Positions 1 to 40,075 of a DNA stretch of 40,075 bases are shown piece by piece. The DNA is taken from the IMG/VR virus record IMGVR_UViG_3300025694_000012, positions 1 through 40,075 of that record, one strand, 5' to 3'. The DNA is from a virus. The position numbers were made by a program, and so were the translations under genes. Each line of letters opens with the position of its first letter. Position 1 is the stretch's first letter. The notes beneath the pieces are model-generated. The model did not search any database. It was not told where the DNA came from and saw only the letters and a program-made list of their open reading frames with translations.

Positions 1-92
1 TGATATTTCTGTCCGTCTTTGCTATAATCCTTGCAGGATACATTCACGGGCACATGAGTATCTCTGCTGTCTACAAAACTTTAAATCCATGA
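1..92 (+). CDS. C-terminal end of a small hydrophobic protein (partial)
   Basis: An open frame enters from the left edge (codons from base 3) and stops at TGA 90-92. The visible 29 residues start with a hydrophobic stretch (IFLSVFAIILAGYI) that could be the end of a membrane segment, then a short polar tail ending in LNP. The stop overlaps the ATG of the next gene (ATGA), which fits translational coupling. Small one-pass membrane proteins of unknown function are common in cyanophage early regions. No function can be assigned. Confidence 0.55.
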   Translation, partial: IFLSVFAIILAGYIHGHMSISAVYKTLNP

Positions 93-247
93 CTAAAAGA
101 GAATTTACTGGAAAGGGTGGTGAAACTTGGGAGTGGGAAGAAACTCCTGAAGTTACTGAAGCACTCAAGCAACTTCATGATAGAGTAAGACGTGCTAAAC
201 TCAAAGAGCAAGATGATCAACTAAACTATGACACAGGAGGAAAATGA
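89..247 (+). CDS. Small hypothetical protein, 52 aa
   Basis: ATG at 89 overlaps the previous stop (ATGA), and the frame ends at TGA 245-247, again overlapping the next ATG at 244. The protein starts MTKREFTGKGGETWEWEE and is highly charged, with a Lys/Arg/Glu/Asp-rich second half and no membrane segment. The double overlap supports its being a real member of a tightly packed early operon. I do not recognise a domain. Confidence 0.6.
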   Translation: MTKREFTGKGGETWEWEETPEVTEALKQLHDRVRRAKLKEQDDQLNYDTGGK

Positions 248-543
248 ACGATCAATTTATGAATGACGACCAATTTGATGAATTAATGGGAGATGTTGAT
301 CAGTTATTGAAAAGTGGACAGGAAAAGTATAAGAAAAAAATGAACAATATCAAGGAAGCAAGACTTGATTTTGAAGATATGGAACTTCTTCAATTAGAGT
401 TCTATGTAAATGAAATGGAGAAAAATTGTTCGATGGGTGGAGAGATCCGTCGTCATGAATCCATCTACCATAAAATCAAAAAAGAACAATCACGACGAAT
501 TCTTGTTAAACTTGAAGAAGAAGCACTCGGTAAATTCAAATGA
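244..543 (+). CDS. Hypothetical coiled-coil-like protein, 99 aa
   Basis: ATG 244 is preceded by a strong AGGAGG Shine-Dalgarno sequence at about 235-240, which fixes this start. The protein is rich in Glu, Lys, Leu and Met with no Pro, and is probably all helical, possibly a coiled coil, over residues 25-95. It overlaps its neighbours by 4 bases on each side. No catalytic motif is visible. Function unknown. Confidence 0.7.
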   Translation: MNDQFMNDDQFDELMGDVDQLLKSGQEKYKKKMNNIKEARLDFEDMELLQLEFYVNEMEKNCSMGGEIRRHESIYHKIKKEQSRRILVKLEEEALGKFK

Positions 544-767
544 AAGATCAACCAATCACAGTCGAAGACTATAAAGAGCACAGTCAAGAGTTCTTTGATA
601 AGTATTTTTATGTTGCCAAAGAACTTGGTGAAGGTGCTAAGGCAGAAGACATCCTTAAAATTATGGAGTCTCTTGCTGGTGTTGTTATGAAGAAAAGATC
701 TGAAACTAAAGTAGGACCTTTTGGATTTAATAAAAAACCACCCGAAGAGAACAATGATTCAGACTGA
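540..767 (+). CDS. Conserved cyanophage-type hypothetical protein, 75 aa
   Basis: ATG 540 overlaps the previous stop (ATGA). The N-terminal 55 residues look helical (ITVEDYKEHSQEFFDKYFYV then AKELGEGAKAEDILKIMESL). The last 20 residues are polar, proline-containing and end in NNDSD. I recall similar short proteins in T4-like cyanophages, but know no function. The next gene starts inside its last 14 codons, in another frame. Confidence 0.65.
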   Translation: MKDQPITVEDYKEHSQEFFDKYFYVAKELGEGAKAEDILKIMESLAGVVMKKRSETKVGPFGFNKKPPEENNDSD

Positions 768-1008
768 TACAAAACCAGAAGTCATTATACCAGAAGGTGC
801 CGAACTTATTGACGAGTGTTTCTATGTTTGGGCAACTCGTTATGGTTTGTTTTCTTCTATGACCAAAGATGGTCGTCAAATGCTCACTGGTGCCATTAAA
901 GAAAATGTGACTATTATGACACGATGGCACCTTAAGTGTGAACAAGAAGGTTGGCCTGAAGGTAGCACTAGAGTAGTGAATAGTGGCATAGTTAGTGGTA
1001 AACTTTAG
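754..1008 (+). CDS. Hypothetical protein, 84 aa
   Basis: The frame is open from a TTG at 721, but ATG 754 is the better start: it has a purine-rich GAAGAGA just upstream and reduces overlap with the preceding gene to 14 bases. The protein begins MIQTDTKPEVIIPEGAELID and has an aromatic centre (ECFYVWATRYGLF) and a Trp-containing C-terminal half. No recognised domain; soluble by composition. Confidence 0.6.
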   Translation: MIQTDTKPEVIIPEGAELIDECFYVWATRYGLFSSMTKDGRQMLTGAIKENVTIMTRWHLKCEQEGWPEGSTRVVNSGIVSGKL

Positions 1009-1059
1009 TATATGAAGGTTAAAGTGTTAAATACTTAAAACATCCAAACAAATCTTAAA

Positions 1060-1212
1060 GTGGATTTATCCGACAAAAAAGCAACAAAAAAAATTATCAA
1101 AAGATCTAAAAAACATCCTGAATGGTATTCTCAAGAAGAAGTTTTATATGCTAAAATGATTAGAAAGCAATTAAAGAAAAATGAAAGACAGTCTGAAAGT
1201 AGACCAGAATAA
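1060..1212 (+). CDS. Small basic hypothetical protein, 50 aa
   Basis: GTG start at 1060, stop TAA 1210-1212. The protein begins VDLSDKKATKKIIKRSKKHP and continues EWYSQEEVLYAKMIRKQLKK. It is very basic, with an N-terminal Lys/Arg cluster and a central WYSQEEV stretch. I recall similar short basic proteins in T4-like cyanophages. Its last 11 codons overlap the next gene in another frame. No function is known to me. Confidence 0.55.
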   Translation: MDLSDKKATKKIIKRSKKHPEWYSQEEVLYAKMIRKQLKKNERQSESRPE

Positions 1213-1336
1213 AGACGGAACCTTTAGTCTTGAATGGGATAAAGATGATCCTAATTGGAAGTTCTTAAATGGTATGACAAGTAAGGAAATTCAGGAAATT
1301 GTAAATCGAGCAATCAAAGATCAACTTGACTCTTAA
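1181..1336 (+). CDS. Small hypothetical protein, 51 aa
   Basis: ATG 1181 to TAA 1334-1336, overlapping the end of the previous gene by 32 bases. The protein starts MKDSLKVDQNKDGTFSLEWD and ends with a predicted helix (TSKEIQEIVNRAIKDQL). The pattern of a short beta-type stretch (GTFSLEWD), then DPNW, then a C-terminal amphipathic helix resembles short conserved cyanophage proteins I remember. Function unknown. Confidence 0.55.
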   Translation: MKDSLKVDQNKDGTFSLEWDKDDPNWKFLNGMTSKEIQEIVNRAIKDQLDS

Positions 1337-1346
1337 TAATAAAAAA

Positions 1347-1577
1347 ATGGCACTCTCAGAATCAGTCGAAGCATCACTCAAAGAAGCAGAACAATCACTT
1401 CGCAATGCACTTGCATTTGCGGCAAGGCAAGAAAGACCAATGGTTTGCAACAATATTGCAGAGATGATAAGTAAAATAGAATCAGTTATCTCTACTGATG
1501 AAATTCTTGATAAACTTGAAAATCGTAATCCTGGAGATAGTGGCATCTTTGACTCTTGGTTTAATACTGATGAATAA
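1347..1577 (+). CDS. Conserved cyanophage-type helical hypothetical protein, 76 aa
   Basis: ATG 1347 is chosen over an in-frame TTG at 1326, which would lie inside the previous gene. The protein starts MALSESVEASLKEAEQSLRN and is predicted nearly all helical up to residue 60, with a loose tail ending in SWFNTDE. Proteins with this MALSESVE-type N-terminus recur in T4-like cyanophages. No catalytic motif is present; a small binding protein is possible, but that is a guess. Confidence 0.7.
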   Translation: MALSESVEASLKEAEQSLRNALAFAARQERPMVCNNIAEMISKIESVISTDEILDKLENRNPGDSGIFDSWFNTDE

Positions 1578-1613
1578 ATGTGAATAAAAACTTAAATTCC
1601 TAGATAATATTGG

Positions 1614-1629
1614 ATTCTAATGTTAGAAT
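1614..1629. repeat. Short perfect inverted repeat in a 74-base intergenic gap
   Basis: ATTCTAA (1614-1620) and TTAGAAT (1623-1629) are perfect inverted repeats separated by TG. The gap lies between two small genes. There is no T-run, so it is not a classical terminator; it could be a protein-binding site or chance. Confidence 0.3.
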
Positions 1630-1651
1630 ATCAACACACCGAAAGAAATCT

Positions 1652-1807
1652 ATGACTTTACCAAAAAACGGCAAGAAATTGACCGAAATGGAGGAAAAAA
1701 GCATGAAAATTGCCCTAAAAGAGGCAGATATACGTGCAATTCATCCTGAAAGAATGGAAGCTCTTGCTCATTATTTGGTAGAAAAGGCAAAAAGTCAAAA
1801 TAAATAA
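1652..1807 (+). CDS. Small basic hypothetical protein, 51 aa
   Basis: The frame is open from TTG 1610, but ATG 1652 follows GAAAGAAA and is the more likely start. The protein begins MTLPKNGKKLTEMEEKSMKI and is Lys/Glu-rich and helical throughout, ending KAKSQNK. No domain recognised. Its stop codon overlaps an AATAAATA element that may drive the next gene. Confidence 0.5.
   Translation: MTLPKNGKKLTEMEEKSMKIALKEADIRAIHPERMEALAHYLVEKAKSQNK
1799..1806 (+). promoter_or_regulatory. T4-late-promoter-like AATAAATA upstream of CP12
   Basis: AATAAATA at 1799-1806 lies 22 bases before the CP12 start at 1829. It is one base off the T4-type late element TATAAATA. In AT-rich DNA this match is weak, and CP12 is normally expected early, so this is a low-confidence call. 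Confidence 0.25.
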
Positions 1808-1828
1808 AAGTATAAGAACAGTAGCACA

Positions 1829-2056
1829 ATGGAAAACATCGAAACTCACATCGCCAAGGACAAAGAAATCCTTGACAATCCTATGATCTCTCCCAATCAA
1901 CGTCGTCACATTGAAGGTGAACTACATGAATTGGAAGAATATGCTGAACATCATAAGAAAGAAATTGAAGCAGGTGATCATCACGATCCGTCATACCTTG
2001 AGTTGTTCTGTGATCAGAACCCATCAGAACCCGAATGTTTGGTTTATGAAGACTGA
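1829..2056 (+). CDS. cp12: CP12-like Calvin-cycle inhibitor, 75 aa
   Basis: ATG 1829. The C-terminus (residues about 57-75) has the CP12 signature: Cys61, an Asn-Pro pair, then Glu-Cys70 and a V-Y-E-D end, i.e. the redox-active C-terminal cysteine pair that binds GAPDH in cyanobacterial CP12. The N-terminal part (ETHIAKDKEILDNP then SPNQRRHIEGELHELEEY) matches the cyanophage version as I remember it rather than the host one, and the N-terminal cysteine pair of long CP12 forms is missing. Known role: CP12 ties GAPDH to phosphoribulokinase and shuts off carbon fixation; phage copies are thought to divert NADPH and carbon to nucleotide synthesis. A terminator follows directly. The family call rests on the C-terminal motif. 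Confidence 0.8.
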   Translation: MENIETHIAKDKEILDNPMISPNQRRHIEGELHELEEYAEHHKKEIEAGDHHDPSYLELFCDQNPSEPECLVYED

Positions 2057-2083
2057 TTGAGACAGTTTGAGAAGTGTCACACT

Positions 2084-2104
2084 GACCCTTACAGGGTCTT
2101 TTTT
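2084..2104 (+). terminator. Rho-independent terminator after CP12
   Basis: GACCCT (2084-2089) and AGGGTC (2093-2098) form a 6-bp stem around a TAC loop, followed by six T (2099-2104). This classical intrinsic terminator closes the first small-gene block. Confidence 0.8.
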
Positions 2105-2110
2105 ATGCCT

Positions 2111-2116
2111 TATAAT
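2111..2116 (+). promoter_or_regulatory. Consensus -10 box TATAAT
   Basis: A perfect TATAAT at 2111-2116 comes 7 bases after the terminator T-run and 26 bases before the next ATG. I see no good -35 box; the T-run lies where one would start. The stretch from about 2105 to 2130 is nearly identical to that around 8113-8138, upstream of another small gene, so it is a reused promoter module. Confidence 0.6.
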
Positions 2117-2141
2117 ATAGAGGTAATCAAGCAAAGGCACC

Positions 2142-2555
2142 ATGGGTACCCGTTCCCGCATCGGCATCCAACTTCAAGATGAGAGCATCGTTTCTGTTTA
2201 TTGTCATTATGATGGATATCCTGCGTTCAATGGTAAAGTTCTGCGTGACAACTATGATACCGTTGAGAAAGTAAAAGAACTGATTGATGGTGGTGATATG
2301 TCCTGCACCTGGACTAATTCTGGTTGGGGTAATGAAACTCTGCCTGAGTCTGGTGCTCTGTATTATACTATGCGTGGTGAATCTCTTGAAGATAATGCAC
2401 CACGTCTTGACAAAGATATGGAAGAGTTTTTCTCTGATGGTGAAGAATACTCCTACATCTTCCGTAATGGTAACTGGTTTGCTTATGACATGCATCAGTT
2501 TGAAGATATGGTAGCACCAGAACCTGTGGAAATCCCTGCTGGTCCAGTTGCCTAA
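2142..2555 (+). CDS. Conserved cyanophage hypothetical protein (MGTRSRIGI family), 137 aa
   Basis: ATG 2142 follows a TATAAT promoter. The N-terminus MGTRSRIGIQL, followed by VYCHYDGYPAFNGKVL and a GGDMS motif near residue 50, is a pattern I recognise from proteins widespread in T4-like cyanophages and some bacteria. The C-terminal third is acidic and aromatic (EEYSYIFRNGNWFAYDM). The first beta strand plus the HYDGYP loop suggest a compact alpha/beta fold. No enzymatic activity is known to me. It stands as a single-gene unit between a terminator-promoter module and a second hairpin-promoter module. Confidence 0.75.
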   Translation: MGTRSRIGIQLQDESIVSVYCHYDGYPAFNGKVLRDNYDTVEKVKELIDGGDMSCTWTNSGWGNETLPESGALYYTMRGESLEDNAPRLDKDMEEFFSDGEEYSYIFRNGNWFAYDMHQFEDMVAPEPVEIPAGPVA

Positions 2556-2565
2556 GTGTCCCAAT

Positions 2566-2590
2566 GCATCCTGAAACCCTCTCAGGATGC
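2566..2590 (+). terminator. Perfect 9-bp hairpin, terminator-like
   Basis: GCATCCTGA (2566-2574) and TCAGGATGC (2582-2590) pair perfectly around a 7-base loop just after the stop of the preceding gene. There is no T-run; the next promoter's -10 box follows at once. It may act as a terminator or an RNA stabiliser for the upstream transcript. Confidence 0.5.
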
Positions 2591-2598
2591 CCTATAAT
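2571..2598 (+). promoter_or_regulatory. Promoter: CTGAAA - 16 bp - TATAAT
   Basis: TATAAT at 2593-2598 with a -35-like CTGAAA (4 of 6) at 2571-2576, spacer 16. The -35 box lies inside the hairpin. The same arrangement, with the same CTGAAA and spacer, recurs at 8096-8123. It would drive the gene starting at 2622. Confidence 0.6.
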
Positions 2599-2621
2599 AT
2601 GTTCATACAAGGGAAACCACC

Positions 2622-2990
2622 ATGACTGCCACTTTCACTGACTACGTTGCTCAACAGGATGCACGTAACACCATTCAGTTGAATGTCACCAAGTATGCTC
2701 TCATGCTTTGTGATGCACTGCAACAGTCTCATCAGCGTCAACATCCAAATGGTCGTAACTATTCTTATGCACTGATCTCCGGTCGTAAGTATCATAAAGT
2801 GATGCAGTGTGTCGATGGTCAGACGGAATCAGTTCATGCCTTCATTGATAAGAAAACTGGTGAAGTATACAAGGCAGCATCATACAAGGCACCAGCAAAA
2901 GGTGTTCGTTTCAATCTGCTAATCATCGAAGAACGTGAGTTTGTGTTGGAGAACTGTGATTGGGCAGGTGGTTATCTTTACATTCGTTGA
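2622..2990 (+). CDS. Conserved cyanophage hypothetical protein, 122 aa
   Basis: ATG 2622 follows its own promoter. A helical N-terminal half is followed by a beta-rich half with GRKYHKVM, SVHAFIDKKTGEVYKAASYK and a final WAGGYLYIR. I recall the VHAFVDKKTGEVYKPAS-type segment from many T4-like cyanophages, so this is a conserved phage protein. No catalytic residues stand out and I know no function. It starts a run that continues with 3027 and then a chain of overlapping small genes. Confidence 0.75.
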   Translation: MTATFTDYVAQQDARNTIQLNVTKYALMLCDALQQSHQRQHPNGRNYSYALISGRKYHKVMQCVDGQTESVHAFIDKKTGEVYKAASYKAPAKGVRFNLLIIEEREFVLENCDWAGGYLYIR

Positions 2991-3026
2991 TTATTCCCAA
3001 ATCTTTTCATTAAACACTGAATTATT

Positions 3027-3410
3027 ATGGCACACGAATACGATCTCACGGAACAATCTGATCTTGATATGTTAGATGAGGTTGATGGTGAGTATTACAA
3101 TTGGGATCAGAATCACTCTGGTTATTTGTGGTTGACTGATGCATGTGTGGAGAAGTATGGATTAGAGAAGGGTATGGATGTAGAACCCATTGACTGGGAT
3201 ATTTGGGATGATGAGTATTACGCTGAATACAAAGAGATGGGATTAAAGTGGGATCTTCCTATTCAACAATATGCCTCAGTGCATGATAAGGATGGAAAGT
3301 ATCTCCGTGATTGCACCTATGAAGACTGGGAAGTATGTAAGGCAAATGGTATTAAGGAAGAAATGTTAAGTGATGAAGGTTGTGAAATTATGGGATGGTG
3401 TGACGGATGA
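3027..3410 (+). CDS. Acidic, aromatic-rich hypothetical protein, 127 aa
   Basis: ATG 3027. The protein is very acidic and rich in Trp and Tyr, with repeated short D-W and E-Y patterns (IDWDIWDDEYYAEYKEMG around residues 55-75). Such composition is seen in DNA-mimic and inhibitor proteins of phages, but nothing specific identifies it as one. The stop overlaps the next ATG. Function unknown. Confidence 0.65.
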   Translation: MAHEYDLTEQSDLDMLDEVDGEYYNWDQNHSGYLWLTDACVEKYGLEKGMDVEPIDWDIWDDEYYAEYKEMGLKWDLPIQQYASVHDKDGKYLRDCTYEDWEVCKANGIKEEMLSDEGCEIMGWCDG

Positions 3411-3568
3411 TTGTAAATCTAACAAAGAATGAGATAAAGCATCTTGTATATCTTCTGGGTAAAGGAGATGCTGATTATCCTGAATTAAATCAGAATTTAC
3501 TGAACAAATTAGGATCACTGATTGAAGTCTGTACTTGCAAAGAAAAAAATTCTGAGACTGAACAATGA
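3407..3568 (+). CDS. Small hypothetical protein, 53 aa
   Basis: ATG 3407 overlaps the stop of the preceding gene (ATGA), and its own TGA 3566-3568 overlaps the next ATG at 3565. The protein begins MIVNLTKNEIKHLVYLLGKG, contains a C-x-C pair near residue 42 and ends in a polar tail. It looks helical and soluble. Supported mainly by the ATGA coupling on both sides. Confidence 0.55.
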   Translation: MIVNLTKNEIKHLVYLLGKGDADYPELNQNLLNKLGSLIEVCTCKEKNSETEQ

Positions 3569-3723
3569 AAGCATCATCTGATCGATGGATTGTCTCATGG
3601 AAACGTGAGAAGAAAAATGGTTACACTTCAACTCAGCAAGTTGTAGTCTATGGAATCAAAAATGTTGAGCACATTATCAATACAATGGTTCCGACAGATG
3701 AATGGAGTGTAACACCAGCATGA
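3565..3723 (+). CDS. Small hypothetical protein, 52 aa
   Basis: ATG 3565 to TGA 3721-3723, coupled by ATGA on both sides. The protein starts MKASSDRWIVSWKREKKNGY and continues with a beta-strand-like VVVYGIKNVEHIIN. It is predicted to be a small alpha/beta protein. No recognised family. Confidence 0.5.
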   Translation: MKASSDRWIVSWKREKKNGYTSTQQVVVYGIKNVEHIINTMVPTDEWSVTPA

Positions 3724-3854
3724 CTGCTAAAGAAAAACTTTTATTCTTATCATCTTTTATCTGGGTTTTACATTGGGGAACATGTCTTACATCTTTCATA
3801 GTGGATACGGTTATTCTCAAAAACGGTGTGAGGATATTGCCCATTGGTTTTTGA
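3720..3854 (+). CDS. Possible small membrane protein, 44 aa, overlapping the next gene
   Basis: ATG 3720 overlaps the previous stop (ATGA), and the frame runs to TGA 3852-3854, overlapping the metallopeptidase gene by 73 bases. The product begins MTAKEKLLFLSSFIWVLHWG and has one hydrophobic segment (about residues 7-30). The coupling favours a real gene; the long overlap argues for caution. The last part may just be fortuitous read-through. Confidence 0.35.
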   Translation: MTAKEKLLFLSSFIWVLHWGTCLTSFIVDTVILKNGVRILPIGF

Positions 3855-4198
3855 GTGAATTTTTCCCACGACACAAAATTGTGGTAGAGATTGAACATAA
3901 AGGTCTCAAACGTGATGGTGTTGTTGGGTATTGTGATGTGATTGGTAATGATTATCGGCCACGACACTTCTTGATTGAACTTCAGGCACGTATGTCTGAG
4001 GAGATGTATATAAAAACTCTTTTTCATGAACTGACTCATCTGGCACAGTGGGTAGGTGGTTCTCTGCGGTTTCATCATGGAAAAATGAGGTATTGTCAGG
4101 AACCGGTGGAGAATTATGATTATTGGGATCAACCACATGAAATTGAGGCACGGAAGGAAGAAGTAAGGCTATATGATCAGTGGTTAAATGAGGAATAG
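3782..4198 (+). CDS. SprT-like zinc metallopeptidase, 138 aa
   Basis: ATG 3782 is chosen over an in-frame TTG at 3773. The HExxH zinc motif is clear (H82-E-L-T-H86, followed by LAQW), and a downstream glutamate in the PHEIEAR stretch (residues 119-124) is the likely third ligand, as in small SprT/minigluzincin-type peptidases. Nothing resembles a signal peptide, so it should act in the cytoplasm. Similar small HELTH proteins occur in many T4-like cyanophages; their substrate is unknown. It ends the first block; the nuclease promoter begins about 30 bases downstream. Confidence is high for a metallopeptidase fold, low for a specific role. Confidence 0.75.
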   Translation: MSYIFHSGYGYSQKRCEDIAHWFLSEFFPRHKIVVEIEHKGLKRDGVVGYCDVIGNDYRPRHFLIELQARMSEEMYIKTLFHELTHLAQWVGGSLRFHHGKMRYCQEPVENYDYWDQPHEIEARKEEVRLYDQWLNEE

Positions 4199-4229
4199 AG
4201 TGTGCCAGTCGGCAAACCGGTTCAGATGC

Positions 4230-4258
4230 TTGACATTACCATGAATCGGTGATATATT
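4230..4258 (+). promoter_or_regulatory. Strong sigma-70-type promoter TTGACA - 17 bp - TATATT
   Basis: TTGACA (4230-4235) and TATATT (4253-4258) are separated by exactly 17 bases. It lies 53 bases upstream of the nuclease gene, which has an AAGGAG ribosome-binding site. This suggests independent early expression of the nuclease by the host polymerase. Confidence 0.8.
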
Positions 4259-4311
4259 AGATTCATGGGAGAAATCCCCGATCAACATTAGTCTTTAAGG
4301 AGATTGTAATT

Positions 4312-5454
4312 GTGTCCAAAACAAAAAAGCAAGGTGCAGGAACATCAATCGAGCATTATATTCAAGATGCAGCAGAGATTCGATTGACCGCACGTTTACA
4401 AGAAGAGGCAGAGAGATTAGGAGTTGCCTCTAAGAGCATTTCTTCAGAAATCAATAAGGAATTTGAGAAGGCATGTGTAGACGGTAATATTGAGACTAAG
4501 TTCTCTAAGAGTAAGTATTCTAAAAATATAGAAGCAACATATCAGTCTATAGTTCAGGATCTTATTAAGAAATATCCTGATCGTAAGTTTTATTTTCAGT
4601 GTGTAGATACAGAGTATCGCAATTTAGGAAAGAAAGGTGATATTCTTATTCATTTTGATGATGGTGAGAAAATCTCTGTTAGTGTTAAGAATTATCAGAA
4701 TGGATATTCTTCTATTCAGGTATGTTCAGGAACATTTAATTCTACATTAAATAACATCTTATTTGATAATACTGATTGTTCTCCTGGAATGTATATTTCA
4801 CCTTATGGTGTAAAGTTTAAGGGAAGCAATAGAGAGTATCGTGATGGACTTGTAATGAGACAATATCCTGAATTACTTCCTTTCTTTGGTAAGTTGGATA
4901 ATATTAATGATAGTATTCGTGACTACTATATTAATAGTCCAGAGGCAGAGCATTATGAAAATGTAGCAGATCAGTGGAAGAAGGATTGTTCTTCTGTTGG
5001 TACTGAAGTTGCACCTCTTGTTGTTGAGGCACTTTCATTTCTACCTAATGAATCGGTTCTTGGTAGAATGCAGAAAGCAACTGGTTTAGTATCTGATGAG
5101 CATCTACTCTGTCTTGGTAAAGGTGAATATCTATTCTCTGTTACTAATGAGGATTATCATAAACTTTGCAATCGTGTAAAGGCAGCAACTCATGTTGAGT
5201 TGGAGAGTAGAGGACAATCAGTTTTCTATCATATCTGTGATGCTGATGGTGTAATCATTAGTATTAATCAACCATGCACACTGCAAAAGAATGGAGCATG
5301 GTTTGCAACCAATGAACCAAAGTTTGAGGGTGTTCGTGAAAAGAATGATAAAGGTAAAAAGTTTATGCTTAAGTGGGGTCAAAGAAGACCACGTAAGAGT
5401 AAAGAACTTGCAACATCTACAAACATGTATCTTAAATTAAAAGACTATATGTAG
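4312..5454 (+). CDS. PD-(D/E)xK-like nuclease, putative restriction endonuclease, 380 aa
   Basis: GTG start at 4312 with AAGGAG at 4297-4302. Residues about 107-131 read like a PD-(D/E)xK core: K-K-G-D110, a beta hairpin (ILIHFDDGEKISVS), then S124-V-K126 followed by NYQNG. The middle acidic residue is Ser, a known variation in such families (S-x-K forms). Residues 1-90 are helical; residues 290-380 are basic and could bind DNA. The gene has its own promoter, and two adenine-methyltransferase-type proteins lie downstream, which fits a restriction-modification-like or self-protecting host-DNA-degrading system. Alternatives are a homing-type or host-takeover nuclease. The nuclease call rests on one motif; the restriction role is inference from context. 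Confidence 0.55.
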   Translation: MSKTKKQGAGTSIEHYIQDAAEIRLTARLQEEAERLGVASKSISSEINKEFEKACVDGNIETKFSKSKYSKNIEATYQSIVQDLIKKYPDRKFYFQCVDTEYRNLGKKGDILIHFDDGEKISVSVKNYQNGYSSIQVCSGTFNSTLNNILFDNTDCSPGMYISPYGVKFKGSNREYRDGLVMRQYPELLPFFGKLDNINDSIRDYYINSPEAEHYENVADQWKKDCSSVGTEVAPLVVEALSFLPNESVLGRMQKATGLVSDEHLLCLGKGEYLFSVTNEDYHKLCNRVKAATHVELESRGQSVFYHICDADGVIISINQPCTLQKNGAWFATNEPKFEGVREKNDKGKKFMLKWGQRRPRKSKELATSTNMYLKLKDYM

Positions 5455-5474
5455 TCTAATGTTTTGATTTATTA

Positions 5475-5506
5475 ATGAATCTTTCAAACTCACTTGAAAG
5501 ATTCAT
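5475..5506. terminator. Perfect 13-bp hairpin between nuclease gene and next gene
   Basis: ATGAATCTTTCAA (5475-5487) and TTGAAAGATTCAT (5494-5506) are perfect inverted repeats around a 6-base loop (ACTCAC). No T-run follows on either strand. It lies 20 bases after the nuclease stop, so it may terminate or stabilise the nuclease transcript, or bind a dimeric regulator. Confidence 0.55.
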
Positions 5507-5544
5507 ATATACATGGTATTCTTGAAACAACCTTTAAAAAAACA

Positions 5545-6621
5545 ATGAGTAAGCATTCCTTCGGCGTAATTAACGCACAAAAATTTCCAAAAGCACCCGA
5601 TTGTAAAGAGGGGTATGAATGGATTGATGGTGGAGATGTTAAGATGATCCCAATTGAAAATTGGGAGTCTGATTATGAGTGTGATGCAAATACTAAAATA
5701 AATGATCACACAAATTATGAAAAAGTAGAGAGTAATTTACAAGCAACGGGATTTGATCATTCTTTTGAACCAGGACATGCAGTTCCTATCCCTGGGACAA
5801 ATAATGTTTCAGGAAAGAGTGCTAGAACTCGTCATAATATTCTTAAAAACAATGGATATAAGTATTATCCAACTAGGTTAATGACACCTGTTGAGGGATA
5901 TGATGAAAGAATATCATCATTTTCTGAGGCGATGTCTGCTGATCTGCAACATAAACCACATAGAGAATTGAGTATGAAGCAAATTGCACAACAAATGTGG
6001 GCACAAAAAGATAAAGGTATTTCCTGGTATCATGGGCAACCCGTTAATCCTGTGACCGGAGAAATTATCTATGGGGATGATGAATTTGATCATGCTTATG
6101 ATACAGAGTTTGGAATCAATCAGGTATTTTGGCATAAAGTTCCAAGGGGAACTATCAGAAATTTAGTAAACAAAGGATTTTCCACTGCTGTGAAAATCAA
6201 TGATAAAGATGAGAGAGTAATTAAGCAAGAAGTCAAAGATCATGAACTTGGAAATGGTAATGATGGATATAAAGTCAGTTTGATTTGTATGGATGACGCT
6301 GGCGCAAATGCTCCTGCTAAATTGTGGAATTTGTTTATGAATCCAAATAATAAGATTCGTCACATTATTTTCACTAAAAAAGCACAAACGGCAGAAGAAG
6401 TGAAAACAATGAGAGAGACCTGGAGAAAAACTTTGATTAATTATGCAAAGATTGCTATTCAGTTTTCTCTGCAAAATAAATATATTTCTCCCGAAACAAG
6501 GGAAGAATTTATTAATGAGCGACTTCATATAATGTTTGCAAATTTTGAACTTTATGGGTATAATCATCTTGAGGATGAGGAAAATTATGTGAAGATTGAT
6601 ATGTTTCGTGAGTATGTTTGA
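5545..6621 (+). CDS. Unknown protein in the nuclease/methyltransferase cassette, 358 aa
   Basis: An in-frame TTG at 5494 lies inside the hairpin; ATG 5545 (MSKHSFGVINAQKFPKAPD) is the more natural start, though its ribosome-binding site is weak. Visible features: a segment FEPGHAVPIPGTNN near residue 85, then GKSARTRHNILKNNGYKYYP, a central WYHGQPVNPVTGEIIYGDD (about residues 155-175), and a helical C-terminal third. I recognise no nuclease, ATPase or methyltransferase motif. Its position between a putative nuclease and the methyltransferase halves suggests a partner such as a specificity or control subunit, but this is only context. Confidence 0.65.
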   Translation: MSKHSFGVINAQKFPKAPDCKEGYEWIDGGDVKMIPIENWESDYECDANTKINDHTNYEKVESNLQATGFDHSFEPGHAVPIPGTNNVSGKSARTRHNILKNNGYKYYPTRLMTPVEGYDERISSFSEAMSADLQHKPHRELSMKQIAQQMWAQKDKGISWYHGQPVNPVTGEIIYGDDEFDHAYDTEFGINQVFWHKVPRGTIRNLVNKGFSTAVKINDKDERVIKQEVKDHELGNGNDGYKVSLICMDDAGANAPAKLWNLFMNPNNKIRHIIFTKKAQTAEEVKTMRETWRKTLINYAKIAIQFSLQNKYISPETREEFINERLHIMFANFELYGYNHLEDEENYVKIDMFREYV

Positions 6622-6704
6622 TCTAATCTAACAGATAAAGTATAACGACATTATTCTCATTGGAGATTGGTTTGTTTAATTAAATAAATCACCTCTAAGA
6701 GAAT

Positions 6705-7628
6705 ATGCAGTTTGATATAATAGTAACGAATCCACCATTTCAGGATTCTACCAATAAGAAGAAGACACAACATAAGCTATGGATTGACTTTACACAGAAA
6801 ACATTCAGTGAGTGGTTAAAACCTGGAGGTATTCTCCTTCAGGTTTCTCCTAGTAGTTTCTTATCACCATCCAGTAAGATTCTGCAACTGTTTAAGTCTA
6901 AGGCAGTGAAGTTTCTGAACTTAGATACAAAAACTTATTTTCCTGAAGTGGGAAGCACGTTCGCCGACTATATGGTCTCCAACCGTCCCGGCATCGAAAA
7001 AACTAAAGTTGTTACTCAAGACGGTACATTTGACTGTAAAATAGATGATTCAGTGTTCTATTTGCCTATAGATTTATCAGAAAATGCCTTATCTGTTCAT
7101 AATAAGGTAATGTTTGAGATAAGAGAGCACCTTGATGTAAGATATGATTATGTGACGTGTCATAACGTGAATTTGCTACGGGAGACTGGTATCATCAATA
7201 AGTGGGATAACTGTTGTGACATTAAAACTAAACAAGAGTTTATTGATAGTCATCCAATTCTACACACAAACAAACAAACTTGGTATTCACGAATTCGACA
7301 GGATTGGGCATCAAAGAAGAAAGTAATGTGGTCACGGAGTGGATATACAAAACCAGTTTATGATGATGGTATTTTAGGTGGTACTGATATGGTATATTAT
7401 GTGTTGGTGAATGATAAAGAATCGGGAGAGAATCTAACACATAACCTGAATAGTACGCTAATGAAGTATATTCTCAAGACTGCAAAATGGTCTGGGTTTG
7501 GTAATGAGAAAGTATTTTGTAGGTTGCCAAATTTACCAATTGATTGTAAAATGAGTGATGATGATGTGTTTGATTTCTTCAACATCACAGAACAAGAGAG
7601 AGTGTATGTCAGACAAATTGTGGGATGA
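6705..7628 (+). CDS. N6-adenine DNA methyltransferase, C-terminal half (motifs IV onward plus target recognition), 307 aa
   Basis: ATG 6705. The protein opens at once with F-D-I-I-V-T-N9-P-P-F12, motif IV (NPPF) of amino-methyltransferases, which grips the adenine amino group. It continues with a motif V/VI-like segment (WLKPGGILLQVSPSSFL, about residues 39-55). The rest (to 307) would be the target recognition region, with conserved-looking KVMWSRSGYTKPVYDDG and GGTDMVYYV stretches. The S-adenosylmethionine-binding motifs X, I, II and III are missing from its N-terminus but present in the next gene, which overlaps by 23 bases. I infer that the two proteins form one gamma-type enzyme, split between motifs III and IV. 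Related NPPF proteins occur in cyanophages as I recall. Confidence 0.75.
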   Translation: MQFDIIVTNPPFQDSTNKKKTQHKLWIDFTQKTFSEWLKPGGILLQVSPSSFLSPSSKILQLFKSKAVKFLNLDTKTYFPEVGSTFADYMVSNRPGIEKTKVVTQDGTFDCKIDDSVFYLPIDLSENALSVHNKVMFEIREHLDVRYDYVTCHNVNLLRETGIINKWDNCCDIKTKQEFIDSHPILHTNKQTWYSRIRQDWASKKKVMWSRSGYTKPVYDDGILGGTDMVYYVLVNDKESGENLTHNLNSTLMKYILKTAKWSGFGNEKVFCRLPNLPIDCKMSDDDVFDFFNITEQERVYVRQIVG

Positions 7629-8076
7629 AGTAAAGAATAGGATGAATGATCACTCTTATATGGGTGAGATTAATCGTGACGAATACAGAGTCAAAGTAAC
7701 AGCCGAGGTTTTTACTCCGACTGATTTGGTGATAAGAATGATTCGTGAATGTGGTACGGATGAGTTTGTATCAGGCAAAACAGTTCTTGACCCTGCATGT
7801 GGAGATGGTCAGTTTCTAACAGCAGTCAAGTGGGTGAAAGTGTTGTTTCATAATATGAGTGAGGAAGATGCACTTAAAGATATCTATGGTGTGGATATTA
7901 TGAGAGATAATGTTGACCTATGTAAGAAAAGATTGGGAGGAGGAAAAATATTAATGGGTAATACATTAGATCCTGCAAAGAGATTAGACGGTCAAAGTGA
8001 TAGTGAACATGATATGATGAAGTTTCTATTTCTAGCACAGACAACGGTCTATAGTGCCGAAGCAATGGACACCTAA
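7606..8076 (+). CDS. N6-adenine DNA methyltransferase, SAM-binding half (motifs X, I-III), 156 aa
   Basis: The frame is open from 7555, but ATG 7606 (MSDKLWDEVKNR) gives a short 23-base overlap with the upstream half. Motif X is E34-V-F-T-P-T-D followed by LVIRMI; motif I is L61-D-P-A-C-G-D-G-Q-F-L71; motif II is Y-G-V-D97-I; a motif III-like G-N-T-L-D-P follows at 118-123. No NPPF is present: the protein ends about 35 residues later, where motif IV would normally follow. It therefore complements the upstream protein exactly. The last 15 residues look like read-through into the intergenic module. Alternatively it could be an independent SAM-binding protein, but the overlap and complementary motifs argue for a pair. 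Confidence 0.75.
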   Translation: MSDKLWDEVKNRMNDHSYMGEINRDEYRVKVTAEVFTPTDLVIRMIRECGTDEFVSGKTVLDPACGDGQFLTAVKWVKVLFHNMSEEDALKDIYGVDIMRDNVDLCKKRLGGGKILMGNTLDPAKRLDGQSDSEHDMMKFLFLAQTTVYSAEAMDT

Positions 8077-8095
8077 ACAAGTGGCACAGGGTGTC

Positions 8096-8123
8096 CTGAA
8101 ACCCCACCAGGATGCCTTATAAT
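8096..8123 (+). promoter_or_regulatory. Hairpin-promoter module: CTGAAA - 16 bp - TATAAT
   Basis: TATAAT at 8118-8123 with CTGAAA at 8096-8101, spacer 16, the same layout as at 2571-2598. The flanks GTGTCCTG (8091-8098) and CAGGATGC (8108-8115) can pair with two G-U wobbles, giving a terminator-like hairpin that overlaps the promoter. It would drive the small-gene operon from 8154. Confidence 0.6.
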
Positions 8124-8153
8124 ACAGAGGTAATCAAGGGAACACCACTCACC

Positions 8154-8423
8154 ATGCAAATCACCAACAATGTCACCACGGTTGATTTCTTTCCTGAGGC
8201 ATTCATTGCCGAGGCAGATGAAGAGAAAGGAATGATCACTGTGGTCAAACGTTTTCAGAAACGTGTTACTTTCAATGCTAATGGTCTGAAGTCTTATTCA
8301 ACTGTGACGGCACTGAATGCACGTAATGAGTGGGACACACGTATTGCGAATGGTGCGGTGGTAACTGATTTCAATCTTGACAAAATGCCACGTTCAGAGT
8401 ATACTCCTATGGCAGTAGGTTGA
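8154..8423 (+). CDS. Hypothetical protein, 89 aa
   Basis: The frame is open from 8112, but those codons cross the promoter; ATG 8154 (MQITNNVTTVDFFPEAFIAE) is the start. The protein looks like mixed beta/alpha with VTFNANGLKSYSTVTALNAR in the middle and a C-terminal SEYTPMAVG. No domain recognised. Its TGA overlaps the next ATG (TGATG), so it heads a coupled operon. Confidence 0.65.
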   Translation: MQITNNVTTVDFFPEAFIAEADEEKGMITVVKRFQKRVTFNANGLKSYSTVTALNARNEWDTRIANGAVVTDFNLDKMPRSEYTPMAVG

Positions 8424-8569
8424 TGAGTAAGGTTAATTTTATTCAATACATGCTGGCATTTATCATCACGATGTTCGCAATGTCATCTTATTTGATGTTC
8501 CTTGCAGAACGTGACACCAAAATGATGAACTATTATGACTCAACAATCGAATCAAGAGTTCGTGAATGA
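8423..8569 (+). CDS. Small one-pass membrane protein, 48 aa
   Basis: ATG 8423 sits on the preceding stop (TGATG). Residues 5-27 form a clear hydrophobic segment (FIQYMLAFIITMFAMSSYLM), followed by a charged tail (AERDTKMMNYYDSTIESRVR), consistent with a single transmembrane helix. Phage early regions often hold such inner-membrane peptides, but the role is unknown. It overlaps the next gene by 35 bases. Confidence 0.55.
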   Translation: MSKVNFIQYMLAFIITMFAMSSYLMFLAERDTKMMNYYDSTIESRVRE

Positions 8570-8678
8570 CTTGTTTGACAAACTCTTTAAGCACACAGAC
8601 ACGGACATGATTGATTTGCACGATGATGATTCTTGTGATGACCATCTCCAATTTGAAAAACTCATTCTTGACTTCTAA
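8535..8678 (+). CDS. Small acidic hypothetical protein, 47 aa
   Basis: ATG 8535 to TAA 8676-8678. The product starts MTQQSNQEFVNDLFDKLFKH and is rich in Asp/His in the second half (DMIDLHDDDSCDDH). It overlaps the membrane-peptide gene upstream and shares its last A with the next ATG (TAATG), supporting a real coupled gene. No family recognised; the Asp/His cluster might bind metal, but that is speculative. Confidence 0.5.
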   Translation: MTQQSNQEFVNDLFDKLFKHTDTDMIDLHDDDSCDDHLQFEKLILDF

Positions 8679-8947
8679 TGACTGATCTAACTTTTTCTGG
8701 TGTATTTGTTACTTGTGAAGATTATGGATGCATTTATACTGTTTGCACTGAAGGTGAATTGTTTTATGCACCTATTCATAATGATGGAAAGATAGATTTT
8801 GATGAATTTAATATGGTAGATTTTTGGGAATGTGATTTGGATGTGGAAGAATTGGAGGAGATACAATCAAAGTTAATTGATATGATGCAAATTGCCGGAC
8901 TGTATTTCAAATCACAACCAATTGAATTATCAGGAGTTAATGAATGA
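8678..8947 (+). CDS. Conserved cyanophage-type hypothetical protein, 89 aa
   Basis: ATG 8678 overlaps the previous stop (TAATG). The N-terminal half is beta-like with FSGVFVTCEDYGCIYTVCTE and FYAPIHNDGKIDFDEFN; the second half is an acidic helix (DVEELEEIQSKLIDMMQ). I recall related sequences in T4-like cyanophages without known function. It is coupled to the next gene by ATGA. Confidence 0.6.
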   Translation: MTDLTFSGVFVTCEDYGCIYTVCTEGELFYAPIHNDGKIDFDEFNMVDFWECDLDVEELEEIQSKLIDMMQIAGLYFKSQPIELSGVNE

Positions 8948-9159
8948 AAAAGACTGAGATTAATATTGAACTGAATGTGCATGAGTTAGATATTATACTC
9001 AAGGCACTTGAATTAGTAGAGAACGGAGATGAGATACAGATCAATCGATCATCAGGTAGTATTGACACCTTGTATGATCGGTTGTATGATTATTATGCCA
9101 CATTAGACACAACAAACGTCGAACTCAATTATGAATCTTATGTTGAACCCTCTTTCTAA
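8944..9159 (+). CDS. Hypothetical protein, 71 aa
   Basis: ATG 8944 overlaps the previous TGA. The protein starts MKKTEINIELNVHELDIILK and is helical in the middle (LDIILKALELVENGDEIQ), with a Tyr-rich end (LYDRLYDYYATLD). Its last 20 bases overlap the following gene. Function unknown. Confidence 0.55.
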   Translation: MKKTEINIELNVHELDIILKALELVENGDEIQINRSSGSIDTLYDRLYDYYATLDTTNVELNYESYVEPSF

Positions 9160-9316
9160 AAGAACACCAGTGACCCCACAAACAAATCCAGAGTTATGGT
9201 ATTCATGGTATAATGTGGTCAAAGAAGATGCACCTGAGGTATTAGATCAGTTTATTGAAAACACTGCTGCAAAGATGGAACTGACTGTTGATTACTTTAC
9301 TGCGGAGTTCTTGTGA
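9140..9316 (+). CDS. Hypothetical protein, 58 aa
   Basis: Two in-frame ATGs exist (9131 and 9140); 9140 (MLNPLSKRTPVTPQTNPELW) keeps a shorter overlap with the upstream gene. The product has an aromatic centre (ELWYSWYNVVKEDAPEVL) and a helical C-terminus. The stop overlaps the next gene's GTG. No recognised family. Confidence 0.5.
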   Translation: MLNPLSKRTPVTPQTNPELWYSWYNVVKEDAPEVLDQFIENTAAKMELTVDYFTAEFL

Positions 9317-9543
9317 AATACATGTATGTTGTTGATTACTGGGTGCCATTTCCACAGTCAGAGTATGGAGGGTTAATTACATTGATTGCAGAGAATGATG
9401 CAGAAGCCCTTGAATTGTTATCTGATGAGGAATCATTTAATGAGGACTATGGACATTTGATTATGGAAAAGATTATTACCGCAAATAAACTCAGCTTGCT
9501 AGATGAATATGAATCTGGTATAATAGAAGCATTCTGCACTTAA
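9313..9543 (+). CDS. Hypothetical protein, 76 aa
   Basis: GTG 9313 overlaps the previous stop (GTGA); ATG 9322 is an alternative giving 73 aa. The N-terminus is beta-strand-like (YMYVVDYWVPFPQSEYGG) and is followed by an acidic helix (AENDAEALELLSDEE). This beta-then-helix layout resembles small conserved cyanophage proteins, but I cannot name one. Confidence 0.55.
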   Translation: MKYMYVVDYWVPFPQSEYGGLITLIAENDAEALELLSDEESFNEDYGHLIMEKIITANKLSLLDEYESGIIEAFCT

Positions 9544-9548
9544 TCTCT

Positions 9549-9701
9549 ATGGAAGAATTATATAAACTACAGGAAGAAGGGACGATGGGATGGACTGATG
9601 TTACGGGAGCATTAACAAAGGAGGAATGTAAGAGACAATATGAAGAAAATTTAAATGATGGTACAAATCCAAAACGATTAAAGATTGTAAGAGTCCAATG
9701 A
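9549..9701 (+). CDS. Conserved cyanophage-type small protein, 50 aa
   Basis: ATG 9549 to TGA 9699-9701. Starts MEELYKLQEEGTMGWTDVTG, followed by LTKEECKRQYEENLNDG and NPKRLKIVRVQ. The GW-x-x-x-x-x-x-LTKEEC-x-x-x-x arrangement with a final NP-x-x-L is familiar from small cyanophage proteins. It may be a minimal helical domain; no function known. The next gene starts with an ATGA overlap. Confidence 0.6.
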   Translation: MEELYKLQEEGTMGWTDVTGALTKEECKRQYEENLNDGTNPKRLKIVRVQ

Positions 9702-9976
9702 TTGATTTCCCACACCTACCACCCGAAGGTTTTTCTTATTCATTTGAATCATTTAGCGCAAGGTATGATGCAGTATGGATAGTCAATCATGCAGACTTCT
9801 CTTATAGAGATACACCACCCAAATCAATATGGGGATTCTATTCATCAAAGAAGGGAAAGTATTATGCACCGATTAATTCAAAGAAGGTAGGTAAGGAAGT
9901 ATTGATTCAGGATACAACTCCTTATAGTGCAATGAAAAAGAACCTAAATCCATTAGAAGCAATATTGTATTCATGA
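9698..9976 (+). CDS. Conserved cyanophage-type hypothetical protein, 92 aa
   Basis: ATG 9698 overlaps the previous stop. The protein is Tyr/Phe/Trp-rich, including SYSFESFSARYDAVWIVNH, SIWGFYSSKKGKYYAPINSK and TPYSAMKKNLNPLEAILY. It looks like a compact beta-rich protein with a C-terminal helix, of a type I have seen in T4-like cyanophages. No motif suggests an activity. Coupled to its neighbours on both sides by ATGA. Confidence 0.6.
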   Translation: MIDFPHLPPEGFSYSFESFSARYDAVWIVNHADFSYRDTPPKSIWGFYSSKKGKYYAPINSKKVGKEVLIQDTTPYSAMKKNLNPLEAILYS

Positions 9977-10221
9977 GTTATGTTCCAAAGGTTAATGATT
10001 ATGTAATATGGAATCATCATGGTATTATACATGAGGGATGGGTATACTTTGTTGATAGTGCCTATATTACGATTGAGACAGGAGTAAGACCTAAACCAAA
10101 CTGTGAGTATACCAGAGAAGAGAAACATAAGTATATTCATACTCTGCTTTGTTGTTATCCTCATCAATGGAAAGATCTAACTTATGTGAAGAGCCGGAAG
10201 AGCATTTATGAATCGTTATAA
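9973..10221 (+). CDS. Conserved cyanophage-type hypothetical protein, 82 aa
   Basis: ATG 9973 overlaps the previous stop. The opening VPKVNDYVIWNHHGIIHEGW and VYFVDSAYITIETGV resemble a small SH3-like barrel (D-Y-V-I-W strand, then G-W-V-Y-F-V). Two adjacent Cys (LLCCYPHQW) lie near residue 62. Its last 14 bases overlap the oxygenase gene. The fold guess is low confidence. Confidence 0.6.
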   Translation: MSYVPKVNDYVIWNHHGIIHEGWVYFVDSAYITIETGVRPKPNCEYTREEKHKYIHTLLCCYPHQWKDLTYVKSRKSIYESL

Positions 10222-10855
10222 GAAAGTATTATTTCCTATACATTTGTTTCAGACAAATATTCGTGAAAACGGATTAATCTTAGATGATGTATTAGATAAA
10301 ATCGAATATCTTTATAAGAAAAAAAATTTAAAAGTTCCTGATGGTTGGTTGACTGACAGTCTGTTTACTACATTTGATATAAATGAAATTAATTCATTTA
10401 TTTTTCATGAGGATAGTATATTTTTCAAGTACTATCATGATTATGTAAAAAAGTTTTTTGATAAACCAGTTGAATTTGAGTTTGATGATATTTGGTTAAA
10501 TGTTTATTCAAAAGGTGAATTTCAGGAACAGCACACACATTCAAGTTTTGATGTTTTCTCAAGAAGATCACATTTCTCTTGTATTCATTATTTAAAATTT
10601 GACTCAGAAGTTCATGAACCAGTAATATTTGTTGATCCGATTGAGGAAAAAAGATATAATACAATAGAGATGGATTCAAATTATTATGGTAATGGTAGAT
10701 GGTCACCTTATGTTCGTGAGGGTGATTTATTAATGTTTCCACCATATTTGAGTCATTATGTGAGTAAGTCGGATCCGACACCAAACAATCCAAGAATATC
10801 AATTTCATTTAATATTTGGATCAAACAATATGGAGATCGAAAACATGGAAATTAA
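10208..10855 (+). CDS. 2-oxoglutarate/Fe(II)-dependent oxygenase-like protein, 215 aa
   Basis: ATG 10208. The C-terminal half fits the double-stranded beta-helix of 2OG/Fe(II) oxygenases of the TIGR02466-like phage group: N-V-Y-x-x-G-E-F-Q-E-Q-H109-T-H111, then HYLKF, a G-D-L-L-M-F-P-P strand, a distal H183 and R196 in NPRISISFNIW, which would bind 2-oxoglutarate. The proximal ligand is in HTH rather than HxD, so the metal site needs checking. The N-terminal 90 residues are helical. It is followed by a second oxygenase overlapping by 11 bases and then a fibre-like gene, suggesting a role in modifying a virion or host protein; this is inference. Confidence 0.65.
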   Translation: MNRYKKVLFPIHLFQTNIRENGLILDDVLDKIEYLYKKKNLKVPDGWLTDSLFTTFDINEINSFIFHEDSIFFKYYHDYVKKFFDKPVEFEFDDIWLNVYSKGEFQEQHTHSSFDVFSRRSHFSCIHYLKFDSEVHEPVIFVDPIEEKRYNTIEMDSNYYGNGRWSPYVREGDLLMFPPYLSHYVSKSDPTPNNPRISISFNIWIKQYGDRKHGN

Positions 10856-11327
10856 TTTTGATGATAATTTTTTAGAAAATAAAGAATTTAAGATTGTTCG
10901 GGATTATTGTTTAAATGCATCATATCATTATGGTGAGAGTGATAATGGTGATGATATTGTGACGGGAATGGTGCATAACATACCAGAGACAGAATTTGTA
11001 TATAAGTTATTTCGTAAGAAGTTAATGGATAAATGTTCATTTCTTTCTAATATGAAATTATATCGGATGTATATTAATTGTTTTGCTCCAAATGAGAATC
11101 CATATTTTCATACTGATGGGGAGGGAGTTACATTTTTACATTATGCGAATGATAGATTTGATTTACAGGAAGGAGGGGAGACACAATTTTATGTGGATGA
11201 GAACATTTATGGTGTGATTCCAATACCAAATCGATTAGTCATGTTTGATGGTAGGATTTTACATCGTGCAACATCATTTCGGAATGGTCATCGATTTACG
11301 GTTGCAATTAAGTATTCTCCACAATAA
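10845..11327 (+). CDS. 2OG/Fe(II)-dependent oxygenase (prolyl-hydroxylase-like), 160 aa
   Basis: ATG 10845 is preferred over ATG 10830 because GGAG (10832-10835) sits 9 bases before it. The active-site set is complete: H89-T-D91 (in PYFHTDGEG), distal H140 (GRILHRATS) and R150 (NGHRFTVAIKY) for 2-oxoglutarate. Length and spacing fit small phage 2OG-FeII oxygenases, which are abundant in cyanophages. The substrate is unknown. The neighbouring upstream oxygenase and downstream glycine-rich fibre protein suggest hydroxylation of a virion protein, but host or nucleotide substrates are not excluded. Confidence 0.8.
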   Translation: MEINFDDNFLENKEFKIVRDYCLNASYHYGESDNGDDIVTGMVHNIPETEFVYKLFRKKLMDKCSFLSNMKLYRMYINCFAPNENPYFHTDGEGVTFLHYANDRFDLQEGGETQFYVDENIYGVIPIPNRLVMFDGRILHRATSFRNGHRFTVAIKYSPQ

Positions 11328-11330
11328 ATA
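11323..11330 (+). promoter_or_regulatory. Late-promoter-like AATAAATA before the fibre gene
   Basis: AATAAATA at 11323-11330 overlaps the oxygenase stop codon and lies 19 bases before the fibre-like gene, the same distance as the perfect element before gp8. One mismatch to TATAAATA. Plausible T4-type late promoter for a structural gene. Confidence 0.45.
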
Positions 11331-11349
11331 TAAAAAAGTCATTATATTC

Positions 11350-12525
11350 ATGGCAACGAACGTCACAAAAACATCACACTTTACATCTGGTGCGGGTAAT
11401 CCGATTTCATTTTCGCAGATTAAGGCGCAATTTGGTGGAAATACTTCTGATATCAAGGCGAGTGCATATTTAAGAAATACTGGTGATGATGTTGATTGGG
11501 ATGGACCTAATGCATCATCAATTAGTCCAAGGATACCGGATGCAACAGAAAATAGTAGTGTTACTTCAACAAATAATGACTGGACGGTAGATTCATTAAG
11601 AGATACAATTACAGGATATAATGTCACTCAGAGTGGAAATAATGAAGAATTGGAATATGGTGATACTAATACATCAACATGGAATGGAAATTTAAGTCGT
11701 AATGTTTTAAAGAAGTTTGATGTAACAGGAACGATTTTTGCAAATCAAACTGATAAAGATGCACTTACATTTGATGGAAATTTATATAATTTAGAGATAG
11801 AGGTTGATCAAGCGGGTGCAATTTATGGAGAAGGTGGTGCTCTTGGAGGAAGTGGAGGAGATGCATTATATGTGAACAATACTTATACGAAATCAGATGT
11901 TGAGATTCGATCTTATGGTAGGATCTGGGCTGGTGGTGGAGCAGGTACATCGGGCAATCCCGGAAATCCTGGAGGATCTATTAATAATTGTAGTGCTACT
12001 CAGTATAGGTATGGTGTATCTAATCCTTATACGAGTGGAACTAATTTAGCATCTGCAATGCCTGGTCGGTCGTGTCGCATTGCACTGGGATCTGGAGCAA
12101 GGTGGATGAATGCGAATCAAACTGCTATCAGAAATCGTTGTCGTGGAAGTGGATCAAGAAGAGGAATGGGTGTATATCCGGCAGGTAATTATCAGTGTTC
12201 GGCAAATTGGTCGATTAATTGTTACAAACCAATCAATTTTAGTATTGGTGGAGGTGCAGCTGGAGCTGCCGGTGGTGGAGGAGTTGGACAGGGATTTAGT
12301 AATTTCAATAGTCCAGGAAGTGGTAATCCTGGAGGAAGTGGATCCACGAATAGTTGTAGTGGAGGAAGTTCGACAGGTAATAGTGGTAATCCCGGAAATT
12401 CTGGTGGTAAATGGGGACAGAGTGTGGTTGGAGGAGGAAGTGGAGGAAAATCAATTCAGAAAAGAAATGCCAGAGTCGAATATTATACTAACAATACTGT
12501 AAAGGGATCAATCACTAATATATAA
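11350..12525 (+). CDS. Glycine-rich fibre/adhesin-like virion protein, 391 aa
   Basis: ATG 11350 (MATNVTKTSHFTSGAGNPIS) is chosen over a longer open frame from 11245 that would lie inside the oxygenase gene. Residues 1-150 have the ISFSQIKAQFGG and PRIPDATENSSV pattern of cyanophage tail-fibre/adhesin N-termini as I recall them. From about residue 190 the chain is made of glycine-rich runs (for example GEGGALGGSGGDA and GGGAAGAAGGGG) with six cysteines, all in this half. Glycine-rich loops are typical of T-even gp38-type adhesins, where they carry receptor specificity. Assignment as a fibre tip or adhesin is inference from composition and context. A late-type promoter precedes it. Confidence 0.65.
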   Translation: MATNVTKTSHFTSGAGNPISFSQIKAQFGGNTSDIKASAYLRNTGDDVDWDGPNASSISPRIPDATENSSVTSTNNDWTVDSLRDTITGYNVTQSGNNEELEYGDTNTSTWNGNLSRNVLKKFDVTGTIFANQTDKDALTFDGNLYNLEIEVDQAGAIYGEGGALGGSGGDALYVNNTYTKSDVEIRSYGRIWAGGGAGTSGNPGNPGGSINNCSATQYRYGVSNPYTSGTNLASAMPGRSCRIALGSGARWMNANQTAIRNRCRGSGSRRGMGVYPAGNYQCSANWSINCYKPINFSIGGGAAGAAGGGGVGQGFSNFNSPGSGNPGGSGSTNSCSGGSSTGNSGNPGNSGGKWGQSVVGGGSGGKSIQKRNARVEYYTNNTVKGSITNI

Positions 12526-12537
12526 TAAAAAAACAAT

Positions 12538-12870
12538 ATGATGTTAAATGAATTGATATTTAAATTTATGGATGAGTTTTTTCTTCAAGAGATGCACGAA
12601 TCATTTCATGCATCAAAGAATTGTCAGAAAGAACGGTGGAGTATATGTGAAGGATGTGAACACTTTGATGAACCGGAGGAAGGATGTAAGGAATGTGGAT
12701 GTTATTTGCCACATAAGATAAAAGATCCATGGGGTGATTGTCCTTTAGATAAATGGATATCAAATGATGAGGAATGGAAGAATAAACATTATAATCAGTT
12801 AAAAGATGTTATAATAGAGAAGTATCCAGAATATCAAGAACTTATTGAAAGACATGAAAGAATCAACTGA
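12538..12870 (+). CDS. Zinc-ribbon-like small protein, 110 aa
   Basis: ATG 12538. Six cysteines at 37, 40, 50, 53, 55 and 68 form C-x2-C-x9-C-x2-C-x-C-x12-C, ending C-P-L-D-K-W, a likely zinc-binding module. The second zinc-ribbon gene (13455) has the same six-cysteine spacing and the same CGCYL and CP-x-x-KW signature, so the two are paralogues flanking an oxygenase. The C-terminal 35 residues are helical and charged. Such modules often bind nucleic acid or protein partners; the actual role is unknown. The oxygenase starts inside its last codons. Confidence 0.65.
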   Translation: MMLNELIFKFMDEFFLQEMHESFHASKNCQKERWSICEGCEHFDEPEEGCKECGCYLPHKIKDPWGDCPLDKWISNDEEWKNKHYNQLKDVIIEKYPEYQELIERHERIN

Positions 12871-13471
12871 ATTGAAGGGAAGGTATTCTGATTTCATTGG
12901 AGAATACTCATGTGTATATTCTACGGAGTATTGTAATGAGATTATAAGGGGTTTTGATTATTATCAGGATATTGATGCAGTTTATTGTGAGGATGATCAA
13001 TTTGAGAATAGTAATGCCGGTAGGTTTGATTGGGCATTAGATTTACATGATATGAGTCCGAGTATGAATGGTCCTGTATCACAACAAATGAATGAAGTAT
13101 TGTTTGAATGTTTAGAAGAGTATACACAAGTCTTTGGTCATTTAAAAATAGTACCATTTTATTCATTGGCACAAAAGATACAGAAGACACCAGCAGGAGG
13201 AGGTTATCATGTCTGGCACGATGAGAATAGTAGTGTACAAGAAGCACGAAGATCTCTTGTATGGATGATCTATTTGAATGATGATTATGAAGGAGGAGAA
13301 ACAGAGTACTTGTATTATAAGAAAAGAATACAACCAGAGAGAGGTAAGTTACTTATATGGCCTGCAGGTATGACACATTGCCATAGAGGAGGATTAGTAT
13401 TAAAGGGGAATAAGTATGTTGCGACAGGATGGTTCTATCTGGGAGGAATGAATTATGGAAGAGAAGAATAG
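12854..13471 (+). CDS. 2OG/Fe(II)-dependent oxygenase (PKHD/prolyl-4-hydroxylase type), 205 aa
   Basis: ATG 12854 is chosen over TTG 12845. The core is visible: GGGYHVWH122-D-E124 gives the H-x-E iron ligands, LVWMIYLNDDYEGGETEY is the classic strand-loop of PKHD enzymes, PAGMTH175-C-H177 provides the distal His, and K187 in KGNKYVATGWF would bind 2-oxoglutarate. Length about 200 aa is usual. It is the third oxygenase in 3.3 kb and is sandwiched between two zinc-ribbon paralogues, overlapping both, which suggests joint expression and possibly a complex. Substrate unknown. Confidence 0.8.
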   Translation: MKESTELKGRYSDFIGEYSCVYSTEYCNEIIRGFDYYQDIDAVYCEDDQFENSNAGRFDWALDLHDMSPSMNGPVSQQMNEVLFECLEEYTQVFGHLKIVPFYSLAQKIQKTPAGGGYHVWHDENSSVQEARRSLVWMIYLNDDYEGGETEYLYYKKRIQPERGKLLIWPAGMTHCHRGGLVLKGNKYVATGWFYLGGMNYGREE

Positions 13472-13733
13472 AGATGAAGACTTTCCTTCTGTTAATGAAC
13501 AAGGAAAGAATTTAGCAAAGTTTACATTTGAAGTAGTCAAGAATGTAATTGATCTATCACCTAGTAATGAGAGTAAGTTACTTCTATCTAAAGAAGAACA
13601 GAAGGAAAGAATGGATATATGTAAGAAGTGTGATTATTATAGTGTAAGACAGAATAGATGTAGACAGTGTGGTTGTTATCTGGGTACTAAGGTGAAGTTC
13701 GGTGTGAGTCAGTGTCCAATAGGTAAATGGTGA
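13455..13733 (+). CDS. Zinc-ribbon-like small protein, paralogue of the 12538 gene, 92 aa
   Basis: ATG 13455, overlapping the oxygenase by 17 bases. Cysteines at 56, 59, 69, 72, 74 and 87 have exactly the same spacing as in the protein from 12538, with the CGCYL and C-P-x-x-K-W end. The N-terminal 50 residues are unrelated and contain a helix (KNLAKFTFEVVKNVIDL). The chain ends right after the zinc module, whereas the paralogue carries an extra helical tail. Function unknown. Confidence 0.65.
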   Translation: MEEKNRDEDFPSVNEQGKNLAKFTFEVVKNVIDLSPSNESKLLLSKEEQKERMDICKKCDYYSVRQNRCRQCGCYLGTKVKFGVSQCPIGKW

Positions 13734-13797
13734 ATACTAATGAACTAATGGTAACAACGGATACATTATTGATTAAAAAATAGGTTTTAAATATGAT

Positions 13798-13805
13798 TAT
13801 AAATA
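13798..13805 (+). promoter_or_regulatory. TATAAATA late-promoter element in the non-coding region
   Basis: A perfect TATAAATA at 13798-13805 with no gene for 350 bases downstream. It may make a non-coding or replication-priming transcript across the repeats, or be a chance match in AT-rich DNA. Confidence 0.35.
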
Positions 13806-13826
13806 TAAAACTGTTTTTTACATAGT

Positions 13827-13878
13827 TGTGGAAAAGTATTGTATTTCTGTGGATAAACCCTATTATTTGTGTGGAAAA
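13827..13878. repeat. Three DnaA-box-like 9-mers, helically spaced
   Basis: TGTGGAAAA (13827-13835), TGTGGATAA (13849-13857) and TGTGGAAAA (13870-13878), all in the same orientation, starts 22 and 21 bases apart (two helical turns). The middle one is the exact reverse complement of the consensus DnaA box TTATCCACA; the others differ by one base. Confidence 0.6.
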
Positions 13879-13880
13879 CC

Positions 13881-13946
13881 TCTTATAAACCTCAGATCTT
13901 ATGCCTTATAAAGTTCTTATAAACCTCAGATCTTATGCCTTATAAA
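13881..13946 (+). repeat. 32-bp perfect direct repeat containing four CTTATAAA words
   Basis: Bases 13881-13912 and 13915-13946 are identical, with GT between them (period 34). Each copy has CTTATAAA at both ends, giving starts at 13882, 13905, 13916 and 13939 (spacing 23, 11, 23); a fifth copy is at 14053. The phasing would put all four on one face of the helix. Confidence 0.85.
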
Positions 13947-14054
13947 CCTTCTGAGACTTGTGACCTTTACCCGCAGGCTATCACACTCAGAGCATTTTGT
14001 CAACCACCCCCGCATAAAAATTCTGAGACCCACACATTTTTTATCGTCGAGACT

Positions 14055-14062
14055 TATAAATA
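14055..14062 (+). promoter_or_regulatory. TATAAATA late-promoter-like element
   Basis: A perfect TATAAATA at 14055-14062, 37 bases upstream of a consensus sigma-70 promoter and 90 bases before the next ATG. Together they could give early and late expression of the gene at 14153. Confidence 0.35.
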
Positions 14063-14091
14063 ATGCTTATGGATCTCGACTAGATATGCAC

Positions 14092-14120
14092 TTGACATCT
14101 AGACGAGATAACAGTATAAT
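14092..14120 (+). promoter_or_regulatory. Perfect consensus promoter TTGACA - 17 bp - TATAAT
   Basis: TTGACA (14092-14097) and TATAAT (14115-14120) are both exact with the optimal 17-base spacer. This is the strongest promoter by eye in the window and drives the operon starting at 14153. Confidence 0.9.
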
Positions 14121-14138
14121 ATACAAGTAACATACAAA

Positions 14139-14149
14139 TCTCGACGAGA
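14139..14149. promoter_or_regulatory. Palindrome TCTCGACGAGA, copy 1 (possible operator)
   Basis: An 11-base palindrome in the leader just before the ATG at 14153, downstream of the consensus promoter. A second identical copy lies inside the gene at 14215-14225, and several half-sites (CTCGA/TCGAG) are scattered over 14045-14325. Could be an operator; unproven. Confidence 0.4.
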
Positions 14150-14152
14150 CCC

Positions 14153-14344
14153 ATGTATTACTACGATCACAATCTCGACTATACATCATTAAGTAATGAT
14201 CATAATGTATACGATCTCGACGAGATGTGTGAGACATACATGCATAATACATCACTAGATATGCAACTAGATGCATACGATGATGATGAGTATGCACGAG
14301 ATACACATGATTACGTCGAGCTTGCATACAAACATTACGCATGA
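14153..14344 (+). CDS. Small acidic Tyr/Asp-rich protein, 63 aa
   Basis: ATG 14153 after the strongest promoter of the window. The product is extremely rich in Asp, Tyr and His (MYYYDHNLDYTSLSNDHNVY at the start, YDDDEYARDTHDYVE near the end) with no Pro, Gly, Phe, Trp, Ile or Lys-rich core, except one Lys near the C-terminus. Strong negative charge plus strong early expression would fit a DNA-mimic inhibitor, but the protein could also be largely disordered. The gene also contains the palindrome TCTCGACGAGA. No family recognised. Confidence 0.55.
   Translation: MYYYDHNLDYTSLSNDHNVYDLDEMCETYMHNTSLDMQLDAYDDDEYARDTHDYVELAYKHYA
14215..14225. promoter_or_regulatory. Palindrome TCTCGACGAGA, copy 2 (inside gene)
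   Basis: Identical to 14139-14149; starts are 76 bases apart. Two copies on either side of a start codon could allow looping by a regulator, or could reflect a codon bias for Leu-Asp. Confidence 0.35.
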
Positions 14345-14374
14345 TATAATACGTAAACATCACACGAGATACAC

Positions 14375-14527
14375 ATGTACGCACAGAAACGCATTGTAAG
14401 TGTTACATTAGACATTGAGTGTTATGAAGATCTAGACCTGCAGAATATCAATTGGGTTGATATCTTAGGACTAGAAGGTGATGAGAATATTGATATTAGC
14501 ATCAGAGAGACTGCAGATCTATATTAG
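14375..14527 (+). CDS. Conserved cyanophage small protein, 50 aa
   Basis: ATG 14375 to TAG 14525-14527. Starts MYAQKRIVSVTLDIECYEDL, then INWVDILGLEGDENIDISIR. I recognise this kind of short protein (basic start, then a W-x-D-x-L-x-L-E-G-D-E pattern) as recurring in T4-like cyanophages. Probably a small beta/alpha domain. Function unknown. It is followed by the first of the GTGCCAG/TCGTGTATTGTA intergenic modules. Confidence 0.65.
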   Translation: MYAQKRIVSVTLDIECYEDLDLQNINWVDILGLEGDENIDISIRETADLY

Positions 14528-14614
14528 TGTGCCAGTTCGTGGATCGGCACAGTTTAAACTAGTGTCTTGTGCCAATCGTGGAACCGTCCACTAAATGAGC
14601 ACAGGGCATCGAAT

Positions 14615-14627
14615 TCGTGTATTGTAG
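14615..14627 (+). promoter_or_regulatory. Repeated leader element TCGTGTATTGTAG, copy 1
   Basis: TCGTGTATTGTAG followed by a purine-rich leader (AAGGGTCAAAG) and ATTCACC, 26 bases before the ATG at 14654. Three more copies precede other genes in this region. TATTGT may be the -10 box; no clear -35. The upstream 80 bases hold GTGCC/GGCAC inverted pieces. Confidence 0.5.
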
Positions 14628-14653
14628 AAGGGTCAAAGAAATTCACCTCAAAA

Positions 14654-14821
14654 ATGATTAACAACGACACACTTGAGATGTTATCAGCACGGGAACAATT
14701 GATGCATGATATCGACGCAATTGTTGATGGTGAACTTAGTGGCATTATAAGTGATCGATTGAGTAATGAATTGGTGACGCGTCTATGTGATGCTGTCTGT
14801 CGTAATTTCCCCACTAAGTAA
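14654..14821 (+). CDS. Conserved cyanophage-type small helical protein, 55 aa
   Basis: The frame is open from 14567 across the leader, but ATG 14654 (MINNDTLEMLSAREQLMHDI) follows the repeated leader and is the start. The protein is nearly all helical (LSAREQLMHDIDAIVDGEL, then DRLSNELVTRLCDAVC) and ends NFPTK. The AREQL-x-x-D and final LCD-x-V-C-x-NFP pattern recurs in small cyanophage proteins I have seen. Function unknown. Confidence 0.65.
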   Translation: MINNDTLEMLSAREQLMHDIDAIVDGELSGIISDRLSNELVTRLCDAVCRNFPTK

Positions 14822-14830
14822 CAAGAATAT

Positions 14831-14889
14831 GTGCCAGTCGTAGAGGTGTCCACTAATCTCCCCACTGGCACCAAAATCGTGTATTGTAG
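14831..14889 (+). promoter_or_regulatory. Hairpin GTGCCAG/CTGGCAC plus leader element copy 2
   Basis: GTGCCAG (14831-14837) and CTGGCAC (14865-14871) are perfect 7-bp inverted repeats, possibly a terminator for the upstream gene. They are followed directly by TCGTGTATTGTAG (14877-14889), 23 bases before the ATG at 14913. Same design as at 14615 and 15517. Confidence 0.5.
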
Positions 14890-14912
14890 TTAAGTCATCA
14901 GGAATTCACCAA

Positions 14913-15149
14913 ATGCAAGGTTACAACGGTTGGACAAATTGGGAAACCTGGAATGTTGCTCTCTGGATCGGAAATGATCCTGGTTTGTATGAACTTGCAT
15001 GTGATGTTGCCAGGGATGGTGGAACTTATGGTCATATGGTTAGTATGATTTTAGAGTGTAGTAAAGAAACACCAGACGGATGTAAGTGGGACGATGTTAA
15101 TATCAACGGAATAGAAGTAAACGAAATGATGAAAGAACTTATAGACTAA
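14913..15149 (+). CDS. DUF7249-like small phage protein, 78 aa
   Basis: ATG 14913. The N-terminus MQGYNGWTNWETWNVALWIG matches the strongly conserved YNGWTNYETWN-x-ALW pattern of a family common in phages and some bacteria (DUF7249 as I remember it). The rest is mixed alpha/beta with WDDVNINGIEVNEMMKELI at the end. It is soluble and of unknown function. It stands alone behind leader element copy 2. Confidence 0.75.
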   Translation: MQGYNGWTNWETWNVALWIGNDPGLYELACDVARDGGTYGHMVSMILECSKETPDGCKWDDVNINGIEVNEMMKELID

Positions 15150-15191
15150 GTAACCCTTACTCAACTCTCACTAACTAACACTTTTTTTCAA

Positions 15192-15341
15192 ATGGATTAC
15201 GACACTTTCGACACTGACATCTTCTCTGAGATTAATGACATGCCGGGTGAGATTTATGATGTGATTGAATATAAGGAAGAGTATGAAGATGATAAGAAGT
15301 TTGACGTAGAAGGTTACATTAACGGAAACACTGATTACTGA
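15192..15341 (+). CDS. Small acidic hypothetical protein, 49 aa
   Basis: ATG 15192 to TGA 15339-15341. Starts MDYDTFDTDIFSEINDMPGE and remains highly acidic (EYKEEYEDDKKFDVEGY). There is no strong ribosome-binding site; a T7 run precedes it. The stop shares its last A with the next ATG (TGATG), supporting a coupled pair. Function unknown. Confidence 0.5.
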   Translation: MDYDTFDTDIFSEINDMPGEIYDVIEYKEEYEDDKKFDVEGYINGNTDY

Positions 15342-15448
15342 TGAAATTTACTCTCGTTCGTTTCAAAGGTCAATGGGTGAAAGTATCGAACAAACTATCA
15401 CCTCCAAGCAACTGGGTTACAGTTATTAACTCACCTCACACTAAGTAA
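15341..15448 (+). CDS. Micro-protein, 35 aa
   Basis: ATG 15341 overlaps the previous stop; TAA at 15446-15448. MKFTLVRFKGQWVKVSNKLS, then PPSNWVTVINSPHTK: basic and beta-like. Its main support is the TGATG coupling with the acidic protein upstream; opposite charges hint that the two may interact. Otherwise unsupported. Confidence 0.4.
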   Translation: MKFTLVRFKGQWVKVSNKLSPPSNWVTVINSPHTK

Positions 15449-15516
15449 CACAAACCGGTCGGCCGCGAGTGGACAGTTGGACAAAGTGGCATAAGGTCAC
15501 GGCACAGACCCCAAAA

Positions 15517-15529
15517 TCGTGTATTGTAG
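15517..15529 (+). promoter_or_regulatory. Repeated leader element TCGTGTATTGTAG, copy 3
   Basis: CCAAAATCGTGTATTGTAG followed by the same AAGGGTCAAAG leader as copy 1, 22 bases before ATG 15552. Upstream lies GGCACAGACC (from 15501), shared with copy 4. The 15449-15516 stretch before it is G+C-rich with CGGCCG and holds no gene. Confidence 0.5.
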
Positions 15530-15551
15530 AAGGGTCAAAGGAATTCACCAA

Positions 15552-15767
15552 ATGCAAACTTACACCGACCCCTGCACTTATGCCATGCAAAATGATATGA
15601 ACCGTCTCAAGGAAGAGATTGCTTCAGACCTCGCAAACTACATGCTGGAGATGATGCCTGATCTTGAAATGTGTGTCGATTGGGTATGTGATCGTTTCGG
15701 TCTTAATTGCACCGATGAACTGATAGATTTCGTTGCTGATTGTCACGATGAATTCTTCGGTAACTGA
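15552..15767 (+). CDS. Hypothetical protein, 71 aa
   Basis: The frame is open from TTG 15519 inside the leader; ATG 15552 (MQTYTDPCTYAMQNDMNRLK) is the start. Predicted helical, with several cysteines (C8, then CVDWVCDRFGLNC and a later DC), and a final helix ending DEFFGN. The cysteine spacing is not a standard zinc finger. Function unknown; close to the next gene. Confidence 0.6.
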   Translation: MQTYTDPCTYAMQNDMNRLKEEIASDLANYMLEMMPDLEMCVDWVCDRFGLNCTDELIDFVADCHDEFFGN

Positions 15768-15777
15768 TACTAACAGT

Positions 15778-16008
15778 ATGAACAACGAAACCGAGACCAT
15801 GACCGAACCAAAATGCATTGCCGTTATCGGTGGTCATTATCTTGATGGGCATTATGAAGGAGAGTTCTTCGATTCTCTTCGTCTCTTTGACTGTCAATCA
15901 ACGGCAGATGCCTACAAGGAAGAAATCAAAGATGATTTTGAGTACGTGCTGATGAAAGTCCTTCCCATCTCACAATACAGCACCATGATGGGTGGGACAA
16001 TCGGATAG
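15778..16008 (+). CDS. Hypothetical protein, 76 aa
   Basis: The frame is open from 15733, but that overlaps the upstream gene; ATG 15778 (MNNETETMTEPKCIAVIGGH) or ATG 15799 are better starts. A beta strand plus glycine (CIAVIGGHYLDGHYEGEFFD) is followed by a helix (STADAYKEEIKDDFEYVLMK) and a short tail. The layout suggests a small alpha/beta protein. No family recognised. Confidence 0.55.
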   Translation: MNNETETMTEPKCIAVIGGHYLDGHYEGEFFDSLRLFDCQSTADAYKEEIKDDFEYVLMKVLPISQYSTMMGGTIG

Positions 16009-16039
16009 GTGGCACAAGGTTCCGGCACAGACCTCAAAA

Positions 16040-16051
16040 TCGTGTATTGTA
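16040..16051 (+). promoter_or_regulatory. Repeated leader element TCGTGTATTGTA, copy 4
   Basis: CAAAATCGTGTATTGTA preceded by CGGCACAGACC as in copy 3, but with a longer, different leader (57 bases, C-rich) before ATG 16109. Conservation upstream of and over the element, but not in the leader, suggests the DNA element itself is what is kept. Confidence 0.5.
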
Positions 16052-16108
16052 TAGAAGTGGAGGGGACAGCACCTCACCACACCTCTCAGACCTTTCTACC
16101 TGCCTCTC

Positions 16109-16426
16109 ATGCGTAAAATCGAAACCCAGATGATCACAGCAGTTCAGAACGACGAACGTTGGTCATCTGCCAATACGACTGTTATCCCCGGTTGGGAGGG
16201 CACCTCTGATGTATACCTCCACGGAAACAAAATCGCAACCGTTGGTGATACCTGGATTCAGATCTTTGACGGTGGTTATCAATCAAAGACCACAAAGTCA
16301 CGTTTGAATGCTTTACTTTCTGCCTTCGGAATGGACGGTGAATATGTTTTTCAAAAGAACTTTCAGTGGTTCGTTAACTATCAAGGTTCTCCAATTCCTT
16401 TCTTTGACGGGATGCGTCTTGCATGA
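16109..16426 (+). CDS. Conserved cyanophage hypothetical protein, 105 aa
   Basis: ATG 16109. The sequence MRKIETQMITAVQNDERWSS, the beta region VYLHGNKIATVGDTWIQIFD, then GGYQSKTTKSRLNALLSAFG and VFQKNFQWFV are familiar from a widely conserved cyanophage family I have seen repeatedly without a function. The SKTTKSRLNALL stretch looks like a basic amphipathic helix, so nucleic-acid binding is possible. The stop overlaps a 25-aa membrane micro-gene (ATGA). Confidence 0.75.
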   Translation: MRKIETQMITAVQNDERWSSANTTVIPGWEGTSDVYLHGNKIATVGDTWIQIFDGGYQSKTTKSRLNALLSAFGMDGEYVFQKNFQWFVNYQGSPIPFFDGMRLA

Positions 16427-16500
16427 TTAAAACCAAAAAAGAATGGGCATCAATCTATGCCCAATTCTACTCAATTATTCTCATTCTCATCATTCTCTAA
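16423..16500 (+). CDS. Membrane micro-protein, 25 aa
   Basis: ATG 16423 overlaps the previous stop (ATGA), and TAA 16498-16500 abuts the next ATG at 16501. The product has a basic start (MIKTKKEWASIYAQ) and a purely hydrophobic end (FYSIILILIIL), a one-pass membrane peptide. The exact fit between two genes argues for a real coupled micro-gene; it is too short for any homology claim. Confidence 0.45.
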   Translation: MIKTKKEWASIYAQFYSIILILIIL

Positions 16501-17412
16501 ATGCAAAATAAGCACATCGAACATCCCGAAGATTCCATTCTCACTGGTGATTTAAGTGCTCTTGATTGTCTACGTAACGAAGGCAATCTGTCAGTGAAAA
16601 TGGACGGAGCACCTGCAATCGTATGGGGAAAGAATCCTGCGACGGGTAATTTCTTCGTTGGTACTAAGTCAGTTTTTAACAAAGTAAAGATCAAAATCAA
16701 CGAATCGCATCAGGATATTGATAGGAACCACACAGGCAATGTTGCTAATATTCTTCATAAGTGCTATGACTATCTTCCACTAACTGACGGCATCTTTCAG
16801 GGTGACTTTATCGGATTCGGTGGGTCTGATGAATATACACCGAACACAATCACCTATCAGTTCGATAATATTATAGAGGAGGAGATTATCATTGCCCCTC
16901 ATACGTATTACACAGCAGAGAGTGATTTAAGGGATGCAATCGCACACCCGATGAACTTCACTATTACAGACACATTCTATTGCAAGTTCGTGAAACCTAG
17001 GGCAACGATTGCGTCTGGTTTGTATGATGATGGTCTGAAGAGATTCCATGACTTAGATGACGTAATTGCCTTTGCTAAGGTAATGGCACAGAACGTTGAG
17101 TTTGTATCAGATAAGGATGCCGTACTTATTAAACAGGAACTCAATTCCTGTATCCGTGAGAATCGTCCCGTGATTGCTTCTACCTTTATGAATGAGAATC
17201 TCATCAGTTTCTGGTTGTTAGTTAAGTCGATTAAAGAGGACGCTATCTATCTCTGTCGGAATAATGGACCGAAGGCATACATCGGACAAACTCCAATCGG
17301 TGGTGAGGGTTATGTCTACTCCAATGAGTTCGGTACATTTAAGTTAGTCAATCGTGAGCAATTCAGTTATGCCAATTTCAGCAACAATAAGTTCCAAAGT
17401 GTAGACAAATAA
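16501..17412 (+). CDS. Ligase-like nucleotidyltransferase-fold protein, 303 aa
   Basis: ATG 16501 directly follows a stop. A motif set typical of covalent nucleotidyltransferases (DNA/RNA ligases, capping enzymes) is visible in order: motif I K33-M-D35-G36 (SVKMDGAPAIVWG), a motif III-like I-F-Q-G-D-F at 98-103, motif IV-like G-E-G-Y-V-Y at 268-273, and motif V K281 (TFKLVNREQF). HPED-x-I near the start is shared with a phage family I recall as DUF6267. No separate OB-fold domain is visible after motif V, so it may be a stand-alone adenylylation domain or an inactive relative. It could repair RNA or DNA nicks; activity is inference. Moderate confidence in the fold. Confidence 0.55.
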   Translation: MQNKHIEHPEDSILTGDLSALDCLRNEGNLSVKMDGAPAIVWGKNPATGNFFVGTKSVFNKVKIKINESHQDIDRNHTGNVANILHKCYDYLPLTDGIFQGDFIGFGGSDEYTPNTITYQFDNIIEEEIIIAPHTYYTAESDLRDAIAHPMNFTITDTFYCKFVKPRATIASGLYDDGLKRFHDLDDVIAFAKVMAQNVEFVSDKDAVLIKQELNSCIRENRPVIASTFMNENLISFWLLVKSIKEDAIYLCRNNGPKAYIGQTPIGGEGYVYSNEFGTFKLVNREQFSYANFSNNKFQSVDK

Positions 17413-17451
17413 TCTTATCACCCTCATCAGCAACCCTTATCGTTCAGGGGG

Positions 17452-17479
17452 TTGGCAGGGGGGTGCGATGCTGTAGAAT
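17452..17479 (+). promoter_or_regulatory. Promoter TTGGCA - 16 bp - TAGAAT
   Basis: TTGGCA (17452-17457) and TAGAAT (17474-17479), each 5 of 6 to consensus, spacer 16, 25 bases before the ATG at 17505. A CAACCC...GGGTTG inverted repeat (17430-17454) overlaps the -35 box and may end the upstream transcript. Confidence 0.5.
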
Positions 17480-17504
17480 ATGGAGGAACCAAGCAAAGCA
17501 CCTC

Positions 17505-17696
17505 ATGCGTTCTGACCTTATCTGGGATGAGTTTCTCACCTCTGCTGAATGGGATGGCACCGTTTCCTGGTTACAGGGTTTGCGGTTCGTTCATCACCTG
17601 GGATTGCTGGATGCGTTCATTGCCTCCCCTTACTGGGAACTGATGAACGAACGTCTAGATGCTGGTGAACTGGGAACCTGGGTTCTGGAGAGTTGA
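17505..17696 (+). CDS. Hypothetical protein, 63 aa
   Basis: Frames from 17452 or 17463 cross the promoter; ATG 17505 (MRSDLIWDEFLTSAEWDGTV) is the better start. Trp- and Leu-rich, probably helical, with FVHHLGLLDAFIASPYWELM in the middle. Base composition is visibly richer in G+C than in the baseplate genes, which may point to a different origin. A strong terminator overlaps its stop codon, so it is a one-gene unit. Function unknown. Confidence 0.6.
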   Translation: MRSDLIWDEFLTSAEWDGTVSWLQGLRFVHHLGLLDAFIASPYWELMNERLDAGELGTWVLES

Positions 17697-17716
17697 TCAA
17701 CTCTCTCGTTTTTTTT
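17688..17716 (+). terminator. Strong rho-independent terminator
   Basis: GAGAGTT (17688-17694), loop GATC, AACTCTC (17699-17705), then a TCG and eight T (17709-17716). The stop codon of the preceding gene lies in the stem. Confidence 0.85.
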
Positions 17717-17732
17717 CTCTTTACTTTCTCCA

Positions 17733-17930
17733 ATGAAATACAAAAAAGAAGTTCGCATCTTCATGGATTCTATGGGTTATGACTTAGAACGTCAAAGGAC
17801 ACATTTAGTCTTTAGGCATTATGTAGGATTTACATATACTGCCCCATCATCACCATCATGCCCTCATGCTATGAATCAAGTAAGAAGGGGAGTTCGCAGG
17901 CAGTTGATAGATATGGGCATTCGTTCGTAA
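17733..17930 (+). CDS. HicA-like small basic protein, 65 aa
   Basis: ATG 17733. The order G-Y-D-L-x-R (residues 15-20), then R-T-H24-L-V-F-R-H, a beta strand ending T-A-P, and a C-terminal helix (NQVRRGVRRQLIDMG) resembles the small HicA/YcfA mRNA-interferase fold, where the core His follows Gly-Ser. Here Arg-Thr replaces Gly-Ser, so activity is uncertain. No HicB-like antitoxin gene follows; the next small gene is AbrB-like. It could act on host RNA or be a bare RNA-binding domain. Assignment by pattern only. Confidence 0.4.
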   Translation: MKYKKEVRIFMDSMGYDLERQRTHLVFRHYVGFTYTAPSSPSCPHAMNQVRRGVRRQLIDMGIRS

Positions 17931-17938
17931 ACAGCAGT

Positions 17939-17956
17939 GGGGGGTATATGCCCCCC
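17939..17956 (+). terminator. G6/C6 hairpin, terminator-like
   Basis: Six G (17939-17944) and six C (17951-17956) around TATATG, followed by TTATGTT. The short T content makes it a weak intrinsic terminator after the HicA-like gene. The remaining 138 bases up to 18094 hold no gene I can support, only AT-rich leader sequence. Confidence 0.55.
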
Positions 17957-18094
17957 TTATGTTATGCGTTGCCGTGCCCCGTATATAAAACCCCCCTACT
18001 ACTTTAAGCTATAAACGACCCAAAGTCCGTTCTCAATAATACTCTAATAAAAAAAAGTTTTCATATATAAAAAACGGATACAGGATTCAAAGAT

Positions 18095-18271
18095 ATGCAA
18101 AAAAATTCCGCAGAAAATTTTACGACTGTAGAGATCGACCCAGTAAGTGGGGAACATGTTATTACGATACCGGAATGGATATGTGATGAGAAGGGGTGGT
18201 ACGAGGGAACAGAAGTAAATATCGAGGTAGAGAATGATTGTATTATTATTAAGGATCTCGAAGAGATTTGA
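18095..18271 (+). CDS. AbrB/MazE-like small protein, 58 aa
   Basis: ATG 18095 to TGA 18269-18271. The arrangement V-E-I-D-P-V-S-G-E-H-V-I-T-I-P-E followed by GWYEGTEVNIEVENDCIIIK matches the swapped-hairpin AbrB/SpoVT/MazE DNA-binding fold (beta strand, T-I-P, helix with G-W-x-x-G, then two strands). Phage and antitoxin versions bind DNA as dimers. It follows the HicA-like gene, though the two are separated by a hairpin, so a toxin-antitoxin pairing is only a suggestion. It could also be a transcription regulator. Confidence 0.55.
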   Translation: MQKNSAENFTTVEIDPVSGEHVITIPEWICDEKGWYEGTEVNIEVENDCIIIKDLEEI

Positions 18272-18277
18272 GGGGTC

Positions 18278-18306
18278 TTGACGGTGTATAGATAGAGTGT
18301 TATGAT
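18278..18306 (+). promoter_or_regulatory. Promoter TTGACG - 17 bp - TATGAT
   Basis: TTGACG (18278-18283) and TATGAT (18301-18306) with a 17-base spacer, each 5 of 6, 23 bases before the glycosyltransferase start. Confidence 0.7.
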
Positions 18307-18329
18307 AGTGAAGAAGTTCATTTACAGTT

Positions 18330-19088
18330 ATGGCTAAAGGATTTACAGTAAAAGCAAAGACACCCAAACCATCTGAGAGTGGTCCAGAATGGGACTATGC
18401 GAAGGCAAAGGAAATGGTAAAAGGCAAGTCCATTGTCTTTTGTTTACCAGGTAGAGGAGTTTCTTATACGTATCTCAAAAACTTTGTACAACTTTGTTTT
18501 GATTTAGTACAGGCAGGAGCAAGTATTCAGATTTCGCAAGATTACAGTTCGATGGTAAATTTTGCCAGATGTAAGTGTTTAGGTGCGAATGTATTGCGAG
18601 GACCGGATCAAATTCCATGGGACGGAAAGTTGCAGTATGATTGGCAATTATGGATTGATAGTGACATTGTATTTTCATCTGAGAAGTTTTGGCAATTAGT
18701 TTTGATGGACCAAGACATTGCGAGTGGATGGTATATGACAGAGGATGGTAAGACCACTTCAGTTGCACATTGGATGGAAGAGGATGATTTCCGTAATAAT
18801 GGTGGAGTCATGAATCATGAGACTGGGGAGAGTATTTCGAAGCGTCGCAAACCATTTACTGTAGATTATGCAGGATTTGGATGGTTACTTCTTAAGCACG
18901 GAGTCTTTGAGCATTCTGGTATGAAGTATCCATGGTTTGCTCCAAAGATGCAAGTCTTTGAGAGTGGAGAGGTGCAGGATATGTGTGGAGAGGATGTATC
19001 ATTCTGTCTCGATGCTATCGAAGCAGGATTTGAGATATGGTGCGATCCACGTATCAGAGTTGGACACGAGAAGACAAGAGTGATCTGA
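18330..19088 (+). CDS. GT-A-type glycosyltransferase, 252 aa
   Basis: ATG 18330 (MAKGFTVKAKTPKP). A Rossmann-like start (KSIVFCLPGRGVSYTYLK) is followed by the sugar-nucleotide/metal motif W-I-D110-S-D112 (LQYDWQLWIDSDIVF), an acceptor-side G-E221-D222-x-S-F-C segment and a final CDP-x-I-x-V-G-H245. These fit a GT2-like GT-A fold with a DxD motif. It should act in the cytoplasm, transferring sugar from a nucleotide donor. T4-like cyanophages often carry such enzymes; targets could be virion proteins or host surface sugars. It is promoter-proximal to a short run of conserved phage genes ending at the baseplate. Confidence 0.7.
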   Translation: MAKGFTVKAKTPKPSESGPEWDYAKAKEMVKGKSIVFCLPGRGVSYTYLKNFVQLCFDLVQAGASIQISQDYSSMVNFARCKCLGANVLRGPDQIPWDGKLQYDWQLWIDSDIVFSSEKFWQLVLMDQDIASGWYMTEDGKTTSVAHWMEEDDFRNNGGVMNHETGESISKRRKPFTVDYAGFGWLLLKHGVFEHSGMKYPWFAPKMQVFESGEVQDMCGEDVSFCLDAIEAGFEIWCDPRIRVGHEKTRVI

Positions 19089-19249
19089 TGAGTCTGACAA
19101 GGTATACAATTCTCCATAAAGGGAAAGTATTACGCAAGAACTTGACGGAGGAAGAGTATTTTGATATGATGGAAAACCTTTCGGTAGAGTATTATCAGAA
19201 AGGTTTTCCAAGACCACAAGATTTAGAAACAAAAATCACAAAGTATTAG
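19088..19249 (+). CDS. Conserved cyanophage small protein, 53 aa
   Basis: ATG 19088 overlaps the glycosyltransferase stop (TGATG). Starts MSLTRYTILHKGKVLRKNLT, then EEEYFDMMENLSVEYYQKGF and PRPQDLETKITKY. The beta hairpin plus EEEYFD-helix layout recurs in cyanophage proteins I recall next to this position. Function unknown. Confidence 0.65.
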   Translation: MSLTRYTILHKGKVLRKNLTEEEYFDMMENLSVEYYQKGFPRPQDLETKITKY

Positions 19250-19258
19250 GAAGTTATT

Positions 19259-19411
19259 ATGGCAATGCGTTCAAGAGTTGGATTAAGTGGTGATGGTTTT
19301 ATAGAAGGAAAACCGAAGAAAACTCGTCAAGGGAGTGGTAAGCACACGAAATATGCCGCGACTTCTCGTAACGGAAAAAAGAAGATGTATCGTGGACAAG
19401 GAAGAGGTTAA
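19259..19411 (+). CDS. Conserved cyanophage highly basic protein, 50 aa
   Basis: ATG 19259 to TAA 19409-19411. MAMRSRVGLSGDGFIEGKPK, then KTRQGSGKHTKYAATSRNGK and KKMYRGQGRG. Over a third Lys/Arg with Gly, so it should bind nucleic acid, perhaps packaged DNA or RNA. I recall very similar short basic proteins in T4-like cyanophages near the baseplate cluster. No acidic patches or hydrophobic core. Confidence 0.7.
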   Translation: MAMRSRVGLSGDGFIEGKPKKTRQGSGKHTKYAATSRNGKKKMYRGQGRG

Positions 19412-19439
19412 TATATAAGTGTAGTTTTATTGTCACTAT

Positions 19440-20114
19440 ATGGCATGTTTGATTGCAAATCTTCCATCACAGGAAGTATGGGTTCGTAAGGAATATCTAA
19501 CGGATCATCAAAGTGGACATGGTGAATTTGTAAAGGGCGTTTGGGTATCGGTTAAATCGATTCCTGGACGTGCTTTTTATTTTGAGACCTATCTACCAGA
19601 ATATGCGGCAATGTATGACAAATTGCCTATCAGTGCCTTTGTGGCGGACCCTGAGACACCAAGTCCGGACATGAACCTACCAAACCTACAGTTTTGGAAT
19701 TGTATGGACTACGGGGTTGTCTCGGTGGATAAGAAACTTATTGGTTCAATGGACTTTGAATGTTATACAAGGGACTTTGGTAATGTAAAAGGTACGTATG
19801 TCTGTACTATTGATAACTATCATCATGATCCGGACTATGTTGATTGGGCGACCAGTGAAAATCCTGCCGAACACAAGTCTCATAACCTGATTGAACTTGA
19901 GAATGGACAGTATGCACTATATCCAAACAATAGATTACGTATTTTTGACAATAGTCTGACACCTGTCGAACCAAAAATGCCTGATTTTAAGGTTTCGACT
20001 CAATATTATCAAGTTGAAAATGGATTTGAACGACTTGGAATGGGTAGAGAGGACGAATATTTTTGGAAGACTGCACAAGAACGTGAAAATTCATCCGAAG
20101 AGGGTGAAAAATAA
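19440..20114 (+). CDS. Conserved cyanophage structural-region protein, 224 aa
   Basis: ATG 19440. MACLIANLPSQEVWVRKEYL, then GEFVKGVWVSVKSIPGRAFY and FETYLPEYAAMYDKLPISAF are strongly reminiscent of a core T4-like cyanophage protein of unknown role. A beta-rich middle with a repeated YPNNR-type segment and a polar, acidic C-terminus (RENSSEEGEK) follow. Its place between the basic protein and gp25 suggests a virion or baseplate-assembly role, but no T4 counterpart is obvious to me. Confidence 0.75.
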   Translation: MACLIANLPSQEVWVRKEYLTDHQSGHGEFVKGVWVSVKSIPGRAFYFETYLPEYAAMYDKLPISAFVADPETPSPDMNLPNLQFWNCMDYGVVSVDKKLIGSMDFECYTRDFGNVKGTYVCTIDNYHHDPDYVDWATSENPAEHKSHNLIELENGQYALYPNNRLRIFDNSLTPVEPKMPDFKVSTQYYQVENGFERLGMGREDEYFWKTAQERENSSEEGEK

Positions 20115-20117
20115 ATA
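20110..20117 (+). promoter_or_regulatory. Late-promoter-like AATAAATA
   Basis: AATAAATA at 20110-20117, overlapping the preceding stop codon, 53 bases before ATG 20171. One mismatch to TATAAATA. Confidence 0.4.
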
Positions 20118-20170
20118 AAATAGGGATAGGAACCCCTCAAAAAGTTCTATTCTAACAAAATAGGAGTAAA

Positions 20171-20347
20171 ATGGGCAATTCACCAGTAGACAGAAATAAA
20201 AATTATATGCAAGAAGTGTGGGGAACGACAAGTTTGACCACAGATTACTGGTCATTACCCAAAAAAACGAATGATCCTGAAGAAAGAGTACTTCAGGAGA
20301 TTATGCATGATGATTTAAAGGAAGGACAGAAAAATCTTCAGGAATAG
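20171..20347 (+). CDS. Small hypothetical protein before gp25, 58 aa
   Basis: ATG 20171 (AGGAG at 20162-20166) to TAG 20345-20347. MGNSPVDRNKNYMQEVWGTT, then SLTTDYWSLPKKTND and an acidic helix EERVLQEIMHDDLKEG. Its position directly before the gp25 late promoter suggests late expression with the baseplate genes. No domain recognised. Confidence 0.6.
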   Translation: MGNSPVDRNKNYMQEVWGTTSLTTDYWSLPKKTNDPEERVLQEIMHDDLKEGQKNLQE

Positions 20348-20349
20348 AG

Positions 20350-20357
20350 TATAAATA
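20350..20357 (+). promoter_or_regulatory. T4-type late promoter TATAAATA before gp25
   Basis: A perfect TATAAATA at 20350-20357, 22 bases before the gp25 ATG. This is the consensus late element of T4-like phages, recognised by a gp55-type sigma factor, and would drive the gp25-gp6-gp7 block. Confidence 0.75.
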
Positions 20358-20379
20358 AAATTAAGAAAACTCTTTAACA

Positions 20380-20781
20380 ATGGCAATTCAGAGGATATCA
20401 CGGGCATTTAAGGACATTAGTTTGTCTTTTGAGCCCCATCCTGTGACAAAAGACCTTCCGATTCTAAAAAATGAATCAGCAATTCGTAGATCTGTGAGAA
20501 ATATTGTTCAAACAATACCTACCGAAAAGTTCTTCAATTCAATATTTGGATCTGACGTAAGAGGAAGTTTATTTGAGTTTGTTGATTTTGGTACAGCTTC
20601 CGTAATTAGTGATCAGATCCAAATATCCATCAATAATTTTGAACCAAGAGTCGATAATTTGCAAGTCGAAGTTCTACCAAGACCAGACCGTAATGCATTT
20701 GATGTTACCGTAATATTTGATATTATTGGTCAAGAGTTTCCAACACAAGAATATTCTTTCCTTTTAGAGGCAACAAGATAA
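20380..20781 (+). CDS. 25: Baseplate wedge subunit gp25, 133 aa
   Basis: ATG 20380. The length (133 aa) equals that of T4 gp25. The sequence has the family layout: an N-terminal strand/helix (FKDISLSFEPHP), TKDLPILKNESAIRRSVRNI with the basic R-S-V-R-N-I stretch, TIPTEKFFNSIFGSDVRGSL, and a C-terminal beta region ending FLLEATR. In T4, gp25 is part of the (gp6)2-gp7 wedge core and primes sheath polymerisation, with lysozyme-like EPR motif relatives in other contractile systems. Followed at once by gp6. Confidence 0.92.
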   Translation: MAIQRISRAFKDISLSFEPHPVTKDLPILKNESAIRRSVRNIVQTIPTEKFFNSIFGSDVRGSLFEFVDFGTASVISDQIQISINNFEPRVDNLQVEVLPRPDRNAFDVTVIFDIIGQEFPTQEYSFLLEATR

Positions 20782-20782
20782 T

Positions 20783-22675
20783 ATGCCTTTTACAAAATTT
20801 ACCAATTTAGATTTCGATCAAATAAAAGAATCTATTAAAGATTATCTACGTGCAAATTCAGATTTCACAGGATTTGACTTTGAGGGTTCTAATTTTTCAG
20901 TATTGATTGATACTTTAGCATATAATACTTACATAACAGCATTCAACTCAAACATGGTTGTGAATGAGTCTTTCTTGGACTCTGCAACACTCCGTGAGAA
21001 CGTTGTTTCTCTTGCTAGGAATATTGGGTATGTTCCCAAGTCAAGAAGTGCTGCAAAGGCATCTGTGACCTTTACAACGACTGTAAATGGATCTTTGTCA
21101 CCAACGTTGACATTAAAGAAAGGATTAGTTTGTGTCGGAGATGCAAATGATACTTCGTATACATTTTCAATATTAGAGGATATACAAAGACAAGCAAATC
21201 AAGGAACCGCAACATTTGAAAATATTGAGATTTTTGAAGGAACATTTCTTACTAAACAATTCTTAGTCGATTCATCTTTAGATCAAAAATTTATTCTTAA
21301 TAATTCATTTATTGATACATCAACAATAAAAGTATATGTAAAAAAAGAAGGAGATTCCGGGTTAGGGACAGAATATGAATTAATCAATAATATCAATAAT
21401 ATTACTGCGTCCTCATATGTGTATCTAATTCAAGAAATTCAAGATGAAAAGTATGAACTTTTATTTGGTGATGGTTTAATTGGAAGAAAATTGGAGACTG
21501 GAGAAGTAGTTACCGTAAATTATCTTGTTACTGACGGAAAAGATGGTAATAATGCTAATAGGTTCTCATTTTCTGGAAATATAGTCGATAGTGATAACAA
21601 TTCAGTTTCTCCGGAACCATTTTCTGTTATTACAAATCAATCATCTCAAAATGGAGGAGATATTGAATCTGTAGATTCTGTTAAATATTTTGCTCCGAGA
21701 ATATATTCTGCACAAAATAGAGCAGTTACTGGGAGAGATTATGAATCAATTGTCAAAACAATATATCCAGATACTGAATCTGTATCTATTGTTGGTGGTG
21801 AAGAACTAGATCCTCCAGAGTTTGGAACCGTTCAAATTTCAATTAAACCTAAAAATGGATTTTTAGTATCTGAGTTTAATAAATCTAGAATTTTATCAAA
21901 ACTTAAACAATATTCAATATCTGGAATAAATCAAAAAATCGTAGATCTTAAAATTTTATATGTTGAGATTGAATCCTTTATTTATTATAATGATTCAATG
22001 ATATCAACACCAGAAAATTTAAAATCTAAAGTAATTAATACACTTACAAGTTATTCTAAATCAACTGATATGAATAAATTTGGAGGAAGAATGAGGTATA
22101 GTCAAGTTTTAAGAACCATTGATAATACTGACACTTCTATTACATCAAATATTACTAGAGTCACAGTAAGAAGAAATTTATTTGCCTTATTCAATCAGTT
22201 TGCTCAGTATGAATTATGTTTTGGCAATCAGTTCCATGTGTCTGAAGATGGAAAAAATATTAAATCTACTGGATTTAGAATATCTGGAGAAAGTGATATT
22301 GTCTATTTGACTGATGTACCAAATGAGGATAAAAAAACTGGACTTCTCTCTATTGTCAAAGATTTATCGGACGGAACTATAAGAGTTATTTCAAAATCTG
22401 CAGGAACAGTTGATTATATAAAAGGTGAAATTAATTTAGGAACAATAAATATTGTATCAACTGTTAAACCAAATAACGTTATAGAAATACAAGCATTTCC
22501 AGAATCAAATGATGTTGTCGGATTAAGAGATCTCTATCTTAATTTTGACATCGCAACAAGTAAAATAAATATGATTAAGGATGTTATTTCATCCGGCGAT
22601 GAAATATCAGGTACAGTCTTTAATAGAGATTTTTACACATCAAGTTATTCAAACGGAAGTTTAATTAGAAAGTAA
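20783..22675 (+). CDS. 6: Baseplate wedge subunit gp6, 630 aa
   Basis: ATG 20783 is one base after the gp25 stop. N-terminal FTNLDFDQIKESIKDYLRAN, SVLIDTLAYNTYITAFNSNM and NVVSLARNIGYVPKSRSAAK are hallmarks of T4 gp6/gpJ-type wedge proteins. Length is near T4 gp6 (660 aa). In the virion, two gp6 copies clamp gp7 and gp25 to form the inner baseplate ring. The middle (EPFSVITNQSSQNGGDIES and AQNRAVTGRDYESIVKTIYP) also fits the family. It shares the operon with gp25 upstream and the giant gp7-like gene, whose ATG is one base downstream. Confidence 0.92.
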   Translation: MPFTKFTNLDFDQIKESIKDYLRANSDFTGFDFEGSNFSVLIDTLAYNTYITAFNSNMVVNESFLDSATLRENVVSLARNIGYVPKSRSAAKASVTFTTTVNGSLSPTLTLKKGLVCVGDANDTSYTFSILEDIQRQANQGTATFENIEIFEGTFLTKQFLVDSSLDQKFILNNSFIDTSTIKVYVKKEGDSGLGTEYELINNINNITASSYVYLIQEIQDEKYELLFGDGLIGRKLETGEVVTVNYLVTDGKDGNNANRFSFSGNIVDSDNNSVSPEPFSVITNQSSQNGGDIESVDSVKYFAPRIYSAQNRAVTGRDYESIVKTIYPDTESVSIVGGEELDPPEFGTVQISIKPKNGFLVSEFNKSRILSKLKQYSISGINQKIVDLKILYVEIESFIYYNDSMISTPENLKSKVINTLTSYSKSTDMNKFGGRMRYSQVLRTIDNTDTSITSNITRVTVRRNLFALFNQFAQYELCFGNQFHVSEDGKNIKSTGFRISGESDIVYLTDVPNEDKKTGLLSIVKDLSDGTIRVISKSAGTVDYIKGEINLGTINIVSTVKPNNVIEIQAFPESNDVVGLRDLYLNFDIATSKINMIKDVISSGDEISGTVFNRDFYTSSYSNGSLIRK

Positions 22676-22676
22676 T

Positions 22677-25600
22677 ATGATACAAACTGGAATTGAATCT
22701 AGAATCAAGATTCAGGACATAATTTCCAATCAATTACCGGAATATGTCCTAGGTGAAAGTCCAAAGGCAGTAGATTTTTTAAAGCAATATTATATTTCTC
22801 AGGAATATCAGGGAGGTCCTGTTGACATTGCAGAAAATCTGGATCAATATTTAAAATTAGATAACTTAATTCCAGAAGTAGTTGTAGGATCAACAACTCT
22901 ATCTTTTGATATCAATACTGATAGTACCATAATTAGTGTTCCTAATACAAAAGGATTTCCTCAAGAATATGGATTGTTGAAGATTGACGATGAGATAATC
23001 ACATATACTGGACTCACTACAAATACTTTTACTGGATGTATTCGTGGTTTTAGTGGAATTACTAGTTATCATCAAGATTTAAATGAAGAAGAGTTAATAT
23101 TTTCAGATACAACTACTAATTCTCATAGTTCAAATTCTACAGTATATAATTTAAGTTCTTTATTTTTAAAGGAATTTTATAAAAAATTAAAGTATACATA
23201 TACTCCTGGATTTGAAAATAGAGTCTTTGACCCTAAAATAAATGCCGGAAACTTTATAAAAGAATCAAGATCTTTTTACGAATCAAAAGGCACTGATGAT
23301 TCCTTTAGAATATTATTTAATGTATTATACGGAGAAACTCCAAAAGTAATTAATCTTGAAGAATATTTAATAAAACCATCAGATGCAAACTTCATTAGAA
23401 AGGAAATATGTGTCGCCGAATCTATTAGTGGAGATATTACAAAAATAGTAGGACAGACATTAACTAAATCAACAGATTCTGCAACAAATGCTTCAATATC
23501 TTCAGTTGAAATATTTACAAGAGGACAAAAGCAATATTTTAAAATAGGATTATTTGTTGGATATGGCGATAATAGTAATGTTCAGGGCAATTTTACAATT
23601 ACTCCCAATTCAAAAGTTTTAGAGAATGTTAGTATTGGTGCTTCTGTAATATCTGTAGATTCTACAATTGGATTTGAACAGACAGGAACAATATATTCTG
23701 GAAATAATACTATTACATATTCTGATAAAAGTGTTAATCAGTTTTTAGGATGTTCTGGAATTGTTGATAATATTACTATTACGGAAGACATTTTTTCGGA
23801 TAATACATATTTTTCTTATGAAAATGGGGATACATCGAAAAAAGTTGTTCTTAAATTGAATGGTGTTCTTTCAGATTTTATTCAAAAATCAGATTTAATT
23901 TCTGTTGATGAAGATCAAATTTTAACAGTTAAGAGTATTGGAACTTTAATTGAAAATCCAGAACAAAATAAAACGTATAGGGAAATTTTTGCAAATTCTT
24001 GGATCTATAATACCAGTTCTTCAATAAAAATTGATAGTTTTATTGGTGGTCAAAATCCAACTGGTGTCATATTAAAAACTTCTGTTGATAGATCACAATT
24101 AAAAAAGGGTGATTTTGTAGAATTTATAGATGAAAAAACAAATAATGTAATATATCCTACAAATACTACAGACTTGCCATACGTAAATGCAAATATTACA
24201 TCAAATTCAGTTTCTATATCAAATTTAAGTAATTTTTCTCCAAATTTAGAACAAAATATAAAGTTAAGAAGAAAAATTAATAAAGCAAATAGTGCTAATG
24301 TTAATTTTAAATATCAAAATAATAGTATTATTTCTGATGTTCAGAATATGTATGTTGATGATGATAACTTTGCATACATAGCTTCAAACTCACTTCCATC
24401 CTGGGGAAGGGGATTTTCAAATTCATATGCTTATCAGATAACAAAAGAAATTAATTCAATATCAATTTCGTCTTCTTCTGGAAGTATTATTGATCTTGAT
24501 TCTAATACTGGATTATACACTACTATTTTCTTTGATAATCCTGTTCCGTTCATAAGTGGAGAAAGAATTCAATATAGACCATCTGGAAGACCTCTAGATG
24601 GGTTAGAAGAAGGTTCATATTATGTTAAGGTTTTATCTGATACTAAAAAAATAAAACTTTATAATTCTCTTTCCTTTATTAATTCTGATGCAAATAGTGT
24701 TCAATTCAAATCACCAACCTCAACATTAGAAACTCACAATTTTATTTTATATTCTCAAAAATCAGAAACATTAAATCCCCAAAAAATTCTAAAAAAATTC
24801 ACTCTCAATCCCAATATTGAAAATGGAATTGGGCAAAAAACAATTCCAGGATCAATTGGAATGTTAATTAATGGTGTTGAAATTTCTAATTATAAAACTT
24901 TAGATAAAATTTACTCTGGTCCAATTGAAAATATTAAAATCTTAAACGGTGGAATTAATTTTGATGTTATCAATCCTCCAGATATACAAGTATCTGCTGG
25001 TATTGGAATAACATCTTTAGTTCGACCGGTTTTAAGTGGGACAATAACGGATATTGATGTAGATAAACAAAATTTTGACATTGAACAAGTATTGTCAGTT
25101 AATATTATTGGTGGAAATGGATCTGGAGGATCTTTCGAACCAATATTGGTTAAAAGAAGAAGAGAAGTATTATTTGATGCAAGAGAAATTGCACAAGGTG
25201 GAGGCATAAGTGCATCTACAAATCAGTTAACATTTTTAAATAATCACAATTTTTCGAATGGACAAAAAATTACTTATAGAAATAATGGTAATGAAAGTGT
25301 TAGTATTGGAATAGGAGTATCTCAATTATCTAATAATGCAAATTATTTTGCAAAAGTAGATAATAACACAACAATAAGATTATTTAATAATTTTGATGAT
25401 TATTCAAATGAAACTAATCAAATTTCTTTTGCAACAACTTCATTAAGTGGAACTCATAAATTTTTAACCGAATCTGTAAATAATACTATTTCGGAAATAA
25501 AAGTAATAGAAGGAGGATCATTTACGAATAGAAATCTCTTAGTAAAACCTGCAGGAATTTCTACCACAAAAAATACAATAAACTTTAATAATCATGGATT

Positions 25601-28600
25601 CAACAGTGGTGAAATTATAGAATATAATTATGAAACAAGTGGAATAACAGGACTTACAACTGCAAATCAATACTATGTCTTAAAACTTGATGAAAATTCT
25701 TTTAGATTATGTGATGCTGGTATTGGAGGAACAAATATTACGAATTATGAAACACAAAATTATGAAGAACTGGATAGTACTGGAAATGGTTTCCAAGAGT
25801 TTAAATATCCAAACATAAGAGCAAATATTGAGTTTACTGCAGTTGGTATCGGGACATCGACACAAATTCAATCCATAGAAGCAACACCAGTTGTTAAAGG
25901 ATCTATAGAACAAATTTACGTTTATGAACCAGGAACTGGATATGGATCAAATATTCTCAATTTTGAGAAAAAACCTTCTCTAACGGTTAAAACTGGTAGA
26001 GATGCTCAAATAACTCCTATCATAGTTAATGGATCTATCAATGAAACAAATATACAATTTGGAGGACTTGAATATTCTTCAATTCCAGATTTGATTGTTT
26101 CTGATCCAACTGAATCGGGAAGTGGTGCCAAATTAAGAGCAGTAATTTCTGATAAAAAAATTACTGATATTAAGATTATTAATGCAGGAATAGGATATTC
26201 TACTTCTACTGTAATTAAAGTCATCTCTTCTGGTAATAATGAAATTTTAGACGCATCTATAAGAGAACTTACAGTTAATCAAGTTCAAAAATTACCTACA
26301 CAACAAACTGAAATATTAAAAGATATAAATGATGAATTATCATACTCAGTAACTGCATATTTTGGAGATTTACAATCCTCATTTAATGACACTGGTACAA
26401 CTTTGTCTAACATTATTGGATGGGCATATGATGGGAATCCTATTTACGGACCATATTCATCTGTAGATCCGGAGAATGTAAGTTCTGGTATTAAAACCAT
26501 GACATCTGGTTATACTACAAATATATCCAATGTTTATGACAGACCATCTATATCTGATTTTCCTTTAGGATTTTTTGTCGAAGATTATGTTTATAATAAT
26601 CAAAATGGAGATTTAGACAAAAATAATGGAAGATTTGCAAAGACAGAAGATTTTCCAAATGGTGTTTATGCATACCATGCAATTGTAGATGGAATTACAG
26701 GAGAACCACAATTCCCATATTTTATTGGAGATTCTTTTAGATCAAATACTATTGATGAAAATCAAAGTTTAGATCAAAAATTTGATTTTAATAATTCATC
26801 TCTTTCTAGAAATACTTTAGGGTATAAAATTTTAGAAAAGAACGCTAGTAATGATTTTATTATTGAAAATGATGCAATTAAAAAACAAAGAGTAATAGTT
26901 GAATCTATTAGTAAAGGATCAGTTTCCAATATTTCTGTTATTAATAATGGAGATAATTATAAAGTAAACGATTTATTAAAATTCAATAATGATAATACTG
27001 ACGGTGGAGGAATTTATGCCAATGTTTCATCTTTAAAAGGAAGAAAAGTTGATAAAATTGATACTTTACATGAAGTTTATAATGATGCCGTATTTACTTG
27101 GAGTGGAGATAATAAAGTAAATATAACAATTTCTCCTTTTCATACGTTGTCAAACAATGATAATGTTTTAATATCTGGATTTAGTACTTCAAATCTTTCT
27201 GTATTGAATGATTCCTTTAAAGTTAATATTCCATTTATTTCAAATGCAGGATTAACGGCAGAAGTTGCATCTTCCGGAGCAGCTACAACAGAAATATATG
27301 TATCACAGATTCCTGCAGGAGTTTCTGCTGGTAGTAGTATTGGAATTGGAACTGAAACTTTGGAAGTTTTAAACATATATTCAGATAAAAGTATTTTTAG
27401 AGTAAAAAGAGGTAATTCTGGGATTGCACATACCGTTGGAACAGCAGTATCATTTAAATCAAAAACATTTACAATTGATCAAAACGTAGATTATTTTGAG
27501 TCTAAAGTTAATAATAGAATGTACTTCAATCCACAAGAATCGGTTGGTTTTGGTACAACAGCAGGAACTGGCCATAATGTATCATATTCTTTTGGTCAGG
27601 AGGTAATATCAGGATCTATTCCTACACAAAGAATTAGTATTAAAGATCATTTTCTTCAAACTAATCAAAAACTTACATTTAGTCAAAATGGCAATAATGC
27701 AATTTCAATTTCAACATCTCCTACAGGAACCCCATTTAATCTTCCAACAACAGAACCAGTATATGCTGTCAATAAGTCTCCAAGCACTATTGGGATAAAA
27801 ACTTCTCTCACTTCCGATGAAGTTTTCTTCATAACAGGAGGTGATAATGTTGATAATTATTATTTCGATACTAATAACATACAAAAACTTGGAAAAATTG
27901 AGAAAATTACCTCAACTGTTTCAATATCAACTTCTTATTCGCATGGATTAGTTAAGGGTGATTCAATCACTATGAATGTGAAACCAAACCTTTCAGTGGG
28001 TATTGGAACTTCAATAGCAGTTAATGTTATTTACAAATCCAAAATTGATAGTATTGTGATTAATCCTATTGGGTTTAACTCTACAGGAATCAATACTATA
28101 ACTAATCAAATTACTATTTCGGAACATGGATTAATAACAGGAGATAAAGTTTTTTACGAAGATGGTAATACTGAGAGAGAATACTACATTTATAAAACTG
28201 ACGAAAATACTATAAAATTCTGTGAAACTTATATTAATTCACAAAAAAATCCTCCAATAGTCGTAAGTTTTGCTTCTACAGGAGGACCTTCACAATCAAT
28301 ATCACCAATTAATCCACAAATACAAACAATTGCAAATAATAATTTAGTATTTGATTTATCGGATTCTTCTTTATCTGGATATGAGTTTAAACTTTATTAC
28401 GATCAAGATTTTAATAGTGAGTTTATATCAACAGGTTCTACAGAAACTTTTAGTACAGTTGGTGTTGGAACAATAGGAATATCAACCAATGCTTCATTCA
28501 CCATTAATTATAGTTCCGGATTGCCAGAAAGACTTTATTATTCTTTAGAAAAATCTGGATATATAAGTTCCTCTGATAGAAATGTAAATAATTTCTCCGA

Positions 28601-31600
28601 AATTTTATTTATCGATAGTGTTTATAATCAAACTTATGATGTTTTTGGTATAGGATCAACTAGCTTTCAAATTTCTTTACAAGAATCTCCAGAAAAATTA
28701 AATTATATTTCTTCAGAATGCGATAATTTAGAATATACAACAACTTCAACATCATCTTCTGGTCCAGTAAATAAAATTAATATTATATCTAGTGGATCTG
28801 AATATAAAAAATTACCATCACTTTCAAATGTAAACACAATAAGTGGAACAAATTTATCTGTTTCTTTAAATTCTGATACTATTGGAAAAATTGAAGAAAC
28901 AAGAATAATTAATGAAAACTTTGAATATTCTTCGGATATAACTTTAAGACCACACGTTTCTATATCTCCAAAAATTAAATTAAAAGATTCGAATACAATT
29001 GGTATTGTGACAATAACTTCTGGGGGTGCTGGATATACTTCACCACCACAAATTGTTGTTGTAGATAATGATACAAGAACAGAATTGAATAGTGGATTAA
29101 TAATACCAGAAATTACTGGCAGTTCAATCACCAGTTTAATTGTTGATATTTTACCCAAAGGAATATCCGATCAATCGGCAGAACTTTTTACTGTTGATAA
29201 TACTAATGGAGTTAGTATTAAAGAAGTTCAATCATCAAATACTGGCATTTTTACATGTATTATAACAACACCACTTGCAGGGTTCTCTACAGATGTTTTT
29301 ACTTCAGGCGAAAAAGTTTTTATAGAGGGAATTGAAAAGTTTAGTGTTACCGGAGATGGATTTAATTCCAGTGATTATGGATATAAGTTTTTTGAAGTAA
29401 CGAAATATGAAAATAAATTTACACCTGGAATAAATGATGATCAGGTTACAGTTAATATTTCTGGATTAGGAACAAATACAGGAATTGCAAAAACAATTCA
29501 AGATTCATTTGGAACTATTATATCCAAAACAAATTATCCAACTTTTTTAATTTCATTATCTCCATCGGAATTTGAAGTTGGTGAAAAATTATTATCCAAT
29601 GGTATCGAAAGAGATCTTGAGGTTATTGGTTACGACAGTTCCGGATCACTCAAAGTATTTGGTTCTTACAATCTTTCCTCTAATGAAGTAATTGTAGGCA
29701 AATCTACAGGAAATGTTGCTACTATAGAATCCTTAGTAAATTATGATGGAATTTTTGATATTAAATTTTCTAATAGAATATCTGAAGGTTGGGAAAATGA
29801 AACTGGAAAATTGAGTGAAAGTGTCCAAGTTCTTGAAGATAATGATTACTATCAAAATCTTTCATACTCTATTAAGAGTAAACAACAATGGAATGATATT
29901 AGAACACCTATTAATAGTTTAGTTCATTCTGTTGGCATTAAAAATTTCTCAGATACGGAGATTATTTCTGATGGAGATGAAAAAGTTGGAATTACTAGTT
30001 TTTCCGATTCAACAACTATTATAAGAAATTATATTGATGAAAAAAGAGTTGATACAGTTAATAATTTTGCTTTTGTGACAGATGTAGATATTTTACAAAA
30101 TAAATCAAAATTCTTAAAATTAAAAAATAAAAGACTCACAAATTATCAAGAATCTATATCCAATATTGTTTTGAAGATAGATGATATTTCAAATCAATTC
30201 TCCAATTTTGAAGATGAACCTTTTACATATAAAAACATATTAAAGATTAATGATGGAAATTCTTATAATAATTACCTATTTAAAGTTTCCGATATAAGTG
30301 GTAAAAATGAAATACAGTTAACAAGTTTAATATTTTTAAATAATTCAGTTAATAATAATATTGCTATTTTAGAAAAACAATCTTTAGTTAATGTAGGATC
30401 GGGATTTACTACAATAGTTGGAGAACAATATGGTGATTTTTCGATAGAAATTGATGAATTTGATGATAAGTATTTGAGATTCACTCCCAAAGATCCTTAC
30501 AATACTGAATATGATATTAAGTATATTGACAAAAAATTTAATAACCAAATTACTGGAGTAGGCACAATATCAATAGGGTTTGTTGATTTAACTTCTCGCA
30601 GTCAAGTGTCCCTTACGGGTAATACAACTAATATTATTGGAGTCTCAACTGACAAGTTTACCTCTTTCCATGTTAATGCACAGGTTTATAAAGAAGTTAC
30701 TAATGAAATGAACTTTGTTGAATTATATGTAACTCATGACGGAACTGATACAAATATTTCAGAATTCTATTTTGATACGGAAGATTTTTCAAGATCAAGT
30801 AATCTTATAGGATCTTTCGAAGCAGATATAGATTCTGGATCAGGATTATTTAATTTAAAGTATTCTAATGATACTGATGAAGATGTAATTATTAATACAC
30901 GTATAGTTGGATTTGGAACAACTTCTGTTGGTGTTGGAACCTTTAGATACGTTTTACCAAATCAACCTGCAGGTAATGAAAGATCTGCAATTTATGAATC
31001 AGGTTTTTCTGCAACAACTTCTGGTGTTTCTACCTCGTTCCTAATTTTAGATAAAAACATTTTTGATTCTGCAAGATCTTTAGTTGAAGTTAGTATTGGA
31101 TCTACAAAATCAATCCATCAAATTATGATGGTTCAAGATACTACTGATATTTACATTCAACAATATTCATTACTATCAATAGGAAGTACAAGTGGAGAGT
31201 CCACTCCACTAGGAGTAGGAACTTTTGGAGGAGAATATTCCGGAGATGATGTTTTAGTTAAGTTTTATCCAGATTCTAACTTTACTGGAGATATAAAAAT
31301 TAATTCTTTTAGTGAATGTTTATATACTACGGTTGATCTTATTAATCAGGCACCAAATCTTTTATATGGAAACTCTATTGAAACTGTAAATACTTCCTCA
31401 TATCTAGCAATTAATGGAAGTAGAATCAATAAGAATGATTTTGTATTGAAATCAAATACTACTCCAATTTTTGCAAAATCGTTTAATCCATCAGATAGTG
31501 ATACTCTCGATCTATCAACGGGCAAATTTTCAATCGATAGTCATTTCTTTAGTAACAATGAAGAATTGATATACACTCCAAAATCAACTTTTATCGGTAT

Positions 31601-33329
31601 TGGATCAACTCCAATGATGTATAAAAATGGTTCTATAAATGAAGAACTTCCTTCACAAGTTTTTGCGATTGTTAATACTGATGATAGTTTTTCGATATCA
31701 ACAACTAAAGCAGGATCGGCAGTTACATTTACATCTGTAGGTGAAGGAAATGCTCACGTATTTGCGATGGCAAAGAAAAATGAAAAAGCTATCGTCACTA
31801 TAGATAATATTGTTCAGTATCCAATTGCTTTCACTAAAATTTCACAAGATTTATCTGGAAATGGTGGAAGCATTTCAATAGGAGCAACTATTTTTGCTTT
31901 AAGTGGCATTTCTACCATATCTCCTCTCGATATATTGAGAATTGATAATGAATATATGAAAGTTATCAATGTTGGTTTCGGAACTTCAAACATTGGACCA
32001 ATAACAAATATAGGATCCCAAAAACTAGTAGAAGTTGAGAGAGGATTTGTTGGATCATCTGCAACATCTCATACAGACGGTACATCATCTAGAATTTACA
32101 AAGGATCTTATAATATTGTTGATGATAGTATTTTCTTTACAAAAGCACCTAGAGGAAATTCTAATATTACGAGAACTAATAACAATTTAATATTTGAAAC
32201 ATCAGACTTTACTGGTAGAGTATTTCTTAGGAAGGATTATACTACAAATGAAGTTTATGATGACATTTCTGATGGATTCAATGGAATTGGTAGAACATTT
32301 ACACTCACTGTTGGTGGGGCAAATACTAGTGGTGTCGGAACAATTGGTGGAAATGGACTCGTATTTATTAATGGAATATTTCAAACCCCAACAACTGAAA
32401 ATAATCCAGAAAATAATTTCCGTATTATTGAACAAACATCACCTACAGGAATATCATCTATTATATTCAGTGGTATTAGAACAGATGTAATTAATCCTAA
32501 TAGTATTTTGGTTTCTGAATCTGATATAAATCAAAATCAAATTCCTAGAGGAGGACTTATTGTTTCTTTAGGATCAACTGGAGGACTTGGATACGCACCT
32601 CTTGCTGGTGCAGCAGTAACTGCTGTCGTTGGTGCTGGTGGTTCAATTGTATCTGTTGGACTTGGAATTTCTGATAATAATGGTTCTGGATATAATGGAA
32701 TAGTATCGATTGGGATAAGTGTTCATGAAGATAATCATATTGGAGATGTTGCTGTAATAACAGCATCTGTTGGTGCTGGTGGAACATTATCATTTAATGT
32801 TAGTGCTGGAGGAACTGGATATAATAATCCAGAAATATTTGTTTCCGAACCAACATATGAAAATCTTGAAGTGGTGGGTGTTTCTAGAGTCGGTGTTGGA
32901 GCAACGACTGATACTGGAATTGGATTGTTATTGAATATTGATGTTAATGAAAGTTCTGTAACAGGTATTGGATCAACTTATTTTGAAGTTAAAAATTTCT
33001 CTATAACAAGATCTGGATATTCATTTAAAAAAGGTGATGTATTCAAACCAGTCGGACTTGTTGTTGATAAAAATTTAACATCTCCTATTTCGGAATATGA
33101 GTTTACAGTATTAGAAACTTTTAGTGATAATTTTGGTTCATGGCAATTTGGAGAACTTGATTATATTGATTCTGTTAAGAATTTTCAAGATGGAGTTAGA
33201 ATAAGATTTCCACTTAAATATAATGGATCAATATTGAGTTTCGAAAAATTCTGTAATAGAACTCCAAAATGTATTGATCGTTATTATGAATGGTGTCATT
33301 CAAGATCCTGGTGTTGCTTATGTATTTGA
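22677..33329 (+). CDS. 7: Giant gp7-like baseplate wedge protein, main part, 3550 codons before an out-of-frame stop
   Basis: ATG 22677, one base after gp6. The N-terminus (IKIQDIISNQLPEYVLGESP, AVDFLKQYYISQEYQGGPVD) is that of cyanophage gp7-like wedge proteins that replace the 1032-aa T4 gp7. Around residues 1245-1360 lies a YHYH-type domain (GWAYDGNPIYGPY, then LDKNNGRF and GVYAYHAI). The rest is mostly beta-rich repeats of two types: G-x-G-Y-x-x-x-P (such as SGGAGYTSPP near 29020) and H-x-F-x-x-G-x-x-I-x-Y (such as NNHGFNSGEIIEY near 25590). The frame ends in a Cys-rich tail unlike the rest, after an apparent frameshift near 33244; the native chain continues in the next entry, for about 3980 residues in all. 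It is probably a long extended wedge protein, perhaps with host-contact surfaces. Confidence 0.85.
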   Translation: MIQTGIESRIKIQDIISNQLPEYVLGESPKAVDFLKQYYISQEYQGGPVDIAENLDQYLKLDNLIPEVVVGSTTLSFDINTDSTIISVPNTKGFPQEYGLLKIDDEIITYTGLTTNTFTGCIRGFSGITSYHQDLNEEELIFSDTTTNSHSSNSTVYNLSSLFLKEFYKKLKYTYTPGFENRVFDPKINAGNFIKESRSFYESKGTDDSFRILFNVLYGETPKVINLEEYLIKPSDANFIRKEICVAESISGDITKIVGQTLTKSTDSATNASISSVEIFTRGQKQYFKIGLFVGYGDNSNVQGNFTITPNSKVLENVSIGASVISVDSTIGFEQTGTIYSGNNTITYSDKSVNQFLGCSGIVDNITITEDIFSDNTYFSYENGDTSKKVVLKLNGVLSDFIQKSDLISVDEDQILTVKSIGTLIENPEQNKTYREIFANSWIYNTSSSIKIDSFIGGQNPTGVILKTSVDRSQLKKGDFVEFIDEKTNNVIYPTNTTDLPYVNANITSNSVSISNLSNFSPNLEQNIKLRRKINKANSANVNFKYQNNSIISDVQNMYVDDDNFAYIASNSLPSWGRGFSNSYAYQITKEINSISISSSSGSIIDLDSNTGLYTTIFFDNPVPFISGERIQYRPSGRPLDGLEEGSYYVKVLSDTKKIKLYNSLSFINSDANSVQFKSPTSTLETHNFILYSQKSETLNPQKILKKFTLNPNIENGIGQKTIPGSIGMLINGVEISNYKTLDKIYSGPIENIKILNGGINFDVINPPDIQVSAGIGITSLVRPVLSGTITDIDVDKQNFDIEQVLSVNIIGGNGSGGSFEPILVKRRREVLFDAREIAQGGGISASTNQLTFLNNHNFSNGQKITYRNNGNESVSIGIGVSQLSNNANYFAKVDNNTTIRLFNNFDDYSNETNQISFATTSLSGTHKFLTESVNNTISEIKVIEGGSFTNRNLLVKPAGISTTKNTINFNNHGFNSGEIIEYNYETSGITGLTTANQYYVLKLDENSFRLCDAGIGGTNITNYETQNYEELDSTGNGFQEFKYPNIRANIEFTAVGIGTSTQIQSIEATPVVKGSIEQIYVYEPGTGYGSNILNFEKKPSLTVKTGRDAQITPIIVNGSINETNIQFGGLEYSSIPDLIVSDPTESGSGAKLRAVISDKKITDIKIINAGIGYSTSTVIKVISSGNNEILDASIRELTVNQVQKLPTQQTEILKDINDELSYSVTAYFGDLQSSFNDTGTTLSNIIGWAYDGNPIYGPYSSVDPENVSSGIKTMTSGYTTNISNVYDRPSISDFPLGFFVEDYVYNNQNGDLDKNNGRFAKTEDFPNGVYAYHAIVDGITGEPQFPYFIGDSFRSNTIDENQSLDQKFDFNNSSLSRNTLGYKILEKNASNDFIIENDAIKKQRVIVESISKGSVSNISVINNGDNYKVNDLLKFNNDNTDGGGIYANVSSLKGRKVDKIDTLHEVYNDAVFTWSGDNKVNITISPFHTLSNNDNVLISGFSTSNLSVLNDSFKVNIPFISNAGLTAEVASSGAATTEIYVSQIPAGVSAGSSIGIGTETLEVLNIYSDKSIFRVKRGNSGIAHTVGTAVSFKSKTFTIDQNVDYFESKVNNRMYFNPQESVGFGTTAGTGHNVSYSFGQEVISGSIPTQRISIKDHFLQTNQKLTFSQNGNNAISISTSPTGTPFNLPTTEPVYAVNKSPSTIGIKTSLTSDEVFFITGGDNVDNYYFDTNNIQKLGKIEKITSTVSISTSYSHGLVKGDSITMNVKPNLSVGIGTSIAVNVIYKSKIDSIVINPIGFNSTGINTITNQITISEHGLITGDKVFYEDGNTEREYYIYKTDENTIKFCETYINSQKNPPIVVSFASTGGPSQSISPINPQIQTIANNNLVFDLSDSSLSGYEFKLYYDQDFNSEFISTGSTETFSTVGVGTIGISTNASFTINYSSGLPERLYYSLEKSGYISSSDRNVNNFSEILFIDSVYNQTYDVFGIGSTSFQISLQESPEKLNYISSECDNLEYTTTSTSSSGPVNKINIISSGSEYKKLPSLSNVNTISGTNLSVSLNSDTIGKIEETRIINENFEYSSDITLRPHVSISPKIKLKDSNTIGIVTITSGGAGYTSPPQIVVVDNDTRTELNSGLIIPEITGSSITSLIVDILPKGISDQSAELFTVDNTNGVSIKEVQSSNTGIFTCIITTPLAGFSTDVFTSGEKVFIEGIEKFSVTGDGFNSSDYGYKFFEVTKYENKFTPGINDDQVTVNISGLGTNTGIAKTIQDSFGTIISKTNYPTFLISLSPSEFEVGEKLLSNGIERDLEVIGYDSSGSLKVFGSYNLSSNEVIVGKSTGNVATIESLVNYDGIFDIKFSNRISEGWENETGKLSESVQVLEDNDYYQNLSYSIKSKQQWNDIRTPINSLVHSVGIKNFSDTEIISDGDEKVGITSFSDSTTIIRNYIDEKRVDTVNNFAFVTDVDILQNKSKFLKLKNKRLTNYQESISNIVLKIDDISNQFSNFEDEPFTYKNILKINDGNSYNNYLFKVSDISGKNEIQLTSLIFLNNSVNNNIAILEKQSLVNVGSGFTTIVGEQYGDFSIEIDEFDDKYLRFTPKDPYNTEYDIKYIDKKFNNQITGVGTISIGFVDLTSRSQVSLTGNTTNIIGVSTDKFTSFHVNAQVYKEVTNEMNFVELYVTHDGTDTNISEFYFDTEDFSRSSNLIGSFEADIDSGSGLFNLKYSNDTDEDVIINTRIVGFGTTSVGVGTFRYVLPNQPAGNERSAIYESGFSATTSGVSTSFLILDKNIFDSARSLVEVSIGSTKSIHQIMMVQDTTDIYIQQYSLLSIGSTSGESTPLGVGTFGGEYSGDDVLVKFYPDSNFTGDIKINSFSECLYTTVDLINQAPNLLYGNSIETVNTSSYLAINGSRINKNDFVLKSNTTPIFAKSFNPSDSDTLDLSTGKFSIDSHFFSNNEELIYTPKSTFIGIGSTPMMYKNGSINEELPSQVFAIVNTDDSFSISTTKAGSAVTFTSVGEGNAHVFAMAKKNEKAIVTIDNIVQYPIAFTKISQDLSGNGGSISIGATIFALSGISTISPLDILRIDNEYMKVINVGFGTSNIGPITNIGSQKLVEVERGFVGSSATSHTDGTSSRIYKGSYNIVDDSIFFTKAPRGNSNITRTNNNLIFETSDFTGRVFLRKDYTTNEVYDDISDGFNGIGRTFTLTVGGANTSGVGTIGGNGLVFINGIFQTPTTENNPENNFRIIEQTSPTGISSIIFSGIRTDVINPNSILVSESDINQNQIPRGGLIVSLGSTGGLGYAPLAGAAVTAVVGAGGSIVSVGLGISDNNGSGYNGIVSIGISVHEDNHIGDVAVITASVGAGGTLSFNVSAGGTGYNNPEIFVSEPTYENLEVVGVSRVGVGATTDTGIGLLLNIDVNESSVTGIGSTYFEVKNFSITRSGYSFKKGDVFKPVGLVVDKNLTSPISEYEFTVLETFSDNFGSWQFGELDYIDSVKNFQDGVRIRFPLKYNGSILSFEKFCNRTPKCIDRYYEWCHSRSWCCLCI

Positions 33330-34629
33330 TGGGGGCACTTCATTCGCATTTACTGTTCCACCAAAACCAGAAGATCAAATTGATATTTTCTACTATAGAG
33401 GAACTAGAGGTATAGATGACATACAGGTAAATAATGTCCTTCCAACATTAGAAAAGGGTGATGATGTTAAAGTATTCAAAAATGATTCTATTATAGAAAC
33501 CATTACTCAAGATCAAAGAACAATTTTTGATATATCTTTTTCAGACAAATTTGAGACAAGTTTGTATGTAGATCAAGGTATTGATCAAGTTAATCATAAA
33601 CCAATGTCATGGACAAAACAAAAAACTGATAGAGTAATTAATGGAGAGTTTGTTTACAAGACAAGACAATCTACGATTGCTCAAATTTATCCAACCGCAA
33701 AAATTATTAAAGATATTACAACTTCTGATTCCAGAATTTTTGTTGATAATATAAGTAATTTTGGTTATGATTTAACTGCTCCTGGCCCATATAACAATGT
33801 AGCAGGCATTATTGTTGATGGTAAAGTAGATCCTTCCCCTGCTAATATCACTGCATCCGTTGGTGGTGGGAAAATTTCCTCACTCACAATTGTAGATGGT
33901 GGAAGTGGATATGTAGGATCGACAGTGAATATCAAGTTCCAATCACCACTCCAAATTGGTGTTGGTATTGGAACTACTGCTCAAGCTACAGGAACAGTCA
34001 CTGATGGAGTAATTACTGGAACTACAATAACAAATCCTGGATTTGGATATACTACAAATCCCATAACAATCACACCTTTACCAGATTCAAATATTGAAAA
34101 TCTCAATCAAATTAAATTTATTAAAGGATTTTCTGGAATTATAACGGGAATAGGAACTACTTCCGGATCTGGTGGACATCCACTAGCACTTAAGTTTTTC
34201 CTCGATATGGGAACAACAAATTTTGGAAATGATCTAGAAGTTGGGTATCCAATATTTGTTAAGGACACTATGATTGGATTTGGTGTTACATCGGTGGATA
34301 GTTCAAATACTGCTGTAGTTGGTATTGGAACTACATTCTTAGATAATATTTACTATATCAACCAATTGAGCCGTTCTGGTGATTTTGTTGGTATCGTTAC
34401 TTGCAATATAGACTCTGGAACTGATATAACAGGACTTTCCACTGATGGAGATTATGTTGGTGAATTTTCTTGGGGATTATTTACTACAATTACCAGATCT
34501 TCTGCTCCAATTTCTATTGGGGTTTCCGGAAAAACTGTTGATGTTGGATTGTCAACTTTCCCAACAATTCAGAGAAGAGGTGAAGGTATTAGATTGACAG
34601 GAGCACTTCCCGACACAAAAGATAATTAA
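33238..34629 (+). pseudogene. 7: C-terminal part of the gp7-like protein in the +1 frame (frameshifted)
   Basis: This frame opens only at 33238 (stop TGA 33235-33237 just upstream) and runs 1392 bases to TAA. It has no credible start of its own: the first start-like codon is TTG 33274, with no ribosome-binding site. Its beginning (NSVIELQNVLIVIMNGVIQD, PGVAYVFDGGTSFAF) continues the sense of the upstream frame, which up to 33248 ends YNGSILSFEK and then turns into unrelated Cys-rich sequence. It contains more G-x-G-Y repeats (DGGSGYVGSTV, NPGFGYTTNP). The join lies in GAAAAATTC (A5 at 33244-33248): one A fewer or two more restores a single frame. It is either an indel, a sequencing error or a programmed shift. 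Confidence 0.8.
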
Positions 34630-34633
34630 CCCA

Positions 34634-34641
34634 TATAAATA
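34634..34641 (+). promoter_or_regulatory. T4-type late promoter TATAAATA before gp8
   Basis: A perfect TATAAATA at 34634-34641, 19 bases before the gp8 ATG and just after the gp7-like stop. It would start a separate late transcript for gp8 and the downstream structural gene. Confidence 0.75.
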
Positions 34642-34660
34642 TTTAAAAAAATTGTGTAAT

Positions 34661-36238
34661 ATGTCTGCTATAGTAACAGATCAATTTAGAATTGCTAATG
34701 CTAATAATTTTGTAGAGTCTGTCTTAAGTGCCGACAATAATTATTATGTATTTTTAGGACTTTCAAATCCCGGAACAACATCCACTCCTGTAGGATTTGG
34801 CAGAACTTCGTCATGGGGAAATATCCCATCAAACCCTCCAAGTCCAATTGATAATCAACAGTATTTGAGTCATTATAGAAATACCGCATTATTTGGAAAA
34901 AAATTAAATAGTTCAAATATTAGAAGAGTTGTAAAAAAAGTTAATTGGGTTTCAAATAATAGATATGAAATGTATCGTCATGATTATAGTGTTTCAAATT
35001 TAGCACCCATTTCACAAAGTGCAAGACTTTATGATAGTAATTATTATATTGTCAATAGTGACTTTAAAGTTTATATATGCATCTATAATGGATCTCATGG
35101 TGATATTGGAGGAGCATCAAAGTTAAATGGAAATACATCTCAGGACGAACCAACATTTACAGATTTAGAAGTATCTTCTGCAGGAACAAGTGGAGATGGA
35201 TATCTTTGGAAGTATTTGTTTACTATATCACCATCCGATATTATCAAATTTGATTCCACAGAATATATTGTTCTTCCGAGTGGTTGGTTAACGTCAGATA
35301 ATTTTCAAATTCAGTCTGTAAGAGATTCTGGAGATTCTAATATCAATAATAATCAAATAAAATATGTGTATATTGAGAACGGTGGAAGTGGTATTTATAC
35401 GGCAGGTACTTACGATATTAAAGGTGATGGATCAGGAGCAAAAGTAAACATAGAAGTTAATACATCTGGAACTATTATTAAAACAACAGTTGTTTCTGGT
35501 GGTAGTGGATATACATTTGGAATTGTTGATTTTGGACATGGAGCAACAGACACTATTTCAAATCCAGCAAAATTAATTCCAATAATACCCCCATCAAGAG
35601 GTCATGGATATAACATATATGAGGAATTGGGTTCGGATAAAGTTCTTGCATATTCTAGATTTGATGATTCTACAAGAGATTTTCCGACAGATACTAAATT
35701 TGCTCAGGTAGGAATTATAAAAAATCCAGAAAAATATAATTCTACGTCTCTTTATAATGCGAGTGATTATTCATCATTAGGAGCAATTAAATTAACATCA
35801 GATTTTAGTGATAGTCCAACTATTGGAGGTAAAATTGAGCAGTCTACTTCAATTGGCACTGCAAGAGGATATATAGCATCATATGATACTGAGACTAATG
35901 TATTGAAATATTATCAAGATAGATCTTTAAACTTTGGCAATACTTTAGATCAAACTGACAGAAATGATGTTACTAATAAAGCAAATGTTGTAAGTTTTGC
36001 CTCAACAACAAATACAATTTCTGATGGAACTTTTACAGCAGCAGTTGATACAAATTTTACTGGAATTACAACTACAATTGGATCTAAAGTAATTAATTTG
36101 GGAGTAACTTTCACAGGAGGGGTTGCTGATCCTGAGATAAATAAAAACACGGGAGATGTTATTTACATTGACAATCGTTCTCTTGTTGTAAGAGACTCTA
36201 GGCAAAAAGAAGACATCAAAATTATTCTGGAATTCTAA
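34661..36238 (+). CDS. 8: Baseplate wedge subunit gp8, 525 aa
   Basis: ATG 34661 is preferred over TTG 34652. The N-terminus MSAIVTDQFRIANANNFVES, then NNYYVFLGLSNPG, RRVVKKVNWVSNNRYEMYRH and YDSNYYIVNSDFKVYICIYN is the pattern of cyanophage gp8. T4 gp8 has 334 aa; the extra length comes from a C-terminal beta-rich part with G-x-G-Y repeats (SGGSGYTFGIVDFG near 35500) of the kind found in the gp7-like protein. In T4 gp8 is a dimer binding gp7 and gp10 in the wedge. Only one base family pattern was used; no structural check. Confidence 0.85.
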   Translation: MSAIVTDQFRIANANNFVESVLSADNNYYVFLGLSNPGTTSTPVGFGRTSSWGNIPSNPPSPIDNQQYLSHYRNTALFGKKLNSSNIRRVVKKVNWVSNNRYEMYRHDYSVSNLAPISQSARLYDSNYYIVNSDFKVYICIYNGSHGDIGGASKLNGNTSQDEPTFTDLEVSSAGTSGDGYLWKYLFTISPSDIIKFDSTEYIVLPSGWLTSDNFQIQSVRDSGDSNINNNQIKYVYIENGGSGIYTAGTYDIKGDGSGAKVNIEVNTSGTIIKTTVVSGGSGYTFGIVDFGHGATDTISNPAKLIPIIPPSRGHGYNIYEELGSDKVLAYSRFDDSTRDFPTDTKFAQVGIIKNPEKYNSTSLYNASDYSSLGAIKLTSDFSDSPTIGGKIEQSTSIGTARGYIASYDTETNVLKYYQDRSLNFGNTLDQTDRNDVTNKANVVSFASTTNTISDGTFTAAVDTNFTGITTTIGSKVINLGVTFTGGVADPEINKNTGDVIYIDNRSLVVRDSRQKEDIKIILEF

Positions 36239-36244
36239 AGAAAA

Positions 36245-39200
36245 ATGTCGCAAAAAACAAATTTAAACATTAATCCATATTATGATGATTTTGATGCATC
36301 GAAAAATTTTTTAAAAGTATTATTTAAACCGGGATATCCTGTTCAGAGTAGAGAACTAACAACTTTACAATCTATACTTCAAAATCAGGTAGAAGATTTT
36401 GCGGATCATATTTTTAAAGAAGGATCGATTGTTGTTCCTGGAAATATTGGATACGACGGACAATTCTACTCCGTTAAAGTGAATACGACTCAATTTGGAG
36501 TTGATTTATCAGTATACATTAAGAATTTTGTTGGAAAAACTATATCTGGGCAAGTTTCTGGAATTACTGCCAAAATTCAAAAGGTAGTTTTTCCGTCAGA
36601 AAGTAATGAAGTAGATAATATAACTCTATATGTAAAATATTTAAAATCGGATGAAAATTTTGAATTTTCGCAGTTTATTGATGGAGAATTATTATCAGCA
36701 AATGAAAATGTTGTTTATGGAAATACGACTATAAGTGCAGGATCACCTTTTGCGTCTTCAATTAGTTCAGATTCAACCGACATTGGATCTTCGTCGTCAA
36801 TTGGAGAAGGAATATTTTTTATAAGGGGTTATTTTGTAAAAGTTTCAAAGCAGACAATTATTTTAGATTATTATACAAATACTCCATCGTATAGAGTTGG
36901 ATTAAAAATTGATGAGTCTATTATTAATGCAAAAGAAGATGAATCTTTATTTGATAATGCAAAAGGATTTACAAATTATGCATCACCAGGATCTGATAGA
37001 TTAAAAATATCTTTATCACTTACAAAAAGACCTCTAACAGATTCAAATGATACTGATTTTGTAGAGTTGCTTAGAGTAAAAAATGGAAAAGTTAAAAAAA
37101 TTACAACCAAAACTGAGTATAATAGAATTCGTGATTATCTTGCGGAGAGAACTTTTGACGAATCTGGCAACTATACCATAAATCAATTCGATTTACATGT
37201 AGAAGAATCTTTAAATGATAGATTAGGCAGTGATGGAACTTTTTTCAATAATGAAACAACAGATCAAGGAAATATTCCATCAGAAAGTTTAGCAGTACTA
37301 AAAATATCACCTGGAAAGGCATATGTTCAAGGTTACGATATTGAAAAAGTATCTACTTCTATTGTAGATGTAGATAAACCTAGAGATACTGCAGACATTA
37401 AGAATACTACAGTCCCATTTGAAATGGGAAATATACTGAGAGTTAATAATGTAACTGGAGTAGCAAAGGTAAGAAAAACAATCGCTCTTTATGCACAATT
37501 TGGATGTTTGGGGACTCAAATTGGAGAAGCAAGAGTATATTCATTTAGTTTAACTGATGCGGCATATTCTAATGCAGCAACTAGTTGGGATTTGAGATTG
37601 TATGATATTCAGACATATACTAGATTAACATTAAATCAATCTGTTTCTTCAGATGAAATAAAACAATCATTCTTTGTTAAAGGAAATAGTACTGGATCAA
37701 CAGGATTTGCTACAGCAGATGGGTCATCAAATCAAATATTTTTAAGACAAACTTCTGGAACTTTTGCAAAAGGTGAAAGTTTAATTATTAATGGAATACA
37801 ATCTTCAAGATCTATAACTGAAGTTCATGCATATAATACTCAAAACATTAAGTCAGTAAAACAAACATCACCTTTTGGGCCCAGTTGGGGGACTAGCAAT
37901 TTTCGAGCGGATTCAATTTTAGATAAATTTAATTTTCCAGGATCAGTATCTGAATTAACAATTACTGCAACTGGGGGAGGTATCTCTACAGTAACTTCTC
38001 CAGGTAGAACTTTTGTTGGTATTAGAACTGATACTGTGATCAGATATCAACAATCTGGTTCTTCATTAGAGTATTTTAATAGAATATCTAGTATTGCAAC
38101 CGATGCATTATCATTTCAAATTTCTGCACTATCAAGTGTTGCTGGAGTATTTAATGGAACACTTCCAACATCAAATATTCAAGTTGATGGATTTTTAGGA
38201 GCACCAATAGTAAGAGGATCTGGAACATTATTTGCACCCTTAGTAGAACCGAATGCCTCTAGTATTGATCTTTCTAATTCTCAATTATTCATTACTGAAC
38301 AGTTAATTGGAAAAGATGTTGATAATTCTGACAATACTATAACTATCAATACTAGTGATATTAGTGGTATTAGCGATGTATCTTGGGTTAATTTTGATCA
38401 AGAGAGATTTGGTATTGGATATAGTGGAGGAGGTATAGGAACGATTACTTCGGATGCATTCAGTATTAGTGGAAATACAGTAACTATTAGAGGTTTAGAC
38501 AGCACTCTTTCAAATAGTGATACTGTTGTTAATGTAACAGCAGTGAAAAATAATATTCAAAGTAAAACTAAAACTTACAGTAGAAGTAGAATTTTATCTG
38601 TAAATGGGTCAAAATTAAAAGAGTCTGGAAATAATGCCGTAACCTCTAAAAATGATGGGTTAACATATAATCAATATTATGGTCTGAGAATTCAGGACGA
38701 AGAAATATCATTAAATTATCCCGATGTGGTGAAGGTTCTTTCAATTTATGAATCTCTAAATGAATCCAATCCGACTTTAGATATAGTTGATTTTCCAGTC
38801 ATATCAAATGTTGGAGCAAATGCATTAATTGGTGAAAATATTATAGGGACTAAAAGTAATACTGTAGCCAGAATTGTTACTAATAACACTACATCTCCTT
38901 CGTCAGGAAGTACAAATAAATTGGGAGTTATTTATTTAAACGAAAACAAATTTTCCGTAGGTGAATCTGTAGTATTTGAGGAATCAAAAATTAATTCTCA
39001 AATTGATTCTATAACAAAGGGCAATTATAATGATATAACTGGATCATATGTATTAAACAGAGGACAGAAAAATCAATATTACGATTATTCAAGAATTGAG
39101 AGAAGAAAAAATATTCATGAACCATCTCGTCGTTTATTAATAGTTTTTGATCACTATACAGTTCCAACAGATGATTCTGGAGATGTATTTACCGTCGATA

Positions 39201-40075
39201 GTTATGATGCAGAAAGATTTTCTAAAGATATTCCAAATATTGGAGGATCCATTAGAGCAACAGATACTTTAGACTTTAGACCTAGAGTGGCAATATTTAA
39301 TCCTGCAGTAACAACTGATAAATCACCATATGATTTTAATGCTAGAACTTCGGCATTTAATACTTCTCCATTAAGATTATTAGCACCAAAAGAGAATGCA
39401 ATAGTCAGTCAAAGTTTTTATCTTCCAAGAATGGACAAAGTTTATTTGGATATTCTTGGCAATTTTGTTGTTGAAAAAGGAATTTCCTCAAAAAATCCAA
39501 AACCACCTAGCAAGAGAGGGGATTTCATAGAACTTGCAACAATTGCATATCCTGCGTATCTTTATAATACATCTAATGCTGGTATTGTCTTAACTGACAA
39601 TAGAAGATACACGATGAGAGACATTGGTATTATTGAAGATAGAGTTGAAAATTTAGAAAGAGTAACAACATTATCTCTTCTAGAAATAAATGCAAACACT
39701 TTGAGAATTCAAGATACTGAAGGTAGAGATAGATTTAAAAGTGGTTTCTTTGTTGACTCATTTTCCGACAATTCTAAGTTTGATACCTTTCTTTCAACAA
39801 CTTTGGTTGATCAATCTACTAGAACTTTAAATCCAAACATTAGTAGAAATTCATTAGATTCACTAGTAGCAACTTTAGATGACTTGTCACCACAAGAACT
39901 AGATTTAAATGATGAAAATTTAATTTTATTAGACTCTTCTATTCAAAAAACTGGTCGAGCATTAACTCTTGCATATAACGAAATTGATTGGCTAGAACAA
40001 CCATTTGCAACTAAAGTAGAAAATGTAAACCCTTTCAATATTGTCATTTATGATGGAGTGGTTAAATTACAACCA
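36245..40075 (+). CDS. DUF4815-type large virion structural protein (partial, runs off the window)
   Basis: ATG 36245, six bases after the gp8 stop. No stop occurs in the 1277 codons before the right edge. The opening NLNINPYYDDFDASKNFLKV, LFKPGYPVQSRELTTLQSIL and NQVEDFADHIFKEGSIVVPG is the DUF4815 signature of large T4-like cyanophage structural proteins. Later parts include KISPGKAYVQGYDIEKVSTS (about residue 350) and many short beta segments. This position after gp8 is where T4 has gp9/gp10, so it may be a fibre-attachment or wedge-tip protein; that is inference. A region around residues 990-1040 (PNIGGSIRATDTLDFRPRVA) is also typical. Confidence 0.85.
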   Translation, partial: MSQKTNLNINPYYDDFDASKNFLKVLFKPGYPVQSRELTTLQSILQNQVEDFADHIFKEGSIVVPGNIGYDGQFYSVKVNTTQFGVDLSVYIKNFVGKTISGQVSGITAKIQKVVFPSESNEVDNITLYVKYLKSDENFEFSQFIDGELLSANENVVYGNTTISAGSPFASSISSDSTDIGSSSSIGEGIFFIRGYFVKVSKQTIILDYYTNTPSYRVGLKIDESIINAKEDESLFDNAKGFTNYASPGSDRLKISLSLTKRPLTDSNDTDFVELLRVKNGKVKKITTKTEYNRIRDYLAERTFDESGNYTINQFDLHVEESLNDRLGSDGTFFNNETTDQGNIPSESLAVLKISPGKAYVQGYDIEKVSTSIVDVDKPRDTADIKNTTVPFEMGNILRVNNVTGVAKVRKTIALYAQFGCLGTQIGEARVYSFSLTDAAYSNAATSWDLRLYDIQTYTRLTLNQSVSSDEIKQSFFVKGNSTGSTGFATADGSSNQIFLRQTSGTFAKGESLIINGIQSSRSITEVHAYNTQNIKSVKQTSPFGPSWGTSNFRADSILDKFNFPGSVSELTITATGGGISTVTSPGRTFVGIRTDTVIRYQQSGSSLEYFNRISSIATDALSFQISALSSVAGVFNGTLPTSNIQVDGFLGAPIVRGSGTLFAPLVEPNASSIDLSNSQLFITEQLIGKDVDNSDNTITINTSDISGISDVSWVNFDQERFGIGYSGGGIGTITSDAFSISGNTVTIRGLDSTLSNSDTVVNVTAVKNNIQSKTKTYSRSRILSVNGSKLKESGNNAVTSKNDGLTYNQYYGLRIQDEEISLNYPDVVKVLSIYESLNESNPTLDIVDFPVISNVGANALIGENIIGTKSNTVARIVTNNTTSPSSGSTNKLGVIYLNENKFSVGESVVFEESKINSQIDSITKGNYNDITGSYVLNRGQKNQYYDYSRIERRKNIHEPSRRLLIVFDHYTVPTDDSGDVFTVDSYDAERFSKDIPNIGGSIRATDTLDFRPRVAIFNPAVTTDKSPYDFNARTSAFNTSPLRLLAPKENAIVSQSFYLPRMDKVYLDILGNFVVEKGISSKNPKPPSKRGDFIELATIAYPAYLYNTSNAGIVLTDNRRYTMRDIGIIEDRVENLERVTTLSLLEINANTLRIQDTEGRDRFKSGFFVDSFSDNSKFDTFLSTTLVDQSTRTLNPNISRNSLDSLVATLDDLSPQELDLNDENLILLDSSIQKTGRALTLAYNEIDWLEQPFATKVENVNPFNIVIYDGVVKLQP

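What the first reader, a model, noticed from the sequence alone, without database searches (positions are those of the whole stretch)
4230..8076. Phage-borne nuclease / unknown / split methyltransferase cassette
A putative PD-(D/E)xK nuclease with its own near-perfect sigma-70 promoter is followed by an unknown 358-aa protein and two proteins that together carry a complete N6-adenine methyltransferase motif set. Seen: D110...S124-V-K126 in the nuclease, NPPF in one methyltransferase half, DPACGDG in the other. Inference: a compact restriction-modification-like system by which the phage degrades host or rival DNA while protecting its own. Such a layout in a lytic T4-like phage would be unusual.
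Basis: partly seen in the sequence, partly recalled or inferred. Interest (0 to 1): 0.75.

Follow-up and report, generated by a model that had tools for sequence, protein, structure and literature searches.

The report
Phage-borne TTSAA restriction-modification system
Ocean viruses of bacteria carry a DNA-cutting enzyme that appears to recognise TTCAA/TTGAA together with a two-piece DNA-marking enzyme that would guard their own genome, and relatives found with the cutter but no guard have lost every copy of that sequence from the genome stretches examined.

Summary

- **NUC (4312-5454)** folds like restriction enzymes HinP1I and MspI; D110, K126 and Q136 are invariant in the 45 of 46 distinct relatives that cover them.
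- **MTB (6705-7628) and MTA (7606-8076)** are halves of one adenine methyltransferase in permuted order; three relatives carry them fused.
- **UNK (5545-6621)** has a ParB/sulfiredoxin-fold domain and is an optional cassette seen only between NUC and MTB.
- **Linkage:** NUC has MTB nearby in 52 of 55 first-tally records, including four bacterial genomes.

The decisive test was unplanned. In 14 records NUC is seen without a methyltransferase (10 shown, 4 cut short). All 14 hold zero TTSAA (TTCAA/TTGAA): S-SZBM1 0 against 708 expected, P-RSM6 0 against 683, one metagenomic contig 0 against 114, eleven later contigs 0 against 558. All 52 NUC-plus-methyltransferase records keep the site, as do NUC-free relatives, one on the same host. 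So NUC is very probably an active TTSAA endonuclease, with methylation replacing site loss as self-protection.

UNK promoters carry TTSAA at recurring positions, suggesting self-regulation through the system's own site. Cleavage and methylation were not measured.

The parts
4230..4268 (+). sigma-70-like promoter of NUC, TTGACA 4230-4235, 17 nt, TATATT 4253-4258; a 9-bp inverted repeat (4239-4247 / 4260-4268) brackets the -10
4312..5454 (+). NUC: predicted type II restriction endonuclease, HinP1I/MspI-like PD-(D/E)xK fold, D110 / S124-x-K126 / Q136, inferred target TTSAA
   Evidence: TTSAA
5475..5526 (+). UNK promoter and presumed operator: -35 TTGAAA 5494-5499, -10 TATTCT 5517-5522, 13-bp perfect inverted repeat 5475-5487 / 5494-5506, TTSAA at 5483-5487, 5494-5498, 5522-5526
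5545..6621 (+). UNK: optional protein (358 aa) with a ParB/sulfiredoxin-fold domain, candidate regulator
6705..7628 (+). MTB: C-terminal-type half of an N6-adenine methyltransferase (motif IV NPPF onward, presumed target-recognition region)
7606..8076 (+). MTA: N-terminal-type half (FTP motif X-like, DPACGDG motif I, YGVD motif II; motif names recalled)

Best explanation
This is a complete type II restriction-modification system carried by a T4-like marine phage. NUC cuts unmodified TTSAA. MTB and MTA assemble into one adenine methyltransferase, a circularly permuted and split relative of gamma-class enzymes such as M.BseCI and Eco57I-type enzymes, and methylate an adenine in TTSAA on the phage DNA. 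Host and competing DNA, unmethylated at TTSAA, is cut; phage DNA is spared. UNK, when present, adds a promoter ahead of UNK-MTB-MTA whose -35 and start region carry TTSAA sites, so expression of the modification genes probably responds to TTSAA methylation, to UNK binding, or to both. Shown by computation: genes, predicted folds, linkage, permutation, TTSAA purging, promoter geometry. Inferred: enzyme activities, the methylated base, protection, regulation and biological target.
For: Fold: NUC model pLDDT 89.5; the top three PDB matches are HinP1I (Z 7.9, rmsd 4.5, 212 aligned; and Z 6.6) and MspI (Z 6.0); the next row, ACE1, is 4.8. Catalytic residues: of 46 distinct NUC proteins, D110, K126 and Q136 are kept in all 45 that cover them, S124 in 42 of 45. 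Linkage: MTB near NUC in 52 of 55 records, among them the 4 bacterial genomes found. NUC and MTB overlap by 1 or 4 nt where UNK is absent. Permutation: single ORFs in L092, L093 and L098 run motif IV then motif I; in L098 both Pfam models pass their cut-offs in swapped order. Specificity: TTSAA 0 vs 708 (S-SZBM1), 0 vs 683 (P-RSM6), 0 vs 114 (L091 contig), 0 vs 557.6 (11 further contigs, fetched after the prediction). 0 of 52 NUC+MT records lack it. Controls without NUC, 50-kb pieces: P-TIM40 154/188 (same host NATL2A as P-RSM6), S-WAM1 194/175, S-ShM2 204/185, S-SKS1 203/269, S-CAM8 261/219; nine further NUC-free phages in pieces of 7-16 kb, none zero, lowest ACG-2014f 29 vs 55. Synonymous-codon shuffles of ORFs of 200 aa or more give 397, 505 and 54 sites in S-SZBM1, P-RSM6 and the L091 contig, where 0 are seen. 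Promoter: 45 TTSAA in 961 nt upstream of 12 UNK genes vs 12.8 (sd 3.1) in shuffles; 46.8/kb vs 3.6/kb in those contigs.
Against: No cleavage or methylation was measured. HinP1I Z 7.9 is within the range the tool calls common, Foldseek's own E is 0.019, and sequence identity is 11%. MTB and MTA were not modelled. NUC is under 50% identical in 33 pairs of modules whose MTB is at least 80% alike (32-45% in the 24 pairs printed), which requires specificity to survive that divergence. NUC+MT viral records hold fewer TTSAA than expected (1724 vs 3014), one only 7 vs 98. The 14 solitary records form about three groups (S-SZBM1, the P-RSM6 type, L091), and independent origin was not tested; 4 of the 14 end too soon to show that no methyltransferase follows. 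Other words are also missing: CCGG-containing 5-mers, and 7 six-mers with neither TTSAA nor CCGG are absent from both S-SZBM1 and P-RSM6 (expected 35-67), two of which occur in some or all of three controls. UNK as regulator rests on promoter geometry and fold only.
Confidence: 0.88

Rival explanations
1. TTSAA was purged because the hosts carry a TTSAA restriction system; NUC is something else (for example a repair or recombination nuclease) and its link to the purge is incidental.
For: Phages are known to avoid host restriction sites (recalled); CCGG is absent from six of the seven isolated phages counted for it, NUC or not.
Against: P-TIM40, nearest gp23 relative of P-RSM6 and on the same host NATL2A, keeps TTSAA (154 vs 188 in 50 kb). 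Absence tracks solitary NUC in 14 of 14 records and is not seen with NUC plus methyltransferase (0 of 52).
Confidence: 0.06
2. UNK is not a regulator but a nicking or NTP-dependent DNase, or a selfish intergenic gene, that travels with the module.
For: ParB/Srx domains, including one fused to an adenine methylase, are reported as nickases or NTPases (PMC5512222, passages). UNK is a clean insertion at one site: L022 and L023 are 94.3% and 96.8% identical on either side. The inverted repeat upstream of UNK exceeds shuffles clearly in only 4 of 12 regions.
Against: TTSAA sites recur at the same promoter positions in divergent copies; UNK overlaps MTB in 10 of 12 modules, though not in the window or L008, where 83 nt separate them; and UNK is not found elsewhere (16 of 16).
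Confidence: 0.35
3. MTB-MTA are a stand-alone epigenetic methyltransferase and NUC acts on other DNA, so no cognate pair exists.
For: Comparable split pairs occur in P-SSM2 and S-CAM7, phages in which NUC was not found.
Against: Linkage 52 of 55 including bacteria; among NUC-bearing records TTSAA is kept only when the methyltransferase is present.
Confidence: 0.04

Closest known systems
AgsI, type II restriction endonuclease, TTSAA
   Same: Recognition sequence TTSAA as listed in PMC3925983 and PMC5931654 (passages). Recalled, from no call: its source is Agrococcus, family Microbacteriaceae; bacterial NUC relatives here include the actinobacteria Curtobacterium, Geodermatophilus and a Micrococcales MAG.
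   Different: No AgsI protein sequence was available, so homology is untested; phage carriage, site-purged solitary forms and UNK are not part of what was found on AgsI.
HinP1I and MspI (type IIP endonucleases)
   Same: Closest solved folds over most of NUC.
   Different: 10-13% identity, NUC is longer, different inferred site.
Chlorovirus and marseillevirus R-M systems
   Same: Virus-encoded R and M genes side by side; proposed roles are host DNA degradation or exclusion of rivals (PMC7019647, PMC7253447, passages).
   Different: Those are viruses of eukaryotes; here T4-like phages, a split permuted methyltransferase, and solitary forms that lack the site.
M.BseCI / Eco57I-type gamma-class N6-adenine methyltransferases
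   Same: The MTA profile matches M.BseCI residues 10-92 (4.8e-7); MTB matches Eco57I.
   Different: Halves are separate genes in swapped order.

Membership tests
Type II restriction-modification system | endonuclease gene beside a methyltransferase gene | tested here: met
   52 of 55 records
Type II restriction-modification system | a specific short target site can be assigned to the endonuclease | tested here: met
   indirectly, by site loss: TTSAA zero in 14 of 14 solitary-NUC records; cleavage not assayed
Type II restriction-modification system | methyltransferase modifies the same site | not testable with these tools
   indirect only: 0 of 52 NUC+MT records lack TTSAA
PD-(D/E)xK nucleases | core fold with conserved D ... 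(D/E/S)xK | tested here: met
   D110 and K126 in 45 of 45 covering sequences, S124 in 42; strand placement in the model; HinP1I/MspI top fold matches, Z below 8
HinP1I/MspI family | sequence or close structural kinship | tested here: inconclusive
   Z 7.9, 6.6 and 6.0, Foldseek E 0.019, 10-13% identity
gamma-class amino-methyltransferase | motif order X-I-II-III-IV-VIII-TRD in one chain (recalled) | tested here: not met
   gene order and three fused relatives run IV first, I last
beta-class amino-methyltransferase | order IV-VIII-TRD-X-I-III (recalled) | tested here: met
   only the order of motifs IV and I, in three fused relatives; by sequence the hits are Eco57I and N6_Mtase, and no N6_N4_Mtase hit was seen for MTB or MTA
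ParB/sulfiredoxin superfamily (UNK) | ParB-N/Srx fold | tested here: met
   KorB Z 9.3, Noc 9.2, free serine kinase 8.6, mostly within residues 15-210; no Pfam ParB hit; whole-model pTM only 0.53
classical R-M controller (C) protein | small helix-turn-helix regulator (recalled) | tested here: not met
   358 aa with a ParB-fold domain

The most novel reading that the evidence does not exclude
T4-like phages use a restriction enzyme as an offensive weapon in two interchangeable ways. Some protect themselves with a permuted, split methyltransferase. Others carry the enzyme alone and have erased every recognition site from their genome, so the whole phage genome acts as the antidote. In a subset, a ParB-fold protein and the system's own TTSAA sites form an operator that ties modification-gene expression to methylation status.
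Probability: 0.6. Interest if true: 0.92.

Novelty: new variant of a known kind. Interest (0 to 1): 0.86.

Why it matters
A 2014 review of type II enzymes says their genes rarely occur on bacteriophages (PMC4081073, passage). Here a restriction enzyme is carried by dozens of viral contigs, several of them shown to be T4-like, and its site can be read from genome evolution without an experiment. Solitary forms without the site point to a self-protection route that needs no modification. It gives a testable candidate for how some cyanophages could attack host or competitor DNA, and a predicted TTSAA enzyme pair with an unusual permuted methyltransferase. Site purging could serve as a general way to find the specificities of orphan phage nucleases.

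Tried and rejected
Family and sequence searches gave nothing usable for NUC or UNK: Pfam, PHROGs, NCBIfam, PADLOC and, by sequence, the PDB. UNK had no match in the phage collection and NUC none among plasmids. In a search of 299 genomes drawn from the family of the Curtobacterium hit, only that genome matched. psbA was looked for in 13 records and found in S-SZBM1, P-RSM6 and one P-RSM6-type contig (L144), not in the module-bearing fragments, so the window phage's host is not established. Considered and dropped: the S-SKS1 'DNA methylase' next to the same downstream gene as a relative (DPPY/DPFCGSG type); NUC and UNK as subunits of one enzyme (UNK is optional); cytosine methyltransferases annotated in S-SZBM1 and P-RSM6 as protectors of solitary NUC (NUC-free S-WAM1 has one too). 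The first tally left out the 11 contigs found later; with them NUC has MTB nearby in 52 of 66 records, is shown without a methyltransferase in 10, and 4 contigs end too soon to tell. TTSAA in those 11 was counted on the pieces held; in five of them the whole record was searched for MTB without a match. Among MT-bearing records where NUC could not be seen, L060 has 1 TTSAA in 4.2 kb. Papers: PMC4081073, PMC5512222, PMC5867850, PMC10305163, PMC3037559, PMC12707154, PMC7019647, PMC7253447, PMC3925983 and PMC5931654 were seen as passages only. No account of this system was seen in the listings of searches; the library lacks most subscription papers, and REBASE was not available. An earlier count said 8 of 12 UNK promoters share the main geometry; the recount gives 7.
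Full report
**What is there.** Four genes lie head to tail at 4312-8076: NUC (380 aa), UNK (358 aa), MTB (307 aa) and MTA (156 aa from ATG 7606; the earlier GTG at 7555 lies inside MTB). The window is a 40-kb virus record. Of ten downstream proteins scanned, three match phage baseplate wedge families strongly. A module with identical proteins lies in an 89-kb contig (L002) that also encodes gp23, the T4 major capsid protein. The closest named phages are cyanophages, but the host of the window phage is not established.

**NUC.** No family library recognises it. Its AlphaFold model is confident (pLDDT 89.5). The three best solved structures are two HinP1I entries (Z 7.9 and 6.6) and MspI (6.0), followed by other nucleases and unrelated rows at 4.8 and below. 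A Z below 8 is weak on its own. What makes it credible is that the best rows are all restriction enzymes, the alignment spans most of the chain, and the conserved residues sit where the fold needs them: D110 just before one strand, S124-x-K126 on the next, Q136 on the third. Of 46 distinct NUC proteins from phages and bacteria, D110, K126 and Q136 are kept in all 45 that cover them. Of the 14 solitary NUC sequences, 13 reach the motif and all 13 keep D, S, K and Q.

**The methyltransferase is split and permuted.** MTA matches the front of N6-adenine methyltransferases (N6_Mtase positions 24-94; its profile, M.BseCI residues 10-92), and MTB the later part (Eco57I from position 73). The gene order is reversed relative to a normal gamma-class chain. 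In three viral contigs the two are one ORF in the order MTB-MTA, with NPPF at residue 9 and the DPxCGxG motif at residue 349, 350 or 386; in L098 both Pfam models pass their cut-offs in swapped order. So the halves very probably form one enzyme. Aeromonas phages phiAS5 and ZPAH1 have single ORFs with the same motif order, and P-SSM2 and S-CAM7 have pairs that look comparable by BLAST, so permuted methyltransferases are wider than this system.

**Linkage.** Profiles built from the window families were run on 62 records. Of 55 with NUC, 52 have MTB within 4 kb. Of 59 with MTB or MTA, 52 have NUC; in five of the seven others the methyltransferase lies within 90 bases of a contig end, and two have MTA beside a different partner. 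UNK occurs in 16 records, each time between NUC and MTB. Five of these records (the window and four contigs) carry the same module. The four bacterial genomes found (a Limnochordia MAG, Geodermatophilus, a Micrococcales MAG, Curtobacterium) have NUC with the methyltransferase pair, in two cases on the opposite strand. Over 40 complete modules the identity matrices of NUC and MTB correlate (r 0.63, 0 of 1000 permutations as high), yet 33 pairs of modules have MTB at least 80% alike with NUC under 50%: NUC is inherited with the pair but is also exchanged.

**The target site.** S-SZBM1 and P-RSM6 carry NUC, and neither MTB nor MTA was found in their genomes. If NUC is active, they must lack its site. 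Among all 512 5-mers, TTCAA (TTGAA on the other strand, together TTSAA) is absent from both, with 708 and 683 expected (first-order). The only other 5-mers absent from both with at least 30 expected contain CCGG, which is also missing from 50-kb pieces of four NUC-free cyanophages. Of 17 absent 6-mers, 8 contain TTSAA, 2 contain CCGG and 7 contain neither; among those 7, CACGTA is present in all three controls and TACGTA in two, with 35-60 expected, so TTSAA stands out by an order of magnitude but is not the only missing word. Inside ORFs of 200 aa or more, shuffling synonymous codons would give 397 and 505 TTSAA; there are none. Five NUC-free cyanophages have ordinary counts (ratios 0.75-1.19), including P-TIM40 on the same Prochlorococcus host as P-RSM6; nine more NUC-free phages in short pieces are never zero, the lowest being ACG-2014f at 29 against 55. 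A third solitary contig (L091; no gp23 found in its 37 kb) has 0 against 114; it also lacks 5-mers with GGCC, GCGC, CGCG and CCGG cores. Eleven further P-RSM6-type NUC contigs, fetched after the prediction, have 0 against 557.6; seven show at least 4 kb downstream without a methyltransferase, four end too soon. All 52 records with NUC and the methyltransferase contain TTSAA; the 48 viral ones hold 1724 against 3014 expected. The simplest reading is that NUC cuts TTSAA and that MTB-MTA protects it. The 14 solitary records form about three groups, and their independence was not tested. TTSAA is the site of the known enzyme AgsI; whether NUC is its homologue could not be tested.

**UNK.** The N-terminal part of the model matches ParB-type proteins (KorB Z 9.3, Noc 9.2) and the related serine kinase and sulfiredoxin folds; the model as a whole is less certain (pTM 0.53) and the C-terminal part has no clear match. 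UNK is a clean insertion: L022 without it and L023 with it are 94.3% and 96.8% identical on either side of the NUC-stop/MTB-start junction. UNK then overlaps MTB in 10 of 12 modules; in the window and L008 there is an 83-nt gap. All 12 distinct UNK genes have a promoter-like site (9 or more of 12 matches) upstream, against 2.2 in shuffles, and together 45 TTSAA sites against 12.8; the 12 regions are related, so these are not 12 independent trials. Relative to the presumed start, 7 of 12 share sites at -47, -36 and -8 within a base, 6 of them also +3; 11 of 12 have the -8 site. The window has a 13-bp perfect inverted repeat there and L018 one of 19 bp, but the repeat clearly exceeds shuffles in only 4 of 12 regions. 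No TTSAA enrichment is seen upstream of NUC (4 in 1430 nt and 3 in 3380 nt). A promoter built around the system's own site suggests feedback through methylation, UNK binding, or both; this is inference.

**Function.** Chloroviruses are believed to use packaged restriction enzymes to degrade host DNA, while marseillevirus systems act on rival viruses and not on host DNA (passages). Either fits here. A lytic phage gains little from a defence that persists, so an offensive or exclusion role during infection seems the more likely one, but no data here separate the two.

**Verdict.** A real, active-looking phage restriction-modification system with inferred site TTSAA (0.88). It is a new variant of a known kind: carried by phages, with a permuted and split methyltransferase, an optional ParB-fold gene whose promoter is built of TTSAA sites, and a solitary form that lacks the site. 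The mended counts did not require a change of odds.

Noticed in passing
L076:2524-4459 (Klebsiella phage PKO111 gp114-gp115) and L111:1985-3950 (Shigella phage PSD9): A LEM-3-like GIY-YIG nuclease domain (2.7e-15 and 3.8e-9) is fused to a protein with NPPF and overlaps a motif-I half: a second nuclease plus split permuted methyltransferase arrangement in T-even-like phages.
   Followed up: partly
L125 (Synechococcus phage S-ShM2, 50 kb piece): The four 5-mers containing TTAA are absent (expected 108-161 each), which hints at another purged site and perhaps another nuclease.
   Followed up: no
L121-L125, L127, L132, L133: CCGG is absent from S-SZBM1, P-RSM6 and the 50-kb pieces of S-ShM2, S-CAM8, P-TIM40 and S-WAM1, but present in S-SKS1 and the window.
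   Followed up: no
L134-L135 (L091 contig): Besides TTSAA, 5-mers with GGCC, GCGC, CGCG and CCGG cores are also absent.
   Followed up: no
L064 and L065: MTA-like halves sit beside a different motif-IV protein; in L065 that protein also has its own DPSMGSG motif.
   Followed up: no
window 3773-4198: Homologue of phrog_10499 (3.2e-49) with a weak SprT-like match, just upstream of the module.
   Followed up: no
L052: This NUC+MT contig has only 7 TTSAA against 98 expected, possibly a lineage that acquired the methyltransferase recently.
   Followed up: no
L038:1827-2716: MTB is interrupted by an internal stop in this contig.
   Followed up: no
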